Below are positions 1 through 64,000 of a DNA stretch of 64,000 nucleotides, one piece after another. The notes beneath the pieces were generated by a model, which was given only the letters and a program-made list of their open reading frames with translations, searched no databases and was not told the DNA's origin. The stretch is taken from positions 62,001-126,000 of the forward strand of contig NSIP01000006.1 in NCBI GenBank assembly GCA_002737725.1, given 5' to 3'. Numbering within the stretch: position 1 is the stretch's first letter; every line of letters begins with the position of its first letter. A program made the position numbers and the translations under genes. This DNA comes from Rhodospirillaceae bacterium (lineage in GTDB: Bacteria > Pseudomonadota > Alphaproteobacteria > Rhodospirillales > Rhodospirillaceae).

Positions 1-464
1 AAAACCACGCCCTTTCCCGCCGCCAGGCCATCGGCTTTGACGACTATTGGCGCACCTTTTTGACGCACATATGTTTTGGCAGCTTTGACGTCGGTAAAGC
101 GGCCATACCACGCGGTTGGAATATTGTTCTTGGTCAGCAGGTCCTTCATGAACCCCTTGGACCCCTCAATCCGTGCGGCAGAAGCGCTGGGCCCGAATGC
201 TTTAATGCCTGCAGCCGCGAGCCTGTCTACGAGTCCCGCAACGAGGGGGCCTTCAGGGCCGACCACCACGAAATCAATTTTGTTGCTGACGGCGAAGTTC
301 ACGATACCTGCCAGATCGTCAGCCGAGATCGCAACGCACTCGGCCGATTCGGCAATGCCTGGGTTACCGGGCGCGCAATAGAGTTTGTCGCACAGCGGAG
401 AAGCTGCGATAGCCCAACACAGGGCATGTTCACGTCCGCCGCCGCCGACCACTAAAACGCGCAT
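1..464 (-). CDS. purD: phosphoribosylamine-glycine ligase, N-terminal part (window edge)
   Basis: GAR synthetase joins phosphoribosylamine and glycine with ATP in cytosolic purine synthesis. The reverse strand translates from an ATG at 464 as [18 protein letters not shown], the typical PurD start with its Gly-rich loop. [18 protein letters not shown] and the ATP-grasp entry [14 protein letters not shown] follow. About 154 codons lie in the window and the rest is beyond base 1. It is divergent from the binding-protein gene starting at 565. The assignment is secure; only the C-terminal ATP-grasp part cannot be checked. Confidence 0.95.
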
Positions 465-564
465 CTTGATCCCCGAATATCTGTCGTTGCGGTAGTTTTA
501 GCATAGCCAAATGATTTGGCGAGGCTGTCTTGGTTCTGGCGTTTGAGTGTGCGACATAGGACGC

Positions 565-2073
565 ATGACCAAGTTCTTTCGCTCTATCCTTTTCGCCGTA
601 GCACTCTGGTGCCCGTTTTCGGCCTGGGCGCAGAGCACGCTGAGGGTTGGTATTACGGCGCTACCCCCCAGTCAGTTTAATCCTTATGCCAATACGGGAC
701 TGCCCTATACGTATGTTTGGAGCGCGATCTTCGATGGACTCACGTTCATTGACGAGCAGGGTCAGGTTCAGCCTTGGTTGGCAACGTCATGGGAAAATAT
801 CGACCCGCTCACTTGGCGCTTCAATCTTCGTCGCGACGTGGTGTTCTCAGATGGCACACCCTTTAACGCCGAAGCGGTTGTCGTGGTGACAGAATTGTTG
901 ACAGGCCCGGCGGCCATTCGTGAAATCGTTGCACGGATGATGTCGTTCTTAGAGTCTGCCCGCGCCATTGATACCTTCACCGTCGAAATCAAGACGAAGG
1001 TTCCCACGCCACTGCTGCCACGTTTTTTACCGCAGTTTCATATGATCTCGCCGACACAATTGAAAGCCAAGGGCCTCGAGGGCTTTGCCAAGGCTCCGGT
1101 TGCCACCGGGCCTTATGTGGTTGAGCGCATTGAGGACACGAAAATTATCCTTCGGGCGAATGAGACGTCCTGGCGCAAACCATCCATCGCGCGGCTGGAA
1201 TTTATTGCCAACCCCGAAGCCTCCACACGTAAACTTGCGTTGATCTCTGGCAGCATGGACATCGCGCTGAATTTGGGCCCCGAAGAAACCAGCTCGCTAA
1301 AATCTGAAGGCGGGCGCGAGTTTTTTTGGCTCGATTCCGCCGTATACTCCTACCAATTCGTTGGCTCGAAGGATAACCCGTTTGGCATTGCCCCGTTTAA
1401 AGACATTCGGGTTCGCGAAGCATTGAACCTGGCGATCGACCGCAAATCCATTATCGCGGCACTCCTCGACGGTCACACGGTTCCGGCCACGCAACCAGCA
1501 CCATCAGAAACCTATGGGTTCAATCCTGATCTGCCTGAGATTGCGTATGACCCCGTCAGGGCAAAACGTCTCTTGGCCGAGGCAGGCTACGCTGAGGGTT
1601 TTAGTTTTGTGATGGAGGCGACGGTGGGTTCAAGCCCTGCGGACGCCGCGTTGCATCAAACTGTTGCGCAGTATCTTCAGGCTGTTGGCGTGAAGATGTC
1701 CGTGCGGCTGATTTCGACCAACCAGCTTATTCGCAACGTGGTCGAGGGTGGCTGGACCGGCCAAGCCTTCGGGCTGTTTTATAATCATGAGCCAACAGCC
1801 GACGTGTTGCGCGCGCTGGACACCCACTCCTGTCTTTGGCACCGTTCTTGGTATTGCAATCCGGCCACCACACCGATGATCACGGCTGCGCACCGCGAGT
1901 TTGATGCAGGCAAGAGCTTGAGGTTACGTCAAGAGATCATGGCGGCTTATCGCAATGACTGGGCAGCGATTTTTATGTACCAAGCGGTTCGATTTGCCGG
2001 CGCGCGGGCGAACGTGTCGGGCTTAAAGGTTGTGAATAATTTTATCCTGTTTGATCAGATTCGATTGAACTGA
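565..2073 (+). CDS. ABC transporter substrate-binding protein, peptide/nickel type (SBP family 5)
   Basis: Predicted periplasmic solute receptor of a Dpp/Opp-type ABC importer, about 502 residues. The ATG at 565 is preferred over an in-frame GTG at 547 because it starts directly with a signal peptide (MTKFFRSILFAVALWC..AWA, cleavage before QSTLRVG). The mature part has family-5 marks: NPYANTGLPYTYVW, LATSWENIDPLTWRFNLR, an FSDGTPFNAEAVV block near residue 100, and VREALNLAIDRKSII in the second lobe. No permease or ATPase genes adjoin, so this is an orphan receptor here and its ligand is unknown. Its TGA overlaps the next ATG by one base (TGATG at 2071-2075), so the two genes are probably co-translated. 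Confidence 0.85.
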   Translation: MTKFFRSILFAVALWCPFSAWAQSTLRVGITALPPSQFNPYANTGLPYTYVWSAIFDGLTFIDEQGQVQPWLATSWENIDPLTWRFNLRRDVVFSDGTPFNAEAVVVVTELLTGPAAIREIVARMMSFLESARAIDTFTVEIKTKVPTPLLPRFLPQFHMISPTQLKAKGLEGFAKAPVATGPYVVERIEDTKIILRANETSWRKPSIARLEFIANPEASTRKLALISGSMDIALNLGPEETSSLKSEGGREFFWLDSAVYSYQFVGSKDNPFGIAPFKDIRVREALNLAIDRKSIIAALLDGHTVPATQPAPSETYGFNPDLPEIAYDPVRAKRLLAEAGYAEGFSFVMEATVGSSPADAALHQTVAQYLQAVGVKMSVRLISTNQLIRNVVEGGWTGQAFGLFYNHEPTADVLRALDTHSCLWHRSWYCNPATTPMITAAHREFDAGKSLRLRQEIMAAYRNDWAAIFMYQAVRFAGARANVSGLKVVNNFILFDQIRLN

Positions 2074-2873
2074 TGGCTACGTTGAACGCCCCGCGCAAAG
2101 GCTATGTTGAGACCAAAGATGGCCAACTCCATTTTTGGAGGTCGGGCGGCGGGCCCGTCTTGGTGTGCTTGCATCAAGCATCGCAGGATTCGAGTGAATA
2201 TCACGCTCTGATCCCCACACTCGCACCACATCACACGCTGATTGCATTCGACTTGCCGGGGCACGGCCAGTCCTTTGATCCACCGCGGGAGTATGATGTT
2301 CCCGATTATGCCCAAACGCTGATGGAGGCCGTGGAAAAATTGAAACTCGGTCGCGTTGCTGTTCTGGGCCACCACAGTGGCTCGGTCTTTGCGCTTGAAA
2401 TGGCCGCGGGCTTTCCACACAACGTGAGCAAAGCAATTCTTTCCGGAATGAGCTGGCGGTCTGCCGAAAACGTTCAAGCGCTGCTCGAGAGTCGGGCCGC
2501 TCGCCACTTGCCGGTGACCGAGGATGGCCAATTCCTCTCGACGATGTGGGGCACATATGCGGCATTAGTTGGCGAGGGCATGCCGCTGGATTCTGTGCTT
2601 GAGCCCTATCTCGTCAATCAGTTGATGCGTCTGCGACCTTACGATGCGCACAATGTCGTGCTGGCTTGGGATAAAAGGCCCGCCATGCGCGCACTGAGTT
2701 GCCCGGCGTTAATCCTGCAAGGCGAGCGAGATGTCTTTGTGGTTGGCCAAGATAAACTCATGGAGCTAATGCCATCGGCTCAGCGCAAAGTCATTGCGGG
2801 GGCCGGGGCATTCAGCTTTCGCGACCGACCCCATGAGGCAGCCCAAATCATTCAAGAGTTTCTCGCGCTATAA
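2073..2873 (+). CDS. alpha/beta-hydrolase fold protein with non-canonical nucleophile elbow
   Basis: Alpha/beta-hydrolase fold protein of 266 residues, no signal peptide, translationally coupled to the preceding binding protein. Fold marks are VLVCLHQASQDSSEY (oxyanion region), LIAFDLPGHGQS near residues 56-66, VAVLGHHSGS near 95-104 and LILQGERDVF late. The usual G-x-S-x-G elbow reads G-H-H-S-G, so aligning on the glycines puts His101 at the nucleophile position with Ser102 one place late. The usual late catalytic His (GxGHF) reads GAGAF. It may act through a shifted serine or be a non-hydrolytic member. The gene at 39061 has the same G-x-H-[ST]-G elbow. Substrate unknown. Confidence 0.8.
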   Translation: MATLNAPRKGYVETKDGQLHFWRSGGGPVLVCLHQASQDSSEYHALIPTLAPHHTLIAFDLPGHGQSFDPPREYDVPDYAQTLMEAVEKLKLGRVAVLGHHSGSVFALEMAAGFPHNVSKAILSGMSWRSAENVQALLESRAARHLPVTEDGQFLSTMWGTYAALVGEGMPLDSVLEPYLVNQLMRLRPYDAHNVVLAWDKRPAMRALSCPALILQGERDVFVVGQDKLMELMPSAQRKVIAGAGAFSFRDRPHEAAQIIQEFLAL

Positions 2874-2897
2874 CGCACGGCGTGGCATAACTGCGCC

Positions 2898-4322
2898 ATG
2901 AGCGAATCGCCCCCAGAGCCAGTTCATAATCTGCCCGCGTTCACCGTTAGCGAACTGTCGGCGTCGCTGAAACGCACCGTCGAGGATGCGTTTGGGTATG
3001 TGCGTGTGCGTGGCGAAGTTTCACAGCCCAAGGTCGCGACGTCTGGGCATTGTTATCTGCGCCTCAAGGACGAAACCGCAGTGCTCGATGGTGTGATTTG
3101 GCGCGGCAGTATGGCCAAGCTCAAGATCAAACTTGAAGAAGGCATGGACGTGATTGCGACCGGTCGCATCACGACATATCCCGGCAAATCCAGCTACCAA
3201 ATTGTGATCGATTCGGTTGAGCTGGCGGGGGTAGGTGCGCTGCTCAAGTTACTAGAGGATCGGCGCAAGATGCTCGCAGCCGAAGGTCTTTTTAACGAGG
3301 ACCGTAAGAAACCCATCCCCTATTTGCCCGGCGTGATCGGTGTTGTGACATCGCCAACAGGCGCAGTCATCCGCGATATTATCCATCGCGTCAGTGATCG
3401 GTTTCCGCGTCGCATTATCGTCTGGCCGGTGCGTGTGCAGGGCGAGGGGGCGGCTGAAGAGGTTGCCGCAGCCATTCAAGGGTTTAATGCGTTGAAAGTT
3501 GGTGGTGCTATTCCACGCCCCGATGTTCTGATTGTGGCGCGCGGGGGTGGCAGTTTGGAAGACCTGTGGGCCTTCAATGAAGAGGTTGTGGTTCGAGCGG
3601 CGGCGGCCTCGGCCATCCCGCTCATTGCAGCTGTTGGTCATGAGACGGACTGGACCTTAATTGATTACGCGGCTGATCGTCGTGCGCCGACACCAACGGC
3701 CGCAGCAGAGTTGGCGGTGCCGGTGCGTATCGATCTGGTTGCTGACCTCCAACAACGCGCTATGCGTTTATTGCAATCGATCGGCCGCACATTGAGCGAT
3801 CTGAAAATACGGCTCGATGGTTTAGTACGCGGTATCCCGCGACTTGATGCCGTTGTGGCTGAGAAAGAACAAGCGCTTGACGGTCTTGTGGAACGGCTGA
3901 AGCTTGGACCGCGCGCCTTGCTTCAAGCCAAGGGCCAAGACTTAAATGTTTTATCTGCGGGTCTTAATTTGACACGCCTTCGGCGTGACATTGAACGCCA
4001 TGTGCTGGATCTCAAACAATTCCATAGTCGTCTTTCGCGCGCGTCCGCTCGTGCATTTTCTGATGCGAGTAATGAATTGGCCGCACTTGCAGCGCGGATC
4101 GAATCGGTCTCTCCGCAGCGCGTGCTTGAGCGCGGGTACGCCATGGTGCTGGGCCCCGACGGACCGATCACCAGCGTAAAAAACGCACTGGCTGGCAGCA
4201 AAGTGGATGTGAGGTTCGCTGATGGGCAAGTTGCCGCCCAGATTGGTGCGATGGGGTCGGACTCAGCCACTCCCCATAAGCGAAAAACACCGGCAGGCGG
4301 CAATCAGGGCAGTCTCTTCTGA
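2898..4322 (+). CDS. xseA: exodeoxyribonuclease VII large subunit
   Basis: Large subunit of ExoVII, which degrades single-stranded DNA in mismatch repair and end processing together with XseB (not seen here). At 474 residues it is of normal length. The N-terminal OB-fold (about 15-110) starts FTVSELSASLKRTVEDAFG and contains VRVRGEVSQPK. The catalytic region has IGVVTSPTGAVIRDI, VARGGGSLEDLWAFN, PLIAAVGHETDWTLID and DRRAPTPTAAAELAVP. A long helical/coiled part ends with VLERGYAMVLGPDG. It ends TGATG, overlapping the downstream peptidase start by one base. Identity is secure. Confidence 0.96.
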   Translation: MSESPPEPVHNLPAFTVSELSASLKRTVEDAFGYVRVRGEVSQPKVATSGHCYLRLKDETAVLDGVIWRGSMAKLKIKLEEGMDVIATGRITTYPGKSSYQIVIDSVELAGVGALLKLLEDRRKMLAAEGLFNEDRKKPIPYLPGVIGVVTSPTGAVIRDIIHRVSDRFPRRIIVWPVRVQGEGAAEEVAAAIQGFNALKVGGAIPRPDVLIVARGGGSLEDLWAFNEEVVVRAAAASAIPLIAAVGHETDWTLIDYAADRRAPTPTAAAELAVPVRIDLVADLQQRAMRLLQSIGRTLSDLKIRLDGLVRGIPRLDAVVAEKEQALDGLVERLKLGPRALLQAKGQDLNVLSAGLNLTRLRRDIERHVLDLKQFHSRLSRASARAFSDASNELAALAARIESVSPQRVLERGYAMVLGPDGPITSVKNALAGSKVDVRFADGQVAAQIGAMGSDSATPHKRKTPAGGNQGSLF

Positions 4323-5140
4323 TGCGCCGCGCTACACTTGTGTTGCTCTTCGGTCTGGCCACTCCAGTTCTGGCAGATGATATCGACATCTCTGGCCGTC
4401 TTGAGCAGGGCGGCTTAGCTGTCGGTCGCGTTCCAGCCGGAGCAAGTGTGCGATTTAATGACCGTGCCATTGCGACAACCGACGCGGGCACTTTTGTCAT
4501 TGGCTTTGATCGAGATGCCCCTGCCGTGTCAGAAGTTGTTGTCATTCTGCCCGATGGCAAAACACAGAAAAAGTCACTCGAAATTATACCGCGCCACTGG
4601 CAAATCGAACGCGTCGATGGGCTGCCTCAAAAATTGGTGACGCCAGATCCCGCGACCGAAGCCCACATCGCGCAAGATAATCAATTAATGGTCGCCGCTC
4701 GTGAGCGTACCGAACCTATCCCGTTTTATGAGTCTGGATTTATTCGCCCAGCCGAGGGCCGCATTTCAGGCGTGTTTGGCAGTCAGCGCATTCTCAACGG
4801 CGTGCCGCGCAGACCCCATGTGGGTTTGGACATCGCCGGACCCGTGGGTACGCCGGTCAGCGCATCGGCTGACGGGATTGTGTCGCTGGCTAAAGCTGAC
4901 ATGATTCTGACAGGTCAAACTGTGGTTATCGAGCACGGCTTTGGGCTCGACACGGTCTACATCCACATGAGTGAGATTCGGGTGAAGGATGGTGCGCACG
5001 TCAAGCAAGGCGACGTCATTGGGGCGATTGGTCAAAGCGGGCGCGCCAACGGCCCGCATTTACATTTTGGCGTGATGTGGTTCAACACGCGGCTAGACCC
5101 GGAAACGATTTTGGCTGTGATGCCAGCGAAAAAAAACTAG
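4322..5140 (+). CDS. M23 (LytM-type) peptidase, secreted
   Basis: Predicted periplasmic zinc metallopeptidase or LytM-type hydrolase regulator, 272 residues. A short signal peptide (MRRATLVLLFGLATPVLA) precedes a beta-rich N-terminal domain (about 20-130). The C-terminal LytM domain carries all catalytic residues: H166 and D170 in PHVGLDIAG, H215 in YIHM, and HLH at 246-248 in GPHLHFG, so it should be active on peptidoglycan cross-bridges. It is coupled to xseA by a one-base overlap. Its 3' end overlaps lpxK on the other strand by 4 bp. Confidence 0.88.
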   Translation: MRRATLVLLFGLATPVLADDIDISGRLEQGGLAVGRVPAGASVRFNDRAIATTDAGTFVIGFDRDAPAVSEVVVILPDGKTQKKSLEIIPRHWQIERVDGLPQKLVTPDPATEAHIAQDNQLMVAARERTEPIPFYESGFIRPAEGRISGVFGSQRILNGVPRRPHVGLDIAGPVGTPVSASADGIVSLAKADMILTGQTVVIEHGFGLDTVYIHMSEIRVKDGAHVKQGDVIGAIGQSGRANGPHLHFGVMWFNTRLDPETILAVMPAKKN

Positions 5141-6114
5141 CGCCGGTGCCCAAGCGTAGCATCGAGCAGCCGATCAATGTCAGAGTCGTTGTCCCAGAGC
5201 ACATCAACATCCACGACGTCCACTTGTTGGCGCTGATCGTCTGACAAACGCACAGCGTCTTTGGCGGTCGTCACGGGAATCGCGTTGATGGCGAAGGCTT
5301 CGTCCAAGATGGGTTGAATGTCAGACGGCCCGAACGGCTCATGATCTTCGAACGGATGTTTGGCCATCACCCGCGCGCCGATGGCCTGAAGCATGTCAAA
5401 GAATTTCTGCGGATTGCCAATGCCAGCAAATGCCACGACAGCGCGGCCTTGCAACGATAGCGCCCGCCGGTCCGGAGTGAGGTCAGCGCGAAACTGTTTC
5501 AGGGAGGCGGGCAGTCGCCCCGATACGCCGTGGAGGTCCTGTCCCATAAAGATGACAGCATCGGCCCGCGTGAGCGCATCGGCGGGGTTTTCGCGCAAAG
5601 GCCCTGCTGGAAAAATGAATCCATTGCCAAAGGGGCACGCGCCGTCGAGCACGACGATTCGAAAATCTTTGTGGATGCCCGGATGCTGGTGACCATCATC
5701 AAGCAACACGACGCTAGCTCCGTCTGCGGCGGAAGCGCGGGCACCATCGATGCGTTTGCGCGCCACCCAGGTTGGGCAGATGGCGGCATGTAACAGCGCT
5801 TCATCGCCGACCTCGCGTGAGGTGTGGATGCTGGGGTCGACCCGCACGGGACCTCGCAACGATCCGCCATATCCGCGCAAGACCACAGCTGGTCGTATGC
5901 CTCGTTCGAGAAGGCGCTTGGCCAGTGAGATGGTGATGGGTGTTTTGCCAGCACCACCAACAGTGACGCCGCCAATCGAAATCACGGGCACGGGCGCGCG
6001 TGGAGCATTCTCGCGTGACGCGCGCGCGGTGGTGACGGCACCATAAATGCGGCCAAAGGGCTCTAGTATCCGCGACAAGCCCTGATCGGTTGTCCAGAAC
6101 TCAGGCGCGCGCAT
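5137..6114 (-). CDS. lpxK: tetraacyldisaccharide 4'-kinase
   Basis: LpxK phosphorylates the 4' position of the lipid A disaccharide at the inner membrane. The start is placed at the ATG at 6114 (MRAPEFWTTD, the typical LpxK N-terminus) rather than one eight codons upstream. The Walker A variant GGVTVGGAGKTP lies near residues 48-59, with RGYGG, VLLDDGHQH and later HPFEDHEPF. Length is 325 residues, normal for the family. It overlaps the 3' end of the upstream DUF374 acyltransferase by 14 bp, indicating one envelope-lipid operon read leftward. Confidence 0.94.
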   Translation of the reverse strand: MRAPEFWTTDQGLSRILEPFGRIYGAVTTARASRENAPRAPVPVISIGGVTVGGAGKTPITISLAKRLLERGIRPAVVLRGYGGSLRGPVRVDPSIHTSREVGDEALLHAAICPTWVARKRIDGARASAADGASVVLLDDGHQHPGIHKDFRIVVLDGACPFGNGFIFPAGPLRENPADALTRADAVIFMGQDLHGVSGRLPASLKQFRADLTPDRRALSLQGRAVVAFAGIGNPQKFFDMLQAIGARVMAKHPFEDHEPFGPSDIQPILDEAFAINAIPVTTAKDAVRLSDDQRQQVDVVDVDVLWDNDSDIDRLLDATLGHRR

Positions 6115-6790
6115 CGGCGGCCTCGTCGGCAGCAGCACTCACGCGGTTAAGTTCGTCCTGCAAGCGTTGCTGCAAGGCGCGTGCTGTGGCCTCATCACAG
6201 TCACGCGGCACTACGATGGGGTTTCCCCAAACCATTGCACCACGACTAAAAGGCAGGCCTACGATCAGCCGATCCCAAGTTTTGGCTTTGATGCGGTTAC
6301 TGACTGACACTGCGGCGGGCAGAATGGCAGCTCCAGAAAGACGCGCCAAGGCAATCACGCCGTCCTGAGCAACGTGGACAGGCCCACGCGGGCCATCGGG
6401 CGTAATGCCTATGCTTTCACCGGCTTTGAGTTTGCGTACGAGTTCGCGCACCGCGCCGCCACCACCGCGCGTCGAGGAGCCTGCGATGGTTTTAATCCCG
6501 AAGGCACCGACCGCGCGCGCAATCAATTGGCCGTCAGGGTGCCCCGAAATCAGCATGTGAAAGGGTTCGCTTGATTGCCAGCAATAGGGCATTAACGCTA
6601 AACGATTGTGCCAGAACGCGACGATGATCGGGGCTTCTCCGCGCCAAGCCGGTTCTGCGCCCGCGGCGTTGATGGTGCTCCAGCGCGAAGTTGCTTTGAC
6701 CCAGCGGATATAGCTGGAGGTCAGTTTGCCTAGTCCAGCGCGAACCTTCGGGTGGCGGCTGACGTGCTTGATGCGATTGCGCAGGCTCAT
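6101..6790 (-). CDS. DUF374 lysophospholipid acyltransferase family protein
   Basis: Member of the DUF374 branch of the PlsC/LPLAT acyltransferases, 229 residues, often found beside lpxK or kdtA in alphaproteobacteria. The family block shows as AFWHNRLALMPY (near 55-66, a variant of the H-x4-D region), ISGHPDGQLIARAVG and the TPDGPRGP motif. It probably acts in lipid A or phospholipid acylation at the cytoplasmic membrane; the substrate is not known. Transcribed with lpxK. Confidence 0.86.
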   Translation of the reverse strand: MSLRNRIKHVSRHPKVRAGLGKLTSSYIRWVKATSRWSTINAAGAEPAWRGEAPIIVAFWHNRLALMPYCWQSSEPFHMLISGHPDGQLIARAVGAFGIKTIAGSSTRGGGGAVRELVRKLKAGESIGITPDGPRGPVHVAQDGVIALARLSGAAILPAAVSVSNRIKAKTWDRLIVGLPFSRGAMVWGNPIVVPRDCDEATARALQQRLQDELNRVSAAADEAADARA

Positions 6791-7004
6791 CTAGCGGTCC
6801 GATTCTAACATTCGCATCTCAGTTCCGTTGCTCTCGTGGGGCGAATGACAAATCCGCTCCACCCATGCCGTTCGGCGGCGATTTTATATGAGATTTCAGG
6901 GCTTTGTAGCTACTGCCTGAATTCTGTCATAGTTCCAAGATAATGTGATTTCGCCGTCTGTGAAGCGGTTGATTACGAATTTTGTGGATCATAGGAGAAC
7001 GCCG

Positions 7005-7241
7005 ATGGCCGACCCGCAACCCGACAATAAGAACTTGCTCTGGGCGATGATCGCTGGGGCCGTTGTGCTGCTCTTGGTGATTTACATCTTTGCTGGCGCG
7101 CAGCCACCGGCACCGCCTGCGTCTGCTCCTGCCGTGAGCGCGCCAGTGGCGCCGACGGAGCCCCCTGCAGCAACCGCGCCCGAAGCGCCGCCAACTTCGA
7201 TGCCTGCTCCGCCTGATGCAGCCGCCAAACCGCCGACTTAG
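7005..7241 (+). CDS. small single-pass membrane protein with Pro/Ala-rich tail
   Basis: 78 residues from the ATG at 7005, chosen because AGGAGA lies 7 bases upstream. An earlier in-frame ATG at 6945 lacks a ribosome site. A short charged N-terminus (MADPQPDNKN) is followed by one strong transmembrane segment (LLWAMIAGAVVLLLVIYIFA, about 11-30) and then a tail made almost wholly of Pro, Ala and Ser. Composition suggests an anchored periplasmic linker or a small envelope factor. No family was recognised. It ends 4 bp inside the convergent glycosyltransferase gene. Confidence 0.6.
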   Translation: MADPQPDNKNLLWAMIAGAVVLLLVIYIFAGAQPPAPPASAPAVSAPVAPTEPPAATAPEAPPTSMPAPPDAAAKPPT

Positions 7242-8320
7242 TTCAACGCGCTGGGCTGCAACCGCGGCTGTGGTTTGCTTTGAGGCTTTGACTGGGATGA
7301 ACGATTCGCCTCAAGTGTTGCGACGTCAAAAACGCTGATGTTCGCAAGGAACTGTGCCGTGGACGCAGCCCATGAAAACGTCATTGCATGAGCCCTGCAC
7401 ATCGCGGGGTCGGCTTTCAAAGCGATCTCGATGGCCGCGTCAAGACTGTGATGGAGGCATCCAACGGGTTCTTGGCCAATGACATCGAGTGGACCCGGAA
7501 CGGGATAAGCTGCAACGGGAATGCCGCTCGCCAAGGCCTCAAGGAGCACGAGGCCAAATGTGTCCGTTAAACTGGGGAACACAAAGACATCGGCTGCAGC
7601 AAAATATTGTGCCAATTCCTCGCCTTGTTTCGCTCCCAAAAAAGCGGCATCTGGGTGCTTCCTTTTCAGCGCATCGAGTTGAGGCCCGTCACCAATGATG
7701 ACTTTCGTGCCTGCTGTGCGAACCTTTAAGAAGGCTTCTATATTCTTTTCGATCGCGACGCGACCGACGTAAAGCATGATCGGGCGTGGAAGATCCAAAA
7801 AATCTTTGCTGCGTGGTTTGAAAAGCTCGGTGTCAACGCCGCGGCTCCAGCGTTGGATGTTTTTGAACCCATGTGCGGTCAGCTCATTTTCGATGCTTTG
7901 TGTTGCAACCATCACGTTGCTGGCTTGGCTGTGAAACCAGTGCATCGCCTTGTAGGTCCATTGCTTTGGAATCAAGAAGCGCGCCTGCAGGTACTCTGGA
8001 AAACGCGTATGAAAGGCGGTCGTGAAGGGCACGCCACGCTTGACACAGTAATGACGGGCTGAGAGTCCGAGCGTGCCTTCTGTTGCAATATGGATCGCAC
8101 AAGGCCGATAGCTTTCAATCAGCTGCGCCATCTGCTTGCCAGGAAAGACGGCTAGTCGAATCTCAGGGTATGTCGGGCACGTGATAGTACGGAACTGATC
8201 GGGCGTGATGTAAATCACGTCATGTCCGGCTATCTCAAGTTCGGCCTTGAGGGTCGTTAAGGTTCTGACAACGCCGTTGACTTGGGGGTACCAGGCATCG
8301 GTGACGACGAGTATTCGCAT
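7238..8320 (-). CDS. glycosyltransferase family 4 (GT-B), MgtA-like
   Basis: Retaining GT-B glycosyltransferase of 360 residues. The N-terminus (MRILVVTDAWYPQVNGVVRT) and FHTRFPEYLQAR are typical of the alpha-mannosyl/glucosyltransferase subgroup acting on glycolipids. The donor-binding C-domain has YVGRVAIEKNIEAFL, VIIGDGP and the E-x7-E region FPSLTDTFGLVLLEALASG. Its start lies 64 bp inside the 3' end of the upstream metallophosphoesterase gene, a pairing common in alphaproteobacteria, so the two probably modify the same membrane lipid. The last residues are a low-complexity SQSKPQSKPQ tail. Confidence 0.87.
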   Translation of the reverse strand: MRILVVTDAWYPQVNGVVRTLTTLKAELEIAGHDVIYITPDQFRTITCPTYPEIRLAVFPGKQMAQLIESYRPCAIHIATEGTLGLSARHYCVKRGVPFTTAFHTRFPEYLQARFLIPKQWTYKAMHWFHSQASNVMVATQSIENELTAHGFKNIQRWSRGVDTELFKPRSKDFLDLPRPIMLYVGRVAIEKNIEAFLKVRTAGTKVIIGDGPQLDALKRKHPDAAFLGAKQGEELAQYFAAADVFVFPSLTDTFGLVLLEALASGIPVAAYPVPGPLDVIGQEPVGCLHHSLDAAIEIALKADPAMCRAHAMTFSWAASTAQFLANISVFDVATLEANRSSQSKPQSKPQPRLQPSALN

Positions 8321-9186
8321 TCTTTTCCTTTGTGAAACGCCTCCAGCGGTGAACGGGCGTTGACAGGGGTTTTGGCACGATCAGCCAATGGGGCAGGCAG
8401 AGCCAAGGGGGCATTTTCGCCAGGCACCAGGCCCCGCATATCAGCCCAAGCGACGATTTCAAATCGCCCGTCGTAATGTTCAACCAAGGCAGTGCAACTT
8501 TCGACCCAATCGCCGTCGTTGCAATACGTAATGCCGTCGATCTCTTTGATCTCGGCATGATGGATATGACCACAGATGACGCCATCAACCCCGCGGTCTT
8601 TGGCGAAGCGTGCCATTTCCTTTTCATAATTAGACATGAACTGAACGGCGTTCTTGACTTTATGCTTCAGGTATTTTGACAGCGACCAGTAGGGTAGCCC
8701 CAGAATGCGCCGCGCTGAATTGAGCCAGTTGTTCAGAGCGAGCGCAGCGGAGTAGGCCCCATCGCCTAATACCGCGAGCCATTTCGCATAAATCATCACG
8801 CCGTCGCATTCGTCGCCATGCATGACGAGGAAGCGCTTGCCTTGAATACCTTTGTGCAAAACGTCGCGACGAACTTTGATGCTGCCGAACTCAAGCCCGA
8901 TGTAATCACGCGCGAACTCATCGTGATTGCCGGGCACGTAAATGACGTCGGTACCCTTGCGCGCTTTGCGCAGGATTTTTTGCAACACGTCGTTGTGGGA
9001 CTGCAGCCAGTACCGACCTTTTTTCAGGCGCCATCCGTCGATAATGTCACCGACCAGATAAAGCTTGTCTGATTCTGTGTGCTTGAGAAAGTCGAGAAGG
9101 AAGTCGGCCTTGCAGCCACGCGTACCTAAATGAATATCGGAGATGAATATGGCGCGAAACTTCAAACTGTTGCCAACGGCGCGCAA
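8257..9186 (-). CDS. UDP-2,3-diacylglucosamine diphosphatase-like metallophosphoesterase
   Basis: Calcineurin-like phosphoesterase, 309 residues, resembling LpxH-type enzymes. All metal motifs are visible: SDIHLG (near 15-20), GDIIDG (46-51), YVPGNHDE (about 83-90), MHGDE and CGHIHHAE (about 198-205). The role could be cleavage of UDP-diacylglucosamine in lipid A synthesis or of a related lipid diphosphate. Partnership with the overlapping glycosyltransferase suggests an envelope glycolipid. The last about 50 residues are Pro/Ser/Ala-rich and poorly conserved in appearance. Confidence 0.84.
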   Translation of the reverse strand: MRAVGNSLKFRAIFISDIHLGTRGCKADFLLDFLKHTESDKLYLVGDIIDGWRLKKGRYWLQSHNDVLQKILRKARKGTDVIYVPGNHDEFARDYIGLEFGSIKVRRDVLHKGIQGKRFLVMHGDECDGVMIYAKWLAVLGDGAYSAALALNNWLNSARRILGLPYWSLSKYLKHKVKNAVQFMSNYEKEMARFAKDRGVDGVICGHIHHAEIKEIDGITYCNDGDWVESCTALVEHYDGRFEIVAWADMRGLVPGENAPLALPAPLADRAKTPVNARSPLEAFHKGKECEYSSSPMPGTPKSTALSEP

Positions 9187-9327
9187 ACGTGAACTCCATC
9201 TCTGGACCTAGCGCGCGGATACATATGTGAAGTCGAGTCGCTCGGCTAGACTCTCCCCCCTTAGTTTCGCGGAAGCTTCACCCCGCTGCAATATATCTGC
9301 AATGTAGTGGTTAAATCTGATGAGTTT

Positions 9328-10671
9328 CTATTTTCCAGCCAAGCTCATGCCGTCGATGCGCACCGTTGGCGCATCGACGGCGTAAAGGAATTCCAAGTCA
9401 GAGGCAGGCGTCATGTGCTTGAACATCGACTTGAGGTTCCCCGCCACAGTGACCTCGTTCACGGGGTAGGTGATCTCACCATTTTTGATCCAGAAGCCAA
9501 TCGCTCCACGGCTGTAATCGCCGGTGATGGTGTTCGCACCCTGGCCAATGAGGTCGGTGATATAAAGACCTTCCTTGATGTCGGCCATCAAGGCATGGGG
9601 TGTGTGCATGCCCGCGGCCATGTAAACGTTGGTGGCACTTGGCGAGGGAGGTGAGGACGAGCCCCGTGCCGCATGGCCTGTGGGCTCCAGCTTCAGTTGC
9701 CGCGAGGTCCGCAGATCCAACAGCCAGGTCCTTAAGATGCCGTTGTCGACCAGTTGACGACGCCGGTTGGGTAAGCCTTCGGCATCGCAGGGCTTGGAGC
9801 GAAAGCCGCGATGACGGTGGGGGTCTTCGATGATCGTCACCCACGGGCCAAAGACTTCGGTGCCCATAGCATCTTTCAAAAAAGAAGTTCCGCGCGCGAT
9901 TGCGGACCCGTTGATGGCGCCAAGCAGGTGGCTCACGAGGCCGCGTGCGACACGCGGATCGAAAATCAGTGGCACTTTTTGGCTTTTAACTTTCCGTGCG
10001 CCCAGTTTGCGCACAGCGCGCTCGCCCGCCGATCGCCCGATGTCATCGGCTGCGCGCAGATCTGCCACATACACAGCGCTTGAATAATCATAGTCGGTTT
10101 CCATCCCGGTTTTAGCGGTGCCCGCGATGACGGAGGCGCTGATGGATGAACCCGATGATTCATACGTGCGCTCAAATCCGGCAGAGTTGGCAATGGCCAC
10201 GTGGCTGCGGCCCCAACTGGCCGAGGCGCCCTCAGAGTTCGTCACGCCCTTGACAGCCAGGGCGGCTTGCTCGCAGGTCTTAGCGCGGGCAATTAAGGTT
10301 TCAGCCGAGACTTCCGTGGGGTCGCAAATATCGAGCGTTGGCATATGCTTGGCCAATTGCTCAGGCGCGGCCAGCCCAATGAAAGGGTCTTCAGGCACAA
10401 TGCGCGCCATACTGACCGCGCGCGCTACCAACTCCTTCAGTGCTTTCGTGGACCGATCAGCAGAGGCGACGATCGCCTGCTTTTTGCCAATGATGACGCG
10501 CAGCCCAATATCGCCACCTTCCGAGCGCTCCAGGTGCTCAAGCTTGCCCAGCCGCGAGGTGACCGACACCGAGGTGCCGTCGGCCACAATCGCATCGGCC
10601 TGATCGGCGCCAGCCTTCTTGGCTTGTGCGATGAGATTGGTGAGGACGTTGAGGAGATTGTCAGACGACAT
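9328..10671 (-). CDS. pmbA: TldD/PmbA family metalloprotease-like protein
   Basis: PmbA (TldE) pairs with TldD to form a zinc protease that processes peptides such as microcins; PmbA itself lacks the metal site. The start is set at the ATG at 10671 (MSSDNLLNVLTNLIAQAKKA), since upstream in-frame codons overlap the ubiD end. Family landmarks are GGDIGLRVIIGKKQAIVA near 55-75, EGASASWGRSHVAIANSAGF, the C-terminal NVYMAAG and DLIGQGANTITGDYSRGAIGFWI. Length 447 is normal. tldD is not in the window. It lies 14 bp downstream of ubiD. Confidence 0.92.
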   Translation of the reverse strand: MSSDNLLNVLTNLIAQAKKAGADQADAIVADGTSVSVTSRLGKLEHLERSEGGDIGLRVIIGKKQAIVASADRSTKALKELVARAVSMARIVPEDPFIGLAAPEQLAKHMPTLDICDPTEVSAETLIARAKTCEQAALAVKGVTNSEGASASWGRSHVAIANSAGFERTYESSGSSISASVIAGTAKTGMETDYDYSSAVYVADLRAADDIGRSAGERAVRKLGARKVKSQKVPLIFDPRVARGLVSHLLGAINGSAIARGTSFLKDAMGTEVFGPWVTIIEDPHRHRGFRSKPCDAEGLPNRRRQLVDNGILRTWLLDLRTSRQLKLEPTGHAARGSSSPPSPSATNVYMAAGMHTPHALMADIKEGLYITDLIGQGANTITGDYSRGAIGFWIKNGEITYPVNEVTVAGNLKSMFKHMTPASDLEFLYAVDAPTVRIDGMSLAGK

Positions 10672-10685
10672 TGAAACGTTACTTT

Positions 10686-12194
10686 CTATTTCCAAATTTT
10701 CTTGCCACTGCCTGGCAATCCGTAACCGGCCCACTTGTCGTTGACCAGCTTGATGATATCTTCGCTCATACGAATTTCACGGCCCCATTCGCGCGTCGTT
10801 TCGGGGTAGAGTTTAGTTGTAGCGTCCAAACCAATCTTACCACCCAAGCCCGGTGTCGGGCTGGCGAAATCTAAGTAATCGATGGGCGTGTTCTCGATGA
10901 CAGTGATGTCGCGCGCGGGGTCCATTTGGGTCGAGACCGCCCACATCACATCTTTCCAATCGCGGGTATTAATTCCGGCATCAACGACGATCACAAACTT
11001 CGTATACACGAACTGGCGCAAGAAACTCCACACCCCCATCATGATGCGCTTAGCGTGGCCGGGGTACGCTTTCTTGATGCTAACCACGGCGATGCGGTAG
11101 CTGCATCCTTCGGGCGGTAACCAGAAGTCGACGATCTCAGGGAATTGCTGTTGCAGCAGTGGAATAAAAACTTCGTTGAGCGCTTCGCCCAGGATGCTGG
11201 GTTCGTCGGGTGGGCGGCCGGTGTAGGTCGATAAATAAATCGGGTTCTTGCGCATGGTGATGGCAGAAATACGAAACACCGGGAATTTTTCGACTGAATT
11301 ATAATATCCGGTGTGATCCCCGTAGGGACCTTCTTCGGCGTACTCGTCGAGCATGACGTGGCCTTCGAGAACAATCTCAGCTTCTGCAGGAACTTTGAGC
11401 GGAACTGTTTTGCAGTCGACCAATTCAACCTTCGCGCCGCGCAAGAGTCCTGCGAACTGATATTCAGATAATGTATCAGGCACTGGCGTGACGGCGGCGA
11501 GAATGGTGCCAGGGTCGGCACCGATCACTGCTGCAGCAGGCAGGGGCTCACGCTTCGTTTCTTTCCAACGGTCGAAGTGCCCCGCTCCACCGCGATGTTT
11601 CAGCCACCGCATGATGGTGGTGTCTTTGCCTGTGACCTGCATCCGGTAGATGCCCAGGTTAAAGCCGTCGCGCTTGTCGGTTCCGGGTCCTTGCGTGACC
11701 ACCAACGGCCAGGTGATCAGTGGCGCGGGCTCACCGGGCCAGCACCCTTGTATCGGTAACCGGCTCAAGTCGATGTCTGCTCCGGTCCGCACAACCTCCT
11801 GGCAGGGGGCGTTCGAAACGGTTTTGGGCTTCATCGCCATTACGGTTTTCAACAGGGGCAGTAATTCCAATGCTTCGCGCCATCCACCAGGCGGCTCTGG
11901 TTGCTTCAAGAAGGCCAGCGTCTCGCCGACCTCACGCAATTGGCTGGGCTCGCGGTCCATGCCCCAGGCTACGCGCTCGACCGTACCAAACAGATTGACC
12001 AGCACGGGTATGCCCGACGGCAGGCCATTTGCACCCATAACATTCTCAAACAGGATCGCCGGGCCGCCCTCAGCCAAGACTCGAGACTGGATCTCCGTCA
12101 TCTCAAGATGGCTAGAAACGGCAGTTTTAACCCGCACCAGGCGATGCTCTCGCTCGAGCTTTGTTATGAAGTCGCGCAAGGAACGGTAGGGCAT
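10686..12194 (-). CDS. ubiD: 4-hydroxy-3-polyprenylbenzoate decarboxylase (UbiD family)
   Basis: Prenylated-flavin-dependent decarboxylase of ubiquinone synthesis, 502 residues, normal for UbiD. The N-terminus [57 protein letters not shown] and [13 protein letters not shown] (active-site Glu region) are diagnostic. It reads leftward upstream of pmbA. ubiA is about 1.2 kb further upstream on the same strand, separated by two broken genes, so the ubi genes may once have been closer. The UbiX partner that makes the prenyl-FMN is not in the window. Confidence 0.94.
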
Positions 12195-12402
12195 GGGCCT
12201 GGGTCAGGACTGGGGATAAGTGGGAATCAGCGCGATTTTTCCAATACTTAAGGACCGAAGTGTAGGGACGTCAAGAATCGCTCATCGCGTCGGAAGGGAA
12301 AAGAAATCAGCCATTAGAAGAATCGGGTCATCGCGCTCTCTTGTGAATGACGAGCCTTAGACTTAAAATATGGTAGCTAGCTCAGAGAAAATAGTTCTTT
12401 AA

Positions 12403-12836
12403 AACTCTGATTTTAAAACAGAATTGCCATTCCCCAAACATATGCGTCGCGTGCCAGAATACGCGGGCGACCACCATGAAAAGATGGACGAAACGGGCTA
12501 TCCTAACAAACTGCGCGGTGACCAAATGTCATTACCAGCCTGCATTATGGCGATTGCCGACATTTTCGAAGCGCTGACGGCGGCTGACCGCCCTTACAAG
12601 AAAGCCAAAACGCTTTCCGATAGTATGAAGATTTTGTACTTCATGAAGAAGGACAAGCACGTTGATGCTGATCTGTTCGAACTGTTCCTGACGTCGGGCG
12701 CTTATAAAGATTACGCCGAGCAGTTCTTAAGGCCCGAGCAGGTGGATGTCGTCAATATCGAGCAGTATCTCGACAGCAAAAAACACCGCCCGCCCCGCCA
12801 CCGGCTTCGCCACAACCCCAGGTGCAGGCCACCTAG
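12403..12836 (+). pseudogene. HD-GYP domain fragment, N-terminally truncated and frameshifted
   Basis: The reading frame from after the stop at 12400 encodes the last part of an HD-GYP (c-di-GMP phosphodiesterase-type) domain: LPFPKHMRRVPEYAGDHHEK, MDETGYP (GYP motif), IMAIADIFEALTAADRPY and EQFLRPEQVDVVN. The catalytic HD pair would lie in the lost N-terminal part. No plausible start or ribosome site is present. At the A6 run near 12778-12783 the frame slips: adding one A restores a KTPPAPPPASPQ tail that ends at TAG 12834-12836. It looks like a relic of a larger sensor or cyclase gene. Not functional as a phosphodiesterase. Confidence 0.75.
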
Positions 12837-12851
12837 TAGTTGCGCTGAGTG

Positions 12852-13388
12852 TTATGAGAGCGCTTTGCGCCAATCCTCGTCGAGGATAGCCATGGTGACG
12901 GCGTCCCACCAGGTGCCATCGCGTGCGCGCTTGGTGTGGCGTTCGTTTCCCTCAATCATGAACCCGGCGCGTTTGTAGCAGGCGATGGCACCCTTGTTGT
13001 GGCTGAACACGCGTAAGGCAACGCGGTGGAGCGCCAGATTTGAGAAGCATATTTGAAGCGCAGCTTTGACCATGGGCAGCGCAAGCCCTTGGCCGAGCTA
13101 TTGCGGCGCGATGGTGATGCGCCCCAGCATGGCGTTTAAATGCACCCGGTCGATATTCTTGATCTCAATGTGGCCGACAACGGCGCCGATGGAGTCCACG
13201 GCGCGGTACATCATGTGTGCGCCGTTGGGTTTGAGGGTGGCGACGTCGCGTTAAAGTTGATTGAGGGTCAGGGGCCATTTCAATGCCGGGCCTGCCTATT
13301 GCAGAAGCGTCGCCGCATCGGGTATCCATCCAATCAACCGATCAATATCGTCGCTGCCGAAGGGCTCGAGAGTGATCGTTGCTGTCAT
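12852..13388 (-). pseudogene. GNAT acetyltransferase pseudogene with three in-frame stops
   Basis: From ATG 13388, which overlaps the ubiA stop in an ATGA junction, a single unshifted frame reads as a RimJ/RimL-like GNAT: MTATITLEPFGSDD, then LLQ-stop-AGPALKWPLT, LNQL-stop-RDV, IAPQ-stop-LGQGLALPMV, then an intact C-terminus (RVFSHNKGAIACYKRAGFM). The stops (TAG, TAA, TAG) sit where homologues usually have Trp, Glu/Gln and Tyr/Trp. There are no indels. Expression of the full protein is unlikely; the last 73 residues remain open from 13073. Translational coupling to ubiA indicates a real former operon member. Confidence 0.82.
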
Positions 13389-14299
13389 GATATCTGCGCG
13401 AAGACTAATGCCAGCATGATCAGGGCCCCCAGGTCACGATTCGACCGGAATCGACTTAGGCAATTTTGGGGGTTGTTGATATCAAGCGTGACGACTTGCC
13501 ACGTCGCATGTGCCGCTGCAACGCCGACGCTTGCCAGAACGAGCAATGACCATTGCGCAAGGGGGATGGCCAAGGCGAACAGCATGATGGCCGCTGCGTA
13601 ACAGATTGCGATGAAGGGCTTCGAGCGTCCACCCAATGCTAAGGCCGATGATTTTACACCGACCAGTGCGTCATCTTCGCGGTCTTGGTGGGCATAAATC
13701 GTGTCATAGCCGAGCGTCCACAGCAGGCCGCCGAGATAAAGCAAAACTGCTAGCCAGCCGATCTCGCCCTTGGCGCAGGCCCAGCCCAGCAATGCGCCCC
13801 AGTTAAACGTCAGCCCCAGCCACGCTTGCGGCCAGTAGGTGATGCGCTTCATGAATGGATACGTGAACACTAAAACCATCGAGGCTGCCCCAACCACGAT
13901 GGCGAAGAAGTTAAATTGCAACAAGATCGCTAGTCCGATGGCCAATTGCGTGGCCAAAAAAACATACGCCTGCCGTAAGCTCACCTGCCCGCTGGGCAAG
14001 GGGCGCGATGCCGTGCGCGCCACTTTTGCGTCGATCTCGCGGTCGATGATGTCGTTGTAGGTGCATCCGGCGCCGCGCATTACGACGGCACCGATGGCAA
14101 AAAGGATGAAGAAATGCCACGCGAACACCCCTGCCCCCGAGAGAACTAGGGCCCACCAACCGGGCCACAATAACAGCCAGGTGCCAATGGGTCGGTCGAG
14201 CCTCATCAAACGCGCATAGGGCCGCGCGCGAGCGGGCAAGGCCTGCTCGATCCAACTATCCGCGCGAATGTCAGTCTTTACGGTTTGGGCTTGGCTCAT
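13385..14299 (-). CDS. ubiA: 4-hydroxybenzoate polyprenyltransferase
   Basis: Integral membrane prenyltransferase attaching the polyprenyl tail to 4-hydroxybenzoate in ubiquinone synthesis, 304 residues. The first Asp-rich motif is NDIIDREID near residues 102-110, preceded by RLDRPIGTWLLLWPGWWAL. The second Asp region is YDTIYAHQDREDD. Several hydrophobic helices fill the rest. Divergent from rsmE (75 bp apart), an arrangement common in alphaproteobacteria. Its stop overlaps the start of the GNAT pseudogene. Confidence 0.95.
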   Translation of the reverse strand: MSQAQTVKTDIRADSWIEQALPARARPYARLMRLDRPIGTWLLLWPGWWALVLSGAGVFAWHFFILFAIGAVVMRGAGCTYNDIIDREIDAKVARTASRPLPSGQVSLRQAYVFLATQLAIGLAILLQFNFFAIVVGAASMVLVFTYPFMKRITYWPQAWLGLTFNWGALLGWACAKGEIGWLAVLLYLGGLLWTLGYDTIYAHQDREDDALVGVKSSALALGGRSKPFIAICYAAAIMLFALAIPLAQWSLLVLASVGVAAAHATWQVVTLDINNPQNCLSRFRSNRDLGALIMLALVFAQIS

Positions 14300-14374
14300 G
14301 GGTCGCTAAACTACGGCTGAAGTGTCCGTCGCTCAATCACAGACATATTACGAATTTGCAGTCTACTCATAGCC

Positions 14375-15109
14375 ATGTCCGACCGCCGCTCCATTCGTCT
14401 TTTTACTGAACACGACCTTGATTTGGGGCTCAGCTTTGCCCTGTCTGAGGCGCAAGCGCACTACGCCATTCATGTGATGCGTTTGAGGGCGGGCGACGCT
14501 CTGCGTATATTCAACGGTCGGCATGGCGAGTGGTCGGCGCAACTCGAAGTCGTGACAAAAAAGAGCTGTCAACTCAGGCTCACCGCGCAATCGCGGCCTC
14601 AGCCGGTCGAGCCAGACGTGTGGTTAGCCTTTGCGCCACTGAAGCGCGTCCGCATTGATCTGGTCGCTGAAAAAGCCACAGAGCTTGGGGCCAGCGTTTT
14701 GTGGCCCGTCTTCACACAGCACACGAATGCCGAGCGAATTAATCTGGATCGACTGCGCGCCACAGTGATGGAAGCGGCTGAGCAATGCGACCGCCTCACC
14801 TTGCCAGACGTTCGCGAGCCGCGGGCTCTCGCTGATGTGATGACTCAGTGGCCGCATGATCGGCGGTTGTTTGTGCTCGATGAAACGGGCGGCGGGCAAC
14901 CCATTGCAGCGGCACTCAGCAAAGTTGCATCCCAGCCATGCGGGTTTTTAGTGGGGCCCGAAGGCGGTTTCGCGCAATCGGAACTTGACCGCCTCGCGCA
15001 ACTCCCCTTTGTTACCCGCATTGGCCTGGGCCCCCGCATCTTGCGTGCCGAAACGGCAGCTCTTGCGGCATTGGTCACCTGGCAATCTCTGGTTGGAGAT
15101 TGGCGCTGA
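14375..15109 (+). CDS. rsmE: 16S rRNA m3U1498 methyltransferase
   Basis: RsmE methylates N3 of U1498 in 16S rRNA, using a SPOUT knot for SAM. 244 residues with an N-terminal PUA-like part (HYAIHVMRLRAGDALRIFNG) and C-terminal SPOUT signatures: LVAEKATELGASVLWPV, FLVGPEGGFAQSELD and LGPRILRAETAALAAL. Expressed toward gshA, 86 bp downstream. Confidence 0.95.
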   Translation: MSDRRSIRLFTEHDLDLGLSFALSEAQAHYAIHVMRLRAGDALRIFNGRHGEWSAQLEVVTKKSCQLRLTAQSRPQPVEPDVWLAFAPLKRVRIDLVAEKATELGASVLWPVFTQHTNAERINLDRLRATVMEAAEQCDRLTLPDVREPRALADVMTQWPHDRRLFVLDETGGGQPIAAALSKVASQPCGFLVGPEGGFAQSELDRLAQLPFVTRIGLGPRILRAETAALAALVTWQSLVGDWR

Positions 15110-15195
15110 ACTCAGCTAGACCAATGGCGAATTCGACCGAGACACCCTAACTAAACGAACTATGCTCGGCCCATCCAACAGGTTGCGTAAAACGT

Positions 15196-16560
15196 ATGAC
15201 GTCTTTCCAATCCAATAAGTCCGAACTGGTTACCTCGAAAGACCAGCTCATTGCAGTTCTTTCGGGGGGCTCGAAGCCGAAGGATCAGTGGCGTTTGGGC
15301 ACTGAGCACGAGAAATTTTCCTATCGCTCATCCGATTTTTCGCCGTTGCCTTACGGCGGCCCGAACGGCATTCAAGCGCTCTTGAATGGTCTCAGGCGAT
15401 TTGGTTGGCAGGGCGTGTATGAGGGCGAGAACATCATCGCGCTCAGTCAAAAAGACAAAGGCAGCGTGTCCCTCGAACCCGGCGGCCAAGTGGAGCTTTC
15501 AGGTGCCCCACTCGATAACGTTCATCAAACGTGTACCGAGGTCACCGATCACCTCAAGCACGTTAAAACCGTCGGCGACGAGTTGGGCATCGGCATGTTG
15601 GGCTTAGGCTTTACGCCGAACTGGCGGCGCGATGACATCCATTGGATGCCTAAAGGTCGCTACAAGATTATGCGTGAGTACATGCCCAAGGTTGGCTCGA
15701 TGGGCATCGACATGATGACGCGCACCTGCACGGTGCAGATCAACCTCGATTACAGCTCCGAAGCCGATATGGTGAAAAAGCTGCGCGTGTCCTTGGCGCT
15801 TCAGCCCTTGGCCACGGCACTGTGGGCGAACTCACCCTTTACCGAGAGCAAGCCCAACGGCTTTTTGAGTTTCCGTGGCAACATCTGGCGTGACACCGAT
15901 AAGGCGCGCACCGGGCTGATCCCTTTTGCATTTGAAGACGGCATGGGCTTTGAACGTTACGTCGATTATATTCTGGATGTACCGATGTACTTCGTGTATC
16001 GCGATGGCTTCATCGATGCGTCGGGCCAATCGTTTCGCGATTTCCTCAAAGGAAAGCTGCCTGCCTATCCGGGTCAGTTGCCGACCGTGGCCGACTGGGA
16101 AGACCATATGTCGACGGCCTTCCCTGATGTACGCGTGAAAAGTTACATCGAACTGCGTGGTGCGGACTCTGGACCCTGGGACAGCCTCTGTGCGCTGCCG
16201 GCATTTTGGGTGGGTTTATTGTACGATTCCGTGGCGCTTGATGCCACGGCTGACATCGTCAAGGATTGGACGGCGGAAGACCGCGCGAAGCTGCGCGACG
16301 ACGTGCTTACCTTAGCCCTGAAAGCCAAAATTCATGGGCGCTCGTTGCAAGAGATTGCGTTGCAGCTTCTCGAACTCTCGCGGGCAGGCCTACGTCGCCG
16401 TGCGCGGCTCGACGCCGCCGGGATGGACGAAACCGGATTTCTCGTCCCCTTGCAGGAAATCGCCTCATCGGGGATAACTCCAGCCGAGCGGATGCTCGCC
16501 TCTTACCATGGCTCCTGGAAGGGCGACGTCACCAAGGCTTACGCCGAGTATAGCTATTAA
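15196..16560 (+). CDS. gshA: glutamate-cysteine ligase (plant/alphaproteobacterial type)
   Basis: First enzyme of glutathione synthesis, in the GCS2-like family typical of alphaproteobacteria and plants, 454 residues. Marks are WRLGTEHEKF near 31-40, VSLEPGGQVELSGAP near 91-105, MRTRTCTVQINLD-like sequence (MMTRTCTVQINLD) near 170 and ADWEDHMSTAFPDVR. Start at ATG 15196, after rsmE. The chorismate mutase gene follows 10 bp downstream. Confidence 0.95.
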   Translation: MTSFQSNKSELVTSKDQLIAVLSGGSKPKDQWRLGTEHEKFSYRSSDFSPLPYGGPNGIQALLNGLRRFGWQGVYEGENIIALSQKDKGSVSLEPGGQVELSGAPLDNVHQTCTEVTDHLKHVKTVGDELGIGMLGLGFTPNWRRDDIHWMPKGRYKIMREYMPKVGSMGIDMMTRTCTVQINLDYSSEADMVKKLRVSLALQPLATALWANSPFTESKPNGFLSFRGNIWRDTDKARTGLIPFAFEDGMGFERYVDYILDVPMYFVYRDGFIDASGQSFRDFLKGKLPAYPGQLPTVADWEDHMSTAFPDVRVKSYIELRGADSGPWDSLCALPAFWVGLLYDSVALDATADIVKDWTAEDRAKLRDDVLTLALKAKIHGRSLQEIALQLLELSRAGLRRRARLDAAGMDETGFLVPLQEIASSGITPAERMLASYHGSWKGDVTKAYAEYSY

Positions 16561-16570
16561 GGTTTGGCAG

Positions 16571-16912
16571 ATGAGCGGCGAGGGGAACTCTTCAGGCAGT
16601 GATGGTGAAGGCTGGCGTGCCGAGTGCGCAAGCCTGGCCGACGTTCGCCAAAACATAGATCGTCTTGATGAAATTATTGCCCCGCTGTTGTGTCAGCGGC
16701 TTTTTTTCGTCAAGCAGGCTGCCAAATTTAAACCGTCTAAAGAGGCGGTGGTCGTGCCGTCGCGGGTCGAGGATATTGTTCGTTCAGTACGCTTAGTGGC
16801 CGAGAAGCACGCCATGAACCCTGATGTGCTTGAGTGCATCTACCGCACCATCATCGACGAGTTTACTGCTGAAGAAAAAAAGAATTGGGATACGCTTTAC
16901 CCGAAAGCTTAG
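16571..16912 (+). CDS. AroQ-type chorismate mutase, PchB-like
   Basis: 113 residues from ATG 16571; an upstream in-frame ATG at 16508 would lie inside gshA. After a Gly/Ser-rich head, ADVRQNIDRLDEIIAPLLCQ, RLFFVKQAAKFK, VPSRVEDIVRSVR and YRTIIDEFTAEE follow the three-helix AroQ pattern closest to PchB-type chorismate mutase/isochorismate-pyruvate lyases. It might rearrange chorismate to prephenate in aromatic amino acid synthesis. The sequence alone does not separate mutase from lyase. It converges with the beta-CASP remnant, overlapping it by 4 bp. Confidence 0.8.
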   Translation: MSGEGNSSGSDGEGWRAECASLADVRQNIDRLDEIIAPLLCQRLFFVKQAAKFKPSKEAVVVPSRVEDIVRSVRLVAEKHAMNPDVLECIYRTIIDEFTAEEKKNWDTLYPKA

Positions 16913-17440
16913 CGTTTCCGTCTACGCGGCTGCGAGGGTTTAAGCACAGTGCGTTCAATTGTTTGCAAAAGGTGTTGGCGTTCGAAATCGTTCTTCATCG
17001 TCGCGAGTTTCTGTTTCAAAGCGATAACGGTCGAGGCGTAGCTGTTATGCCAATCGCACTCCAGAGCCTTCGGCTGCACGGTTGCGCGAACGTGCGTGGT
17101 TTTCGCGCCAGCTGTTTTCGATAATCGCGCGGTTTCGCCAATCACTGGCAGGCGCAGGTTCTTCTTGGCAATGCCTAAGCCTTTGATCAATTCAGCAAGG
17201 GCTGTGCGTGAGTGATCTTCGCCATGGACCAAAAAAACATCGTGTTGCATCGGTTGTGTGCTTTGAAACCACTTTAGCAAGCGCGGTTGATCGGCATGGC
17301 CCGAATATTCGTCGAGCATACGAATGCGCGCGGCGACAGCAATTTCTTCGCAGTGAATCCGAATGATCTTTTCGCCATCAAGCAGTAAGCGGCCCAACGT
17401 TGAGGGCGCTTGATAGCCCGCCAAGATCAACGTGGCGGCA
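16909..17440 (-). pseudogene. MBL-fold/beta-CASP RNA hydrolase, C-terminal remnant
   Basis: Reading leftward, AATLILAGYQAPSTLGRLLL, the EYSGHADQPRLLKWF motif and VFLVHGEDHSR are the C-terminal beta-CASP/RMMBL region of a YSH1-type RNA metallo-hydrolase. The N-terminal lactamase domain with HxHxDH is absent: going upstream, similarity stops near 17440 with an in-frame stop just beyond, and the opposite strand becomes phosphofructokinase. About 173 codons remain open, but the catalytic half is lost. The Lys/Arg-rich tail (KPSQPRRRKR) looks native. Confidence 0.8.
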
Positions 17441-17676
17441 ATCCGGCGATGTTTGATCGGCTGTTAGCCTCGACGTTTGGCGTCCACGCGATTGATTTGC
17501 TTGCCAAAGGTCAATCGGAGAAACTGATTGTGTGGCGTGGCGGGAATGTAACCGATATTCCCATTCCCATTTCCCTTGCCGATGCCGCACAGGGCCCACG
17601 TTTTGTCCCCATCAATGGCGAGATAGTTCGAACCACTTGCGGACTTGGTATTTATCTTTGGAACGCGACCGGCTAA
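17420..17676 (+). pseudogene. 6-phosphofructokinase, C-terminal remnant
   Basis: The frame reads DQRGGNPAMFDRLLASTFGV, HAIDLLAKG, then IVWRGGNV, and ends EIVRTTCGLGIYLWNATG. This matches the PfkA C-terminus (QRGGxPxxFDRxLAxxxGxxA and a closing LVRTARxLGI). The ATP- and fructose-phosphate-binding parts are missing. It starts where the oppositely oriented beta-CASP remnant begins, near 17420-17440, so both genes lost their N-terminal halves at one point. Not expected to be active. Confidence 0.75.
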
Positions 17677-17707
17677 GGTAAGCTATAATTTTTGGTAGGA
17701 GTTATTT

Positions 17708-18718
17708 ATGCCTTACGATCCAACGACTGACCGGCGCACGCTTCTGGGCTCTGGTTTGGGAATGGCGGCGTTTGCTGCTGCCTCTGCTGGGGCCATTGGC
17801 CCAGCGCAAGCGAGCTTCGATGTGAGCAAGCGCAAAACGATTAAAGGGGCCAGCCTGAAAGGCCCGTACCTCGACCTCAGCCTGCCGAAAGACAATGTGA
17901 CCGCCTATGCGCGCATTGCAGGCGACATCGATTGCAAAACAACGACACATGGTTGGTACGATGGTTTGGTGATGGGCACCGCGCCCGGCGGCCCGATCAA
18001 GAACATCTGCGGCATGAAGGGCATGAGTTCCTACCGCATGGAGAAACTACCCGACGGTGGTTATCGCCGCTTGCTGCGTGAAGTGGGCTATTACTATGAC
18101 CTCGCCACGGGCGCGATCATTGAAGAGATGGTCAACCCCTATACGGGCGAGAAAGTGAAGATTGTTCCGATCAATAACGATCCTTTCAACATGACGATCA
18201 AAGAAACCATATCACCACCGCCGAGCTACGGCGGCTTGAACACGCAGAAGGTCGAGCCTAAGCCGTTCCTTTTAAAATGGCGCATCCAACAGCCTGATCG
18301 CGTGATTATGGAGCGTCACATTCACCTGTACTACAAAAACGCACTGGACCCGAAAGTCTGGCAGCGCGAAAGCTCTGGCCCCATGGTGCAAGTGTCTGAG
18401 TTTTTCAATCACGTCCTCAGCCTTGATGATGTGCAAAACGAAGACCTGACGCACATTCCGTATTCAGGTACGTGGTCGCGCTCGACGCCGTGGCTGCCGT
18501 GGCTGCTGATGGGCCAAGCGGAAGGCAATTGCATCTATCAATGCTTCATGGGCGGCACGGGCAATTTGGATTCTATCCCCGAAGATATCGTGAAGTACAC
18601 CGAGAAGAACTTCCCGAAATACTTGAGGTCGCCCGATAAATTTGAAGAGCCCTCACTCAGTTCAATTGAGTGGTACTCACGCACGCAAAAACCCGCCCCA
18701 CCGCGCGGCGGCGTCTAG
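17708..18718 (+). CDS. DUF1838 family protein, Tat-exported
   Basis: 336 residues; ATG 17708 follows an AGGAG site at 17697-17701. The N-terminus holds a twin-arginine signal (TDRRTLLGSGLGMAAFAAAS, cleavage near AQA-S). The mature part has DUF1838 features shared with the copies at 61903 and 62914: KDNVTAYARIAGDIDCKTT, GWYDGLVMG, YYYDLATGAIIEEMVNPYTG, HIPYSGTWSRSTPWLPWLLM and KYLRSPDKFEEPSL. The family's biochemical role is unknown; Tat export suggests folding or cofactor loading before export. A Rieske oxygenase lies 1.9 kb downstream, the same partnership as at 59642-63747. Confidence 0.85.
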   Translation: MPYDPTTDRRTLLGSGLGMAAFAAASAGAIGPAQASFDVSKRKTIKGASLKGPYLDLSLPKDNVTAYARIAGDIDCKTTTHGWYDGLVMGTAPGGPIKNICGMKGMSSYRMEKLPDGGYRRLLREVGYYYDLATGAIIEEMVNPYTGEKVKIVPINNDPFNMTIKETISPPPSYGGLNTQKVEPKPFLLKWRIQQPDRVIMERHIHLYYKNALDPKVWQRESSGPMVQVSEFFNHVLSLDDVQNEDLTHIPYSGTWSRSTPWLPWLLMGQAEGNCIYQCFMGGTGNLDSIPEDIVKYTEKNFPKYLRSPDKFEEPSLSSIEWYSRTQKPAPPRGGV

Positions 18719-18743
18719 TCTTTTCTAGAGTTATGCTAGGCTG

Positions 18744-18777
18744 CAGGGCACCCTTCACGGGGTGCCCTGTTTGTTTG
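18744..18777 (+). terminator. Rho-independent terminator after the DUF1838 gene
   Basis: A perfect 10-bp stem (CAGGGCACCC at 18744-18753 with GGGTGCCCTG at 18760-18769), a 6-base loop and a T-rich tail TTTGTTTG. It lies between the DUF1838 stop and crcB, so crcB probably has its own promoter or depends on readthrough. Confidence 0.8.
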
Positions 18778-18788
18778 AGGGGAATGCC

Positions 18789-19154
18789 ATGAGCTATCTG
18801 TGGGTTGCCATCGGTGGGGCTGTGGGCAGCGTGGCCCGCCATGCCATGGGTGTGTGGTCGGTTTCGGTTTTTGGTCCAGCGTTTCCGTGGGGCACGCTGA
18901 TGGTCAACGTCCTCGGCTCGTTTGTGATTGGCGTGGTGGCGTCAACGACAACGCTAAATGACGATCTGAAGTTATTTCTTGCGGTCGGGTTGTGCGGCGG
19001 ATTTACGACCTTCTCTTCGTTCAGTTTGCAAACGCTGAACTTGATTCAGGCTGGAGCTTGGGGGGCCGCTGCGCTGAATGTCGGCGGCTCTGTTATTCTT
19101 TGCCTGATTGCTGTGGGGCTAGGGGTGCTCGCTGGGGGTTTGATTGCCCGCTAA
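18789..19154 (+). CDS. crcB: fluoride exporter CrcB/FluC
   Basis: Small four-helix fluoride channel, 121 residues. The ATG at 18789 (MSYLWVAIGGAVGSVARHAM) is used; an upstream in-frame start falls inside the terminator hairpin. Family marks: GTLMVNVLGSFVIGV and the fluoride-track motif GLCGGFTTFSSFSLQT. No fluoride riboswitch could be seen upstream. It converges on the MBL-fold gene with a 4-bp overlap. Confidence 0.92.
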   Translation: MSYLWVAIGGAVGSVARHAMGVWSVSVFGPAFPWGTLMVNVLGSFVIGVVASTTTLNDDLKLFLAVGLCGGFTTFSSFSLQTLNLIQAGAWGAAALNVGGSVILCLIAVGLGVLAGGLIAR

Positions 19155-20032
19155 GGGTTGACCTTGAAGAAGCGCCCACCACCTTTTCTCGACGCGATGC
19201 GCCCCGCCGTTGGCCCGCCGAAGTGGCCCGCAAATAAAGTGATGTCTTGATCGGTGTGCTGATCAATGAACTTTGTCCGTTGCGCGACGGCTGCTTGCTT
19301 ATCGCCACAAAACACCGTGATCCAATCGGGTCGCGCGATCTGCACAGCATTATGAATCAGATCACCTGACATGACTGCGTGGGCTTTCTGCGACTTGATC
19401 TCGACGCAGTAATGACCAGGCGAATGCCCTGGTGTTTGGCAAACGTGCACGCCTTTCAGGAACTCGTGGTCGGTGTCGACCAAATCGGCCTGACGAGATT
19501 CGATCACCGGCAAAACGCTATCCACATACGAGGGTGAATTGTACCCGTCCTGGCCTAGACGCGCTTGCACGCTCTCCAGTTCTTTGCGGTGCAAAACGTA
19601 TCGCGCATTGGGGAAAGTTGGCACCCAACGGCCGTTCTCAAGCTTGGTGTTCCAACCCACATGGTCGGCGTGAAGGTGCGTACACATCACATAATTCACT
19701 TGCTCGGGCTGCACGCCTGCTTGCGCCAGGTTGTTCAACCATGGGCCTTCGCGCAAATGCCACGTCGGTAACATCGGCGAGCGACTTTTATGGTCACCAA
19801 TGCAGGTATCGATCAGAATCGTGTGTTTTCCGCTGCGCACCAAATACGAATGGAAGCTTAGGATGATCGCTTTTTGTGCGGGGTCGTAAAAGTAGGGCGT
19901 CAGCCAATCGCGATGTTTGTCGAACTCGCTTAAGTCAGCATCCGGATAAGCCCGCGACGCGCTAAATGGTTCGATCATGTCGACGATTTTTGTGACCGTC
20001 GCATCGCCGATTTTCCAAGATTGCAACGCCAT
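19151..20032 (-). CDS. MBL-fold metallo-hydrolase
   Basis: 293-residue metallo-beta-lactamase-fold hydrolase without a signal peptide. The metal site is complete: THLHADH (H119, H121, D123, H124), TPGHSPGHY around 206-213, GDLIH and a late AGHFGGP. The form resembles lactonase or arylsulfatase-type family members acting on small organics. Neighbours (DUF1838, Rieske oxygenase) suggest a catabolic role, but the substrate is unknown. Confidence 0.85.
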   Translation of the reverse strand: MALQSWKIGDATVTKIVDMIEPFSASRAYPDADLSEFDKHRDWLTPYFYDPAQKAIILSFHSYLVRSGKHTILIDTCIGDHKSRSPMLPTWHLREGPWLNNLAQAGVQPEQVNYVMCTHLHADHVGWNTKLENGRWVPTFPNARYVLHRKELESVQARLGQDGYNSPSYVDSVLPVIESRQADLVDTDHEFLKGVHVCQTPGHSPGHYCVEIKSQKAHAVMSGDLIHNAVQIARPDWITVFCGDKQAAVAQRTKFIDQHTDQDITLFAGHFGGPTAGRIASRKGGGRFFKVNP

Positions 20033-20196
20033 CGTGTGACCTCATTGATTGTGGCAAGCGACCAACCCATCAAATCTAATCATTTGGCGGCATGAGGGCT
20101 ATGGTTGCCGACACTTCAGTCGGGGCGTGAACACAGTTTGAGATTGTGAGTTGCCGCAAGTCAATTCAGAGTGTGGCGCAGGGAGAACGCGCAACG

Positions 20197-20301
20197 ATGA
20201 CGCATGATGTGTTGGTTTTTCTCCACGTGATCTTGTTTGTCTATTGGCAGGGGCCAGATTGGGGCGTGTGGGTGACATCGCACTACCTTGCCAATAGTGA
20301 A
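20197..20301 (+). pseudogene. N-terminal remnant of a conserved membrane protein
   Basis: After a GGGAGA site, the frame from ATG 20197 reads MTHDVLVFLHVILFVYWQGP then DWGVWVTSHYLANSE. This resembles the first helix of a hypothetical inner-membrane family that begins FLHxLLFVxWLGxDLG. Beyond about 20300 the frame runs into antisense of the hydrolase remnant and ends at 20340. Only about 35 native residues remain. The family assignment is from memory of the pattern and uncertain. Confidence 0.45.
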
Positions 20302-20481
20302 CCTGCCCCTCGGCAATGTCGGCAAAGCGCCATTTCATGATTTTGGGTTGATGGGTCAGCCATGGCTTCATCTCGGCGCGCTGGGCGCCGCCGTCGGGGA
20401 TGGTTGGTGGCAAGGGCGCGGCCCAAACACTTGACGTGAGGAGGGCCAAGGCTCCGACAAAATCGTTCTATGCGCCATGAT
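20290..20481 (-). pseudogene. alpha/beta-hydrolase N-terminal remnant (signal peptide plus first strand)
   Basis: Reading leftward, a signal-like start (MAHRTI) shifts frame at a T4 run near 20463 into VGALALLTSSVWAAPLPPT, then WLTHQPKIMKWRFADIAEG and QVHYWQG. The last piece resembles the opening strand of the hydrolases at 2073 (KDGQLHFWRSG) and 39061 (PIGQIHYRMV). Similarity stops near 20290, where the opposite-strand membrane-protein remnant begins. It is broken by truncation and a frameshift. Confidence 0.5.
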
Positions 20482-20663
20482 GACGCCCCCGAAAACGCCA
20501 TCCAGTGTCAGCTTGCACAAAATAATTGCAAGAAATTGCGCCGTGCCGTGGTACCTCACAAAAGGTTATGGAGATATGATAATTTTGACCTGGATTACTG
20601 ATCTTACAGGCAGGAGTAGGCGTATAATAACCAACTTAATCCTTCGCGGTTTGGGAGTGAAAG

Positions 20664-21809
20664 ATGCTGATCAATAACTGGTATGTCGCAGCCCGCACAC
20701 ACGAGATTGGTGAGACCCCTTTCAAATCCCGCATGCTGGGTTTGGATTTCGTACTGTTCCGCGACAGCACCGGCAAGATCAATTGCATGAGTGATGTGTG
20801 CTGTCATCGCGGCGGCGCGCTGCATCGTGGCGAAGTAAAGGGCGATTGCATTGCGTGTCCCTATCACGGCTGGGAATTTAACGGTGGCGGCGCTTGCACC
20901 AAAATTCCAGCCATGGGCGATGAGATCACGATCCCCAAGCGCGCTCGGCTCGATTCGTACCCCGTGCAGGAAAAGATGGGCATGATGTGGGTGTTCCTCG
21001 GCGACGAGGACGAGGCCACGCGCCCTGTCATTCCCGATTGGTACGAGCCTTATCTCAACGCGCCCGAATGGCGCATCCTCACCTATGACTACATTTACAC
21101 CGACGTGAACTGGATGCGGCTGGGCGAGAACTCGGTCGATACGTCGCACCCCTCATTCGTGCACAAGGCCTTTGGCAGCCGCATTAACCCCAAAGCCAGC
21201 ATCGTGCCGATCACCGATACCGATTACGGCGCAACCGTGACCCGCGTGCGCGCAGCTCCTCCAAATTCGCAAAAGTCGGCGGCCATGCAGAAGATCCTGC
21301 CGACAGATCGCAAAACCACGCGGGTGACGCTTGAATTCTCGATGGTTGGCATCACCGAGATGCTGTACCAGGAGATGACCGCTGAGATTTCCCAGGTGCT
21401 GTTCTCGGCCCGCACGCCCATCGATGAGCACAACACCAAAAGCTACGGCTTCCAGGCGCGCAACTTTCTGATGGAACCCGACCAGGACCACGAGCGCCTC
21501 AAGGGGCTGTTTCAAGCCATCGAGGAAGACCACAACATCGTGCGTTTCGTGAAGCCGAAGTTCACGCCCAAGTCCACCACCGAGGAATTCTTGATCGAGG
21601 CCGATGGCATGGAACTGACATATAGGCGCAAAGTGTATGAGTGGGCGCGCACGCGCGGGGCCATCGACAGCATCGCGTACCAACAGGCTGCTGATCACCA
21701 AATTATGGTGATCCCCTCACCAGCCCGCAAATCTGATCCCAAGGGTTGGGTGCATAAGCCCGTGCCGTTGCAAGATGTGCCCGCTGCCGAAGCCATAGCC
21801 GCTGAATAG
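20664..21809 (+). CDS. Rieske non-heme iron oxygenase, alpha subunit
   Basis: 381-residue ring-hydroxylating/demethylase-type oxygenase. The N-terminal Rieske domain binds 2Fe-2S through C46-x-H48 and C65-x2-H68 (CCHRGGALHRG, CPYHGW). The catalytic domain has the mononuclear iron site D159, H162, H167 in ENSVDTSHPSFVHKAFG. Start MLINNWYVAARTHEIG is typical of the aromatic/alkaloid demethylase group. A TATAAT at 20623-20628 could be its -10 box, but no clear -35 is present. No ferredoxin or reductase gene adjoins, so electrons must come from elsewhere. It is a homologue of the gene at 59642 with the same motif spacing. The substrate is unknown. Confidence 0.9.
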   Translation: MLINNWYVAARTHEIGETPFKSRMLGLDFVLFRDSTGKINCMSDVCCHRGGALHRGEVKGDCIACPYHGWEFNGGGACTKIPAMGDEITIPKRARLDSYPVQEKMGMMWVFLGDEDEATRPVIPDWYEPYLNAPEWRILTYDYIYTDVNWMRLGENSVDTSHPSFVHKAFGSRINPKASIVPITDTDYGATVTRVRAAPPNSQKSAAMQKILPTDRKTTRVTLEFSMVGITEMLYQEMTAEISQVLFSARTPIDEHNTKSYGFQARNFLMEPDQDHERLKGLFQAIEEDHNIVRFVKPKFTPKSTTEEFLIEADGMELTYRRKVYEWARTRGAIDSIAYQQAADHQIMVIPSPARKSDPKGWVHKPVPLQDVPAAEAIAAE

Positions 21810-21819
21810 GGACCTTCTC

Positions 21820-22362
21820 ATGATGATGTCTTCCTGGCGTAAGCCAATACGCAGCACTGGCCTTGTGGTTGGGCTGGTGATGGCCCTCGCGTATCCAAGC
21901 CACGCTTCCCCTGGCTCGGCTATCCCTGAGGTCAAGGCCGAGACGCTGAACAAAGCCAAGATCGTCGTGCCGAAAGATTTTACGGCCGAGCGTAATGTTC
22001 TGCTGTTCAGTTTTGGCCGCGATATGCAGGCCCCCACGGATGCCTGGGACGCAGCCCTGGCCCCGGACCGCGATGGAACAGCCGTGCAAGTCTACAACAT
22101 GCCACTGATCCCCAATCCTGGGGCCATTGTGCGCAGCTTTATTTCGGGCGGAATGCGCGGCATTTATGAAGACAAGGCGCTGCGGGACCGGGTGGTGGTG
22201 ATGTACGTGGAGGAGAAGACGTACTTCCCAGCACTGGACGTCACCGACAAGTCTGCGCCGCTGATTGTGGTGACCGACAAGGCTGGCATCGAGGTGGGGC
22301 GCGTCCAGGGCAACCTCAGCGAGGCTTTGCTAGCAGATGTGCGCAAACTGATCAGAAAGTAA
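21820..22362 (+). CDS. secreted thioredoxin-like protein without CxxC
   Basis: 180 residues beginning 10 bp after the Rieske gene. A hydrophobic signal (STGLVVGLVMALAYPSHAS) precedes NVLLFSFGRDMQAPTDAWDA, MPLIPNPGAIVRSF, RDRVVVMYVEEKTYF and APLIVVTDKAGIEVGRVQGN. The strand order suggests a thioredoxin-like fold, perhaps related to ATP10/DUF-type chaperones, but there is no redox CxxC. It may be an accessory protein of the oxygenase operon. Family assignment is tentative. Confidence 0.6.
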   Translation: MMMSSWRKPIRSTGLVVGLVMALAYPSHASPGSAIPEVKAETLNKAKIVVPKDFTAERNVLLFSFGRDMQAPTDAWDAALAPDRDGTAVQVYNMPLIPNPGAIVRSFISGGMRGIYEDKALRDRVVVMYVEEKTYFPALDVTDKSAPLIVVTDKAGIEVGRVQGNLSEALLADVRKLIRK

Positions 22363-22379
22363 TCTGAGTTGATGTGTCG

Positions 22380-22437
22380 CGCGAATCGAAACGGGCGCTG
22401 ATGACCATCAGCGCCCGTTGTCACAATTCGATTCGCG
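22380..22437. terminator. nested inverted repeat, likely bidirectional terminator
   Basis: An inner perfect 13-bp stem (AACGGGCGCTGAT at 22390-22402 with ATCAGCGCCCGTT at 22407-22419, loop GACC) is enclosed by an outer inverted pair (CGCGAATCGA and TCGATTCGCG). It sits exactly between two convergent genes, as expected of a two-way terminator. The outer pair is longer than termination needs. Confidence 0.7.
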
Positions 22438-22445
22438 AATCGGGC

Positions 22446-22841
22446 TTAGATAAGCTTCATCACCGCGCCTGCGATCCCGCCCAGGAGCAAAATCACCGAT
22501 GGCAGGAACGTTAGGCCAAATCCCGCGCCGCGCTTCTCGGCGGCGGCGTAATAGCTGACGGCGTAGACGATGCGACCGATGGGCCAGAAGATTCCGATGA
22601 TCGCCGCCCACATGTCGCCGTAGAAAGAGGCGAACATCCAAAGTGCGGGAACGAACAACGCTAACTGCTCGAGTGTGTTCTGCTGAACGCGGAAAACCCT
22701 TAGAAAATCAGGCGGCCCGTCGACACTGGGGGCGGTCACGCCGAACTTGGCGCGTGCGCCGCCGACCTTCAACGTCACCCAAACGTAGACCAAAAGTGCG
22801 AGCGATGTGACGATGGCAGTCAGCGGAAATGAGTCGAGCAT
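22446..22841 (-). CDS. MAPEG family membrane protein
   Basis: 131 residues from ATG 22841, preceded by an AGGGAGAG site. Four hydrophobic helices with FRVQQNTLEQLALFVPALW (the MAPEG E/N region near 55-75), PIGRIVYAVSYYAAAEKR and a final GGIAGAVM helix. MAPEG proteins include glutathione transferases and peroxidases of the membrane. Catalysis is not established for bacterial members. It converges with the thioredoxin-like gene. Confidence 0.82.
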   Translation of the reverse strand: MLDSFPLTAIVTSLALLVYVWVTLKVGGARAKFGVTAPSVDGPPDFLRVFRVQQNTLEQLALFVPALWMFASFYGDMWAAIIGIFWPIGRIVYAVSYYAAAEKRGAGFGLTFLPSVILLLGGIAGAVMKLI

Positions 22842-23059
22842 GTGTTCTCTCCCTAGGTAGGACCAGCGTACCGGCGTTGGCGCAACATTGTCGCTTGGAG
22901 GCAACGGTGTCAAAAAAAATCGGCACGGGAGTTATTTTTGCTTGATTTCTCCCGCAATGGGCGTAAATGCAAATTCAAGACGTACGCGCACGTGCCTAAA
23001 GCTGATTGCCGTTAAGCAACGACGTAAGCGTCCTTTCGTTGGTTGGACTTTGTTATATT

Positions 23060-23340
23060 TCGTCTGATTGATCAAAGGAGGCCGTGCCACGCCCTTCCCG
23101 AGATTGAAGTATCGCTTGCGGCGCTCTCACCGCTTTACGGCAGGGAGCGTCGATGTTCGCTCCCTGGCATGGGATGACCGCGAATTGGTTGTCTTAGGCC
23201 GGTCTGATGTTCTTCACGTTTGAAGAAAGCCTCCACCAACGGCTGTCGTTAAGCTCACCTTAAAAAAAGAAGCGCATAACAAGAAGTGGGCGCCTAGCAA
23301 CAAGATCCCCCGACATAGAAAGAAGATCGGGGCGTAGAGG
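23060..23340 (+). ncRNA. candidate leader RNA upstream of ornithine decarboxylase (speF-motif-like)
   Basis: The 514-base stretch between MAPEG and the decarboxylase has no gene. Its last about 280 bases hold structure-rich sequence: AAAGGAGGCCGTGCCACG near 23075, a perfect hairpin CAGGGAGCG/CGCTCCCTG at about 23141-23168, and a run of short GC-rich stems. Alphaproteobacterial speF genes are known to carry a conserved leader (speF RNA motif). Position and size fit, but the consensus could not be checked here. It may sense polyamines or control translation. Confidence 0.45.
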
Positions 23341-23355
23341 CGGAACAAGGAAGAG

Positions 23356-24768
23356 ATGGAACCATACCGAGCGCTGCCCAGCAGCACAGAACCCAACGGC
23401 ATCACAACTCCGGACTATTTATTCCGGTCGATCGACGAAGTCGCCAAGCGTCTCAAGCCTGAGACGCCTGTGCAGTGCATTTTTCCCGAAGCCGTACGCT
23501 CCCAGGCCCGCAAATTCATCGAGCTATTCCCAGGTAAAGTTCTATATGCCGTGAAGTGCAATCCCGGCCAGGACATGCTGCGGCATATGTATGCGACCGG
23601 GATCAGGCATTTTGACGTTGCCTCCTTGGAAGAAGCGCGCCAAGTCAAAAGCTTGTTCAAAGACGCCAAACTGCATTTCATGCACCCGGTCAAGTCGCGC
23701 GAATCAATTCGCCGCGCCTACCGCATGGGCATCCGCGACTTCTCGCTCGATTCGGCTGCCGAGATCATGAAACTGATGGAAGAGACCAAATCCGCACGGG
23801 ATTTGCGTTTGTTCATCCGCTTGGCTGTGGCCGGCAACTCGGCCGCCTATGATTTGTCAGGTAAATTCGGTGCCGCTCCCTCGACTGCGGTCGATCTTCT
23901 GCGCCATGCTCGCAAAGTGGCAGTCAAGGTCGGCATCTGCTTCCATGTGGGTTCACAATGCATGGACCCTGCCGCCTATACAGCGGCGATTGGTCGTGCG
24001 CTGGACGTGGCAACCAAGGCCAAGGTCAAGGTCGACGTTTTGGATGTTGGTGGCGGCTTCCCGGCCATTTATCCGAATATGACCCCGCCTCCGCTTGAAA
24101 GCTTTATGGACGCCATCAAACAAGCGGCGCAACCGTTTGTTGATCAAGGTGCAGAATTGTGGTGCGAACCCGGTCGCGCGATGGTGGCGGCTGCGGCGTC
24201 GATGCTGGTGCGCGTAAACTTGCGCAAAGGTCGGCGTTTGTACATCAACGACGGCACCTACGGCAGCCTGTTCGACGCTGGTGCCTTGGGCTGGCGCTTT
24301 CCCGTTCGGTTGGTCCGCCCGCAAAAAGGCGGCAAGGGCAACACCCACAAATTCGCCAATGCGCGCCCGCCCTCAGAGAAGACGGTGCCGTTCATGTTCT
24401 ATGGCCCCACCTGCGACAACCTGGACAAAATGAAGGGCCCCTTCGTGTTGCCCGAAGACACACAGGAAGGCGACTGGATCGAAATCGGGATGTTGGGGGC
24501 TTATGGCTCCACCATGCAGACGCGGTTTAACGGGTTTCACTCGGAGTTCGTGGCGACGGTGTGGCCGGAAGCGGCCCCCTTTGCCTTCGAGCGGGTGCGC
24601 AAGAAGCCATCCCTACCGCTGGCCGAAGCTGATCCTGCAGTGCAGCAGGCGTCTCCCATGGGTCGTGTTGCGGCACCTCAATCCATCGGACGCGGTCCCT
24701 CAGAGCAGACGTCGCAGAACCTTCATGCTTCAGGGGATGGCCGTTCGCCACCGCTGTCGGCTAAATAG
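23356..24768 (+). CDS. speC: ornithine/diamino acid decarboxylase (PLP fold type III)
   Basis: 470-residue decarboxylase of the eukaryotic-ODC/alanine-racemase fold, making putrescine from ornithine. The PLP lysine is K67 in LYAVKCNP. Other sites are FHVGSQC, DVLDVGGGFP (phosphate loop), WCEPGRAMVA and FYGPTCDNLD with the catalytic Cys. It starts at ATG 23356 (MEPYRALPSS). A C-terminal extension of about 70 residues, rich in Pro/Ser/Gln and of low complexity, exceeds the usual 380-400 residues. The next gene, a deoxyhypusine-synthase homologue, follows by 29 bp, so putrescine probably feeds homospermidine. Confidence 0.9.
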   Translation: MEPYRALPSSTEPNGITTPDYLFRSIDEVAKRLKPETPVQCIFPEAVRSQARKFIELFPGKVLYAVKCNPGQDMLRHMYATGIRHFDVASLEEARQVKSLFKDAKLHFMHPVKSRESIRRAYRMGIRDFSLDSAAEIMKLMEETKSARDLRLFIRLAVAGNSAAYDLSGKFGAAPSTAVDLLRHARKVAVKVGICFHVGSQCMDPAAYTAAIGRALDVATKAKVKVDVLDVGGGFPAIYPNMTPPPLESFMDAIKQAAQPFVDQGAELWCEPGRAMVAAAASMLVRVNLRKGRRLYINDGTYGSLFDAGALGWRFPVRLVRPQKGGKGNTHKFANARPPSEKTVPFMFYGPTCDNLDKMKGPFVLPEDTQEGDWIEIGMLGAYGSTMQTRFNGFHSEFVATVWPEAAPFAFERVRKKPSLPLAEADPAVQQASPMGRVAAPQSIGRGPSEQTSQNLHASGDGRSPPLSAK

Positions 24769-24797
24769 CTACTCACAATCACAAGGGACTTTCTGAA

Positions 24798-25841
24798 ATG
24801 GCTGCTCGCAACAAAAAGACAAACAAAAAAGCGGCCTTGCTCTCCACGCCTGTGGAGCACATCGACTTTACCAAGTTCGACGCAAGGCCTATTATTACCG
24901 CCATGGGCAAGATGTCGTTCACCTCGCGCGATACCGCGCGTGCGGCCGAGATCTTCAACCAAATGTTGGCTGACCCCAAATGCTCCATCGTGCTGACCTT
25001 GGCCGGCTCCACCTCGGCTGGCGGTTGCATGCAGGTGTACTCGGACATGATCAAGTACGGCATGATTGATGCGGTTGTGTCGACCGGCGCATCCATCGTT
25101 GATATGGATTTCTTTGAAGCGCTGGGCTTCAAGCATTTTCAAGGCAGCCAGTTCATCGACGATAAGGAACTGCGCTCGCTCTACATTGACCGCATCTATG
25201 ACACCTACATCGACGAAGAAGAGTTGCAGTACTGCGACCATACCATTGGCAAAATCGCCGACAGTCTGGAGCCGCGCGCCTATTCCTCGCGCGAGTTCAT
25301 CCATGAGATGGGCCGTTGGCTGAAAAAGAATGCCAAGAAAAAGGGCTCGCTGGTGGAAAACGCCTACGACCACAGCGTGCCGATTTTCTGCCCGGCCTTT
25401 GTGGACTCCTCGGCTGGATTCGGTTTGGTCAATCACCAAGTTAAAAACCCGAAGAAGCACATGGTGCTGGACGCCATTGCCGACTTTCGCGAACTCACCG
25501 ACATCAAGCTCAAGGCTGGCACCACTGGCCTGATGATGATCGGCGGCGGTGTGCCGAAGAATTTTGTGCAAGATACGGTTGTCTGCGCCGAAGTGCTGGG
25601 CCACAAAAACGTCGAGATGCACAAATACGCCGTGCAAATCACGGTAGCAGACGTGCGCGACGGGGCGTGCTCGTCCTCGACGCTGAAGGAAGCCAACTCC
25701 TGGGGTAAAGTCGACGCCGCTTGCGAACAAATGGTGTTCGCCGAAGCCTCGAGCGTGATTCCGCTGATTGCCTCAGACGCGTACCATCGCGGCCACTGGA
25801 AAAAGCGCAAACGCCGCAATTTCGCAAAACTCTTTAAATAA
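24798..25841 (+). CDS. speY: deoxyhypusine synthase homologue, probable homospermidine synthase
   Basis: 347-residue NAD-dependent enzyme of the deoxyhypusine synthase family. The lysine that forms the aminobutyl imine is kept as K304 in EANSWGKVD, along with TLAGSTSAGG, VVSTGASIVDMD and GGGVPKNFVQDT. Bacteria do not have the eIF5A target. Homologues (SpeY) have been shown to make homospermidine from putrescine and spermidine, and the ornithine decarboxylase directly upstream supports that. The N-terminus is Lys-rich (MAARNKKTNKK). A terminator follows. Confidence 0.85.
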   Translation: MAARNKKTNKKAALLSTPVEHIDFTKFDARPIITAMGKMSFTSRDTARAAEIFNQMLADPKCSIVLTLAGSTSAGGCMQVYSDMIKYGMIDAVVSTGASIVDMDFFEALGFKHFQGSQFIDDKELRSLYIDRIYDTYIDEEELQYCDHTIGKIADSLEPRAYSSREFIHEMGRWLKKNAKKKGSLVENAYDHSVPIFCPAFVDSSAGFGLVNHQVKNPKKHMVLDAIADFRELTDIKLKAGTTGLMMIGGGVPKNFVQDTVVCAEVLGHKNVEMHKYAVQITVADVRDGACSSSTLKEANSWGKVDAACEQMVFAEASSVIPLIASDAYHRGHWKKRKRRNFAKLFK

Positions 25842-25851
25842 GAATTCAAGC

Positions 25852-25875
25852 CCCTCCCCAAACGGAGGGTTTTTT
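25852..25875 (+). terminator. Rho-independent terminator after speY
   Basis: CCCTCC (25852-25857) pairs with GGAGGG (25864-25869) over a 6-base loop, followed by six T. It ends the speC-speY operon. Confidence 0.8.
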
Positions 25876-25879
25876 CTTC

Positions 25880-25910
25880 ACCCTCTCTCGCAAAAGAGCG
25901 GGAGAGGGCG
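25880..25910. repeat. dispersed CCCTCTC...GAGAGGG palindromic element
   Basis: CCCTCTCTCGC, a short loop, then GCGGGAGAGGG forms an imperfect hairpin directly after the speY terminator. A close variant occurs at 27554-27585. Such intergenic palindromes are common in proteobacterial genomes. Confidence 0.6.
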
Positions 25911-25980
25911 CAACGCTCGGTTTTTCTATTCCACTCGGGGCGCAAGCTGCTAAGCTTTCGGCGTTCAGGGAGAACACACA

Positions 25981-26481
25981 ATGACGTCTGGTTCCCGCGT
26001 TTCGCCCGTCAAACGCGTTTCAATTTTCTGCCGCGATATCGACAAGTCCTTGGCGCTCTATCGCGACATCCTGGGCATGAAGATCATCGAGGACAAAAAA
26101 ATCTCAGGACCATTCATCGGCAAGCTGGTGAATTTGCCGACCTGCACCATGCGTATTGTTTATCTGTCGGCCGATACGTCCATCGATGCGGGGTTGATCG
26201 GCCTGTTCCATGTGATGGAACCCACGCTGCCCGTGGCGCAACATCCGACTCAAGGCCAAATCCATTGGGGGCAGGGCTCATTCGTTTTCTCGACGGATCA
26301 TGGCGATGAGATTTACGCTGATTTGATAAAGCAGGGTTACAAATTTCTCACGCCGCCCACGCCCTACACCAAACCCACTGACGACACTTATATGAAGGCG
26401 GGCGTGTATACCGAGATGATTTTCTATGACCTGGACGGATTGATGCTCTCGATCATTGGCTACAAACCTCTGCCGAAGTAG
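25981..26481 (+). CDS. VOC (glyoxalase/dioxygenase-fold) family protein
   Basis: 166-residue vicinal-oxygen-chelate protein. The first beta-alpha-beta unit reads VKRVSIFCRDIDKSLALYRD then ILGMKIIEDKK. A second unit has HWGQGSFVFSTDHGDEIYA, YTKPTDDTYMKAGVYTEMIF and YDLDGLMLSII. GGAG-type ribosome site (AGGGAGAAC) before ATG 25981. Metal-binding residues cannot be assigned with confidence from sequence alone. Catalytic role and substrate unknown. Confidence 0.78.
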   Translation: MTSGSRVSPVKRVSIFCRDIDKSLALYRDILGMKIIEDKKISGPFIGKLVNLPTCTMRIVYLSADTSIDAGLIGLFHVMEPTLPVAQHPTQGQIHWGQGSFVFSTDHGDEIYADLIKQGYKFLTPPTPYTKPTDDTYMKAGVYTEMIFYDLDGLMLSIIGYKPLPK

Positions 26482-26489
26482 GCATTGCC

Positions 26490-26867
26490 ATGAGTGCAAT
26501 AACGCGCCGCACAACGTTGAGAGTCGCCGCCGTGAGTGCGGCTACGTTTACCACGCGCAAAGCTCGCGCGGCCAGCGAACCTGATGTGATCGTGGTCGGC
26601 GCGGGGCTCGCGGGGCTGTGTGCCGCGACACTACTGGAAGGGCAGGGCCTCAAAGTTTTGGTGCTGGAGGGGCGCGAGCGCGTCGGATGGCGCGTCTATA
26701 CGCTCTACAATTTGCCGAGCCAGCCTAGCCGCATGCCGGGCGAAATCGCCAATCCTTTGGGCCGCATTCATTTCGCCGGTGAGTACACCGCGCTGACCAA
26801 TCGCGGCATGGAAGGCGCCATGGAATCAGGCGAACGCGCGGCCTTGGAAGTGTTGGGGGGGATGTGA
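26490..26867 (+). pseudogene. flavin amine oxidase with central core deleted in frame
   Basis: 125 codons joining both ends of a flavin monoamine oxidase. Residues 1-30 are a Tat-like signal (TRRTTLRVAAVSAATF). Residues 31-76 are the FAD dinucleotide-binding start (DVIVVGAGLAGLCAATLLEG, ERVGWRVYTLYNLP). From about 80 the closing FAD contact region begins (NPLGRIHFAGEYT, RGMEGAMESGERAALEVL). About 300 residues with the substrate domain are missing, yet the frame is open. The RVGGR motif reads RVGWR. Its stop overlaps the start of the next gene by 4 bp. It cannot be an active oxidase; whether the fusion is made is unknown. Confidence 0.8.
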
Positions 26868-27517
26868 TGAAAATAATATGGAGTACTTTGGCCATTGTCT
26901 GCTTGCTGTGGGGGCCAACGGCGTCGGCACAAACGAAAGCCGAGCTAGAAACACAATTGGCTCAGCTGATGAAGATGTTGCCCGGTGACTACGACAACGC
27001 TGCGCAGCTTCAAGGCCAAGGCGCTGACAAGCCGTTCTATCCAGTGCGCACGATTCTCAAGGCTGTGACCATGCCAGAGATCGGCGAACACATTCTCTAT
27101 CTCGAAGAATACCGCGACAACGACCCGGAAAAGTTCACCCGCATTCGCTTGTACAAGTTTACGTTAGATGAGGGCGCTATTCGCCTGCACCTCGTCAATC
27201 CGCTCAAGCCCGAAGCTCTGGTGGGCGCTTATGCAAACCTGGCAAAAATCCAAGCCCTGAGGCTCTCTGACATGCGCAAAGACCGCGATCTTTGCGATGT
27301 GTTCATCCGCAAAGTGGGCGAGGAGTTTCAAGGGGCCATGAAAGAGCGTTCCTGCGACCGCCCTGACAAGGCCTTGGTTGATTACACCCTGATCATTGGG
27401 CCCGGCAAGCATTGGGTGCGTAACCGCGCCCGTTCGCCCGACACCAACCAAGTCGCCTGGGAGTTTGTACCCGGCGCGGGTGAAGGTTTTATCGAGCAGT
27501 TCAAGACGCGCGATTAA
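26864..27517 (+). CDS. CpcT/CpeT-like family protein, secreted
   Basis: 217 residues with a signal peptide (IIWSTLAIVCLLWGPTASA). The mature part follows the CpeT-like (chromophore lyase CpcT/CpeT) pattern: QLMKMLPGDYDNAAQLQ, EIGEHILYLEEYRDND, FTRIRLYKFT, CDVFIRKVGEEFQGAM and KERSCDRP. Cyanobacterial members attach bilins to phycobiliproteins. Non-phototrophic homologues have no known job, and no bilin or phycobiliprotein genes are nearby. Overlaps the core-deleted amine oxidase by 4 bp. A broken paralogue lies downstream. Confidence 0.75.
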   Translation: MMKIIWSTLAIVCLLWGPTASAQTKAELETQLAQLMKMLPGDYDNAAQLQGQGADKPFYPVRTILKAVTMPEIGEHILYLEEYRDNDPEKFTRIRLYKFTLDEGAIRLHLVNPLKPEALVGAYANLAKIQALRLSDMRKDRDLCDVFIRKVGEEFQGAMKERSCDRPDKALVDYTLIIGPGKHWVRNRARSPDTNQVAWEFVPGAGEGFIEQFKTRD

Positions 27518-27553
27518 ATCGGATGAGTTAAACCCTGCATCCTGAACATTGTG

Positions 27554-27735
27554 CCCCCTCGCGCTTGCGGGAGAGGGGAGGGTGAGAGGTTTTGAATATG
27601 ATCTGAGACGATGTACGATGCGTTTGTGAGGGCTGTGAGTTAGCGCCCCCTCACCTAGCTTCGCGTAAGCTTGGCGATTGCCTCGCTAACGCTACTCATC
27701 CTTCTCCTTCGCTCGCTTCGCTCTGGGAGCGAGGA
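27554..27735. repeat. intergenic repeat cluster
   Basis: The 310 bases between the CpeT genes hold no gene. They contain CCCCCTCGCGCTTGCGGGAGAGGGG at 27554-27578, a second copy of the element at 25880. From 27644 there is a longer composite with CCCCCTCACCTAGCTTCGCG, AAGCTTGGCGATTGCCTCGC and CTCGCTTCGCTCTGGGAGCG. The pieces look like decayed dispersed repeats. Confidence 0.5.
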
Positions 27736-27827
27736 AAAATAAGTTCGTAAATCTGGGATGAATGAATCCGAGGACGATGGCGGTGATGTGTTTGCCTGTG
27801 CGAGTATCTGTCAAAACGGAGGACACC

Positions 27828-28798
27828 ATGAGGAAATTTCCATTTGCTTTGCTCGGTGTATGCGCGTTAGCAGCGCCAGCCTCTGCTTACACCAAAGCCG
27901 ACCTCAAAGCGCAATTGAAGCTGCTGATGGAGTGGTGGCCAGGCGATTACGACAATAACGAGCAAATCGTACCTCAATCGGGCGGTGGACTCTCGGCACA
28001 AACCGACAAGCCCATCTACCGCCCGCACACCGTGTTCAAACGTCTTAACATGCCCGAGTTGGGCGACAACATGCTATACGTGTAAGAATGGAAGAACGAT
28101 AACCCCACCGACATCGTGCGCATTCGCCTGTATTCGTTGAGCATCGACGAAATAGAAGAAGCCATTTTGGTGAAGTTCATCACGCCGCTCGATCCCAAGC
28201 CGCTTGTCGGCGTTTACAACGACCTGGCCAAAGTCGAGAAACTGAAAAAGAAATATGTGCGCATCTTCAGCGCCCCTGTAGTATTCATCTGCACTGGGAA
28301 GGCGGGCAGTTTCGGTGCGGTATGAAAGAGAAAAGCTGCAGCGTCGCCGAAGACAATGAGTGGTTTCAATACCAAGTGATCGTCGGGCCCAAGCACTATT
28401 GGACGCGCGACCGGCGGTTTTCGTATGCCGACAATAAAGTAACCTGGGAAATGGCGCCTGGTTAAAACTACGCGTGGTTCGAGCAAACTAAAGCGCGCTG
28501 GATGGCGTGCGAGGTGTTAGACAGCCCCGACGGCGACATGACCAAATCCAAGAAGCTGATGGACATTTCGTTGCACGACCAAGGCGGCGAGGCCGACATC
28601 AAATGGCCCGATGGCCGCGATCTCAAGTTCGTCATCCATACCCGCGCTTTTACCTCACCGCCTGATCGCCAGTTTCCGTTGTTCCGAATCCACGACAAAA
28701 AGAACATGGCCATGCCGATTACCTATGCAGTCGACGATGCCGAGCGGTATGGCCTCAATCTTGGCTGGTTTTACATTCGGTGCGCGGTGAAGAAGTAG
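27828..28798 (+). pseudogene. second CpeT-like gene, broken by two stops and a frameshift
   Basis: A tandem paralogue of the gene at 26864, starting at ATG 27828 after GGAGGA with a signal peptide (MRKFPFALLGVCALAAPASA). It continues with LKLLMEWWPGDYDNNEQIV and LGDNMLYV. TAA at 28084-28086 follows (before EWKNDNPTDIVRIRLY). A one-base loss in the C run at 28273-28276 shifts the frame before CSIHLHWEGGQFRCGMKEKS. A second TAA occurs at 28465-28467 (before NYAWFEQTKARW). The frame then stays open to 28798. Both stops are one C-to-T change from CAA. Not expected to yield a full protein. Confidence 0.82.
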
Positions 28799-28936
28799 GC
28801 GGTATGCTGCGCTGCCACATACCGAAGCGGTATAATCGCCTTTTATTTTTTGACATTAACAGGCAGAAGAGGTGAGCCGTTTTGCACTGCGACATAGACC
28901 ACTGGCCCTATAACACTTAATTTTTTGACCCATATC

Positions 28937-30010
28937 ATGATCGCCCCTTACGTCGCTGTTGCCTGCCAAATGACCATGCGCCCTGTCTACAAGGGCGCCG
29001 ATACCCCATTCCGCCCCGAATGCATCAAAGAGAACCTGGACCGGGTCTGCGCCATGGTGGAACGGGCGGCCAGGGAGCACCAAGCCAAGCTGGCCGTGTT
29101 CCCCGAGTTTTGCGTCCAAGGTTACGCCCTGCAGCGCTCGATTGCCGACTGGGAGCGGGCAGGCGTGTTGCTGCCCGGCCCCGAGACAGCCGCCATGGCT
29201 AAGGTGGCGCGGGCGACCGGCGTGCATATTGCAGGCGCGGTGTACGAGCGCATCCCGGATTTCCCAGGCCGCTACTTCATGAGCGGGTTTGTAATCTCAC
29301 CCGAGGGCGCCACGCCCGAGGCTCAGCTGAGGCTGGTTTACCGCAAAGTCTACGCGCTTACGCACAAGACCCGTCCGGGCGATATCTACGACCAGTACGT
29401 TGCCAAGTTTGGTCGTGCGGCGCTGTTTCCGGTCATCGACACACCCTTGGGCAAAGTCGGCTGTGCGGTGGCTGCTGACATTGCCTGGCCGGAAATCCCC
29501 CGCGCCTTGGCCATGCGCGGCGCAGAGCTGATTTTTAACCCCACGGCTGCCGGACGCATACCGGGTTATGCCTCGGCCAGCGAAGATGCAGATCAGCCCT
29601 TAGCGCCCGCCATGCCCATGGTGCGACGCATGCGCGCTTGGGAGAACGTGATGTATTTGGCTATGGCCAACATCGGGCCCTTTCTTGACGATGATGGCCG
29701 GGTTGGTGCTGAGCGTATCCCGTCAGAAGTGATTGACTACCAAGGCCGCGTCATCGCCCGGGCTGACACCGAAGGCGAGGCGATTGTTCCGGCGCTCATC
29801 GATATTGCAGCCTTACGCGCCTATCGCGCTCAGCCCAAGGCGAACTTCCTCGCCCAACTGCAACCACGGCTGCACGCACAGGATTATGATGCGATGCAGC
29901 TTTGCCCCTTGAACGGTATGGCAACACCTCACGCCGAAGAAAAAGAGGCCGATGATTTCATTGTCGCTACCTGGAAACGCATGGTTGCAACGGGAACGTT
30001 CCATGGATGA
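28937..30010 (+). CDS. nitrilase-superfamily protein lacking the catalytic cysteine
   Basis: 357 residues from ATG 28937 (MIAPYVAVACQMTMRP); a TTG four codons upstream is less likely. Carbon-nitrogen hydrolase fold: Glu is kept in LAVFPEFCVQGYAL (E57) and Lys in RLVYRKVYAL (K137). The nucleophile segment reads GKVGCAVAADIAWPE, where the position normally held by Cys is Ala179. A Cys lies three residues earlier. It may bind but not hydrolyse, or use a shifted residue. It resembles the gene at 38034 (DxYVAxxGRxALxPxxxTPxG shared). The downstream oxidase start overlaps by 8 bp, so these form an operon. Confidence 0.82.
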   Translation: MIAPYVAVACQMTMRPVYKGADTPFRPECIKENLDRVCAMVERAAREHQAKLAVFPEFCVQGYALQRSIADWERAGVLLPGPETAAMAKVARATGVHIAGAVYERIPDFPGRYFMSGFVISPEGATPEAQLRLVYRKVYALTHKTRPGDIYDQYVAKFGRAALFPVIDTPLGKVGCAVAADIAWPEIPRALAMRGAELIFNPTAAGRIPGYASASEDADQPLAPAMPMVRRMRAWENVMYLAMANIGPFLDDDGRVGAERIPSEVIDYQGRVIARADTEGEAIVPALIDIAALRAYRAQPKANFLAQLQPRLHAQDYDAMQLCPLNGMATPHAEEKEADDFIVATWKRMVATGTFHG

Positions 30011-31382
30011 CATTGCTCCTCGGGCCATGAAAATCCTCGCCCAGCTGCGTGCGCTGCTGGGCGATCGGCTGTCCGTGAATGCGGGCGTGCTCGATCAACA
30101 TGGGCGCGGGGAATCGTGGCATCCCACTGCCCCCCCTCATGCTGTCGTGTTTCCAACGACGACGGAAGAGGTGGCGGACGTTGTTAAACTTTGCGCCGCT
30201 CACAAGGTACCTATTGTGCCTTTCGGCGCGGGCACGTCACTCGAAGGCCAAGTGAATGCGATTCATGGCGGGGTCTGTATTGATCTGTCGCGCATGACCC
30301 GCATTGTGGCCGTGAATACTGCCGATATGGATTGCACGATCGAGGCAGGCGTGATGCGTGCCCAACTCAACACTTATCTGCGCGACCAAGGATTATTCTT
30401 CCCCGTCGACCCGGGGGCTGAATGCACCATCGGCGGCATGGTCGCCACGCGCGCCTCGGGCACTAATGCCGTGCGCTACGGCACTATGAAGGAATCTGTT
30501 TTGGCGCTCACGGTTGTGCTGCCCGACGGCGCGATCATCCAAACAGGTGGACGCGCGCGCAAGTCGGCAGCGGGGTATGACTTGACGCGCTTGATGGTGG
30601 GTTCCGAGGGTACCTTGGGCGTGGTCACCGAGGTGACGCTGCGCTTAGCCGCGATCCCTGAGGCAACGGCAGCGGCGACGGTTGGGTTTAACTCTGTCGA
30701 CGACGCCGTGAATACGGTGATCGCTGTTATTCAATCGGCCATCCCAATTGCGCGCATTGAACTGCTCGATGAGCTCAGTGTCGATGCTGTGAACAAATAT
30801 TCGAATCTGTCATTACCCGTCCGCCCGACATTGTTCTTGGAATTTCACGGCAGCCCGACCGCTGTGTCCGAGTGCGCAGGCGCGGTTGGCGAGATTGCGA
30901 CCGAGCATGGGGGCGACGGATTCCAATGGGCCGATCTGGCCGAAGATCGTTCGAAGCTGTGGGAGGCGAGGCATAAAGCATACTATGCGGGCCTTGCTTT
31001 GCGACCGGGCTCTAAAGGCTTGGTGACTGACGTGTGTGTGCCAATTTCACGCTTGGCCGAGTGCATCGCCGATACCAAAGCCGATCTCGCCAAAGCGTCC
31101 ATGCCTGCCCCGCTGTTGGGTCATGTGGGCGATGGCAATTTCCATGTCTGTTTCATCATTGATCCGACCAAGCCCGATGAATTGCACGAGGCCGAGCATT
31201 TGCATGACCGCATGGTCGAGCGGGCCCAAGCCATGGGCGGCACTTGCACGGGCGAGCACGGTATCGGCTTGGGCAAAATCGCGCATTTGAAGCGCGAAGC
31301 TGGTGAGGGGGTCGCGCTGATGCAACGCATTAAACGCGCGATTGATCCGCAAGGCATTATGAACCCAGGCAAGATGTTCTAG
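30003..31382 (+). CDS. FAD-linked oxidase, D-lactate/glycolate dehydrogenase (GlcD) type
   Basis: 459-residue FAD-binding oxidoreductase of the vanillyl-alcohol oxidase fold. ATG 30003 is chosen; an upstream in-frame start is deep inside the preceding gene. FAD domain: VPIVPFGAGTSLEGQ, DPGAECTIGGMVATRASG and VRYGTMKESVLALTVVLPDG. C-terminal marks: LLGHVGDGNFHVCF and GTCTGEHGIGLGK, then a closing NPGKMF. It oxidises a 2-hydroxy acid, perhaps D-lactate or a longer one, passing electrons to the respiratory chain. Operon with the nitrilase-like gene and the PanE-like reductase. Confidence 0.9.
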   Translation: MDDIAPRAMKILAQLRALLGDRLSVNAGVLDQHGRGESWHPTAPPHAVVFPTTTEEVADVVKLCAAHKVPIVPFGAGTSLEGQVNAIHGGVCIDLSRMTRIVAVNTADMDCTIEAGVMRAQLNTYLRDQGLFFPVDPGAECTIGGMVATRASGTNAVRYGTMKESVLALTVVLPDGAIIQTGGRARKSAAGYDLTRLMVGSEGTLGVVTEVTLRLAAIPEATAAATVGFNSVDDAVNTVIAVIQSAIPIARIELLDELSVDAVNKYSNLSLPVRPTLFLEFHGSPTAVSECAGAVGEIATEHGGDGFQWADLAEDRSKLWEARHKAYYAGLALRPGSKGLVTDVCVPISRLAECIADTKADLAKASMPAPLLGHVGDGNFHVCFIIDPTKPDELHEAEHLHDRMVERAQAMGGTCTGEHGIGLGKIAHLKREAGEGVALMQRIKRAIDPQGIMNPGKMF

Positions 31383-31385
31383 AAA

Positions 31386-32378
31386 ATGAGTATGCAAAGA
31401 ATTTGCATCGTCGGGCCCGGCGCTATCGGCGGCATGATGGCCGTTCATATGCAGCGTGCGGGCTACGACGTGAGCGCGCTGGCGCGATCGACCAAGGTTG
31501 CGGAGATCAACCAAAAGGGCATCAAACTCCTCGACGGTGGGCAAACCTACACGGCCAAACCCAAAGCCGCTGTAGATGCGCGCGATTTAGGTCCGCAAGA
31601 TTTGGTGATTGTCACCGTGAAGGCCGCGGGCTTGCCGTGGGTCGCTGAACATCTGCAAACCTTATCGCACCCAGACACAGCTTGGGTCTTTGTGATGAAC
31701 GGTGTGCCGTGGTGGTTCTTCCATGGCTTCGGTGGGGAGCATGCTGGCACGGGCTTGCAGTCCATCGATCCAGGCGGGGTATTGTCGACGGCCTTACCTG
31801 CAGACCGAATCATGTGGGGCGTCATCAACTGCAACGTTGCCATTGAGATAGATGGCACCTTGAACCATGCGCACTCAAACCAGTTACAACTTGGGCGGCC
31901 CAGCGGGTCGCTAAACGGGCTTGATACTGTGGCCAATGTCTTCCGCGCGGCGGGCTACAATACCGATCTGAGCCCCACAATCCGCGACGCGATTTGGGGC
32001 AAGCTGCTGGTCAACATGACCTTCAACCCCTTAAGTGTTCTGACCATGGCGACCACGGATCTGTTGCTGTCTGACCCGCTCGTGCGTGACCTGGCGATCA
32101 AGGCTGTGGATGAAGGCCGCGCTGTGGGGGAGGCGCTGGGAATTGCATCGGGCCCTTCGGGTGCGCAACGCTTCCTCGCGCCCACCAAACCTGCTGTGTC
32201 TGCAAAAACCTCGATGCTGGCCGATTTCGAGCGGGGCAGGGCACTGGAAGTCTCACCACTGATCGGGGCGGTAGTCGAGATCGCAAACCTTGTTGGTGTT
32301 TCCGTTCCCTTTACCAAAGCGCTATATGGGCTGATACGGCTAAGATCGCAGATCAGCGCCCAGACCAATCCAATATGA
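31386..32378 (+). CDS. ketopantoate reductase (PanE/ApbA) family oxidoreductase
   Basis: 330-residue NADP-dependent reductase of the PanE family. The Rossmann loop is GPGAIGG (10-16) in RICIVGPGAIGGMMAVHM. The catalytic-domain region is AIWGKLLVNMTFNPLSVL. It starts 3 bp after the oxidase stop. As it sits with an FAD hydroxy-acid oxidase, it more likely reduces a 2-oxo acid of a catabolic route than makes pantoate; this is inference from position. Confidence 0.82.
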   Translation: MSMQRICIVGPGAIGGMMAVHMQRAGYDVSALARSTKVAEINQKGIKLLDGGQTYTAKPKAAVDARDLGPQDLVIVTVKAAGLPWVAEHLQTLSHPDTAWVFVMNGVPWWFFHGFGGEHAGTGLQSIDPGGVLSTALPADRIMWGVINCNVAIEIDGTLNHAHSNQLQLGRPSGSLNGLDTVANVFRAAGYNTDLSPTIRDAIWGKLLVNMTFNPLSVLTMATTDLLLSDPLVRDLAIKAVDEGRAVGEALGIASGPSGAQRFLAPTKPAVSAKTSMLADFERGRALEVSPLIGAVVEIANLVGVSVPFTKALYGLIRLRSQISAQTNPI

Positions 32379-32444
32379 CCGTGCCGATGTCTCAATCCAT
32401 CACCGATCACCGCCTAATCTTGGGCCTACACCCTTAGTTAAATA

Positions 32445-32924
32445 CTAGCCGATGGAGCACGTGGCTTCGGCGCCGGTCAGTTCATATTTTCCTTCGTCGA
32501 TATTGACGGACTCAATGATGCCGTTGTTCACAATCATCGAGAAACGCTTTCCGCGCGAGCCCAGGCCGAACTTCGAGCCATCCAGTTCCAATCCAAGCGC
32601 CTTGGTATAGTCACCGTTGCCATCGGCCAGCATCTTGATTTTATCGCCGACGCCACGATCCTTGCCCCAGGCATCCATCACGAACACATCGTTCACTGCC
32701 ATGCAGGCAATGGTATCAAAGCCCTTGGCCTTTACTTGGTCGTAATTTTTCAGGTAGCTCGGCAAGTGCTGGTTCGAGCAGGTGGGCGTGAAAGCACCAG
32801 GGACCGAGAACAGCACTACTTTTTTGCCCTTGAACAGTTCGTCCGAGGAAATTTCTGCAGGGCCGCTTGCTGTCATAACGCGGAATTTGCCTTCCGGCAT
32901 TTTGTCGCCAGCTTTGATCGCCAT
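32445..32924 (-). CDS. peroxiredoxin, Prx5/AhpE-type (redoxin)
   Basis: 159 residues from ATG 32924 (MAIKAGDKMPEGKFRVM); the 19-codon upstream extension lacks support. The peroxidatic Cys is C49 in VPGAFTPTCSNQHLPSY. Further marks: FDTIACMAVNDVFVMDAWGK and SRGKRFSMIVNNGIIE. Atypical two-Cys peroxiredoxin that reduces peroxides in the cytosol, perhaps with glutathione (gshA is present in the window). Confidence 0.92.
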   Translation of the reverse strand: MAIKAGDKMPEGKFRVMTASGPAEISSDELFKGKKVVLFSVPGAFTPTCSNQHLPSYLKNYDQVKAKGFDTIACMAVNDVFVMDAWGKDRGVGDKIKMLADGNGDYTKALGLELDGSKFGLGSRGKRFSMIVNNGIIESVNIDEGKYELTGAEATCSIG

Positions 32925-33051
32925 GGTGATGTCCTTGTCTTTTGTTTGAATGAATGATTTCGAACCCGCGCGACTCTGCACGAGATATCCCTAAACTAAG
33001 GAGTTACGATGCAGAATCCAAATGAGATTTATCGGCGCGATCCGCGCAGGA

Positions 33052-33381
33052 TTAGTTCGCGTGGCGGCGATTGAGCTCATAATGGTCGCCCTTAAAGTCG
33101 CCGAAATGGCTGGGCACCTCGGGGTGGCCAATAGGCTCGCCCGAATCATCTACCAGAAGGTTCTGCTGAGAGACATAGGCCACGTAGTGTGTATTCGCGT
33201 TCTCAGCCAACAGGTGATAAAATGGCTGTTCCTTGCGCGGGCGCACATCTTCCTGGATCGACATCCACCAGTCTTCGGTGTTGTTGAACTCTGGGTCCAC
33301 ATCGAAGACCACGCCTCTAAACGGAAACAGGCGGTGTCTGACGACTTGGCCGAGTTTGAATTTGGCTTCGAGCGACTTCAT
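33052..33381 (-). CDS. hspQ: heat-shock protein HspQ
   Basis: 109 residues from ATG 33381 (MKSLEAKFKLGQVVRHRLFP); the longer frame upstream is not needed. FRGVVFDVDPEFNNTEDWW, KEQPFYHLLAEN and YVAYVSQQNLL are the HspQ/hemimethylated DNA-binding-like pattern. HspQ specificity-enhances Lon protease in enterobacteria. Stands alone between a peroxiredoxin and the MFS genes. Confidence 0.9.
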   Translation of the reverse strand: MKSLEAKFKLGQVVRHRLFPFRGVVFDVDPEFNNTEDWWMSIQEDVRPRKEQPFYHLLAENANTHYVAYVSQQNLLVDDSGEPIGHPEVPSHFGDFKGDHYELNRRHAN

Positions 33382-33523
33382 GACCTCATACTCAAATGGC
33401 GGGCTCAGTGTCCACCCAGTTAATAAAGATAGGTGGCCGATTGTGGCCCGTCTAGAGGCTTTAACCCATTGAATTATCATGACTATAAGTCATTTCAACG
33501 GAAAATAGCTCACCCTCGAGCCC

Positions 33524-33838
33524 TTACGAAGCTCTTGTTTGTTGATCGAGAGCCACCATCTCGGTGCGATAGTTCTTTAACCCGCGCATAAGGAGATAGA
33601 ACACTGGCGCGGCCATAATTATGAGCACGGCAGCCAGGCTATATTTCAGCGCCGCTTCATCCCCAAAGACACCGTCTGTGATGAGACCCACGAGCGGCGG
33701 GCCGATCAAAAAGCTCAGAATTTGCCGATCAAGCCACGAGACGATGTAAGACAACAGCAACAGCACCACAACGTACCATGCGTACGTTGGATTCGGATAA
33801 GGAGGCTCTTGTGTGGAGGTCTGCTTAAGAGGGCCCAT
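33524..33838 (-). pseudogene. MFS transporter with central core deleted in frame
   Basis: 104 codons. Residues 1-46 are the start of an MFS protein (EPPYPNPTYAWYVVVLLLL, SWLDRQILSFLIGP), nearly the same as the intact neighbour at 33860. From about 46 it jumps to the last two helices (PPLVGLITDGVFGDEAALKY, then a final helix and KNYRTEMVALDQ). About 350 residues are gone with the frame kept. The joint falls at IGPP, and full-length relatives have a GP both after helix 1 and before helix 11, so a short-repeat deletion is likely. It cannot transport as such. Confidence 0.82.
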
Positions 33839-33859
33839 CGTTGTGCCTTCTGTAGGGTG

Positions 33860-35248
33860 TTATTGAGCTTTTGGATTGCTGCCGCCCAACCACACCTCAG
33901 CCTCGATGACAGCTGAGCGGTAGAGTTTCAGATTGTAGCTAAGGATCGCGATGGCCACCACGCACGCCACACCGCACGTTAGGGCCAACGAGTAACGCAG
34001 CATGGCTTCATCTTTGAATACAAAATCAGTCACGATGGCGACGGCGCTTGGCCCAACTGTCAAACCTAAGAGGCTGATAACGAAATAATACAACGCGGTG
34101 ATTTGACCGCGCATCTGATTGGGGCACACCATCATCAATGACGCAGCGCCCGTCGCCGTCACCCACGCCCCGCCGATGGAGCCGAAGACTAAAACGCCAA
34201 GAGCAATCTCCGGGGTTGGCATTAGGGGCACCAAAACATATGGCCCGGCCATGAAGACGACGACGCCGATCAGGTTCGAGCGCATGTGCCCGTCTTTAAG
34301 GCCATTCTTGTAGAAACGATCCGCAAGCCAGCCACCAAACATCACGCCGATGGGCACCGTGAAAAGCATGATGATACCATAGGCAAAACTAATCTGGCCG
34401 ATACTCCACCCCCATGTGCGAATGAATGTCGTCGGGAGCCATGAAAAATAAGCATAGCCTAAGATAGTGACCACCGACATGCCAATGAAGTGGCTCGCAA
34501 ACATCTTCCAGCGTTGTTTGAGGAATTTGACGACCTCACTGACGGGGATTGCTTCGGTTTGTCCCTGCGCAGTTTGAAGTTGCATTTTTCCACGACGAAG
34601 CGGCTCTTTCACTGTGAGCATTAATAACGCGACGGCGAGGCCCGGCAGGCCAACCACAAAGAATACAGTCTGCCATGCGTAAAGTTGGCCAACGATGGGC
34701 AGCACAACGGGCGGTGCTTGGGACACAAATTGAATCACCTGGCCGCCCAGAATCATCGCAACTGCAGCCCCTAAGCCTACGCCAGCGTTGTAAACACTGA
34801 TCGCTTGTCCGCGCTTGTCTTTGGAGAAGTAGTCGCTGATCAGCGACAGGGCGCTCGGGGCTAGTGTCGCTTCACCAATCCCAACGCCGATCCGCGCCAA
34901 GAACAACGTCCAGTATCCTTGAGAAAGGCCGCACATGGCCGTCATGACGCACCAGATTGCAATCCCCCAGCCAATAATACCGCGGCGGCTGGCACGGTCC
35001 GCTAAACGGCCAATGGGCAGGCCGAGGATGGTATAAAAAATGGCAAAAGCCAGACCGAGCAACAAGCTCATGGCTGTATCTGAAATGACGAGGTCGCGTT
35101 TGATGGGTTGCACCATCAGCGCCATAATTTGTCGATCGAGAAACGATAAAATATAAGCCAGCGTCAGGATGCCAACCACATACCAGGCATAGGCTGGATT
35201 CGGGTACGGGGGCTCAGGCGTTGCCCCATCTGTAGCGTGTGTCGACAT
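33860..35248 (-). CDS. MFS transporter
   Basis: 462-residue, 12-helix major facilitator, closest in pattern to the organic-acid/Spns-like group. Helix 1 region AYAWYVVGILTLAYILSFLD with RQIMALM, the loop-2/3 motif LPIGRLADRASRRGI, GIGEATLAPSALSLISDYF in helix 5, and TVKEPLRRGK in the central loop. It is the intact version of the core-deleted gene 22 bp downstream. The substrate is unknown; nearby hydroxy-acid enzymes suggest carboxylates. Confidence 0.87.
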   Translation of the reverse strand: MSTHATDGATPEPPYPNPAYAWYVVGILTLAYILSFLDRQIMALMVQPIKRDLVISDTAMSLLLGLAFAIFYTILGLPIGRLADRASRRGIIGWGIAIWCVMTAMCGLSQGYWTLFLARIGVGIGEATLAPSALSLISDYFSKDKRGQAISVYNAGVGLGAAVAMILGGQVIQFVSQAPPVVLPIVGQLYAWQTVFFVVGLPGLAVALLMLTVKEPLRRGKMQLQTAQGQTEAIPVSEVVKFLKQRWKMFASHFIGMSVVTILGYAYFSWLPTTFIRTWGWSIGQISFAYGIIMLFTVPIGVMFGGWLADRFYKNGLKDGHMRSNLIGVVVFMAGPYVLVPLMPTPEIALGVLVFGSIGGAWVTATGAASLMMVCPNQMRGQITALYYFVISLLGLTVGPSAVAIVTDFVFKDEAMLRYSLALTCGVACVVAIAILSYNLKLYRSAVIEAEVWLGGSNPKAQ

Positions 35249-35342
35249 GCCTTCAATCCTCCCCCATTGATACCCCCCAATCCCCGGTCGAGGGTATAAG
35301 CTCCGCAGTCACTCTAATCCCTTGCGTCCCAAGATCTGTTAT

Positions 35343-36473
35343 TTATTTGATGGCGCCCGTAAAGAAATACTGGCCGCCGCTGCGCGTTGCATGCGGATCT
35401 GTGCGGTGTTGCTGGAAATGTACACTCGGCGCGTACCCACGAAAGGTCCGTGTGCGCTCAAAGTCGGCCTCAGCGTACATATCTTCCAGGGCCAAGTTAT
35501 AGACTGTCAACATGAACGGCTCGTTGTTGCAGGTTGCATCCCAGTCACGCAACGAGGCCCGGTAGGCATCCATCTCATTAAACTGAGGCGCGTCAGAGTG
35601 CAGCATGACTCCGCCTGTTGAGAGGAGACGTGAACACTCGCGGAATATACGTGGGAGTGCAGCACTTGATGTTTCATGCAAAAGAATGCGCGAGATGACG
35701 AGGTCGAACGACCCGGCCGCAAAAGACATCTGTTCGGCATTCATTTGGTGAAAATGAACGCTCGCGCCTAAAGCATTGGCGCGAGCATGTGCATATCTTA
35801 GGCACGGTGCACTGCAGTCGATGCCATGCACTTCGGCGTCAGGAAATGCATCGGCATAAGGCAATGTATTGTTGCCAATGGTGCAGCCGAGATCGAGAAT
35901 CCGTCGAGGGTTTAATTTGGGAAATCGCCGCTTGATCTCGGCGGCCAGGGATAGGCCTGGGTCATCATTGTTGGGCCCCTGACTGCCCATATTGTGAACC
36001 GTGATTGTCCGGTCGTATTGCGCGCCAGCGGCCACATCATCAGCCATAAACTCTGTGTGGTATCCGCCCGGTTTGCGATGAATATCAAGTTCCGACAAGT
36101 ATCCTGGAACCTTGAGGGCGGGATCGAGACGTAACGAGCCCAACTTGCCAGAGTTGGCCTTCGCTTTAGTTGCAAGTGATTCGATCTGGCCGTCAATCAT
36201 CTCAGCGCTGATCGTGTACATACGATCTTGATTGTCCGTACGCAGCCGGTACCAAAGCCGTGTCCGATCAAATTTTCGCATCGCTTTTGCAATCGTGCGC
36301 GGATTGTGATTCTGCTCACCCAGATCGGGTTTCACATGTTGTTCGTAAAGGCCGCGCAATTGGGGCCGAATCCCAGCCTCAAGTTTGACGGCTAAATTTT
36401 GGCAGAAAATCTCATGCGCCGCTTCATCATGCGTGGGCGTTGGCATTGCAGCGTGGTGTCTTGGTGTCGCCAT
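35343..36473 (-). CDS. class I SAM-dependent methyltransferase
   Basis: 376 residues. An all-helical N-terminal part of about 180 residues (AAHEIFCQNLAVKLEAGIRP) precedes the methyltransferase fold: motif I RILDLGCTIGNNTLPYA near 195-210, an acidic VHGIDCSAPCL, and SFDLVISRILLHETS. The N-terminal domain is unfamiliar. It is a putative small-molecule methylase, divergent from the NCS1 permease operon 154 bp away. Confidence 0.78.
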   Translation of the reverse strand: MATPRHHAAMPTPTHDEAAHEIFCQNLAVKLEAGIRPQLRGLYEQHVKPDLGEQNHNPRTIAKAMRKFDRTRLWYRLRTDNQDRMYTISAEMIDGQIESLATKAKANSGKLGSLRLDPALKVPGYLSELDIHRKPGGYHTEFMADDVAAGAQYDRTITVHNMGSQGPNNDDPGLSLAAEIKRRFPKLNPRRILDLGCTIGNNTLPYADAFPDAEVHGIDCSAPCLRYAHARANALGASVHFHQMNAEQMSFAAGSFDLVISRILLHETSSAALPRIFRECSRLLSTGGVMLHSDAPQFNEMDAYRASLRDWDATCNNEPFMLTVYNLALEDMYAEADFERTRTFRGYAPSVHFQQHRTDPHATRSGGQYFFTGAIK

Positions 36474-36626
36474 TCACCTATTCTGACGTAGGGGCAGGCC
36501 GGATGGCAAAGCTTCATTTACGCGGGCATGCTCATGTCGAACGAACGCCTGAATGCCATTGTGACACAGACCAGGCTGGCTTAACCTATTGCAATGGTTG
36601 TCCGTGTCGCTTCGGGGGAGGCACTC

Positions 36627-38027
36627 ATGTTGCAGAGCATCAAAGTTTTTTTCACAGTGAACGAGGCTGAAGAAGCAGCCTCCGACGACAATCCGCTGGC
36701 GCCAACCCGGCCCGAGCACAAACAACCTGCCGGTCCGATGCTAGCGCTCGCGTTTGGCTGGGGCTTTCTGATCACGGGTCTGCTGACCGGTGGCAGTATG
36801 GCTGCGGGTGTGGCGTTCTGGCCTGACCTGATCGAGGCTGCCTTTTGGGGCAACTTGATCAATTTTGCCGTGGGTGCCGCGGTTGGGTACATGGGTTACA
36901 AAACTGCTTGTAATTCTGGGTTGCTCTATCGGTTTGCTTACGGTCGCATCGGCGTTTATCTGCCCGTCATTTTTCTGGCCATCCTCACAACAGGCTGGCA
37001 AGGAATCGTTGTGGGCGCATTTGGCTTCGCATGGGTTCAGGGAATTGTTGTGGGCATCTTTGGCCAGACTCAGTACGCGGGTGCCGCTGGGTTTAGTAGT
37101 CCATGGTTTTATGTTTTTTCACTGTTTGCTGGGATTTTATACACCGTCACAACTTATAACGGTGTCAAAGGCATTCAAAAGATTAGCATGCCTTCGGTTG
37201 TTATTCTCGTGATTGTTGGCCTCTACGCCGCATACCTTAGCATTGGCCAGGTTGGAGGGTTTGATGCCTTCTTAGCAAAATCTGTCCTTGATTCAGCAAA
37301 AGCTCCGATCTCTATGGGCACGGCGATCAACCTTGTTATCGGATCTTGGATTGTCGGCGCCGTGGTCATGCCAGAGTACACGCGTTTTGCAAAATCGGCT
37401 TGGGTTGCAATTGCTATTCCTTTTGTTGTGTTGATTGTCTCGCAGTTTTTCTTGCAAGTCATCGGGGCGATGGGTGCAACTGCATCTGGCTCTGCTGACT
37501 TCACAGACTATATGAGCATTGCGAAGCAAGGCTTGCTTGTCGGCGGCATCGGCCTGATTGGCATGAGCTTAGCTTTGTGGACGACCGGCGATGCGAATCT
37601 TTATTTGCCAGTTGTCCAGACCGCTTCAACTTTCCACCTTCGCACTAAAGCAATGGTGCTGTTATTTGGTACCCTCGGAACAATTTTTGGTTTGGGCATC
37701 TATCAAAGCTTTTTTGACTGGATCAACATTATCGCTAATATTGTGCCGCCGCTCGTGGGCCCACTGATTGTCGATTACTATCTGGTGCATCGCGGAGATT
37801 ATCGAACCGGTGATCTCAATCGATTGCATGTTTGGAATCCTGCTGCGGTGGTTGCTTACATTCTCGGTGCAGTCAGTACGTTCTATAATCCCGAGTGGAT
37901 TGTGCCCGCATTGTTCGGGCTGATTGTGTCGATGGCAGCTTACGTTGTGGTTTACTGCGCCGCTGCTCTGATGGGCATAAAGTTAGGTTACAGGAAGATC
38001 ATAGAAGCCGAGGGCGACGTTCAGTAG
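36627..38027 (+). CDS. NCS1 family cytosine/purine-type permease
   Basis: 466 residues from ATG 36627, with GGGGGAG upstream. Twelve-helix nucleobase:cation symporter-1: GPMLALAFGWGFLITGLLTG, GNLINFAVGAAVGYMGYKTA, VVGAFGFAWVQG, WIVGAVVMPEYTRFAKSA and FFDWINIIANIVPPLVGPLI. Resembles CodB-like carriers of cytosine, hydantoin or allantoin. Followed 6 bp later by a nitrilase-like gene and then by a hydrolase, pointing to import and use of a nitrogenous cyclic compound (inference). Confidence 0.87.
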   Translation: MLQSIKVFFTVNEAEEAASDDNPLAPTRPEHKQPAGPMLALAFGWGFLITGLLTGGSMAAGVAFWPDLIEAAFWGNLINFAVGAAVGYMGYKTACNSGLLYRFAYGRIGVYLPVIFLAILTTGWQGIVVGAFGFAWVQGIVVGIFGQTQYAGAAGFSSPWFYVFSLFAGILYTVTTYNGVKGIQKISMPSVVILVIVGLYAAYLSIGQVGGFDAFLAKSVLDSAKAPISMGTAINLVIGSWIVGAVVMPEYTRFAKSAWVAIAIPFVVLIVSQFFLQVIGAMGATASGSADFTDYMSIAKQGLLVGGIGLIGMSLALWTTGDANLYLPVVQTASTFHLRTKAMVLLFGTLGTIFGLGIYQSFFDWINIIANIVPPLVGPLIVDYYLVHRGDYRTGDLNRLHVWNPAAVVAYILGAVSTFYNPEWIVPALFGLIVSMAAYVVVYCAAALMGIKLGYRKIIEAEGDVQ

Positions 38028-38033
38028 AGGGAA

Positions 38034-39056
38034 ATGACCAAGATGCAGGCCTCGTTGAGTTCAGAGATTAATCGACGTCGGATGCTGCAGGCGGCAGGCG
38101 GGCTGGCCGCCACTGGAAGTGTGGCCGGATCATCTGCGCATGCAGAGTCATTCCCAAGAGCTGCGAACTCTCAAATGAGAGTCATGGCCTTGGATAAGCC
38201 AAAAGTTTGTGTCGCGGCTATTCAATCGTGCTCTGGAAAGGTTATCAGCGATAACCTCACGGCGATGCTGAGCGCCATTGATCGCATTCAGGCTCAAGAA
38301 GAAAAAAAAGACCTAATCTCGTTCTCAGTTTTGGCGCTTCAGGGTATTCGACCCCGCGGCCTTGATGAGGCGCGGCGAATAGCGGTTAGTCTTGATGGTC
38401 CGGAAGTCTTTGCTCTTTCCGCAAAAGCGAAACAACATCGCGTCTATCTTTCGTTTTCCGCCCTTACAACCGACAGGGCGTGGCCGAATGAAGTCATCAC
38501 GCACAATGTTCTCTTGGGGCCGGACGGCAATATCGTTCTTGCTGCGTGGCAAGCAACGCACGATCCCGCGATGCCGTTTCTCTTAAGCGTTGAGAGAGTC
38601 ATTGATCGTTATGTTGCCCTGTATGGCCGCGAGGCTGTTTTGCCGCTTGTGAATACCCCCATTGGCAATATCGCGTTAGCCTCGGACCAAGCTGCCCCTG
38701 AGATTTATCGCGCACTGGCTCTTCAAGGCGCAGAAGTGATTATTCGCGCCTCTCGCGATGTCCAAGCGCCTTGGGATGTGCAAGCCTGCTCTGCTTATAA
38801 TCAGTGCTATACCGTCGCCATAGCGCCTTCAGGAGCGTTACATGCGGAGAGCGATGAAGACCCTTCGGCGCTTGGTGGCGGAGGTTCACTCATCGTAGGG
38901 CCCCGAGGCGAGACGTTGGCCGAGGCGAGCTCGAAGTGGGAGCAAACCGTTTCAGCTCAGGTGCCGCTTGCTTATTATCGTCAAGCCCGTCGCAAACCAG
39001 ATGTGCATGCCGCATTGGTGTTGCCGGTTTACGCTCAGTATCAGAATTCTGTCTAG
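38034..39056 (+). CDS. Tat-exported nitrilase-fold protein with all three catalytic residues replaced
   Basis: 340 residues with a twin-arginine signal (NRRRMLQAAGGLAATGSVAG). The mature part is a carbon-nitrogen hydrolase fold (PKVCVAAIQSCSGKVISDNL, VLLGPDGNIVLAAW, IGNIALASDQAAPEIYRALA). The catalytic Glu-Lys-Cys positions read Gln103 (LALQG), Gln173 (AAWQATH) and Ala216 (ALASD). It is a paralogue of the gene at 28937. No catalysis of the usual kind can be expected; it may be a binding protein or act by another mechanism. Between a permease and an alpha/beta hydrolase, 4 bp before the next ATG. Confidence 0.82.
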   Translation: MTKMQASLSSEINRRRMLQAAGGLAATGSVAGSSAHAESFPRAANSQMRVMALDKPKVCVAAIQSCSGKVISDNLTAMLSAIDRIQAQEEKKDLISFSVLALQGIRPRGLDEARRIAVSLDGPEVFALSAKAKQHRVYLSFSALTTDRAWPNEVITHNVLLGPDGNIVLAAWQATHDPAMPFLLSVERVIDRYVALYGREAVLPLVNTPIGNIALASDQAAPEIYRALALQGAEVIIRASRDVQAPWDVQACSAYNQCYTVAIAPSGALHAESDEDPSALGGGGSLIVGPRGETLAEASSKWEQTVSAQVPLAYYRQARRKPDVHAALVLPVYAQYQNSV

Positions 39057-39060
39057 ACCA

Positions 39061-40014
39061 ATGAGGCACAATGTGAATCAGTTGACACGTCGCGCGACAA
39101 TTTCTGCCGCTCTCGCAGCCAGCGCATTGGCAACACGCTCTGTCTTTTCTCAGGAAAAGACAGGAAGTGCTTCTCATCCGCCGCCAGCACTCAAGGGCTT
39201 GGTGCGGAAAGGTTACGCTTCAACACCCATTGGTCAGATTCACTATCGGATGGTCACGCCCGCGAAAGATACGGGCAAGCCGCCAATTATATTTTTCCAC
39301 CCCAACCCGTTCTCCAGCTTGTATTTCGTCTACATGCTGGAAGAGATGGGTCAGGACCGCGTCGCGATTGCTTTCGATACACCAGGATATGGTGAATCTG
39401 ACAAGCCCAAAGCGCCGCATTCGATGGAGCAGTTGACCAAAGGCATGGCTGCCGCGCTTGAAAGCCTTGGCTATGGCGAGAAGGGCAAAGGAAAGGTTGA
39501 TGTGTCCGGCTATCACACGGGGGCGTATGTCGCTACCGAGATCACCGCCGCGCGACCCGATCTCGTGCGCCGTGCCGTGCTGGTGGGGGTGCCGTTTTGG
39601 GAAGGCGAAGAGTTAGAGAAACAACGCAAGCGACTTCTTGTTGATAAGCCGCTGACGGAAGAGCCGGAACATGTGCTCAAAGAATGGAAGGCGTGGGTGA
39701 CGGACCGTAACCCGAATATTCCGTTGCAGCGCGCGTATGACGTGTTTGTCGAATCACTGCAGTCTGGTAGTGATATTTGGTGGGCCTATAACGCGGTGCT
39801 GAATTATGACGCACGTCCTCGCTATCAAGTGATTAATCAGCCAGTCTTGCTGCTCAATACAGGGGGTGGTCTTGCTACTTTCACTCGCAACATTCTGCCC
39901 TTGCTCATGAAGGGGAAGTTGATTGAAGTGCCAGAGCTCACCTCGGGTATATGGGATGTGGGCGCTGACGTTCTGGGCCGCCATATGCGCGATTATCTCG
40001 ATAAGCCTGCTTAA
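39061..40014 (+). CDS. Tat-exported alpha/beta-hydrolase fold protein with non-canonical nucleophile elbow
   Basis: 317 residues from ATG 39061 (MRHNVNQLTRRATISAALAA, a twin-arginine signal). The fold shows as PPIIFFHPNPFSSLYFVYML, AIAFDTPGYGESDKP and VDVSGYHTGAYVATEI. The G-x-S-x-G elbow reads G150-Y-H152-T-G154, so His is at the nucleophile position with Thr next. The late catalytic His region reads LTSGIWDVG. It shares this elbow with the gene at 2073. Third gene of the permease operon. The mechanism and substrate are unknown. Confidence 0.82.
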   Translation: MRHNVNQLTRRATISAALAASALATRSVFSQEKTGSASHPPPALKGLVRKGYASTPIGQIHYRMVTPAKDTGKPPIIFFHPNPFSSLYFVYMLEEMGQDRVAIAFDTPGYGESDKPKAPHSMEQLTKGMAAALESLGYGEKGKGKVDVSGYHTGAYVATEITAARPDLVRRAVLVGVPFWEGEELEKQRKRLLVDKPLTEEPEHVLKEWKAWVTDRNPNIPLQRAYDVFVESLQSGSDIWWAYNAVLNYDARPRYQVINQPVLLLNTGGGLATFTRNILPLLMKGKLIEVPELTSGIWDVGADVLGRHMRDYLDKPA

Positions 40015-40033
40015 CGCGCTTCCCCAAGAGTAT

Positions 40034-40115
40034 TGCAAACTCGACATGACCATCGATAAAGGCAAGATTGTAACTTATCGCGCCAAGGTGAAGGTCTCGT
40101 TTAAGTACGAAGGCA
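40034..40115 (+). pseudogene. dodecin C-terminal remnant
   Basis: The frame reads KLDMTIDKGKIVTYRAKVKV then SFKYEGK, the C-terminal half of dodecin, a small flavin-storage protein (usual ending MTIEDGKVxxYRVxLKVSFKYEG). The N-terminal strand and helix with the flavin-stacking Trp are missing. It sits just after the hydrolase stop, and no start codon with a ribosome site is present. Only about 27 codons survive. Confidence 0.75.
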
Positions 40116-40133
40116 AATGGCCACCTTACGCGA

Positions 40134-40859
40134 TTACGTCATCGCGTAAGGCTTGGGCTGAGTTTGCTGAGTCACCAATGGCAATGTTGTGCCGTCGGGG
40201 TCAAAGAACTTGAAGTTGTCCTCAGGTGTCAGATTGACGACGACGTTATAGAGCATCGCCGCGCTTTGCTCAGGGCTTAGCGAGCCTTTGTTGTCGTTAT
40301 TTTTGGTTCTGACCCAGCCGGGGTGGCACGCGGCTGCGATCACCCCTTTATCCTTGAGTGCAAGGCCAACCTGGAACATGACTTGGCTGACGGCTGACTT
40401 TGTGGCGCGGTAGCCCACGAAGCCATAGTTGGGTTTGGCGCCCATGCGGCTGGAGATCGTCATCATCACTTTGCGTTTAGATGCGATCACATGAGGGGCA
40501 AAAGCTTCGCACATGCGCATCGGGCCTTTGGTATTGATGGCGAAGTGCTTATCCCAAAGGTCATAGTCAGTTTGGCCAAAGACGATGTCGCTTTGAACCG
40601 TGAGACCCGCAACGTTGAAGAGGACATCGATGGGCTCGTTCTTCAGTGTGGTGGCAACCGAAGCAATGTTCTGTGCGTCGGTGATGTCTAAATCAAACAT
40701 CCTGACCCGGCCTTGTGAGTGTTCAGCAAATTCAGTAAACGCAGGCATCCTATCTTTGGGCAAGCACGTGGCGAACACACGCCAGCCCTCATGGAAGAAT
40801 TTCTGCGTAAGCGCAAACCCAACGTGGCCAGCCGCGCCTGTAATCAGAACACTTTCCAT
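40134..40859 (-). CDS. short-chain dehydrogenase/reductase
   Basis: 241-residue classical-type SDR. The NAD(P) loop TGAAGHVG starts at residue 7, NVAG lies near 85, catalytic Ser in MTISSRMG and the Y-x3-K pair in VGYRATKSAV. PGWV follows. Resembles C-factor/csgA-like oxidoreductases. Its ATG overlaps the TAA of the upstream broken VOC-like gene (TAATG), so it was translated in an operon with it. Confidence 0.87.
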   Translation of the reverse strand: MESVLITGAAGHVGFALTQKFFHEGWRVFATCLPKDRMPAFTEFAEHSQGRVRMFDLDITDAQNIASVATTLKNEPIDVLFNVAGLTVQSDIVFGQTDYDLWDKHFAINTKGPMRMCEAFAPHVIASKRKVMMTISSRMGAKPNYGFVGYRATKSAVSQVMFQVGLALKDKGVIAAACHPGWVRTKNNDNKGSLSPEQSAAMLYNVVVNLTPEDNFKFFDPDGTTLPLVTQQTQPKPYAMT

Positions 40860-41282
40860 TATTTATGCACTCCGGCTGACTTCCAATTATAGATGCCGTC
40901 GCTGCGGCCATCGACGGTGAATGATTGAGTTGTGTCTCCGGCCACCCGGTCGGATAAGCTCTTTTTTGTCGGCCTTGATCTCGACCAATCTGATAAAGTC
41001 GTATTGAGATTCAGCGTTGTCAACCAACACTTGATCAGCAGGTGTTTCAGTATCCAAGTCCCACAGGTGCGCGACTGAGGCGTCTGCCTTGCCTAAATCA
41101 AAAATTTTCCACTTCATGACATCAGTAAATGTCGGCAGTGTGCGCTTCATATCCGAGACGCTGATCATAAATTCTTGAATATGGCTGCCCTGTGACAGGT
41201 CAATCGGAAAGGCTGGTTGGTCTTGGGCTGCTGCGATGCTGCTGGTCAGCAGTGCGGCTGCGCAGATAGTCGATGTTTTCAT
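40859..41282 (-). pseudogene. secreted VOC-like gene, frameshifted
   Basis: From ATG 41282 a signal peptide (MKTSTICAAALLTSSIAAA) leads into a VOC-like stretch (HIQEFMISVSDMKRTLPTFT, ESQYDFIRLVEIKAD). At an A6 run near 40965-40970 the frame slips. The open frame then gives an Arg-rich tail ending at 40887. The other frame reads SLSDRVAGDTTQSFTVDG, GIYNWKSAGVHK and stops at 40859-40861, overlapping the SDR start as TAATG. That join strongly suggests the shifted frame is the native C-terminus. Either a one-base indel or a real fusion of two gene pieces. Confidence 0.65.
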
Positions 41283-41396
41283 GATTCTCCTCTCCTGGCC
41301 TCAAGTTTGAGTATCAGGTGATCTCAGCTGAGTCGCAAGCACGCAAAACAAAAAGGGGAGACGTGATGTCCCTCTTAAGGTGTGCTCTTGAGATGG

Positions 41397-41915
41397 TTAG
41401 TTCTGCAGATTACGCCAATCGTGCGATATGCACGTTTCGTCAATGAGCGTGCGGCGCAATATTTTTCCACCTTTGATCCATTGCCAGATGCGGCTTCGAA
41501 AATTCCCGCAATCGGAAAGATGGATCATTTCATAAAGGTACATCTCAGGGTCGTCCTTGCGTACCCAGTACAGCATGGTAGTGCGTGCGTTATGATCCAA
41601 TGCGATATCTGCTGCCCAACCTTTGATCAGCTCGTTGTCCCACTCCAAGCGCCCGTTGCGCAGGTGGCCAGGAAACTCACGCGTTTCGGTGCGTCCATCG
41701 GCCCAGGTATAAAAATTTGTTTGTTGATAAGGGCAGGGGCCTGCATCAGGGAAACGGCAGACAAGCTGCGATTTGTGTTCGTCGATTTTGTTTCCAGCGT
41801 CATCGTAGTATCGATAGACCCCTTCCCAAACACCTTCGTGCCGCGCAAGAAGCGGCATCTGCTCTTTGAGGTTCGGCAATTTTGTAACTGTGGCAGGGGA
41901 CATCTCGAACTCCAT
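41397..41915 (-). CDS. DUF3598-like/lipocalin-like protein
   Basis: 172 residues, no signal peptide. LLARHEGVWEGVYRYYDDAG, DEHKSQLVCRFPD, QQTNFYTWADGRTETREFPG and AADIALDHNARTTMLYWVRK form a beta-rich pattern like DUF3598/lipocalin-like proteins, which bind or modify small hydrophobic molecules. Two Met codons (1 and 5) could start it. Function unknown; the neighbours are the broken VOC-like gene and a Crp/Fnr regulator. Confidence 0.6.
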   Translation of the reverse strand: MEFEMSPATVTKLPNLKEQMPLLARHEGVWEGVYRYYDDAGNKIDEHKSQLVCRFPDAGPCPYQQTNFYTWADGRTETREFPGHLRNGRLEWDNELIKGWAADIALDHNARTTMLYWVRKDDPEMYLYEMIHLSDCGNFRSRIWQWIKGGKILRRTLIDETCISHDWRNLQN

Positions 41916-42012
41916 TCAAACAACGAATGTGCTCATATAGCCCACAAGCTCAATATTGACCTTGCGATAACGCAAAGAGCGTCAAATTCAAGGTTTGCAA
42001 TTTATCATTTTT

Positions 42013-42678
42013 TCAAGGGGCCAGCTCCGCCGCCGCGCGTAGCGCTTTTAAATCTGCGATCAGTATATCCCCATGCGGTTCGGGCTTAATTTCTCCTGTT
42101 GATTTGAGTTGTGAGAAGGATCGGCTTACGGTTTCCATAGTGAGTCCCAGGAAATCAGCGATGTCTTGGCGCGTCATGGGGACGTGGAGGCGCTTTGAAC
42201 CGAGCCCCAGTAATTCTTGACGTCGCTGCAAATGTAAAAGAAATGACGCAACACGTGCCTTGGAGTTCTTGCGGCCCAATGAGAACACAAGATCTAAAAC
42301 GTTGTTCAGAATCAGCGAAGACATATGCGCGAAGGCCACACCAAGATCTGCTCGGCTAGCCAATAACTCAAGAAGTCGTGAGCGAGACAGCGACCAAGCC
42401 ATCACCGGCGTCAAGGTTTCTGCCCCTGTATTGTGGTGCGGCGTAAACGTCATGCCCAAGAAGTCTCCGGGAAACAGAAAGGCCAGGATTTGCCGCTCGC
42501 CATTCTCGCCAAATCGCGTCACCACAACGTTTCCTTCGCTAAGGCAAAACACATCACTCACATCATCCCCTTCGCGAAATAATAGTCGGCCCGCTGGAAA
42601 GGACACTTTTTTGCCCTGCGCGAAGAGATCCAGCACAGCTTTAGGCGTGGACAGTTGGGGTGCGCTTGGTGTGGCCAT
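42013..42678 (-). CDS. Crp/Fnr family transcriptional regulator
   Basis: 221 residues from ATG 42678 (MATPSAPQLSTPKAVLDLF). The cyclic-nucleotide-like sensor domain includes FPAGRLLFREGDDVSDVFCL, GERQILAFLFPGDFLGM. A dimer helix and an HTH follow with TRQDIADFLGLTMETVSRSF; the ETVSR recognition helix is of the FNR/FixK kind, expected to bind TTGAT-type half sites. N-terminal FNR Fe-S cysteines are absent, so it is a FixK-like or redox-blind member. No matching operator was found nearby. Confidence 0.87.
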   Translation of the reverse strand: MATPSAPQLSTPKAVLDLFAQGKKVSFPAGRLLFREGDDVSDVFCLSEGNVVVTRFGENGERQILAFLFPGDFLGMTFTPHHNTGAETLTPVMAWSLSRSRLLELLASRADLGVAFAHMSSLILNNVLDLVFSLGRKNSKARVASFLLHLQRRQELLGLGSKRLHVPMTRQDIADFLGLTMETVSRSFSQLKSTGEIKPEPHGDILIADLKALRAAAELAP

Positions 42679-42791
42679 GGGATCGGCTCTATAATGCGTA
42701 CAAATTGGGTGAGCCTTGATAAGGTATTTTTCGCTTCTCGTCACCGCCAGAGGGTAGGTGGCCGACCTACCCTACGTGAGGCCCGCTCAAC

Positions 42792-44045
42792 ATGATCACG
42801 GATCCCAAAGCATTTCTGCTGCGGCTTTTTGAGCACTCCCTTGCGGCAGTTGATCCCCGCCGCGTGCTTGACCGCCATTGGCCTGCGCGAAAATTGGGTC
42901 GACTCATCGTTCTTGGGGCAGGCAAAGCTGCGGGGGCGATGGCGCAGGCTGCTGAGGCCTTTTATGGCACTGATCTTGAGGGCATCGTGGTGACTCGTGA
43001 TGGCTATGGGCAACCTACTCAGAAAATTGAGATCATTGAGGCCTCCCACCCGCTACCTGATCATCGCGGAGTCGTTGCCGCCGAGCGCATCTTAGCGCTG
43101 GCCAAAAGCGCGCGGGCTGGTGATCTCGTTGTCTGCTTATGGTCGGGCGGCGCGTCCGCGCTGATGGTGGCTCCACCTCAATCGATGGGCTTCACTGAAA
43201 AACAGAATATTAACGCCGTCTTGCTGAGAAGCGGCGCGACAATTGGCGAAATCAATTGTGTTCGCAAACATCTTTCGATGATTAAAGGCGGGCGTTTGGC
43301 ACAAGCCTGTGGTTCTGCAGATGTGGTTTCACTCATTATGTCCGATGTTGTGGGCGATGACCCCAGCATCATTGCTTCTGGGCCAACGGTAGCCGATCCC
43401 ACCACGTGCACAGATGCTCTGTTGATCCTTCAGCGCCACCGTGTGCCGGTTAGCTTTGAGGTGCAACGCAATCTCGAGAGCGGAGCTTGGGAGTCACCGA
43501 AGACATTGGGCAGGAATGTCAGAAATAAAATAGTTTTAAGGCCGAAAGATTGTTTTTACGCCGCCGCGGCCTTTGCTGAATCGACTGGTATTGCATTTCT
43601 TGATTTGGGTGATCATTTCGATGGCTTCGTGTCTGAGGTTGCCGTCCAGCATGTATCCCGTATTCGGGCGATTGCGGCAGGGCGCGATGTCATCAAAAGT
43701 CCCTGCCTCGTCGTATCGGGAGGCGAGGCGCTCGTTCGCGTCGCGGGCCAAGGCCGGGGTGGACCGAATTCGGAGTTTATCTTATCGCTCGGGCAGCAAT
43801 TGCAAGGCCAAGAAGGTGTTTTTGCCTTGGCATGCGATAGTGACGGCAGTGATGGCAAGGGGCACCATGCCGGAGCGTTTCTAGGCCCCGATTCGTTGAC
43901 AAGGGCGCAGGCTATGGGCCTCGACCCATTTCAGGCCCAAGACCAGAATGATACGGCCACTTTTTTTGAAGCATTGGGTGACCTGATTGTGACAGGGCCA
44001 ACTTACACCAACGTCAACGATTTTAGGGCGATTCTCGTCCTTTAA
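42792..44045 (+). CDS. glycerate 2-kinase (GckA/TtuD, MOFRL family)
   Basis: 417-residue kinase making 2-phosphoglycerate from D-glycerate. LGRLIVLGAGKAAGAMAQAA near 34-53, VCLWSGGASALMVAPP, INCVRKHLSMIKGGRLA, LIMSDVVGDDPSIIASGPT and the closing GGPNSEFILSLG and DSDGSDG are typical of the GckA group. Divergent from the Crp/Fnr gene. It could handle glycerate from hydroxypyruvate or glyoxylate. Confidence 0.9.
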   Translation: MITDPKAFLLRLFEHSLAAVDPRRVLDRHWPARKLGRLIVLGAGKAAGAMAQAAEAFYGTDLEGIVVTRDGYGQPTQKIEIIEASHPLPDHRGVVAAERILALAKSARAGDLVVCLWSGGASALMVAPPQSMGFTEKQNINAVLLRSGATIGEINCVRKHLSMIKGGRLAQACGSADVVSLIMSDVVGDDPSIIASGPTVADPTTCTDALLILQRHRVPVSFEVQRNLESGAWESPKTLGRNVRNKIVLRPKDCFYAAAAFAESTGIAFLDLGDHFDGFVSEVAVQHVSRIRAIAAGRDVIKSPCLVVSGGEALVRVAGQGRGGPNSEFILSLGQQLQGQEGVFALACDSDGSDGKGHHAGAFLGPDSLTRAQAMGLDPFQAQDQNDTATFFEALGDLIVTGPTYTNVNDFRAILVL

Positions 44046-44109
44046 TTGGTCTTGTCACGGATTAGTTACGCATCCTTGAATGATTTATCATGCATAAAGG
44101 AGAGTTATT

Positions 44110-44521
44110 ATGGGACGCATACATACCGAATAATTTAGACGAGAAGTTGTGCGGATGGCACTGACAAGTGGGCTGAATCGGCGTCAGGTCGCGTCTGATC
44201 TGGGCGTTGGCTTTTCGACATTGGCAAAATGGATATAAAAAGCCCGCCCTGGAGATTTTCCGCTGGCCGCAGATATTGATCTCGCAAAAGAGAATGAACG
44301 ACTTCGCAAGGAAAACCGCTTGCTTCTGGAGGAGAGGGAGATCACAAAAAGAAGCAACGAAGTTCTTCGCGGGCCAAAGCAATTGAGGTTTGCCTTTGTG
44401 TAAGAACACCAAAAGCACATGCCAGTGAATAGATTGCGTCATATTCTGGGCGTTACGGTGCGTGGGTGCCGGTCCTGGCGAAGGCGCCCCATCAGTCGCA
44501 GGCGGCGCACCGAATGCACCA
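44110..44521 (+). mobile_element. degenerate IS3-family transposase (orfA and start of orfB)
   Basis: From ATG 44110, GRIHTE-stop-FRREVVRMALTSGLN RRQVASDLGVGFSTLAKW is the HTH of an IS3-type OrfA. KENERLRKENRLLLEEREIT is its coiled coil. Stops occur at 44131-44133, at 44236-44238 and at 44401-44403. The OrfB start (LRFAFV, HMPVNRLRHILGVTVRG, RRRPISRRRR) is fused after it and breaks off near 44521 with no integrase DDE domain. A dead remnant; terminal inverted repeats were not found. Confidence 0.8.
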
Positions 44522-44626
44522 CTGTCATATACCGCACCCTTAGCATCGACGTTTGGCGCTAATATTGTTCTCTATAAACCTTTTGAGAAAGATGAACTGT
44601 TAGGGGCGTTGAAATCAGTGCTCTAG
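44522..44626 (+). pseudogene. response-regulator receiver C-terminal remnant
   Basis: Directly after the transposase piece the frame reads FGANIVLYKPFEKDELLGAL then KSVL and TAG 44624-44626. This is the end of a CheY-like receiver with the conserved Lys-Pro (YKPF). The phosphoacceptor half is gone. Probably the gene into which the IS3 element inserted or which was cut in a deletion. Confidence 0.6.
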
Positions 44627-44636
44627 AAAGCTACTG

Positions 44637-45062
44637 TTATTCCTTCAGTAACTCGCGCAAGACTTTTTCCATATTGACTGCTAACGACCACCGCTCGTCT
44701 TCAGACAGCGTTTCAAGCGCGCGACTGAGTTCTTGTAATGGGTCACTTTTCAAAATCAACAGGCCATCTTTGGTCAGCACAAGGCGATGAACGCGCCGGT
44801 CTTTCTTATCAGCGTCCCGCCGCAAATGACCCTTGCGTACAAGTGCGGCGACCGTTTGTGATGCCGTACCCTTGGTCGTTCCTTGAAATTGCGCAAAGCC
44901 GGTCACGGTTTGGCGCTCGACTATTGCCTCATCGAAGTAACGCAAAGCGGCCCATTGCGCGGGGTTAAGGCCTGGCGTGTAACCTAAATTGTAGGCAGCC
45001 TTGCCCACCTGCTCAATCAGTCGGGCCAAACCACGCATCGATGGTTGAGTATCTGTGCGCAC
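44637..45062 (-). CDS. MarR family transcriptional regulator
   Basis: 141-residue winged-helix regulator: LNPAQWAALRYFDEA, TVTGFAQFQGTTKGTASQTV (recognition helix region), ALVRKGHLRRDADKKDRRVH (wing) and LVLTKDGLLIL. Divergent from pyrD across 220 bp, which hold no obvious palindromic operator. Ligand and targets unknown. Confidence 0.85.
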   Translation of the reverse strand: MRTDTQPSMRGLARLIEQVGKAAYNLGYTPGLNPAQWAALRYFDEAIVERQTVTGFAQFQGTTKGTASQTVAALVRKGHLRRDADKKDRRVHRLVLTKDGLLILKSDPLQELSRALETLSEDERWSLAVNMEKVLRELLKE

Positions 45063-45283
45063 GTTCTAAACAACCTAATGTCTCTTTCAGCCACGAATAT
45101 AGTTATTCCGTCGGTGTATCTGAAGCAGTTAATTACCATGATAGCCTGCTCAATTTATGCAGGAATCGTCAATTCAATCCCAGATTTAAAGATTGGCCCC
45201 GATTCTCGCCTCTAGATTTGGCTTCAGTCAGACGCTACAGGTGTAGGAGAACATTTTACAACAATTGTTATACCTTATCAGCC

Positions 45284-46363
45284 ATGTCGCTCTACCGTTT
45301 TGTCTGGCCGTTGCTTGCCTCGCTTGAGCCAGAGACCGCGCACTCTGCCGCGATCTTAGCCTTGAAATCTGGTATCATCGGCGCGCTCTATGGGCGCGGA
45401 TACGATCTCTCAGTCCTTCGAACCGAGGTTTGGGGGCGATCTTTTCCAAACCCCGTAGGGCTTGCGGCCGGATTTGATAAAAATGCCGAGGTCCCACTTC
45501 AAGCTCATGCGCTCGGTTTTGGCTTCGTGGAAGTGGGGGGCGTCACGCCAATGCCTCAGCCCGGTAACCCATCTCCACGCCTTTTTAGGCTGATGAAAGA
45601 TCGCGCCATTATTAATCGCTTAGGTTTCAATAGTGAAGGTCTTGAGGTTGTCAGGGCGCGTCTGGCTGCTGTGCGCGCAAGACAATCCCAATGCATCGTG
45701 GGCGTTAATATCGGCAAGAACAAAGATTCGCTTGATGCAACGGCCGACTATGTCGCGAGTGTCAAAGTGTTGGCCCCTGTTGCAGATTTCTTGGTTATCA
45801 ATGTCTCCTCGCCAAATACGCCAGGATTGCGCGCTTTACAAAGCGTTGATGCGTTGGTGGGGCTAACACGCGCCGTGCGTGAAGCCCGGCAGGCAACTGG
45901 GAGTGCTCCACCTTTGTTGTTTAAAATAGCGCCTGATCTCGACGTGGCCGATGTAACAGATATATGCCGTGTGGCCGTCGCAGAGCGCATGGATGGAATT
46001 GTCGTGAGCAACACCACTGTGGCACGGCCTTCAAGTTTGCAATCACAGCATCGCGGTGAAATGGGTGGCTTGAGTGGTGCGCCGTTGTTCAATACCTCAA
46101 CCCAGCTGTTGCGAGGGGTGTACGCGTTGACCGAAGGAAAGCTGCCACTCATCGGCGTCGGTGGCATTGCGTCGGCTGAGCAGGCTTATGCCAAGATTCG
46201 CGCTGGCGCCTCGCTCGTTCAACTCTACACTGCGTTCGTTTTCCAAGGGCCTGGTGTGATTCGCGAGATTACACAAGGATTAGCCGCACTTCTCCAACGG
46301 GATGGTTTTAGTTCTGTCGTGCAAGCTGTCGGCGCTGACCATCACGCAGAAGGATCGCGCTAG
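45284..46363 (+). CDS. pyrD: dihydroorotate dehydrogenase (quinone), class 2
   Basis: Membrane-associated FMN enzyme oxidising dihydroorotate in pyrimidine synthesis, 359 residues. ATG 45284 (MSLYRFVWPLLASLEPETAH) is used; the open frame upstream has no homology. FPNPVGLAAGFDKNAEVPLQ, VEVGGVTPMPQPGNPSPRLF, RLGFNSEGLE, VNISSPNT-like INVSSPNTPGLR, and GLSGAPLFNTSTQLLRGVY, LPLIGVGGIASAEQAY. An intact catalytic Ser lies in the SSPNT loop. The HAD gene follows by 4 bp. Confidence 0.96.
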   Translation: MSLYRFVWPLLASLEPETAHSAAILALKSGIIGALYGRGYDLSVLRTEVWGRSFPNPVGLAAGFDKNAEVPLQAHALGFGFVEVGGVTPMPQPGNPSPRLFRLMKDRAIINRLGFNSEGLEVVRARLAAVRARQSQCIVGVNIGKNKDSLDATADYVASVKVLAPVADFLVINVSSPNTPGLRALQSVDALVGLTRAVREARQATGSAPPLLFKIAPDLDVADVTDICRVAVAERMDGIVVSNTTVARPSSLQSQHRGEMGGLSGAPLFNTSTQLLRGVYALTEGKLPLIGVGGIASAEQAYAKIRAGASLVQLYTAFVFQGPGVIREITQGLAALLQRDGFSSVVQAVGADHHAEGSR

Positions 46364-46367
46364 CTCC

Positions 46368-47234
46368 ATGCGGCATATCAAATCTTTGCGCGAAATTACA
46401 AAGGCTTATGATGGGTTCATTCTGGACCTGTGGGGCCTGGTTCACGATGGCGAAACGCCCTATCCGCCTGCGAAGTCGACGCTTGCGGCGCTGAAGGCCG
46501 CAGGCCTCAAAACGCTTTTGCTGTCCAATGCGCCGCGCAGGGCGCATGTCTTGGTTGAGGCCATGGCCCGCATGGGCATAGAGCGATCATTGTACGGCGA
46601 AGTACTCTCCTCGGGCGAGGCGACCCGGGATGCTTTGATTGCCCGCGATGATTCGTTCTTCGCATCACTCGGCCATCGAGTTTATCATTTAGGGCCAGAG
46701 CGGGATCGAAGTGTATTTGAAGATACGAATTTGAATATTGTAGCCAACCTGGGCATTGCCGATTTTATTTTGTGTACGGGCCCAATCGAGCTGACAGATC
46801 AGGTCGCTGATTATCAAAGCGTTCTTGACGCGGGCCTTACGTATCGACTGCCGATGGTCTGTGCCAACCCAGATCTTCTTGTTATTCGTGGAGGGAAAGC
46901 TGTGATCTGCGCCGGGGCCATTGCCGAACGCTATCGTTCGATGGGGGGGCTCGTGGCCTATCGCGGCAAGCCCGACCCGGCCATCTACCATTTGGCTGCG
47001 CGCCTGCTTGGTGTATCGAATCCGCGCCGAATAGCTGGTGTCGGCGATGCCTTAGAGACTGACATCAAAGGAGCCAACGCTGCAGGCTTCGATTCGATTT
47101 GGTGCACGGGTGGTATTCATGCCGCTGAATTGGGCTGCGCGTATGGCGTGGCTGTCGACCCCTTACGCGCCGAGACGCTGGCCCAGGCGTCTGGTCAATT
47201 GCCCACCGCGACGATCCCAGGGTTTATTTACTAA
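46368..47234 (+). CDS. HAD-superfamily hydrolase, subfamily IIA (TIGR01459 type)
   Basis: 288 residues from ATG 46368. Motif I reads FILDLWGLVHDG, with D20 as nucleophile and Trp where the second Asp usually is, a form typical of this HAD-IIA subgroup. LLSNAPRRAHVL (motif II, Ser/Asn), YRGKPDPAIYHLAA (motif III Lys) and GVGDALETDIKGANAAGFDS (motif IV) follow. Probably a phosphatase of an unknown sugar- or nucleotide-phosphate. Operon with pyrD. Confidence 0.87.
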   Translation: MRHIKSLREITKAYDGFILDLWGLVHDGETPYPPAKSTLAALKAAGLKTLLLSNAPRRAHVLVEAMARMGIERSLYGEVLSSGEATRDALIARDDSFFASLGHRVYHLGPERDRSVFEDTNLNIVANLGIADFILCTGPIELTDQVADYQSVLDAGLTYRLPMVCANPDLLVIRGGKAVICAGAIAERYRSMGGLVAYRGKPDPAIYHLAARLLGVSNPRRIAGVGDALETDIKGANAAGFDSIWCTGGIHAAELGCAYGVAVDPLRAETLAQASGQLPTATIPGFIY

Positions 47235-47242
47235 CTTTCAGA

Positions 47243-48019
47243 TCAAGCATTTTCCGGAGAGAATTGCTCCATCAGAATACGTTCGCCCAAGTTCATCTCT
47301 GGATCAAAGAGGAGACGAATCTTTGTGTTGCGATCCTCTGATACGGTCACCTGAACAACGTCGCGCACTTCATCGCGGTCGGCCACGGCGCTGACCGGAC
47401 GCTTGGCGGCCTCCAGCACGTCGAATCGTACAGAGGCTGTGTGCGGTAGAATCGCTCCGCGCCAGCGCCGGGGACGGAAGGCGCTGATGGGCGTCAGCGC
47501 CAGGATATTGGAATCGAGCGGCAGAACCGGGCCATGAACCGACAGATTATAGGCGGTACTGCCTGCGGTTGTGCAGACCAAAGCTCCGTCGCAGACGAGT
47601 TCGCTTAAGCGTTCGCGTCCATCAATGGATATCTGTAGCTTCGCGGCTTGACGGGTTTGACGTAGCATCGAGATCTCATTGATGGCGAGGGCAACGTGTG
47701 CAGCCCCGTCAGCTGTAATCGCTTCCATCCGCAGGGGGCGCAGGCCCACCTCCTGCGCTTTATCCAGGCGCTGGAGAAGGTTTTCGTCATCGTAGCGGTT
47801 CATCAAGAAGCCGACCGTGCCGCGATGCATACCAAAAACTGGGCGCGCCAACTTCATCGTTGTATGTAGCGCCTCAAGCATAAACCCGTCGCCGCCAAGG
47901 GCCACAATCACCTCAGCTTCATTCGGCGCATACTGTCCGTATTTCGTGCTTAGCGCATCCAAAGCCTCACGCGCGGGCGAGGTGTCGGCAGCAATAAAAG
48001 CAATACGTGATATGGCCAT
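47243..48019 (-). CDS. nadK: NAD kinase
   Basis: Makes NADP from NAD. 258 residues with the GGDG motif in [14 protein letters not shown] near 38-51, [13 protein letters not shown], the catalytic region [11 protein letters not shown] and [21 protein letters not shown]. It converges with the HAD gene 9 bp away and lies downstream of moaA. Complements the nadA-nadC genes at 56348 in NAD(P) supply. Confidence 0.95.
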
Positions 48020-48052
48020 GAGAAAATCCAGATTGGGCTGACGCGCAGGCGG

Positions 48053-49042
48053 CTAGCCGCCGGTCACGCTCATATGGCGGTTGACGGCAGGTTTGTTTTG
48101 GCGACGATCAATAATAAAGTCATGACCCTTGGGTTTGCGAACGATGGCGTCATGGATTGCATTGATCAGCGCAGCGTTGCTCTCGCTTGTTCGCAATGGC
48201 GTTCTGAGATCGGCTGCATCGTCCTGACCGAGGCACATATAAAGTGTCCCCGTGCATGTCAGCCGTACGCGATTGCAAGATTCGCAGAAGTTGTGCGTCA
48301 TCGGCGTGATGAACCCTACGCGACCGCCGGTTTCAGAGCATCGCGTGTAGCGAGCAGGACCTCCGGTGTTGTCGGGGATAGCAGTCAGGGTCCAGCGACT
48401 CTCTAACCGCGCACGCACAAGCGACAAGGGCAGGTACTGGTCTGTTCGGTCTCCGCTAATGTCTCCCATCGGCATCGTTTCGATGAAGACGAGATCAAAT
48501 CCTTCAGCCCCACACCAGTCCACAAGCTGATCGAATTCATCTTCGTTCACACTGCGCATAGCGACGGTGTTGATCTTGACCTTCAGTCCTGCCGCTTTGG
48601 CAGCGCGAATGCCATCGATGACTTGCGCATGATTTCCCCAGCGGGTGATCGTCTTGAACCTCGTCGCATCAAGAGAATCAAGCGAGATATTGATTCGCTC
48701 GACGCCCGCCGCCCGCAACGGTTCGGCGAACTTTGCGAGTTGCGTGCCATTGGTCGTTAGGGTCAGTTCATTCAGCGCGCCGGTTTTTAAGTGGCGACCC
48801 AAGCTCTCAAATAGCCCAAGAACATTCTTGCGAACGAGGGGCTCGCCGCCGGTGATGCGGAGTTTTTTGACCCCCAGTTCGATAAAGGTCGAACACATAC
48901 GGTCCAGCTCTTCCAGGCTGAGCAATTCATTTTTGGGCAAAAAAGTCATATCTTCAGACATGCAGTAGACGCACCGCAAATCGCAGCGATCTGTCACGGA
49001 TACGCGCAGATATTGAATGGCTCGGCCGAAAGGGTCGATCAT
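48053..49042 (-). CDS. moaA: GTP 3',8-cyclase (molybdenum cofactor synthesis)
   Basis: Radical-SAM enzyme for the first step of molybdopterin synthesis, 329 residues from ATG 49042. The N-terminal cluster motif C20-x3-C24-x2-C27 is in [12 protein letters not shown], and a C-terminal cluster is in [28 protein letters not shown] and the closing SVTGG (the GG tail needed for activity) are present. MoaA usually needs MoaC, not seen here. Confidence 0.96.
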
Positions 49043-49233
49043 CTGTGGTCCAACAAAAAACAGGTAAAAGTTAAAAAAGGTGCCGCCCGTCAAAGTGTGG
49101 CTTCGTGTCCCAATATAAGCCTTAAGGTCTATCTGCCAAGTGAGCTAATGACATTAAGGACGATGGATTTGTGTCGGCACACAGGCCTGTTACACTATAC
49201 TCAGCCACCTAAATAGCTTGAGATTGATGTTTT

Positions 49234-49917
49234 ATGATCGACCCTTTGACTCTCACCCAAGCGCTCTGCACAAGACTCTGTCATGATTTGGCTGGGCCCA
49301 TCGGAGCTGTGTCGGCCGGCATCGAGCTTGTCGGCGGCGATCCATCTCAGGTCGATGCCGAGATGTTGCAACTCATTGCCAGTAGTTCTAATGCCGCGAC
49401 GCAAAAATTGAAATTTTTGCGGGTGGCGCTGGGAACCCCTGCGGCATCGGGATCGATGACAGATGTGAAAGCGACCATTGAAGGCTATCTTGCATCTGTT
49501 GCAGGTCTCTCAGGTGCGGCGGCCGTGAGTTGGCCTGCTGACCGTGACCCTGAATCAGCCCTGCAAAATACGTCAGGCGCCGCACTTCAAATCTTGGCTA
49601 ATCTGATCGTGATGGCGATTGAGGTGGTTCCGCGTTTACGCAAAGTGATGATCAGCGTCATTCAAGATGGACTATCGATTGAAGCGCAGGGTGAAATTTC
49701 CGCGCGTCTTGATCAGCGCCTGGATTTGATTGCGCTTCTCGCCGACCCAAACGGTGCAACGTTGACGCCGAAAACCGTTCAAGCCCTCTATACGGTGGGG
49801 CTAATCGCCCAGGTTGGGGGCTCATTGTCAGCGGTCGCGGTCGACGGCGGATGTCGTGTTAACATTCATTACAATCGTGCCAACGCCAAGATTGGCGATC
49901 ATGTGCTGCGTGAATAA
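49234..49917 (+). CDS. chpT: histidine phosphotransferase ChpT
   Basis: 227 residues. The phosphorylated His is H17 in TRLCHDLAGPIGAVSAGIEL. A degenerate ATPase-like domain follows (NTSGAALQILANLIVMAIEV, VNIHYNRA). In alphaproteobacteria ChpT carries phosphate from CckA to CtrA and CpdR; ctrA itself is 1.4 kb downstream on the other strand. A truncated cheY begins 48 bp after its stop. Start at ATG 49234. Confidence 0.88.
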   Translation: MIDPLTLTQALCTRLCHDLAGPIGAVSAGIELVGGDPSQVDAEMLQLIASSSNAATQKLKFLRVALGTPAASGSMTDVKATIEGYLASVAGLSGAAAVSWPADRDPESALQNTSGAALQILANLIVMAIEVVPRLRKVMISVIQDGLSIEAQGEISARLDQRLDLIALLADPNGATLTPKTVQALYTVGLIAQVGGSLSAVAVDGGCRVNIHYNRANAKIGDHVLRE

Positions 49918-49965
49918 GCTAGGGGTGAGGATGGCGCTTAAATTGAGATCGAAGAGGGGGGTGCA

Positions 49966-50088
49966 ATGAAGCGATGCTTGATCATAGATGACTCGCGCAT
50001 CATCCGTCGTGTCGCCTCGAAAATTATGTTTGAGCTCGGTTTCTGTCCGCCATCAGCATTCGATAGGCAAAGTGGCGTGAATTGTTAA
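49966..50088 (+). pseudogene. CheY-like receiver, N-terminal remnant
   Basis: After an AGAGGGGGG site, ATG 49966 opens MKRCLIIDDSRIIRRVASKI then MFELGF, the start of a CheY-type receiver with the acidic pair DD. At about residue 27 similarity ends (CPPSAFDRQSGVNC) and TAA follows at 50086-50088. The phosphoacceptor Asp, Thr and Lys are lost. The break is next to the transposase fragment at 50132, so an insertion or associated deletion probably cut it. It was an operon mate of chpT. Confidence 0.78.
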
Positions 50089-50131
50089 CGGAGGAATTCT
50101 GGTTCATCGTAGCCCCGAAGGAGGAGCGAAA

Positions 50132-50380
50132 ATGACGCAGAAAACTGAGCCGACCGAGACGGCCGAACAACACGTGCGCGACATTCGTCGTGCGACCTGC
50201 AAGAAGTGTTCGGCGGAGTAGAAGATCAGAATTGTGCTGGCCGGGCTGCGTGGCGAGTATTCGATCTCTGAGCTTTGCCGCCGTGAGGGTCTGGCCGAGA
50301 GTTTGTATTACAGCTGGTCGAAAGACTTTCTTGAGGCTGGCAAGCGGCGCTTGGCTGGCGACAAGGAGCGGCAGGCCAAT
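50132..50380 (+). mobile_element. degenerate IS3-type OrfA fragment
   Basis: ATG 50132 after GGAGGAG opens MTQKTEPTETAEQHVRDIRR, then CKKCSAE-stop-KIRIVLAGLRG, SISELCRREGLAESLYYSWS and KDFLEAGKRRLAGD. This is the HTH part of an IS3-group OrfA. TAG at 50219-50221 replaces a residue expected to be Glu. Similarity stops near 50380 and OrfB is absent. The 180 bases to the peroxiredoxin show no gene. Confidence 0.78.
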
Positions 50381-50559
50381 CTCGCCGATTTCGTAAAAGG
50401 CGCGAGGCTGGATGAGGTCCTCGCCCCGAATGATTGTGGCGGCGTTCAGCTGGTTGTGAAGACGCTGGGCCCCAAAATAGTCTATGATTCTATGACTCGT
50501 GGGAACTGCATCTCGCGGGCCTACGTCATTCTTTCCTCTCATTATTTTGGAGATCATAC

Positions 50560-51144
50560 ATGAAACGTTTATTGGTTGGTGCGCTGTTGGCAAGCGCGCT
50601 TGCACTGCCTGCGTTCGCGGCCCTGAAAATGGGCGAGAAAGCCCCTGATTTTTCCGCTCCTGCGTCATTGGCGGGCAAGGAGTTTAAATTCTTGCTGAAA
50701 GAGGCCCTGAAGAAAGGTCCAGCGGTCGTGTATTTCTACCCGTCAGCCTACACCCAAGGCTGCAATATCCAGGCGCATACGTTCGCCGAAGACGCGGATA
50801 AGTTTGCAGCCGCCGGTGCTACGATTATTGGCGTGTCGCAAGATAGCATCGCGCGGCTTAATCAGTTCTCTGCCGACCCTGAGTATTGCGCGGGTAAATT
50901 CCCAGTGGCGTCGGATGCCGATGGCGCGATTGCAAAGACCTATAATTTAAACGTGCGCGAAGGAAAACCGGGCATGAAGGACTCGAAAGGCAATGAGATC
51001 GATCATGCCTTCACCGAGCGTACGACGTTTGTGATCTCGCAAGACAACAAGATTTTGGCGACGTTGTCGTCAGCTGACGATAAAATCACGCCAGCTGATC
51101 ACGTCGAGAAGTCTCTGGCCATCGTTCAGGATTTGAAGAAATAA
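50560..51144 (+). CDS. periplasmic peroxiredoxin, AhpC/TSA (BCP-like)
   Basis: 194 residues with a signal peptide (MKRLLVGALLASALALPAFA). The thiol site is T65-x2-C68 in FYPSAYTQGCNIQAHTF. Later marks are TIIGVSQDSIARLNQFSADP and FPVASDADGAIAKTYNL. Reduces peroxides in the periplasm; the partner reductant is unknown. ATG 50560 follows TTGGAGATC. A strong terminator lies just after the stop. Confidence 0.9.
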   Translation: MKRLLVGALLASALALPAFAALKMGEKAPDFSAPASLAGKEFKFLLKEALKKGPAVVYFYPSAYTQGCNIQAHTFAEDADKFAAAGATIIGVSQDSIARLNQFSADPEYCAGKFPVASDADGAIAKTYNLNVREGKPGMKDSKGNEIDHAFTERTTFVISQDNKILATLSSADDKITPADHVEKSLAIVQDLKK

Positions 51145-51171
51145 TGCTGCCCGATATCAGCCATTCAAACG

Positions 51172-51203
51172 AAAAATGCCGGAGAGCGATCTCCGGCATT
51201 TTT
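51172..51203 (+). terminator. Rho-independent terminator after the peroxiredoxin
   Basis: Perfect 14-bp stem, AAAAATGCCGGAGA at 51172-51185 with TCTCCGGCATTTTT at 51190-51203, loop GCGA. The A/T ends give T-runs on both strands, so it may work both ways, between the convergent peroxiredoxin and ctrA genes. Confidence 0.88.
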
Positions 51204-51311
51204 ATGTTCTGGGGTATCAGTATATGCTGACCACTCAGTGGCCGATAAAACCATCAGATGTACAACAGGAACTGGGCGAAGGCTCTGCAGCCTCACCGAA
51301 GCTGCTGAGCG

Positions 51312-52037
51312 TTAAGCGTTGACTGCTTTTTTCTTGGCCACAGGGGCAGCTGCTTCTTCCGATTGCGGGTCGCGCAGCACGTAGCCCCGGCCCCAGACGG
51401 TCTCGATATAGTTCTCGCCGCCCGTTGCTGTGGTCAGCTTCTTCCGAAGCTTACAGATGAACACATCGATGATTTTGAGTTCAGGCTCATCCATGCCGCC
51501 ATACAGGTGGTTGAGGAACTGCTCTTTGGTCAGCGTCGTGCCTTTACGCAGGGCCAACAATTCAAGAATGTCGAACTCTTTTCCGGTGAGGTGTAGCGGA
51601 GCACCTTGGACTTCGGCGACACGCGCTTCCAAGTTCACTGTCAGCTTGCCGACATGGACCTGGGGCTGTGCGTGACCTTTGGATCGGCGCACGATGGCCT
51701 GCACACGGGCCACAAGTTCATCGCGATTGAAGGGCTTGGTGAGATAATCGTCCGCACCGAGGCCGAAGCCTTGCACCTTCTTGTCTGGTTGTGTCAGGCC
51801 CGAAAGTATCAGTACCGGCGTGGTGATCTTGGCGTTTCGCAATTGCCGGATGACATCCATGCCGTCCATGTCGGGCAGCATCAGATCAAGGATGATAAGG
51901 TCGTATTCATAAACCTTACCCAGATCGAGACCGTCCTCGCCTAAGTCAGTGGCGTCGACGACCCACTCTTCTTTTTTCAGCATTGCCGTAATGGCTTGGG
52001 CTGTGGACTGATCGTCCTCAATCAATAGGATGCGCAT
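51312..52037 (-). CDS. ctrA: cell-cycle response regulator CtrA
   Basis: OmpR-type master regulator of the alphaproteobacterial cell cycle, 241 residues. Receiver: acidic pair near residues 7-9 ([16 protein letters not shown]), phosphoacceptor D51 in [17 protein letters not shown], and [10 protein letters not shown]. The winged-helix domain has [38 protein letters not shown] and [11 protein letters not shown]. The Ala/Lys-rich tail ([15 protein letters not shown]) is the usual degradation-tag region. ChpT is encoded nearby. A GANTC methylation site lies about 60 bases upstream. Confidence 0.95.
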
Positions 52038-52095
52038 GATCTAGTGCCCCTTGTTAGACTGCCCCACTGAATAGTGACCGAAAGGTTAACACAGC

Positions 52096-52100
52096 GACTC
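52096..52100. promoter_or_regulatory. GANTC (CcrM) site upstream of ctrA
   Basis: GACTC at 52096-52100, 59-63 bases before the ctrA start. In Caulobacter a GANTC site in the ctrA promoter links transcription to methylation state. A single five-base match can arise by chance, so regulatory use is inference. Confidence 0.35.
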
Positions 52101-52147
52101 CTAAATCCCTAATATTTCCTGACGAAATGATGCTTTTGGGTGCTAAA

Positions 52148-52255
52148 CGCCCGGCCGATGCCGAAATAGCGGCAGGTCTTTGCCACATGCCCGGTTTGCT
52201 AAGCATAAAGGAGCACCTTGAGCTTGCGCTGTATGTCTCGTTCTTGGCTGGTCAT
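52148..52255 (-). mobile_element. IS481-like transposase N-terminal fragment
   Basis: Reading leftward from ATG 52255 (after AAGGAGG): MTSQERDIQRKLKVLLYA, TAG, then QTGHVAKTCRYFGIGRA. This is the HTH opening of an IS481/integrase-type transposase. The in-frame TAG replaces an expected Glu. Similarity ends near 52148. It sits against the 3' end of the broken FliK-like gene, which it may have interrupted. Confidence 0.65.
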
Positions 52256-52285
52256 TCGATACATCCTCCTTGCCACAAATCGGCA

Positions 52286-52866
52286 TTATGAAAGATGTCT
52301 CGCGAGTCCGTGCGGTCCTACAGTTGTCGGCGCACCGACGGGGACAAGGGTAGCCTTCAACACATATTCTGATAACGGTTGCACGGCTGTGATTGCGACA
52401 GGTCCGCCAGGCGTCCAGGCTTGGCCTGTCGCCAACACGGCTGCGCGGGTTGGGGGTGTGGTTTGCGCCAGCTTATCCAGTGCGATGTCTGGTGGCGTGT
52501 GGATGTTTCGCGCGTGGATTGTGCTAGGGCTTGCTTCAATTGCACATCGTCGATCGTTACAATCGGCGCGGTCACTCGGTTGGATGAATTACGAAGGACT
52601 TCCAAGGCGACGCGAGCGCCATCTTCCAACAGAATGTTCGTGCGAACTGAAACATCACCCGCGGTGGTGCTTAACGTCAAAATTTGTCGTGCATTATCGC
52701 GTTCGAGCGTTTGTTGCTGTTGGGCAATCACCACAGTTTCAAGGGTTGTTCCCGGAGGGAGTTTGAGAATCTCGGGTGTGGACTGCTAAATGACCACAAC
52801 CGGCCCCGCAGCAGTTGCAACCACAGCCGGGAGGATTGGTGCGGCAGTGGGGGGAATCGTGGTCAT
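52286..52866 (-). pseudogene. FliK-like gene remnant downstream of flhG
   Basis: From ATG 52866, 15 bp after the flhG stop, the frame reads MTTIPPTAAPILPAVVATAA, TAG at 52786-52788, then STPEILKLPPGTTLETVVIA, a beta-rich stretch (TLSTTAGDVSVRTNILLEDG). It then shifts frame near 52480-52515 into HTPPDIALDKLAQTTPPT, RAAVLATGQAWTPGGPVAI. It stops at 52286-52288 beside a transposase fragment. The repeating LPPGT and TGxxWTPGG patterns and its place after flhG suggest a flagellar hook-length protein (FliK-like). Identity tentative; broken status is clear. Confidence 0.6.
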
Positions 52867-52881
52867 GGACGTTGAGTGTGG

Positions 52882-53697
52882 CTATCCGGCCAGGAGTCGA
52901 TCAGCGATCGCGTCGACGTCCACGGCGGCTTCTGAACTGGGCGAACGGACGAGAATCGGCGTTTGGTGGCGGATACTCTCTCGTACCCGTGCATCGCGTC
53001 GGACAATGCCTGCGAGGGGTGGTGAGATTTTTAAAAACCCATTGCAGGCCTTAAACAGCGTCTGATAGATGCGCTCGCCCTCGCGGGTTGAGTTGGCAGC
53101 ATTCACAACGATGCGAATATCAGTCGATGCCCGCTCCATCGTACTGAGTTTGATGAAGGCATAAGCATCCGTCAGCGATGTTGGCTCATCCGACGTGACA
53201 ATGATTATGGTATCTGCAGCCTTGGCCAATTGACGTACCGATTTCTCGATGCCAGCTCCAAGGTCGATGACGATGCTGTCATAACGCCCGGCCATAATGG
53301 CAAGGTCCTCGCCGAGGATTTGTAACCGTGAGAGCGGGATGTTTGCGAGGCTACCTGAACCTGACCGCCCAGCGATAACATCAAATCCGCCCGCATCGTA
53401 ACGCACCGCAGCTTGATTGAGCGCAACCTTGCCTGAGATCACAGCGCCAAGATCATACTTGGGCATCAGGCCCAGTTGGATGTCGACATTGGCCAGGCCC
53501 AAATCGCCATCGAATAATAAGACACGTTGCCCGCGTTTGGCTAATGCGCAACTCAACGTGACTGAAAGAAACGTTTTGCCGACGCCGCCTTTGCCCGAGG
53601 CGACAGCAATGATGCGGCCTCGCCGTGCTGAGACGGCAGGTCGACCGGCAAGCCGCGGCTGTTGTGAGGGTGGAAGTGTTTGGTCCGGGGGACTCAT
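52882..53697 (-). CDS. flhG: FlhG (MinD/ParA-like ATPase)
   Basis: 271-residue MinD-type ATPase that counts or places flagella and partners FlhF. The deviant Walker A is SGKGGVGKT in RIIAVASGKGGVGKTFLSVT. VLLFDGDLGLANVDIQLGL, YDSIVIDLGAGIEKSV and TSDEPTSLTDAYAFIK follow. Its ATG overlaps the flhF stop by 4 bp (ATGA). Intact, although its operon mates flhA and the FliK-like gene are not. Confidence 0.88.
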   Translation of the reverse strand: MSPPDQTLPPSQQPRLAGRPAVSARRGRIIAVASGKGGVGKTFLSVTLSCALAKRGQRVLLFDGDLGLANVDIQLGLMPKYDLGAVISGKVALNQAAVRYDAGGFDVIAGRSGSGSLANIPLSRLQILGEDLAIMAGRYDSIVIDLGAGIEKSVRQLAKAADTIIIVTSDEPTSLTDAYAFIKLSTMERASTDIRIVVNAANSTREGERIYQTLFKACNGFLKISPPLAGIVRRDARVRESIRHQTPILVRSPSSEAAVDVDAIADRLLAG

Positions 53698-54725
53698 CTT
53701 TGATTGACCTCGGTACGAATACTGGTGGACCTGAGGACGGTTTTAACCGTTTCCTCTGGTTGCGGTTGTAATTCTTCCTCAGGCGGCAGAATTAATCGGG
53801 CCATCGACACAGGGTTCACGGCGCATAAACCCGTTGCGACATGCGGATTCAAACTCACCTCGCTGAACATCAGCTGCCCCGCATCTGCTGCGGCGAGAAT
53901 CGCGCCCAACCGTCGTGTCATATCCAAACGCGTGGCGAGCAGGCGCGTTGCGCCGCTGGCGCCAAAAGCTTCTCCAATGTCAGCGGCTTCCGATGCATCA
54001 CCACCAGCAGCAAGGACCAGAATCGGCTCAAGGTCGGCACTGGCAATCAGTGTCTTGAGGTATTCCATATCGTGATAGCTAAAAGGATTCAGGCCAGGGC
54101 TATCGATGAAGACCAAGTCGTACTTTTGCATCATTTCATTGACCGCTGGCCCAAGGCCGTCTGGTCCGCGCACTTGACGCAGCTCGATCTCCAAAATTCC
54201 AGTGAAGGCTGAAAGCTGCTCAACGGCGCCTGCGCGAATCGTGTCGGCGGTAATGACGCCCACGGGGCGTCCGGACAATCGCGCGCGAGCAGCCAGTTTT
54301 GCAGTCGTAATCGTTTTGCCCGAACCGGGTGGACCAACCATCATGAAGGGGCGCGGTGATTTACGTTCGGGGAGTGGTGCAAAATCGAATTGATCTTCCA
54401 GGGCTGCAGCACAGGCCATGGTGGGCGAGCCCACTTCGACGGCGGTTGCGGCAGCGACTAATTTCTCGGTCAGGCGTGCAGGGGTGCCATGGTACTCCAG
54501 CGCATCCTTGACGCGCTCACCGAAAGCCGAGGTGTTGCGTCCCGAGAGTGCGCGACGGATATCGTCGTCGGCGTCAGCGCTATCTTTTAAGACGGCAGTG
54601 ATGCGTACGCCCTGTCCGTCGGAGGCACGTTGGGTCGAGACGATAATCGCGTCATCTCCCAACTCCTCGCGCACCAGACGCATGGCATCTGCCATGGTCG
54701 ATGCGTTGTAAGACTTTAGGCGCAT
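53694..54725 (-). CDS. flhF: flagellar SRP-like GTPase FlhF
   Basis: 343 residues from ATG 54725 (MRLKSYNASTMADAMRLVRE). N-terminal B domain, then the NG GTPase: G1 loop in FMMVGPPGSGKTITTAKLAA, GVITADTIRAGAVEQLSAF and VFIDSPGLNPFSYHDM. It sets the place of flagella with FlhG. The upstream neighbour flhA survives only as a stub of about 25 codons, so a working flagellum would need flhA elsewhere. Confidence 0.9.
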   Translation of the reverse strand: MRLKSYNASTMADAMRLVREELGDDAIIVSTQRASDGQGVRITAVLKDSADADDDIRRALSGRNTSAFGERVKDALEYHGTPARLTEKLVAAATAVEVGSPTMACAAALEDQFDFAPLPERKSPRPFMMVGPPGSGKTITTAKLAARARLSGRPVGVITADTIRAGAVEQLSAFTGILEIELRQVRGPDGLGPAVNEMMQKYDLVFIDSPGLNPFSYHDMEYLKTLIASADLEPILVLAAGGDASEAADIGEAFGASGATRLLATRLDMTRRLGAILAAADAGQLMFSEVSLNPHVATGLCAVNPVSMARLILPPEEELQPQPEETVKTVLRSTSIRTEVNQR

Positions 54726-54830
54726 GCCGTTTCCCAACAGGCGTGGCGAACTTCGCCCCGCCGCTCTTCGACTTTAGTGCCGCTGACCTTGGCCTGCAAT
54801 TGCGGCCAAAAGGAAAGGTAAGTGCGGCGT

Positions 54831-54908
54831 TTAAATCTGCCCAACCGTGCGAATTTTCGCTTTCGGATGGATTTCGTTTTGCGACATCACGACTGTCATG
54901 GGCCTGAT
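54831..54908 (-). pseudogene. flhA: flhA C-terminal stub
   Basis: Leftward frame IRPMTVVMSQNEIHPKAKIR then TVGQI and TAA at 54831-54833. The ending SQNEIHPxAxIRTxG is the highly conserved FlhA export-gate C-terminus. Everything before it is gone: upstream lies the start of the nrtR gene on the other strand. Position before flhF is the native order (flhA-flhF-flhG), so this is a deletion remnant and not a chance match. Confidence 0.85.
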
Positions 54909-55080
54909 TCCCCACACCAGGAAACACTCCTGATCCGGCGCTTTTTAAGGTCTTAGGGCACACGCTATGAGCGCGAGGTGAAAAAGCCGTTAAGACCTGG
55001 CAAAAATTACCCCATTGACCAGTGATAGTTCGGCGGCGTTGAATCAGGACGCGCGTAGCGGGGTTGGCGCTGAAGGAAAA

Positions 55081-56103
55081 ATGCCAAAAGCCTGGAAAAA
55101 ACAATCAGATAGCGGTCAGCGCGAGCTTTCAATTGAGCTCAGTGCGGCGCTTGTTGCTGTCAACGACGAGGCTCCGAAAATCCTTCTGGTGCGTGGCCAG
55201 GGTGACGATTCTGCAACACACAGCCAATTTGGATTGCCCTGCGGACCCTTCGACCCCATTGGCCATCGCACGCTTGAAGAGGGCTTGCGCACATGGGTCC
55301 GTGAGCAATCGGGCATACACCTTGGTTATACCGAGCAGCTTTACACTTTTGGTGATCGCTTTCGTGATCCACAGGAACGTGAAGGTGGGCCGCGGCCCGT
55401 CTCTGTGGGCTACCTCGCGCTGGTGCGCCAGACCGACCTGATGAGCCCCGAGAACGCTGATTGGAGCGATTGGTATCGTCACTTCCCTTGGGAAGATTGG
55501 CGCGCCGGGGCTCCGGCGATTGTCAGCCAGGTCATCGCCTCGGGTTTGAGGGCATGGGTTGAAACTGGTGAGACTCGCATCGATAAGCAGCGCCGCCGCG
55601 AGCGGGTCGACATGACTTTCGGTCTTGGCGGTGCAACCTGGGATAACGAGCGCGTACTTGAGCGGTATGAGTTACTTTACGAGGCGGGCCTCATTGCAGA
55701 AACCGTTGCCGATGGGCGCTCGCGGAATGATGACTCTTTGCTCCAAGTCCATACCCTGATGGGTGCGGCCTTGATCAAGGATCATCGGCGCATCATGGCC
55801 ACCGCCATGGGCCGGCTGAGGGGCAAGATTAAATACCGCCCTGTCATCTTCGAACTGATGCCGCCGAATTTTACGCTTTATCAATTACAGCGCGCAGTTG
55901 AGGCGCTTGCAGGGGTTCGATTGCACAAACAGAACTTTCGGCGCTTGGTCGCCAACGAGGGCTTGGTTGAAGCCACTGGGCAAATCGCCAACCAAACGGG
56001 TGGCCGACCCGCAGAGTTCTTTCGATTCCGTCGTGATGTGGTGCGCGAACGACCCGTTTCGGGCGTGCGGTTGCCATCGCGCGTTCGCACAAATCAGCAA
56101 TAA
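55081..56103 (+). CDS. nrtR: NrtR-type Nudix-related regulator of NAD synthesis
   Basis: 340 residues from ATG 55081 (MPKAWKKQSDSGQRELSIEL), with GAAGGA upstream; a TTG at 55015 is less likely. The N-terminal Nudix-like domain has a degenerate box (residues 55-79, LEEGLRTWVREQSGI in place of REUxEE), so pyrophosphatase activity is unlikely. The C-terminal winged helix reads RPVIFELMPPNFTLYQLQRA, RLHKQNFRRLV and a GGRPAEFFRFR end, as in NrtR. It faces nadA-nadC 245 bp downstream, which it probably represses, sensing ADP-ribose or NAD. Confidence 0.82.
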   Translation: MPKAWKKQSDSGQRELSIELSAALVAVNDEAPKILLVRGQGDDSATHSQFGLPCGPFDPIGHRTLEEGLRTWVREQSGIHLGYTEQLYTFGDRFRDPQEREGGPRPVSVGYLALVRQTDLMSPENADWSDWYRHFPWEDWRAGAPAIVSQVIASGLRAWVETGETRIDKQRRRERVDMTFGLGGATWDNERVLERYELLYEAGLIAETVADGRSRNDDSLLQVHTLMGAALIKDHRRIMATAMGRLRGKIKYRPVIFELMPPNFTLYQLQRAVEALAGVRLHKQNFRRLVANEGLVEATGQIANQTGGRPAEFFRFRRDVVRERPVSGVRLPSRVRTNQQ

Positions 56104-56220
56104 CAAAAGGGCCATTGTAACAGTCTAAAACTAGGCCAAGCCGTCGCCCAAAAAGCCCTAAGGCGTTTTCTACCTCTATATCACGCCACTAACGCGATAT
56201 CGTACGGCTACCACTTGTGC

Positions 56221-56249
56221 TTGACTTGAGCATTATGGTAACCTAAATT
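56221..56249 (+). promoter_or_regulatory. probable sigma-70 promoter of nadA-nadC
   Basis: TTGACT at 56221-56226 and TAAATT at 56244-56249 are separated by 17 bases. A TGGTA/TACCA inverted pair overlaps the -10 region. Transcription would begin near 56256, leaving a leader of about 90 bases before nadA with the inverted repeats listed next. Confidence 0.55.
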
Positions 56250-56281
56250 TCATACCACGTGGACATCGTGGTTTTTGTGTA

Positions 56282-56319
56282 CCCCCCTTATGCTCAAAAA
56301 TAGCATAAATATTGGGGGG
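56282..56319. promoter_or_regulatory. nested inverted repeat in the nadA leader, candidate NrtR operator or RNA hairpin
   Basis: CCCCCC (56282-56287) and GGGGGG (56314-56319) enclose the perfect pair TTATGCT (56288-56294) and AGCATAA (56302-56308) around CAAAAAT. It lies between the predicted promoter and the nadA start. The inner palindrome has the size of a dimeric repressor site, with the NrtR-like gene next door. The whole unit could instead form a 13-bp RNA stem with a bulge. Confidence 0.6.
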
Positions 56320-56347
56320 CTTTAAGCTAGCTTCGAAAGGAACGGCC

Positions 56348-57379
56348 ATGAACGTGGTCAACACTGCTCAGCCCGATTTGCGATTCACCTCGGAGGTGCA
56401 AAGCAAAACAGCTCACTTCTATGAGAAAGTGAAGAACGTCATTCCCGAAGTAGAATGGCCGGTGTTCGCGCCTTTGATCGACCGAATCAACACGCTGAAA
56501 AAGCAGAAGAACGCTGTCATCCTGGGTCACAATTACATGACGCCCGAGATTTTTCATTGCGTCGCCGATATGACGGGCGACTCCCTAGCACTTGCGCGCA
56601 GTGCCACCAAGACCACTGCTGATATCATTGTGATGGCCGGCGTGCATTTCATGGCCGAGACGGCCAAGTTGCTAAACCCATCAAAGAAAGTGCTGATTCC
56701 CAACATCCAAGCTGGCTGTTCGCTCGCTGAATCGGTGACTGCCACTGACGTTCGTGCTTTGAAAGCGCAATATCCAGGTGTTCCGGTTGTGACGTATGTG
56801 AATACGTCAGCTGATGTAAAGGCCGAGTCTGATATTTGCTGCACATCAGGAAATGCGGTGGAAATCGTCAACGGGCTTGGTGTATCTCGCGTGATTATGC
56901 TGCCCGATGAGTTCTTGGCGCTGAATACGGCGAAGTTGGTGAAACCTGAAGTGATCACTTACAAGGGCCGTTGCATTGTGCACGAGCAATACACCCCCTC
57001 TGATATTCTCAATATGCGCGAAACCAATCCGGGCGTCGTTGTTCTGGCGCACCCTGAATGCTCGCCCGAGGTTGTCGCTGTTTCAGATTATTCTGGCTCA
57101 ACGGCTGGCATGATCGATTATGTTGCCAAGCATCGCCCGGCAAAGGTCGTGCTCGTGACCGAATGCTCCATGAGCGATAACGTGGCGGCAGACTTTCCAG
57201 ACCTTGAGTTCGTGAAGCCTTGCAACCTTTGCCCGTTCATGAAGAAGATCGAACTATCGAATATTCTTGCCGCCCTAGAGACTGAACAAACCGAAGTCCA
57301 CATTGACCCAGCCATCGCGGGTCGCGCGCGAATTTCAGTCGAGCGCATGCTCAATGGTTGGAGGCCAGGTCAGCCCTAA
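56348..57379 (+). CDS. nadA: quinolinate synthase
   Basis: 4Fe-4S enzyme joining iminoaspartate and dihydroxyacetone phosphate to quinolinate, 343 residues from ATG 56348 (AAGGAA upstream). Cluster cysteines: C124 (IQAGCSLAES), C209 (YKGRCIVHEQ) and C295 (PCNLCPFMKK). HNYMTPEIFHCVADMTGDSL and GVHFMAETAKLLNP are typical. No nadB (L-aspartate oxidase) lies here; the substrate must come from NadB elsewhere or an aspartate dehydrogenase. nadC follows by 32 bp. Confidence 0.96.
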   Translation: MNVVNTAQPDLRFTSEVQSKTAHFYEKVKNVIPEVEWPVFAPLIDRINTLKKQKNAVILGHNYMTPEIFHCVADMTGDSLALARSATKTTADIIVMAGVHFMAETAKLLNPSKKVLIPNIQAGCSLAESVTATDVRALKAQYPGVPVVTYVNTSADVKAESDICCTSGNAVEIVNGLGVSRVIMLPDEFLALNTAKLVKPEVITYKGRCIVHEQYTPSDILNMRETNPGVVVLAHPECSPEVVAVSDYSGSTAGMIDYVAKHRPAKVVLVTECSMSDNVAADFPDLEFVKPCNLCPFMKKIELSNILAALETEQTEVHIDPAIAGRARISVERMLNGWRPGQP

Positions 57380-57411
57380 GCTCGCCCGGTCGAAAACAGG
57401 AAATCTCGCGC

Positions 57412-58257
57412 GTGTTTGCTCCGCTCCCTCGGCAGATCATTGATGATGCCATCAGCCGCGCGTTGGCTGAAGACTTGGGCCTGGCTGGCGACATCACAAC
57501 GGCGGCTACAGTACCTCTTGATGCGCAAGCCCGCGCCGTGATTGCCGCGCGCAAACCTGGAGTGATTTCGGGTCTTGATGTGGCATCCGCGACTTTTAAT
57601 GCTGTCGATTTAAAAGTCACGGCCCGTTTACGAAAGGCCGATGGCGATCGAGTCCTGGCCGGTGACGTGGTGATGGAGTTAAGTGGGCGAGCGCGTGGCA
57701 TTCTCACGGCTGAACGTGTGGCCTTAAATTTTCTGGGTCATATGTCTGGAATTGCGACGGCCACCGCCGACATTGCGCGCTCCATCTCTCATACGAGTGC
57801 TAAAGTTTGTTGCACTCGAAAGACGACACCAGGGCTGCGCGCGCTTGAGAAATATGCCGTCCGGTGCGGCGGCGGCGTTAATCATCGCTTTGGTCTCTAT
57901 GATGCGGTCCTCATCAAAGATAACCACATTGCTGCAGCAGGCGGTATTATGAAGGCGATCAAAGCTTCGCGAAGCGCCGTGGGCCATATGGTGAAAATCG
58001 AAGTGGAAGTAGATACGCTTGCCCAGCTTCAAGACGCCCTGACTGCCGGAGTCGATATTGTTCTTTTAGACAACATGACACCCGAGCAATTGAAAGAAGC
58101 TGTGCGCCTTGTGAACGGGCGTGCCGTGACGGAAGCCTCTGGGTCAATCACGAAGGCAAACGCCCTGGCGATTGCAGAGAGCGGCGTGAACCTGATGTCG
58201 GTCGGATGGATTACGCATTCGGCACCGTGCCTCGACCTGGGGCTTGATTTTAACTAA
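57412..58257 (+). CDS. nadC: nicotinate-nucleotide pyrophosphorylase (carboxylating)
   Basis: Quinolinate phosphoribosyltransferase, 281 residues from GTG 57412 (VFAPLPRQIIDDAISRALAE), which gives the usual length; a TTG at 57358 would overlap nadA. EDLGLAGDITTAATVPL, ALNFLGHMSGIATATADIAR, VCCTRKTTPGLRALEKYAVR and CGGGVNHRFGLYDAVLIKDN (active-site block) are all intact, ending with LMSVGWITHSAPCLDLGLDF. Part of the NrtR-linked nad operon. Confidence 0.94.
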   Translation: MFAPLPRQIIDDAISRALAEDLGLAGDITTAATVPLDAQARAVIAARKPGVISGLDVASATFNAVDLKVTARLRKADGDRVLAGDVVMELSGRARGILTAERVALNFLGHMSGIATATADIARSISHTSAKVCCTRKTTPGLRALEKYAVRCGGGVNHRFGLYDAVLIKDNHIAAAGGIMKAIKASRSAVGHMVKIEVEVDTLAQLQDALTAGVDIVLLDNMTPEQLKEAVRLVNGRAVTEASGSITKANALAIAESGVNLMSVGWITHSAPCLDLGLDFN

Positions 58258-58309
58258 GGCATCGAATTTTTTAATTTGGACGCTTCTCGGGCCGGTCCTC
58301 TGGAAATTA

Positions 58310-58345
58310 AAACCCCGACCCAGAGAGCCGGGGGTTTGTATTTTT
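58310..58345 (+). terminator. terminator after nadC
   Basis: AAACCCC at 58310-58316 pairs with GGGGTTT at 58331-58337 around a 14-base loop, then GTATTTTTAT. It lies 52 bp after the nadC stop. Confidence 0.6.
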
Positions 58346-58402
58346 ATCAGTCCTCTATTTATTCTTTAGGCTTACCGCTTGATGCTGAGCAGTTCGTCGA
58401 CC

Positions 58403-58558
58403 TTACAAGTCTTTCGGGTCTTTCATATCAACCGACCTCGTCGCGGCTTGGGCGGACGGAATCGTGGATGCGCTGGCGGCACCTGCGGCAAGGCCAGCAA
58501 AGCTTTTAAGCGCGCTACGGCGGTTGGTTAGCAGATCTGAGACGAAAGACGACAGTAT
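58403..58558 (-). pseudogene. DUF1838 gene reduced to its Tat signal peptide
   Basis: Leftward frame LSSFVSDLLTNRRSALKSFA, GLAAGAASASTIPSAQA, then TRSVDMKDPKDL and TAA at 58403-58405. It matches the start of the intact DUF1838 protein at 61903 (TNRRDALRGMAG, then VDFKDPAQNLKAF). The expected ATG is ATA at 58556-58558, 8 bases after AGGAG, a single G-to-A change. After the stop no DUF1838 sequence follows before the nadC terminator. A fourth, dead copy of the family in this window. Confidence 0.75.
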
Positions 58559-58607
58559 GTGTTCACTCCTTTGGTCTTGAGATTCCGGTGGGTGGGTTTG
58601 CGCTAGC

Positions 58608-59465
58608 TTAGGGTGGCCCCGCGGTCCGACGCCAAATAATCGGGAGGATGGATTCAGGTATCGGTGCGCCTTCTGTCACGGCGTCTAGGCCCTGGAACGG
58701 CGGGTTGCGGGCGGTTGGATTATGCTCGTAGCGAATGTCACTGCCGATCCACCGCAGCGAAAACCCGATACGCCGACCATCCCGTTGTGTCGTACGGGGA
58801 AGTGAGGCGTGAATGGTTTTGGAGTGAATCACTAGCATATCACCGGCCTTTGCTGTCCAAACGCGAATGTCAGCGTTGGGGGCGTGAGCCCGTTCAAGCA
58901 ACTCACGCCAGGGGTGGAAGTTTGAAGGCGGCGTGATGCCATCTTTGGCCCAAGAACTGACATGGCGGTGTTTATCTTTGTTCGACGCGGCCAAGGTTTG
59001 CAGCGGCGCGTTATCGTGGTCGACATCCGTCATCGCAATCCACATTGATGGACTATGCTGACCGCTGAGCGGAAACAGGCACTCGTCGTTATGCCAGGGC
59101 GTTGCTGTTTGTGGATCGCGGCCTTCCTTGATGAACGTGCCGTCGATCCAAGGCTGCATCGAATCAGAGCCAATCACATCGGCGACCATCTCGGGGCAAT
59201 CGCTGTGTTCGACCACCTTTCGCAAATTGGCGTAATTCCAGTATATTTTGATGAGCCTGATGTACCCGTCATGATCTTCAAACTCGGCAGGGCCAAGCAA
59301 TGTCGATGATCGGTTTGCGGGCTTTCCCGATCTCAGATCGGCGATGGCAGAGTCGAGGACGTGCGTCATCGCGCTCATCCACTGGGCCGACACTGCGCCC
59401 TGAATATGCGCAACGCCGACTTCGTTGTAAGTATCGATAATGCTTTGACTAACCTTGGGGTGCAT
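58608..59465 (-). CDS. phytanoyl-CoA dioxygenase (PhyH) family protein
   Basis: 285-residue Fe(II)/2-oxoglutarate dioxygenase. Iron ligands are H125 and D127 in TPWHNDECLF and H219 in IHSKTIHASLP; the 2-oxoglutarate Arg lies in RDGRRIGFSLRW. WIDGTFIKEGRDPQTATP precedes the site. It hydroxylates an unknown organic substrate. Divergent from the Rieske oxygenase at 59642, next to DUF1838 genes. Confidence 0.88.
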   Translation of the reverse strand: MHPKVSQSIIDTYNEVGVAHIQGAVSAQWMSAMTHVLDSAIADLRSGKPANRSSTLLGPAEFEDHDGYIRLIKIYWNYANLRKVVEHSDCPEMVADVIGSDSMQPWIDGTFIKEGRDPQTATPWHNDECLFPLSGQHSPSMWIAMTDVDHDNAPLQTLAASNKDKHRHVSSWAKDGITPPSNFHPWRELLERAHAPNADIRVWTAKAGDMLVIHSKTIHASLPRTTQRDGRRIGFSLRWIGSDIRYEHNPTARNPPFQGLDAVTEGAPIPESILPIIWRRTAGPP

Positions 59466-59641
59466 AGCGCCGCTCGCGGGACATTTGTGGACGGAAATTG
59501 TGTTGGAATAGTGGCTTGCGGGAGCACTGTTCGCAAACGATTAGTAGGTCTAACCGCTGATCGAACAGGCGGCGATTTAAATGGGCCAGCCGGGATTCCG
59601 CTGTTTATAAACTCATGGCCAAGCCGCAGGAGGATACGCCC

Positions 59642-60757
59642 ATGTATATGAATTTCTGGTACGTCGCCGCAGAAGCCAGCGAAATTACTGACAAGCCGGT
59701 GAAGATTAAAATGCTGGGGCAGAACTTCGTCGTGTTCCGCGATAGTGCCGGAAAGGTTCACTGCCTGCATAATGTTTGCACACACCGTGGCGGGAATCTA
59801 GCGGGCGGCAAGATGCGGGGCGACCGCGTCGAATGCCCCTATCACGGCTGGCAGTACAATGGTTCGGGCGAGTGCGTTAAAATTCCCTCTATTGGCAAAG
59901 ACGGTAAAATTCCAGCGCGCACCCGCATCGATAGTTACCCAACACAAGAAAAGTATGGCTTGGTGTTTTGCTTCCTAGGCGATTTGCCTGAACACGAACG
60001 ACCGCCCATTATGGATATCCCCGAATGGGGCAAGGATGGTTGGTGGCCTAACCTGCTGAGGAATGAATACAAAGCCAGCTACGAGCGCGCCGTGGAAAAC
60101 ACCCTCGACCCGGCGCACAATGAATTTGTTCATCCCACGCATGGTTATTCAGGCGAAAAAGAAAGCTACGCCATGCCCGATTACAAACTGGATGAAGTGC
60201 CCGATGGTTGTGGTTTCATGATGATCTTCAAGGCGCCGCCCTTGAAAGATGAGACCATGGCTAAGTTGCGTAACTTCGGGGGTGATCTGGAAGCAGGTGC
60301 TGGGCACGTCGGTCCGCATCAAACGTGGACACAGATTCATTTGTCCCCAACGAACTGGTTTCACCAGTATACGTTCCGCACGCCGGTTACGCGCACGCAC
60401 ACCAAGGGCTATCTGATCAACTTGCGAAATGCATTGCAGGGCGCGGAGCATGACGAGGCCATCAATAAGCGCCAACGCGTCATCCAAGATCAAGATGTTG
60501 TAGTGCTTGAGGCCATCGAGCCGTCAATTCCGCCCGTGACCAACACAAAAGAAGTATTGATGCCCGCCGACAAAGCCATCGTGCGTTATCGGCAATATAC
60601 CAAGGAATGGAATAGCAAGGGCTGGCGTGTGGATATCGAACAGGTTGAGCGTGAAGCAGGTAAATCGGTCTTCGCAATCCCTTGCCCAGCCCGGCGCGAA
60701 ACCAAGGGCTGGGTGACCGATTCGGTGCCCGTGGTGCAGGCGGGCGCGGCGAAGTAG
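59642..60757 (+). CDS. Rieske non-heme iron oxygenase, alpha subunit
   Basis: 371 residues; ATG 59642 (MYMNFWYVAAEASEIT) is chosen because AGGAGG lies 8 bases upstream, after the alternative ATG at 59615. Rieske ligands C46/H48 and C65/H68 (VCTHRGGNLAGG, CPYHGW); mononuclear iron D156, H159, H164 in ENTLDPAHNEFVHPTHG. Related to the gene at 20664 with the same motif spacing and ending (PCPARRETKGWV versus PSPARKSDPKGWV). No reductase is encoded here. Substrate unknown; neighbours are PhyH and DUF1838. Confidence 0.9.
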   Translation: MYMNFWYVAAEASEITDKPVKIKMLGQNFVVFRDSAGKVHCLHNVCTHRGGNLAGGKMRGDRVECPYHGWQYNGSGECVKIPSIGKDGKIPARTRIDSYPTQEKYGLVFCFLGDLPEHERPPIMDIPEWGKDGWWPNLLRNEYKASYERAVENTLDPAHNEFVHPTHGYSGEKESYAMPDYKLDEVPDGCGFMMIFKAPPLKDETMAKLRNFGGDLEAGAGHVGPHQTWTQIHLSPTNWFHQYTFRTPVTRTHTKGYLINLRNALQGAEHDEAINKRQRVIQDQDVVVLEAIEPSIPPVTNTKEVLMPADKAIVRYRQYTKEWNSKGWRVDIEQVEREAGKSVFAIPCPARRETKGWVTDSVPVVQAGAAK

Positions 60758-60853
60758 GCGGCGGAGTAGCAGTCACTTTCTGTTACAAAAAGTGCTGTAA
60801 ACACTGCGAAAATAGGGTGATGTCGCGCGCGATCTTGGGGTAAATACAATCCC

Positions 60854-61303
60854 ATGATCGAGCCAGCCTCGCCACGGGTCTATGAACCCAATGAGCCGCC
60901 GAAAGGAACGCCCACGCCGAAGTGGATGTGTCCCTTTTTTATGGGACTTGGTTTGGTGTCAACGGCACTTGGCATTATTGGCGTGTTCGTTCCTGGTCTG
61001 CCGACAACGATCTTTCTGATCATCGCGCTCTGGGCATTTTCGCGCAGTTCCGACAGGCTCAAGCTTTGGCTGTGGGATCACCCAAATTTTGGCCCAGGCC
61101 TGCGTGCATGGCACTTACATCGCGTGATTCCAAAGCGCGCGAAAATATCTGCAGTTGTCGTCATGTTACTTAGCTTGGCGCTCTTGACGGCCCTGCGGCA
61201 GTCATGGGCATTGCCTGCCATCGTTGCCGTCGTCATGCTGCCGATCGCGATTTGGATCTGCATGCGCCGCAGCGAGCCTGTGACTGATCAGCCAGTAGCC
61301 TAA
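60854..61303 (+). CDS. DUF454 (YbaN-like) inner-membrane protein
   Basis: 149 residues. After a Pro-rich head, helices MGLGLVSTALGIIGVFVPGL and TTIFLIIALWAFSRSSDRLK, then the LWDHPNFGPGLRAWHLHRVI loop and two closing helices. DUF454 proteins have no known function. The next gene is a paralogue. Confidence 0.85.
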   Translation: MIEPASPRVYEPNEPPKGTPTPKWMCPFFMGLGLVSTALGIIGVFVPGLPTTIFLIIALWAFSRSSDRLKLWLWDHPNFGPGLRAWHLHRVIPKRAKISAVVVMLLSLALLTALRQSWALPAIVAVVMLPIAIWICMRRSEPVTDQPVA

Positions 61304-61430
61304 ATCTCTTTCAAAGATAATCTGCCTTTGAGCTTTTGTTCGGGGTTCTCGGTCCGTTCAACCGAGGTTTAATATATCTGTCGGCGATTCTGCCATTCCC
61401 ATCACGCCCCCGCCTGAGTCCCGCCTTTCT

Positions 61431-61838
61431 GTGTTTTGGCGGCCTGTTCTGTTGGTGGTTGGCGGACTTGCGGTCGCTCTTGGTGTGATCGGGCTATTCG
61501 TGCCCGCTCTTCCGACAACATCTTTAATGCTTTTGGCCTTGTGGGCCTTTTCGAAAAGCTCGACACGACTGCTCAACTGGCTTTGGTATCATCCGACTTT
61601 TGGACCGTCGGTACGTGCGTGGTTTATGTACCAAGTTATTCCACGCGTGGCTAAAATTGCCGCAGTTGTAACGATGACACTGTCTGTTGTGTTACTGATC
61701 TTGTTGGCCGAGTCATGGCTTCTGCCAACCATTGTTGCAGCAATTCTTGCTTCGGTGGCGAGGTGGATTTGCACTCGGCGTAGTGAACAGCCTGCATACG
61801 TCACCCTGGGGCATTGCCCCAGGGCCCAGAGTAAATAA
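61431..61838 (+). CDS. DUF454 (YbaN-like) inner-membrane protein, tandem paralogue
   Basis: 135 residues from GTG 61431, the first usable start; no ATG lies upstream in frame and the ribosome site is weak. VGGLAVALGVIGLFVPALPT, LMLLALWAFSKSSTRLLNWL, YHPTFGPSVRAWFMYQVIPR match the gene at 60854 position by position, indicating a local duplication. The last about 12 residues (LGHCPRAQSK) are encoded by a repeat hairpin, so the native C-terminus may have been altered. Confidence 0.78.
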   Translation: MFWRPVLLVVGGLAVALGVIGLFVPALPTTSLMLLALWAFSKSSTRLLNWLWYHPTFGPSVRAWFMYQVIPRVAKIAAVVTMTLSVVLLILLAESWLLPTIVAAILASVARWICTRRSEQPAYVTLGHCPRAQSK

Positions 61839-61884
61839 CTCAAAGTTTGCTTTTAATTCTGGGTCCTGGGAACGAGTCCCAGGG
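61804..61884. repeat. paired hairpins between convergent genes
   Basis: CCCTGGGGCA (61804-61813) with TGCCCCAGGG (61815-61824), and CCTGGGA (61865-61871) with TCCCAGG (61877-61883). The two units share the CCCTGGG/CCCAGGG core in opposite order, so the whole stretch can also fold on itself. The first hairpin overlaps the DUF454 3' end. Acts as terminator or is a mobile palindrome. Confidence 0.55.
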
Positions 61885-61902
61885 CACCCAAGAATTCTTT
61901 TC

Positions 61903-62874
61903 TCAAGAACCTTTCGGTGGCTTTGGCTTATTCTGGCTCATGTAAACCGTGAATGAGCTATCGTTCGGTTTGCCCCATGTTTCATCGCCAGGCGCTTTCA
62001 GGAAATCTGGGTATTTCTTTTCCATATAAGCCAGAAGCTTCGGCGGTAGATTCTCGATCTTGCCGGTCCGATTCATAAAGCTGCGATACATCATATGGCC
62101 ATCGGCTTGGCCCATTAGCATCCATGGCAACCAAGGCCCAACGCGGGTCCAGGTGCCGATATAGTTCGCCGCACTGACATCATCACGTTCCAGGTCTTCC
62201 AGGTTGCACATGCGCTGAAACATCTCGCTGGTGCGATTGATTGGCCCGGCGGACTCGCGGGGCCAAACGTCGGGCTTCATCGGGTTGGGGAAGGCTGCAT
62301 GAATCTCAAGCAGCGAAAACGCTTTATCTGTTTGCGTAATCCACGGGGGTGTGAAGGGAAAGGTCACCTTATGTCCGTCGAAGTCTTGCTCGATAATGGG
62401 CGATACTTTTGCATTCACGATCATGTTCTTGATTGGAATCACCTCTACCGTTTCTTCGGTATAGGGGTTCTTCCAATTTTCTAAAATTTCGCCCGTCTTC
62501 AAGTCGGTGTACGTGGCGAATTCGCGATTGAACACATGGTAAACATTATCGGCCATGGGCTTGATGCGCATCATGCCCACACCTTGTACACCGATCAGTG
62601 GCTTGAGGGCTTCGATCCCACGGTTCCCATAAATGGTACCGCCAAACCAGCCCACCGATGTTTTGGTGGGGTCAAGATCCGCGGTGATCTTGATGAACGC
62701 CTTGAGGTTCTGTGCCGGGTCTTTGAAGTCGACCGGCACGCGTTTTGAGCCCGCAGCCTGCGCCGGAAAACTGCCCATCGCGGCCATACCGGCCGCGATG
62801 GTTGACGCGCCCGCCATGCCGCGAAGGGCGTCACGACGGTTGGTCATCGAGTCGATCACACTTGAAAACATCAT
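61903..62874 (-). CDS. DUF1838 family protein, Tat-exported
   Basis: 323 residues. Tat signal TNRRDALRGMAGASTIAAGM, cleavage near AQA-A. Mature part: VDFKDPAQNLKAFIKITADL, KTSVGWFGGTIYGN, YTDLKTGEILENWKNPYTEE, YIGTWTRVGPWLPWLLMG and YPDFLKAPGDE, parallel to the copy at 17708. Function unknown. It is followed upstream by another DUF1838 gene 39 bp away, so the two form an operon. Confidence 0.85.
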   Translation of the reverse strand: MMFSSVIDSMTNRRDALRGMAGASTIAAGMAAMGSFPAQAAGSKRVPVDFKDPAQNLKAFIKITADLDPTKTSVGWFGGTIYGNRGIEALKPLIGVQGVGMMRIKPMADNVYHVFNREFATYTDLKTGEILENWKNPYTEETVEVIPIKNMIVNAKVSPIIEQDFDGHKVTFPFTPPWITQTDKAFSLLEIHAAFPNPMKPDVWPRESAGPINRTSEMFQRMCNLEDLERDDVSAANYIGTWTRVGPWLPWMLMGQADGHMMYRSFMNRTGKIENLPPKLLAYMEKKYPDFLKAPGDETWGKPNDSSFTVYMSQNKPKPPKGS

Positions 62875-62913
62875 CTGGGCTTTTCCTGTAGGTATTGATG
62901 TAATGGCTTTGGT

Positions 62914-63747
62914 TTATGTGGGCGCAAGGCTCATGCGCTCAGGGTGTTCGTTCATCGCGCGGTTGCGATGTTCATCGGGAATATCAGCGACTGATTTCAA
63001 CTTTGCACCGGAGGCATGCCAGACGATATGGCCGGGCCGCTCGCCCATCTCCATCCACTTCGGCCAGGGCATAAACACAGCGGCGGTGAACATCGATGCC
63101 AAACTGTCGACCTTCGGGTCCAAAAATTGATCGCGGCGAATAAAATTAGTTTTGCGTTGCATGCGCGGGGCTTGCATCCCCGGCGGATAGACCGTGCTGT
63201 CATGCAGCCAGATGTAATCCCCTGCCGCTGTCCACCACATTTTTAAAGGCTGGTCGGGGAATTTATCCTTGGCCATTTTTGGCCGAATGCCGCGCACGGA
63301 ATATTCGAAGCCGCGCCCGGCCTTACCGCCTTGCACGGCGGCTTCAACTTTGTTGGTTGCCCCGGTGTAGGGGTTTTTGTAGTCGTACAGAAATACGTTG
63401 GTTTCAAAATCGCGAAAGAAGGTAACGGTATTGCCGATCATTTCATATTCATCGGGGGCAATCCGAATCATCCGGTACATTTCCATGCCGGTGAAATTGA
63501 ACAGGGGGCGGGGTTGTTCTTCGCCAACAACGCCGAAGATGGTGCCGTTGTAGTACCACGGGCAGTCTACCTCTTTTAGGCTGGCCGAGACGCGCACAAT
63601 GGCGCGGAGGTTTTCCTCTGGCGTGTTTAGCGGCAATGCCGCGTCCTTTGCCATGCTGGTGGCTGGCATCGCCGCAAGGCCAAGGCCTGCAATAGCAAGC
63701 CCCGAAAGTAATTCGCGACGGTCAACGACTGACTCGATCTTCTGCAT
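62914..63747 (-). CDS. DUF1838 family protein, Tat-exported (divergent copy)
   Basis: 277 residues from ATG 63747, with GGGGAGAG upstream; a start 9 codons earlier is less likely. Tat signal VDRRELLSGLAIAGLGLAAM. Mature: PEENLRAIVRVSASLKEVDC, WYYNGTIFGVVGEEQPRPLF, FLYDYKNPYTGATNKVE and FMPWPKWMEMGERPGHIVWH. Less like the copies at 17708 and 61903, lacking the GTWxRxxPWLPWLLMG block in that exact form. It may cooperate with the downstream copy. Confidence 0.82.
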   Translation of the reverse strand: MQKIESVVDRRELLSGLAIAGLGLAAMPATSMAKDAALPLNTPEENLRAIVRVSASLKEVDCPWYYNGTIFGVVGEEQPRPLFNFTGMEMYRMIRIAPDEYEMIGNTVTFFRDFETNVFLYDYKNPYTGATNKVEAAVQGGKAGRGFEYSVRGIRPKMAKDKFPDQPLKMWWTAAGDYIWLHDSTVYPPGMQAPRMQRKTNFIRRDQFLDPKVDSLASMFTAAVFMPWPKWMEMGERPGHIVWHASGAKLKSVADIPDEHRNRAMNEHPERMSLAPT

Positions 63748-63845
63748 TGGCGCTCTCCCCAGCGAGGTCACCATTCTGACGGGGTTGATATGTTAAAGGG
63801 GAGGACAAACTTAGGCTTGACCGCAGCCTGGAGGGTGCCGTCAGT

Positions 63846-64000
63846 TTAGGGTTTCGTTTTCGTGACCAAACGCAACACGGTGTAGCCCACGATAGCCGAA
63901 GCTAACGAACTGGACTGGACACCGATTTTCATGACGGTGAGCATGTCAGGGTCAGCGAAGGCGAGATCACCGATAAACAAGCTCATCGTGAACCCAATGC
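63846..64000 (-). CDS. nhaA: Na+/H+ antiporter NhaA, C-terminal part (window edge)
   Basis: Leftward frame FTMSLFIGDLAFADPDMLTV then MKIGVQSSSLASAIVGYTVL and a short Lys/Arg tail, TAA at 63846-63848. This is the final pair of NhaA helices (GFTMSLFIxxLAF, LGxxxxSxxxAxxGY). About 51 codons in the window; the rest lies beyond base 64000. Confidence 0.8.
   Translation of the reverse strand, partial: IGFTMSLFIGDLAFADPDMLTVMKIGVQSSSLASAIVGYTVLRLVTKTKP

Follow-up and report, generated by a model that had tools for sequence, protein, structure and literature searches.

Two nitrilase-fold proteins lacking the catalytic cysteine in an alphaproteobacterial genome, one of them a member of a conserved alanine-type clade

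Results

The window, that is the whole 64,000-nucleotide stretch of DNA analysed, carries two genes for nitrilase-fold proteins, both on the forward strand like all features whose coordinates are given below. P0001 (28937..30010) encodes a protein of 357 amino acids in which no signal peptide was seen, and P0002 (38034..39056) a protein with a twin-arginine leader. Both open reading frames lie where a preliminary description of this DNA had placed them, and their attribution to the nitrilase fold was borne out by matches to the CN_hydrolase profile PF00795 (122.3 bits for P0001 and 79.2 bits for P0002, against a cut-off of 23.2). The sequence block reported there as common to the two proteins, D-x-YVA-x2-[FY]-GR-x-A followed by TP-[LI]-G, is indeed present in P0001 (DQYVAKFGRAALFPVIDTPLG, 29390..29452) and in P0002 (DRYVALYGREAVLPLVNTPIG, 38604..38666). 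Coordinates within the genes were obtained by arithmetic, from position 28937 in the case of P0001.

P0001 retains Glu57 at the general-base position (29105..29107) and Lys137 at the catalytic lysine position (29345..29347), and has Ala179 (codon GCT, 29471..29473) instead of the nucleophilic cysteine, exactly as first proposed. The same codon is GCT in genome G004 and GCC in G002 and G036. Ala179 was assigned to the nucleophile position by sequence alignment rather than structural superposition: phmmer alignments to mouse Nit2 (2w1v) and plant NIT4 (6i00) pair it with the catalytic cysteine and are gap-free around this site. The predicted structure of P0001 (pLDDT 76, modest around A179 with block means of 74 and 62) matched the formamidase 5g3o (Z 30.6, rmsd 2.7, 268 aligned residues) and the C146A amidase 6ypa (Z 30.5, rmsd 2.3, 257 aligned residues).

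P0002 has lost the three triad residues. Val99 (38328..38330) occupies the Glu position, Gln173 (38550..38552) the Lys position, and the alignment revealed a two-residue deletion in the nucleophile elbow (GNIALASDQAAPE, 38664..38702), which contains no cysteine. The Gln/Gln/Ala replacement initially read from this protein thus stands at the Lys position, fails at the Glu position and is approximate at the Cys position. Likewise, the twin-arginine leader behind the proposed Tat signal is visible in the sequence, but the Pfam TAT_signal profile scored 16.6 bits, below its cut-off of 22.7. The predicted structure of P0002 (pLDDT 79) had the aliphatic amidase 2uxy as its first match (E 1.9e-18), so that both models match the nitrilase fold. 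The Glu-Lys-Cys triad by which the superfamily is recognised is incomplete in P0001 (E57, K137, A179) and wholly missing from P0002 (V99, Q173, shortened elbow without Cys). As judged from their sequences, the two proteins are nitrilase-superfamily members through descent and fold, without the defining mechanism.

Phylogenetic relationships were analysed on a set of 134 domains, collected by searches that started from the window proteins and from relatives of these. A peptide-pattern search with a single pattern contributed 80 of at least 579 confirmed stretches, and class counts in this set are therefore not population frequencies. Removal of 20 tandem N-domains and 15 similar Ser-type rows gave a 99-row tree, out of which we further selected 64 rows. 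In the 64-row tree the Ala-type sequences, 16 non-redundant ones from Alpha- and Gammaproteobacteria, form one branch (support 99/95) that includes P0001 and recurred in 98% of the trees from 200 bootstrap replicates. The preliminary description had asked whether there is a clade with a common Cys-to-Ala change, and such a clade exists. Its sister is a Cys-bearing relative (L037:1453-2541; 97/92) in this tree, of which the root is unsure, as the two canonical outgroup rows are very long-branched and do not fall on one side of a branch. Ala179 and Lys137 are invariant in the 14 aligned Ala-type rows and Glu57 is kept in 13 of them, despite identity to P0001 dropping to 35%; no invariant Cys was found elsewhere in these 14 rows. 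Twin-arginine leaders were recognised by eye in 9 of the 14, and P0001 is without one.

P0002 falls outside the Ala-type branch, in a separate short-elbow clade (100/100), which speaks against the initial idea of a single pseudoenzyme branch holding both proteins. Since P0002 sits in this different clade, the losses of Cys in the two lines were most likely separate events. A single loss common to both is disfavoured, though short of firm rejection, with p = 0.062 in an AU test forcing them into a joint clade.

The surroundings of P0001 are conserved downstream and degraded upstream. The likely ATG (30003) of a GlcD-type FAD oxidase gene (30003..31382) overlaps the P0001 stop codon (30008-30010) by 8 bases, and an ApbA/PanE-type reductase gene follows (31386..32378); both are found downstream of P0001, in this order, in G000, G002, G004 and G036. 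The upstream side holds the remnant of an FAD amine oxidase (26490..26867), internally deleted to 125 amino acids as against 483 in G004, a gene for a CpeT/CpcT-family protein with a signal-peptide-like N-terminus (26864..27517) and a second CpeT gene broken by in-frame stops and a frameshift (27829..28795). A gene for a ThDP enzyme, located upstream in G002 and G004, is missing from that place in the window. The intact operon initially described does not hold on this upstream side, and because the upstream part of the cluster decays in this genome, the P0001 module may be losing its role there. A decarboxylase gene and a deoxyhypusine-synthase-family gene lie 3-5 kb upstream of P0001; in G002 they are 9-10 kb from its orthologue, for which reason a polyamine pathway for P0001 was dropped. 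P0002 is directly preceded by an NCS1-type permease gene (PF02133, 36594..38027) and followed, 4 bases past its stop codon, by the ATG of a gene for an alpha/beta hydrolase with a twin-arginine leader (39061..40014); both neighbours are kept in G004 and G020.

Selection was estimated from Nei-Gojobori dN/dS ratios, which are rough as dS is near saturation. P0001 gave 0.029 in the G000-G004 comparison and 0.076-0.194 in five further pairs, which indicates purifying selection about as strong as that on its neighbours (0.051-0.073 for the FAD oxidase, 0.066-0.097 for the first CpeT gene). It is not exceptionally constrained, since its values slightly exceed those of the FAD oxidase in pairs with G002 (0.108 vs 0.073 and 0.076 vs 0.060). 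For P0002 the two computable pairs gave 0.168 and 0.182; it evolves faster, so selection on it is weaker. The orthologues found for both genes have stop-free frames, and that of P0001 in G004 is 92% identical to it. The earlier view that both genes are selected rather than decayed therefore applies well to P0001 and less firmly to P0002.

Both proteins belong to a larger family. In this 2.9-Mb alphaproteobacterial genome the nucleophile position is without Cys in 10 of 14 members, and none of ten members scanned reached an NCBIfam equivalog cut-off. Among the 134 domains we distinguished classes that keep Cys, have Ser with Arg for Lys, have Ala, Gly or Glu, or have a shortened elbow; the Gly class consists of fused N-domains, often with His for Glu. 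A further search, in which four candidates per genome were scored, gave two matches outside the own genome, in G344 and G150, both of Ser type (L185, L186). The family has co-expanded with CpeT-like proteins. Proximity was counted in 7 of 18 CpeT-bearing genomes, with one start coordinate per match, two-part matches counted twice and genomes treated as independent. As CpeT genes also occur near other types (L112, L177, L227, L234 and weakly L128), the CpeT link belongs to the family and not to the Ala change.

Discussion

We propose, with about even confidence, that P0001 is a conserved ligand-binding pseudoenzyme tied to the downstream FAD oxidase, and that P0002 represents a further case, more degenerate and most likely of independent origin. 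The ancestor of P0001 would have been an amidase-like protein with a Glu-Lys-Cys triad, in which the nucleophile changed once from Cys to Ala, the descendants retaining Glu, Lys and the pocket. Lacking the thiol, P0001 could not form the thioester intermediate, and for this reason it most likely binds without cutting. By analogy with Cys-to-Ala nitrilases made in the laboratory, the ligand held uncut would most likely be of the amide, carboxylate or carbamoyl type. P0001 might then be a subunit with a binding or sensing role towards its neighbours, foremost the FAD oxidase, whose translation is probably coupled to its own. The preliminary description had contrasted a cytoplasmic P0001 with an exported P0002, and the leaderless and twin-arginine N-termini are consistent with these predicted locations. 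P0002 keeps the fold but has lost the triad, and would form a unit with the NCS1 permease and the putatively exported alpha/beta hydrolase; among roles needing no triad, a structural or binding one seems likeliest.

A pure scaffold would not need Glu57 and Lys137, and their retention (13 and 14 of the 14 rows) may be a sign of other catalysis. P0001 could still be an enzyme using these residues as acid and base, with no covalent thioester, in a step such as hydration, elimination or isomerisation within the pathway of the FAD oxidase. The location of its gene within a cluster of metabolic enzymes agrees with such a role, as do sister groups in which Ser or Glu stands at the Cys position together with other conserved motifs, as might be expected had the chemistry been altered and not abolished. 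However, a limited set of full-text literature searches gave no precedent in the nitrilase fold, and we regard this alternative as less probable than ligand binding.

Three tandem proteins of this genome fuse a Cys-less N-domain to a C-domain with the E-K-C triad, and several relatives have two adjoining family genes. This arrangement suggests that Cys-less proteins might be non-catalytic subunits paired with a Cys-bearing paralogue, as the halves of the tandem proteins appear to pair, but none of the 19 distinct Ala-type loci listed has a second family gene beside the Ala-type gene, and P0002, 8 kb from P0001, is itself Cys-less; we consider such pairing unlikely. That P0001 and P0002 are decaying remnants of old amidases is highly improbable: in this genome the cluster of P0001 does contain broken neighbouring genes, and P0002 is 53-55% identical to its G004 orthologue where the adjoining permease reaches 92%, but the stop-free orthologue frames, the invariant Ala179 and the dN/dS values (0.168 and 0.182 for P0002, 0.03-0.19 for P0001) oppose this, the latter largely refuting it for P0001. 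A misread register, with Cys176 as the actual or displaced nucleophile of P0001, which the preliminary description had named as the finding that would overturn its view, is barely credible, for although this residue lies three positions from 179 and occurs in 10 of the 14 Ala-type rows, the other four have Ser, Ala or Phe, several Cys-bearing relatives (such as L033_1498, L042_1222, L098, L099_4890 and L100) have a Cys at each of the two positions, and the 2w1v and 6i00 alignments are gap-free at the site.

We give middling confidence to a broader picture: a large nitrilase-fold family in which the nucleophile was replaced repeatedly and the replacements became fixed in clades of their own, with 14 genes in one genome alongside CpeT-like proteins, would offer a natural series leading from amidases either to binding proteins or to new chemistry. 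With a natural, inherited Cys-less clade, the role left to the fold without covalent catalysis can be tested directly. The sister groups that carry Ser, Gly or Glu at the nucleophile position allow a loss of chemistry to be weighed against an exchange for another. For such genes, automatic annotation as carbon-nitrogen hydrolase may mislead on activity.

A passage of the Lnt structure paper (PMC5500890) lists the catalytic Cys among the characteristic features of the superfamily. Full-text literature searches, with most subscription papers outside their scope, did not turn up any description of a nitrilase clade that is naturally Cys-less. Formamidase AmiF and aliphatic amidase share their fold with P0001 (5g3o) and P0002 (2uxy) over nearly the whole length, and their Glu and Lys positions are as in P0001, whereas the catalytic Cys is missing here. 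Scores stayed far below the formamidase cut-off (NF009803, 406; P0001 50.0 and P0002 39.5 bits) and the aliphatic amidase cut-off (NF009802, 427; 41.9 and 27.7 bits). The best NCBIfam match of P0001 was N-carbamoylputrescine amidase (TIGR03381, 60.9 bits, cut-off 410.25), for which P0002 gave no match at E <= 1e-5; genes suggestive of polyamines lie near P0001 in the window, but P0001 is without the Cys of this amidase. The closest parallel at the nucleophile position is provided by laboratory Cys-to-Ala nitrilases (6ypa, 8hpc, 1uf4, 4izv), which have Ala there as P0001 does. Three PDB titles state bound ligands, namely glutaramide in 6ypa (C146A), an N-carbamyl amino acid in 8hpc (C171A) and acrylamide in 4izv (E41Q/C145A), and a nitrilase pocket can thus hold a ligand without Cys. 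These proteins were made by mutation, whereas the change in P0001 is natural, inherited and conserved.

Fold and triad residues of the two proteins

Both open reading frames lie where the preliminary description had placed them, P0001 at 28937-30010 and P0002 at 38034-39056, and both encode nitrilase-fold proteins according to Pfam, phmmer against PDB chains and structure comparison of AlphaFold2 models. P0001 keeps Glu and Lys of the catalytic triad (E57 and K137) and carries alanine (A179) in place of Cys, as first read; the A179 region was free of gaps in alignments to mouse Nit2 and plant NIT4. For P0002, initially read as Gln, Gln and Ala, the Lys-to-Gln change stood (Gln173), but Val99 occupies the Glu position and the elbow, the segment that normally carries the cysteine, is shorter by two residues.

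Cysteine-less members of the family

The window belongs to contig C34 of a 2.92-Mb genome, in which PF00795 matched 23 stretches, corresponding to 20 proteins because three tandem fusions were matched twice. We read six of them as ordinary superfamily members (L001, L002, L003, L007, L014 and L017; L007 and L017 were left out of the trees). Fourteen belong to a family with a D-x-Y ... FPV-x2-T-x-x-G block. Cys occupies the nucleophile position in four of these (L008 and, in three tandem proteins, the C-terminal domain) and is absent from ten, which show Ser (four), Ala (P0001 and L016), a short elbow (P0002, L018 and L021) or Glu (L019). Ten proteins, a relative and nine of the 14, were scanned against NCBIfam, and none reached a curated cut-off. 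The tandem proteins (L004, L006 and L010, likewise loci L117 and L234-L236) consist of two fused nitrilase domains: in the N-domain the nucleophile is mostly replaced by Gly and the Glu often by His (H-K-G), and the C-domain retains Glu-Lys-Cys.

A set of 205 nitrilase domains was reduced to 134 by dropping those at least 80% identical. The nucleophile position held Cys in 43 (four being canonical proteins of the own genome), Ser in 42, Gly in 19, Ala in 17, Val in 7, Glu in 3 and other residues in 3; the short elbow was seen in all Val rows and in some Ser, Ala, Cys and other rows. In 37 of the 134 domains Ser replaces Cys and, at once, Arg replaces Lys (Glu-Arg-Ser, motif ASEEILYPE). This group includes L009, L011, L012 and L013 of the own genome and, among the matches listed, many loci (e.g. 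L106, L116, L132, L147, L162) from MAGs and genomes of Proteobacteria, Bacteroidota, Cyanobacteria and Actinomadura. In Binatia/Deltaproteobacteria MAGs, a Glu-Lys-Cys gene adjoins a paralogue in which Glu takes the place of the nucleophile (VEHD motif), as at L101 (3745 and 4950), L102, L105 and L109.

In a careful tree of 64 rows, computed with the three triad columns excluded, all 16 Ala-type rows formed one branch (support 99/95), confirming that a Cys-to-Ala clade exists; its sister was a Glu-Lys-Cys protein, L037_1453 (97/92). A separate branch (100/100) held the 15 short-elbow rows, P0002 among them, and a quick 99-row tree recovered both groups (95 and 100). The two genes had been proposed to represent a single pseudoenzyme branch; in these trees P0001 falls within the Ala-type branch and P0002 outside it. 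Forcing both groups into one clade cost 23.4 log-likelihood units (AU p = 0.062): two losses of Cys are favoured, though not firmly, over a single shared loss.

Distribution in relatives

Among 61 genomes sampled from the genus, family and order, the own included, and with paralogues counted in, P0001 matched in 13 (6 of 47 genera; E <= 1e-20) and P0002 in 13 (E <= 1e-15). P0001 orthologues were 92% (G004), 78% (G002), 69% (G036) and 62% identical (G003, cut by a contig end), and a G468 protein falls in the same subclade. The Ala-type profile matched 20 of 73 family-level genomes at E <= 1e-75, a threshold that admits other types too. In a phylum sample of 398 genomes (E <= 1e-60, at most four candidates scored per genome) matches came from three genomes, the own one and two whose proteins are Ser-type (L185 and L186). 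Among the matches listed from named genome contigs, Ala-type proteins came from alphaproteobacterial MAGs (e.g. L084 and L089) and, among the matches listed, from four gammaproteobacterial MAGs (L092-L095), at least three of which we take from their bin names to derive from sponges. Ser-type proteins among the matches listed spanned several phyla, by titles, with residues read from the alignment.

Gene neighbourhood and the CpeT link

In the own genome, G002, G004 and G036, P0001 is followed by an FAD oxidase and then a reductase of the ApbA type; the P0001 stop and the likely start of the oxidase overlap by 8 bases. Upstream lies a set of VOC, amine oxidase, CpeT and ThDP-enzyme genes that varies by genome. 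In the window this region (26490-28795) is decayed: an internal deletion has left the amine oxidase a remnant and one CpeT gene is broken, their counterparts being whole in relatives, and the ThDP gene is absent from this place. P0002 has an NCS1 permease on one side and an alpha/beta hydrolase on the other in the own genome, G004 and G020. Twin-arginine leaders are carried in the window by P0002 and this hydrolase and, judged by eye, by 9 of 14 Ala-type rows, P0001 having none. A methyltransferase family (35343-36473) recurs in 11 of 101 partly redundant loci.

CpeT/CpcT proteins are phycobilin lyases. Among 14 control genomes CpeT (PF06206) was found only in the cyanobacterium Synechococcus. 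It occurred in 18 of the 73 family genomes, with eight matches in the own genome and a maximum of 15; many of these alphaproteobacterial genomes have 6-15, and a window copy lies at 26864-27517. Seventeen of the 18 are among the 20 genomes with a nitrilase profile match, three of the 20 lacking PF06206 (Fisher p 1e-12, inflated by kinship; by genus 6/6 versus 1/17). In seven of the 18 CpeT-bearing genomes, 11 of 65 CpeT matches had a family gene no more than 5 kb away against 2.9 expected, two-part matches being counted twice; two of the seven had none. CpeT and the P0001 orthologue are no more than about 4 kb apart in the own genome, G002, G003, G004 and G036. CpeT directly adjoins the Ala-type gene in G005 and L092-L095, and by our tally, in which the flanks differed in length, it is near 10 of 23 Ala-type loci. 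Some Cys-type genes have CpeT nearby too.

Constraint and possible function

dN/dS for P0001 was 0.029 between the own genome and G004 and 0.076-0.194 for five other pairs; for P0002 it was 0.168 and 0.182 in two of three pairs, dS being saturated in the third. Compared with the neighbouring FAD oxidase (0.051-0.073), first CpeT gene (0.066-0.097), deoxyhypusine-synthase-family gene (0.016-0.042) and P0002-side permease (0.028 and 0.076), P0001 is constrained about as an ordinary metabolic gene and P0002 less so.

A179, K137 and R136 do not vary among 14 Ala-type rows, and 13 of these have E57. No Cys or Ser is invariant in the 14 rows; T169 is, but equally so across Cys- and Ser-bearing rows. 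The likeliest reading is a pocket that would still bind an amide-like or carboxylate ligand, which fits the presence of Glu and Lys, the conservation of Ala and the low dN/dS. The main rival is that P0001 does different chemistry using Glu57 and Lys137. A ligand-binding P0001 may serve the neighbouring FAD oxidase, as gene order and overlap by themselves suggest.

In the literature searched, we found no description of a nitrilase clade that naturally lacks the Cys. The superfamily is described as having the triad in common (PMC1199592, PMC5500890); P0001 lacks the Cys and P0002 all three residues. Since pseudoenzymes are already a known kind, such a clade is a variant and not a new category. 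Laboratory Cys-to-Ala nitrilases appear, by their titles, in PDB entries with ligand bound; in P0001 the alanine is natural.
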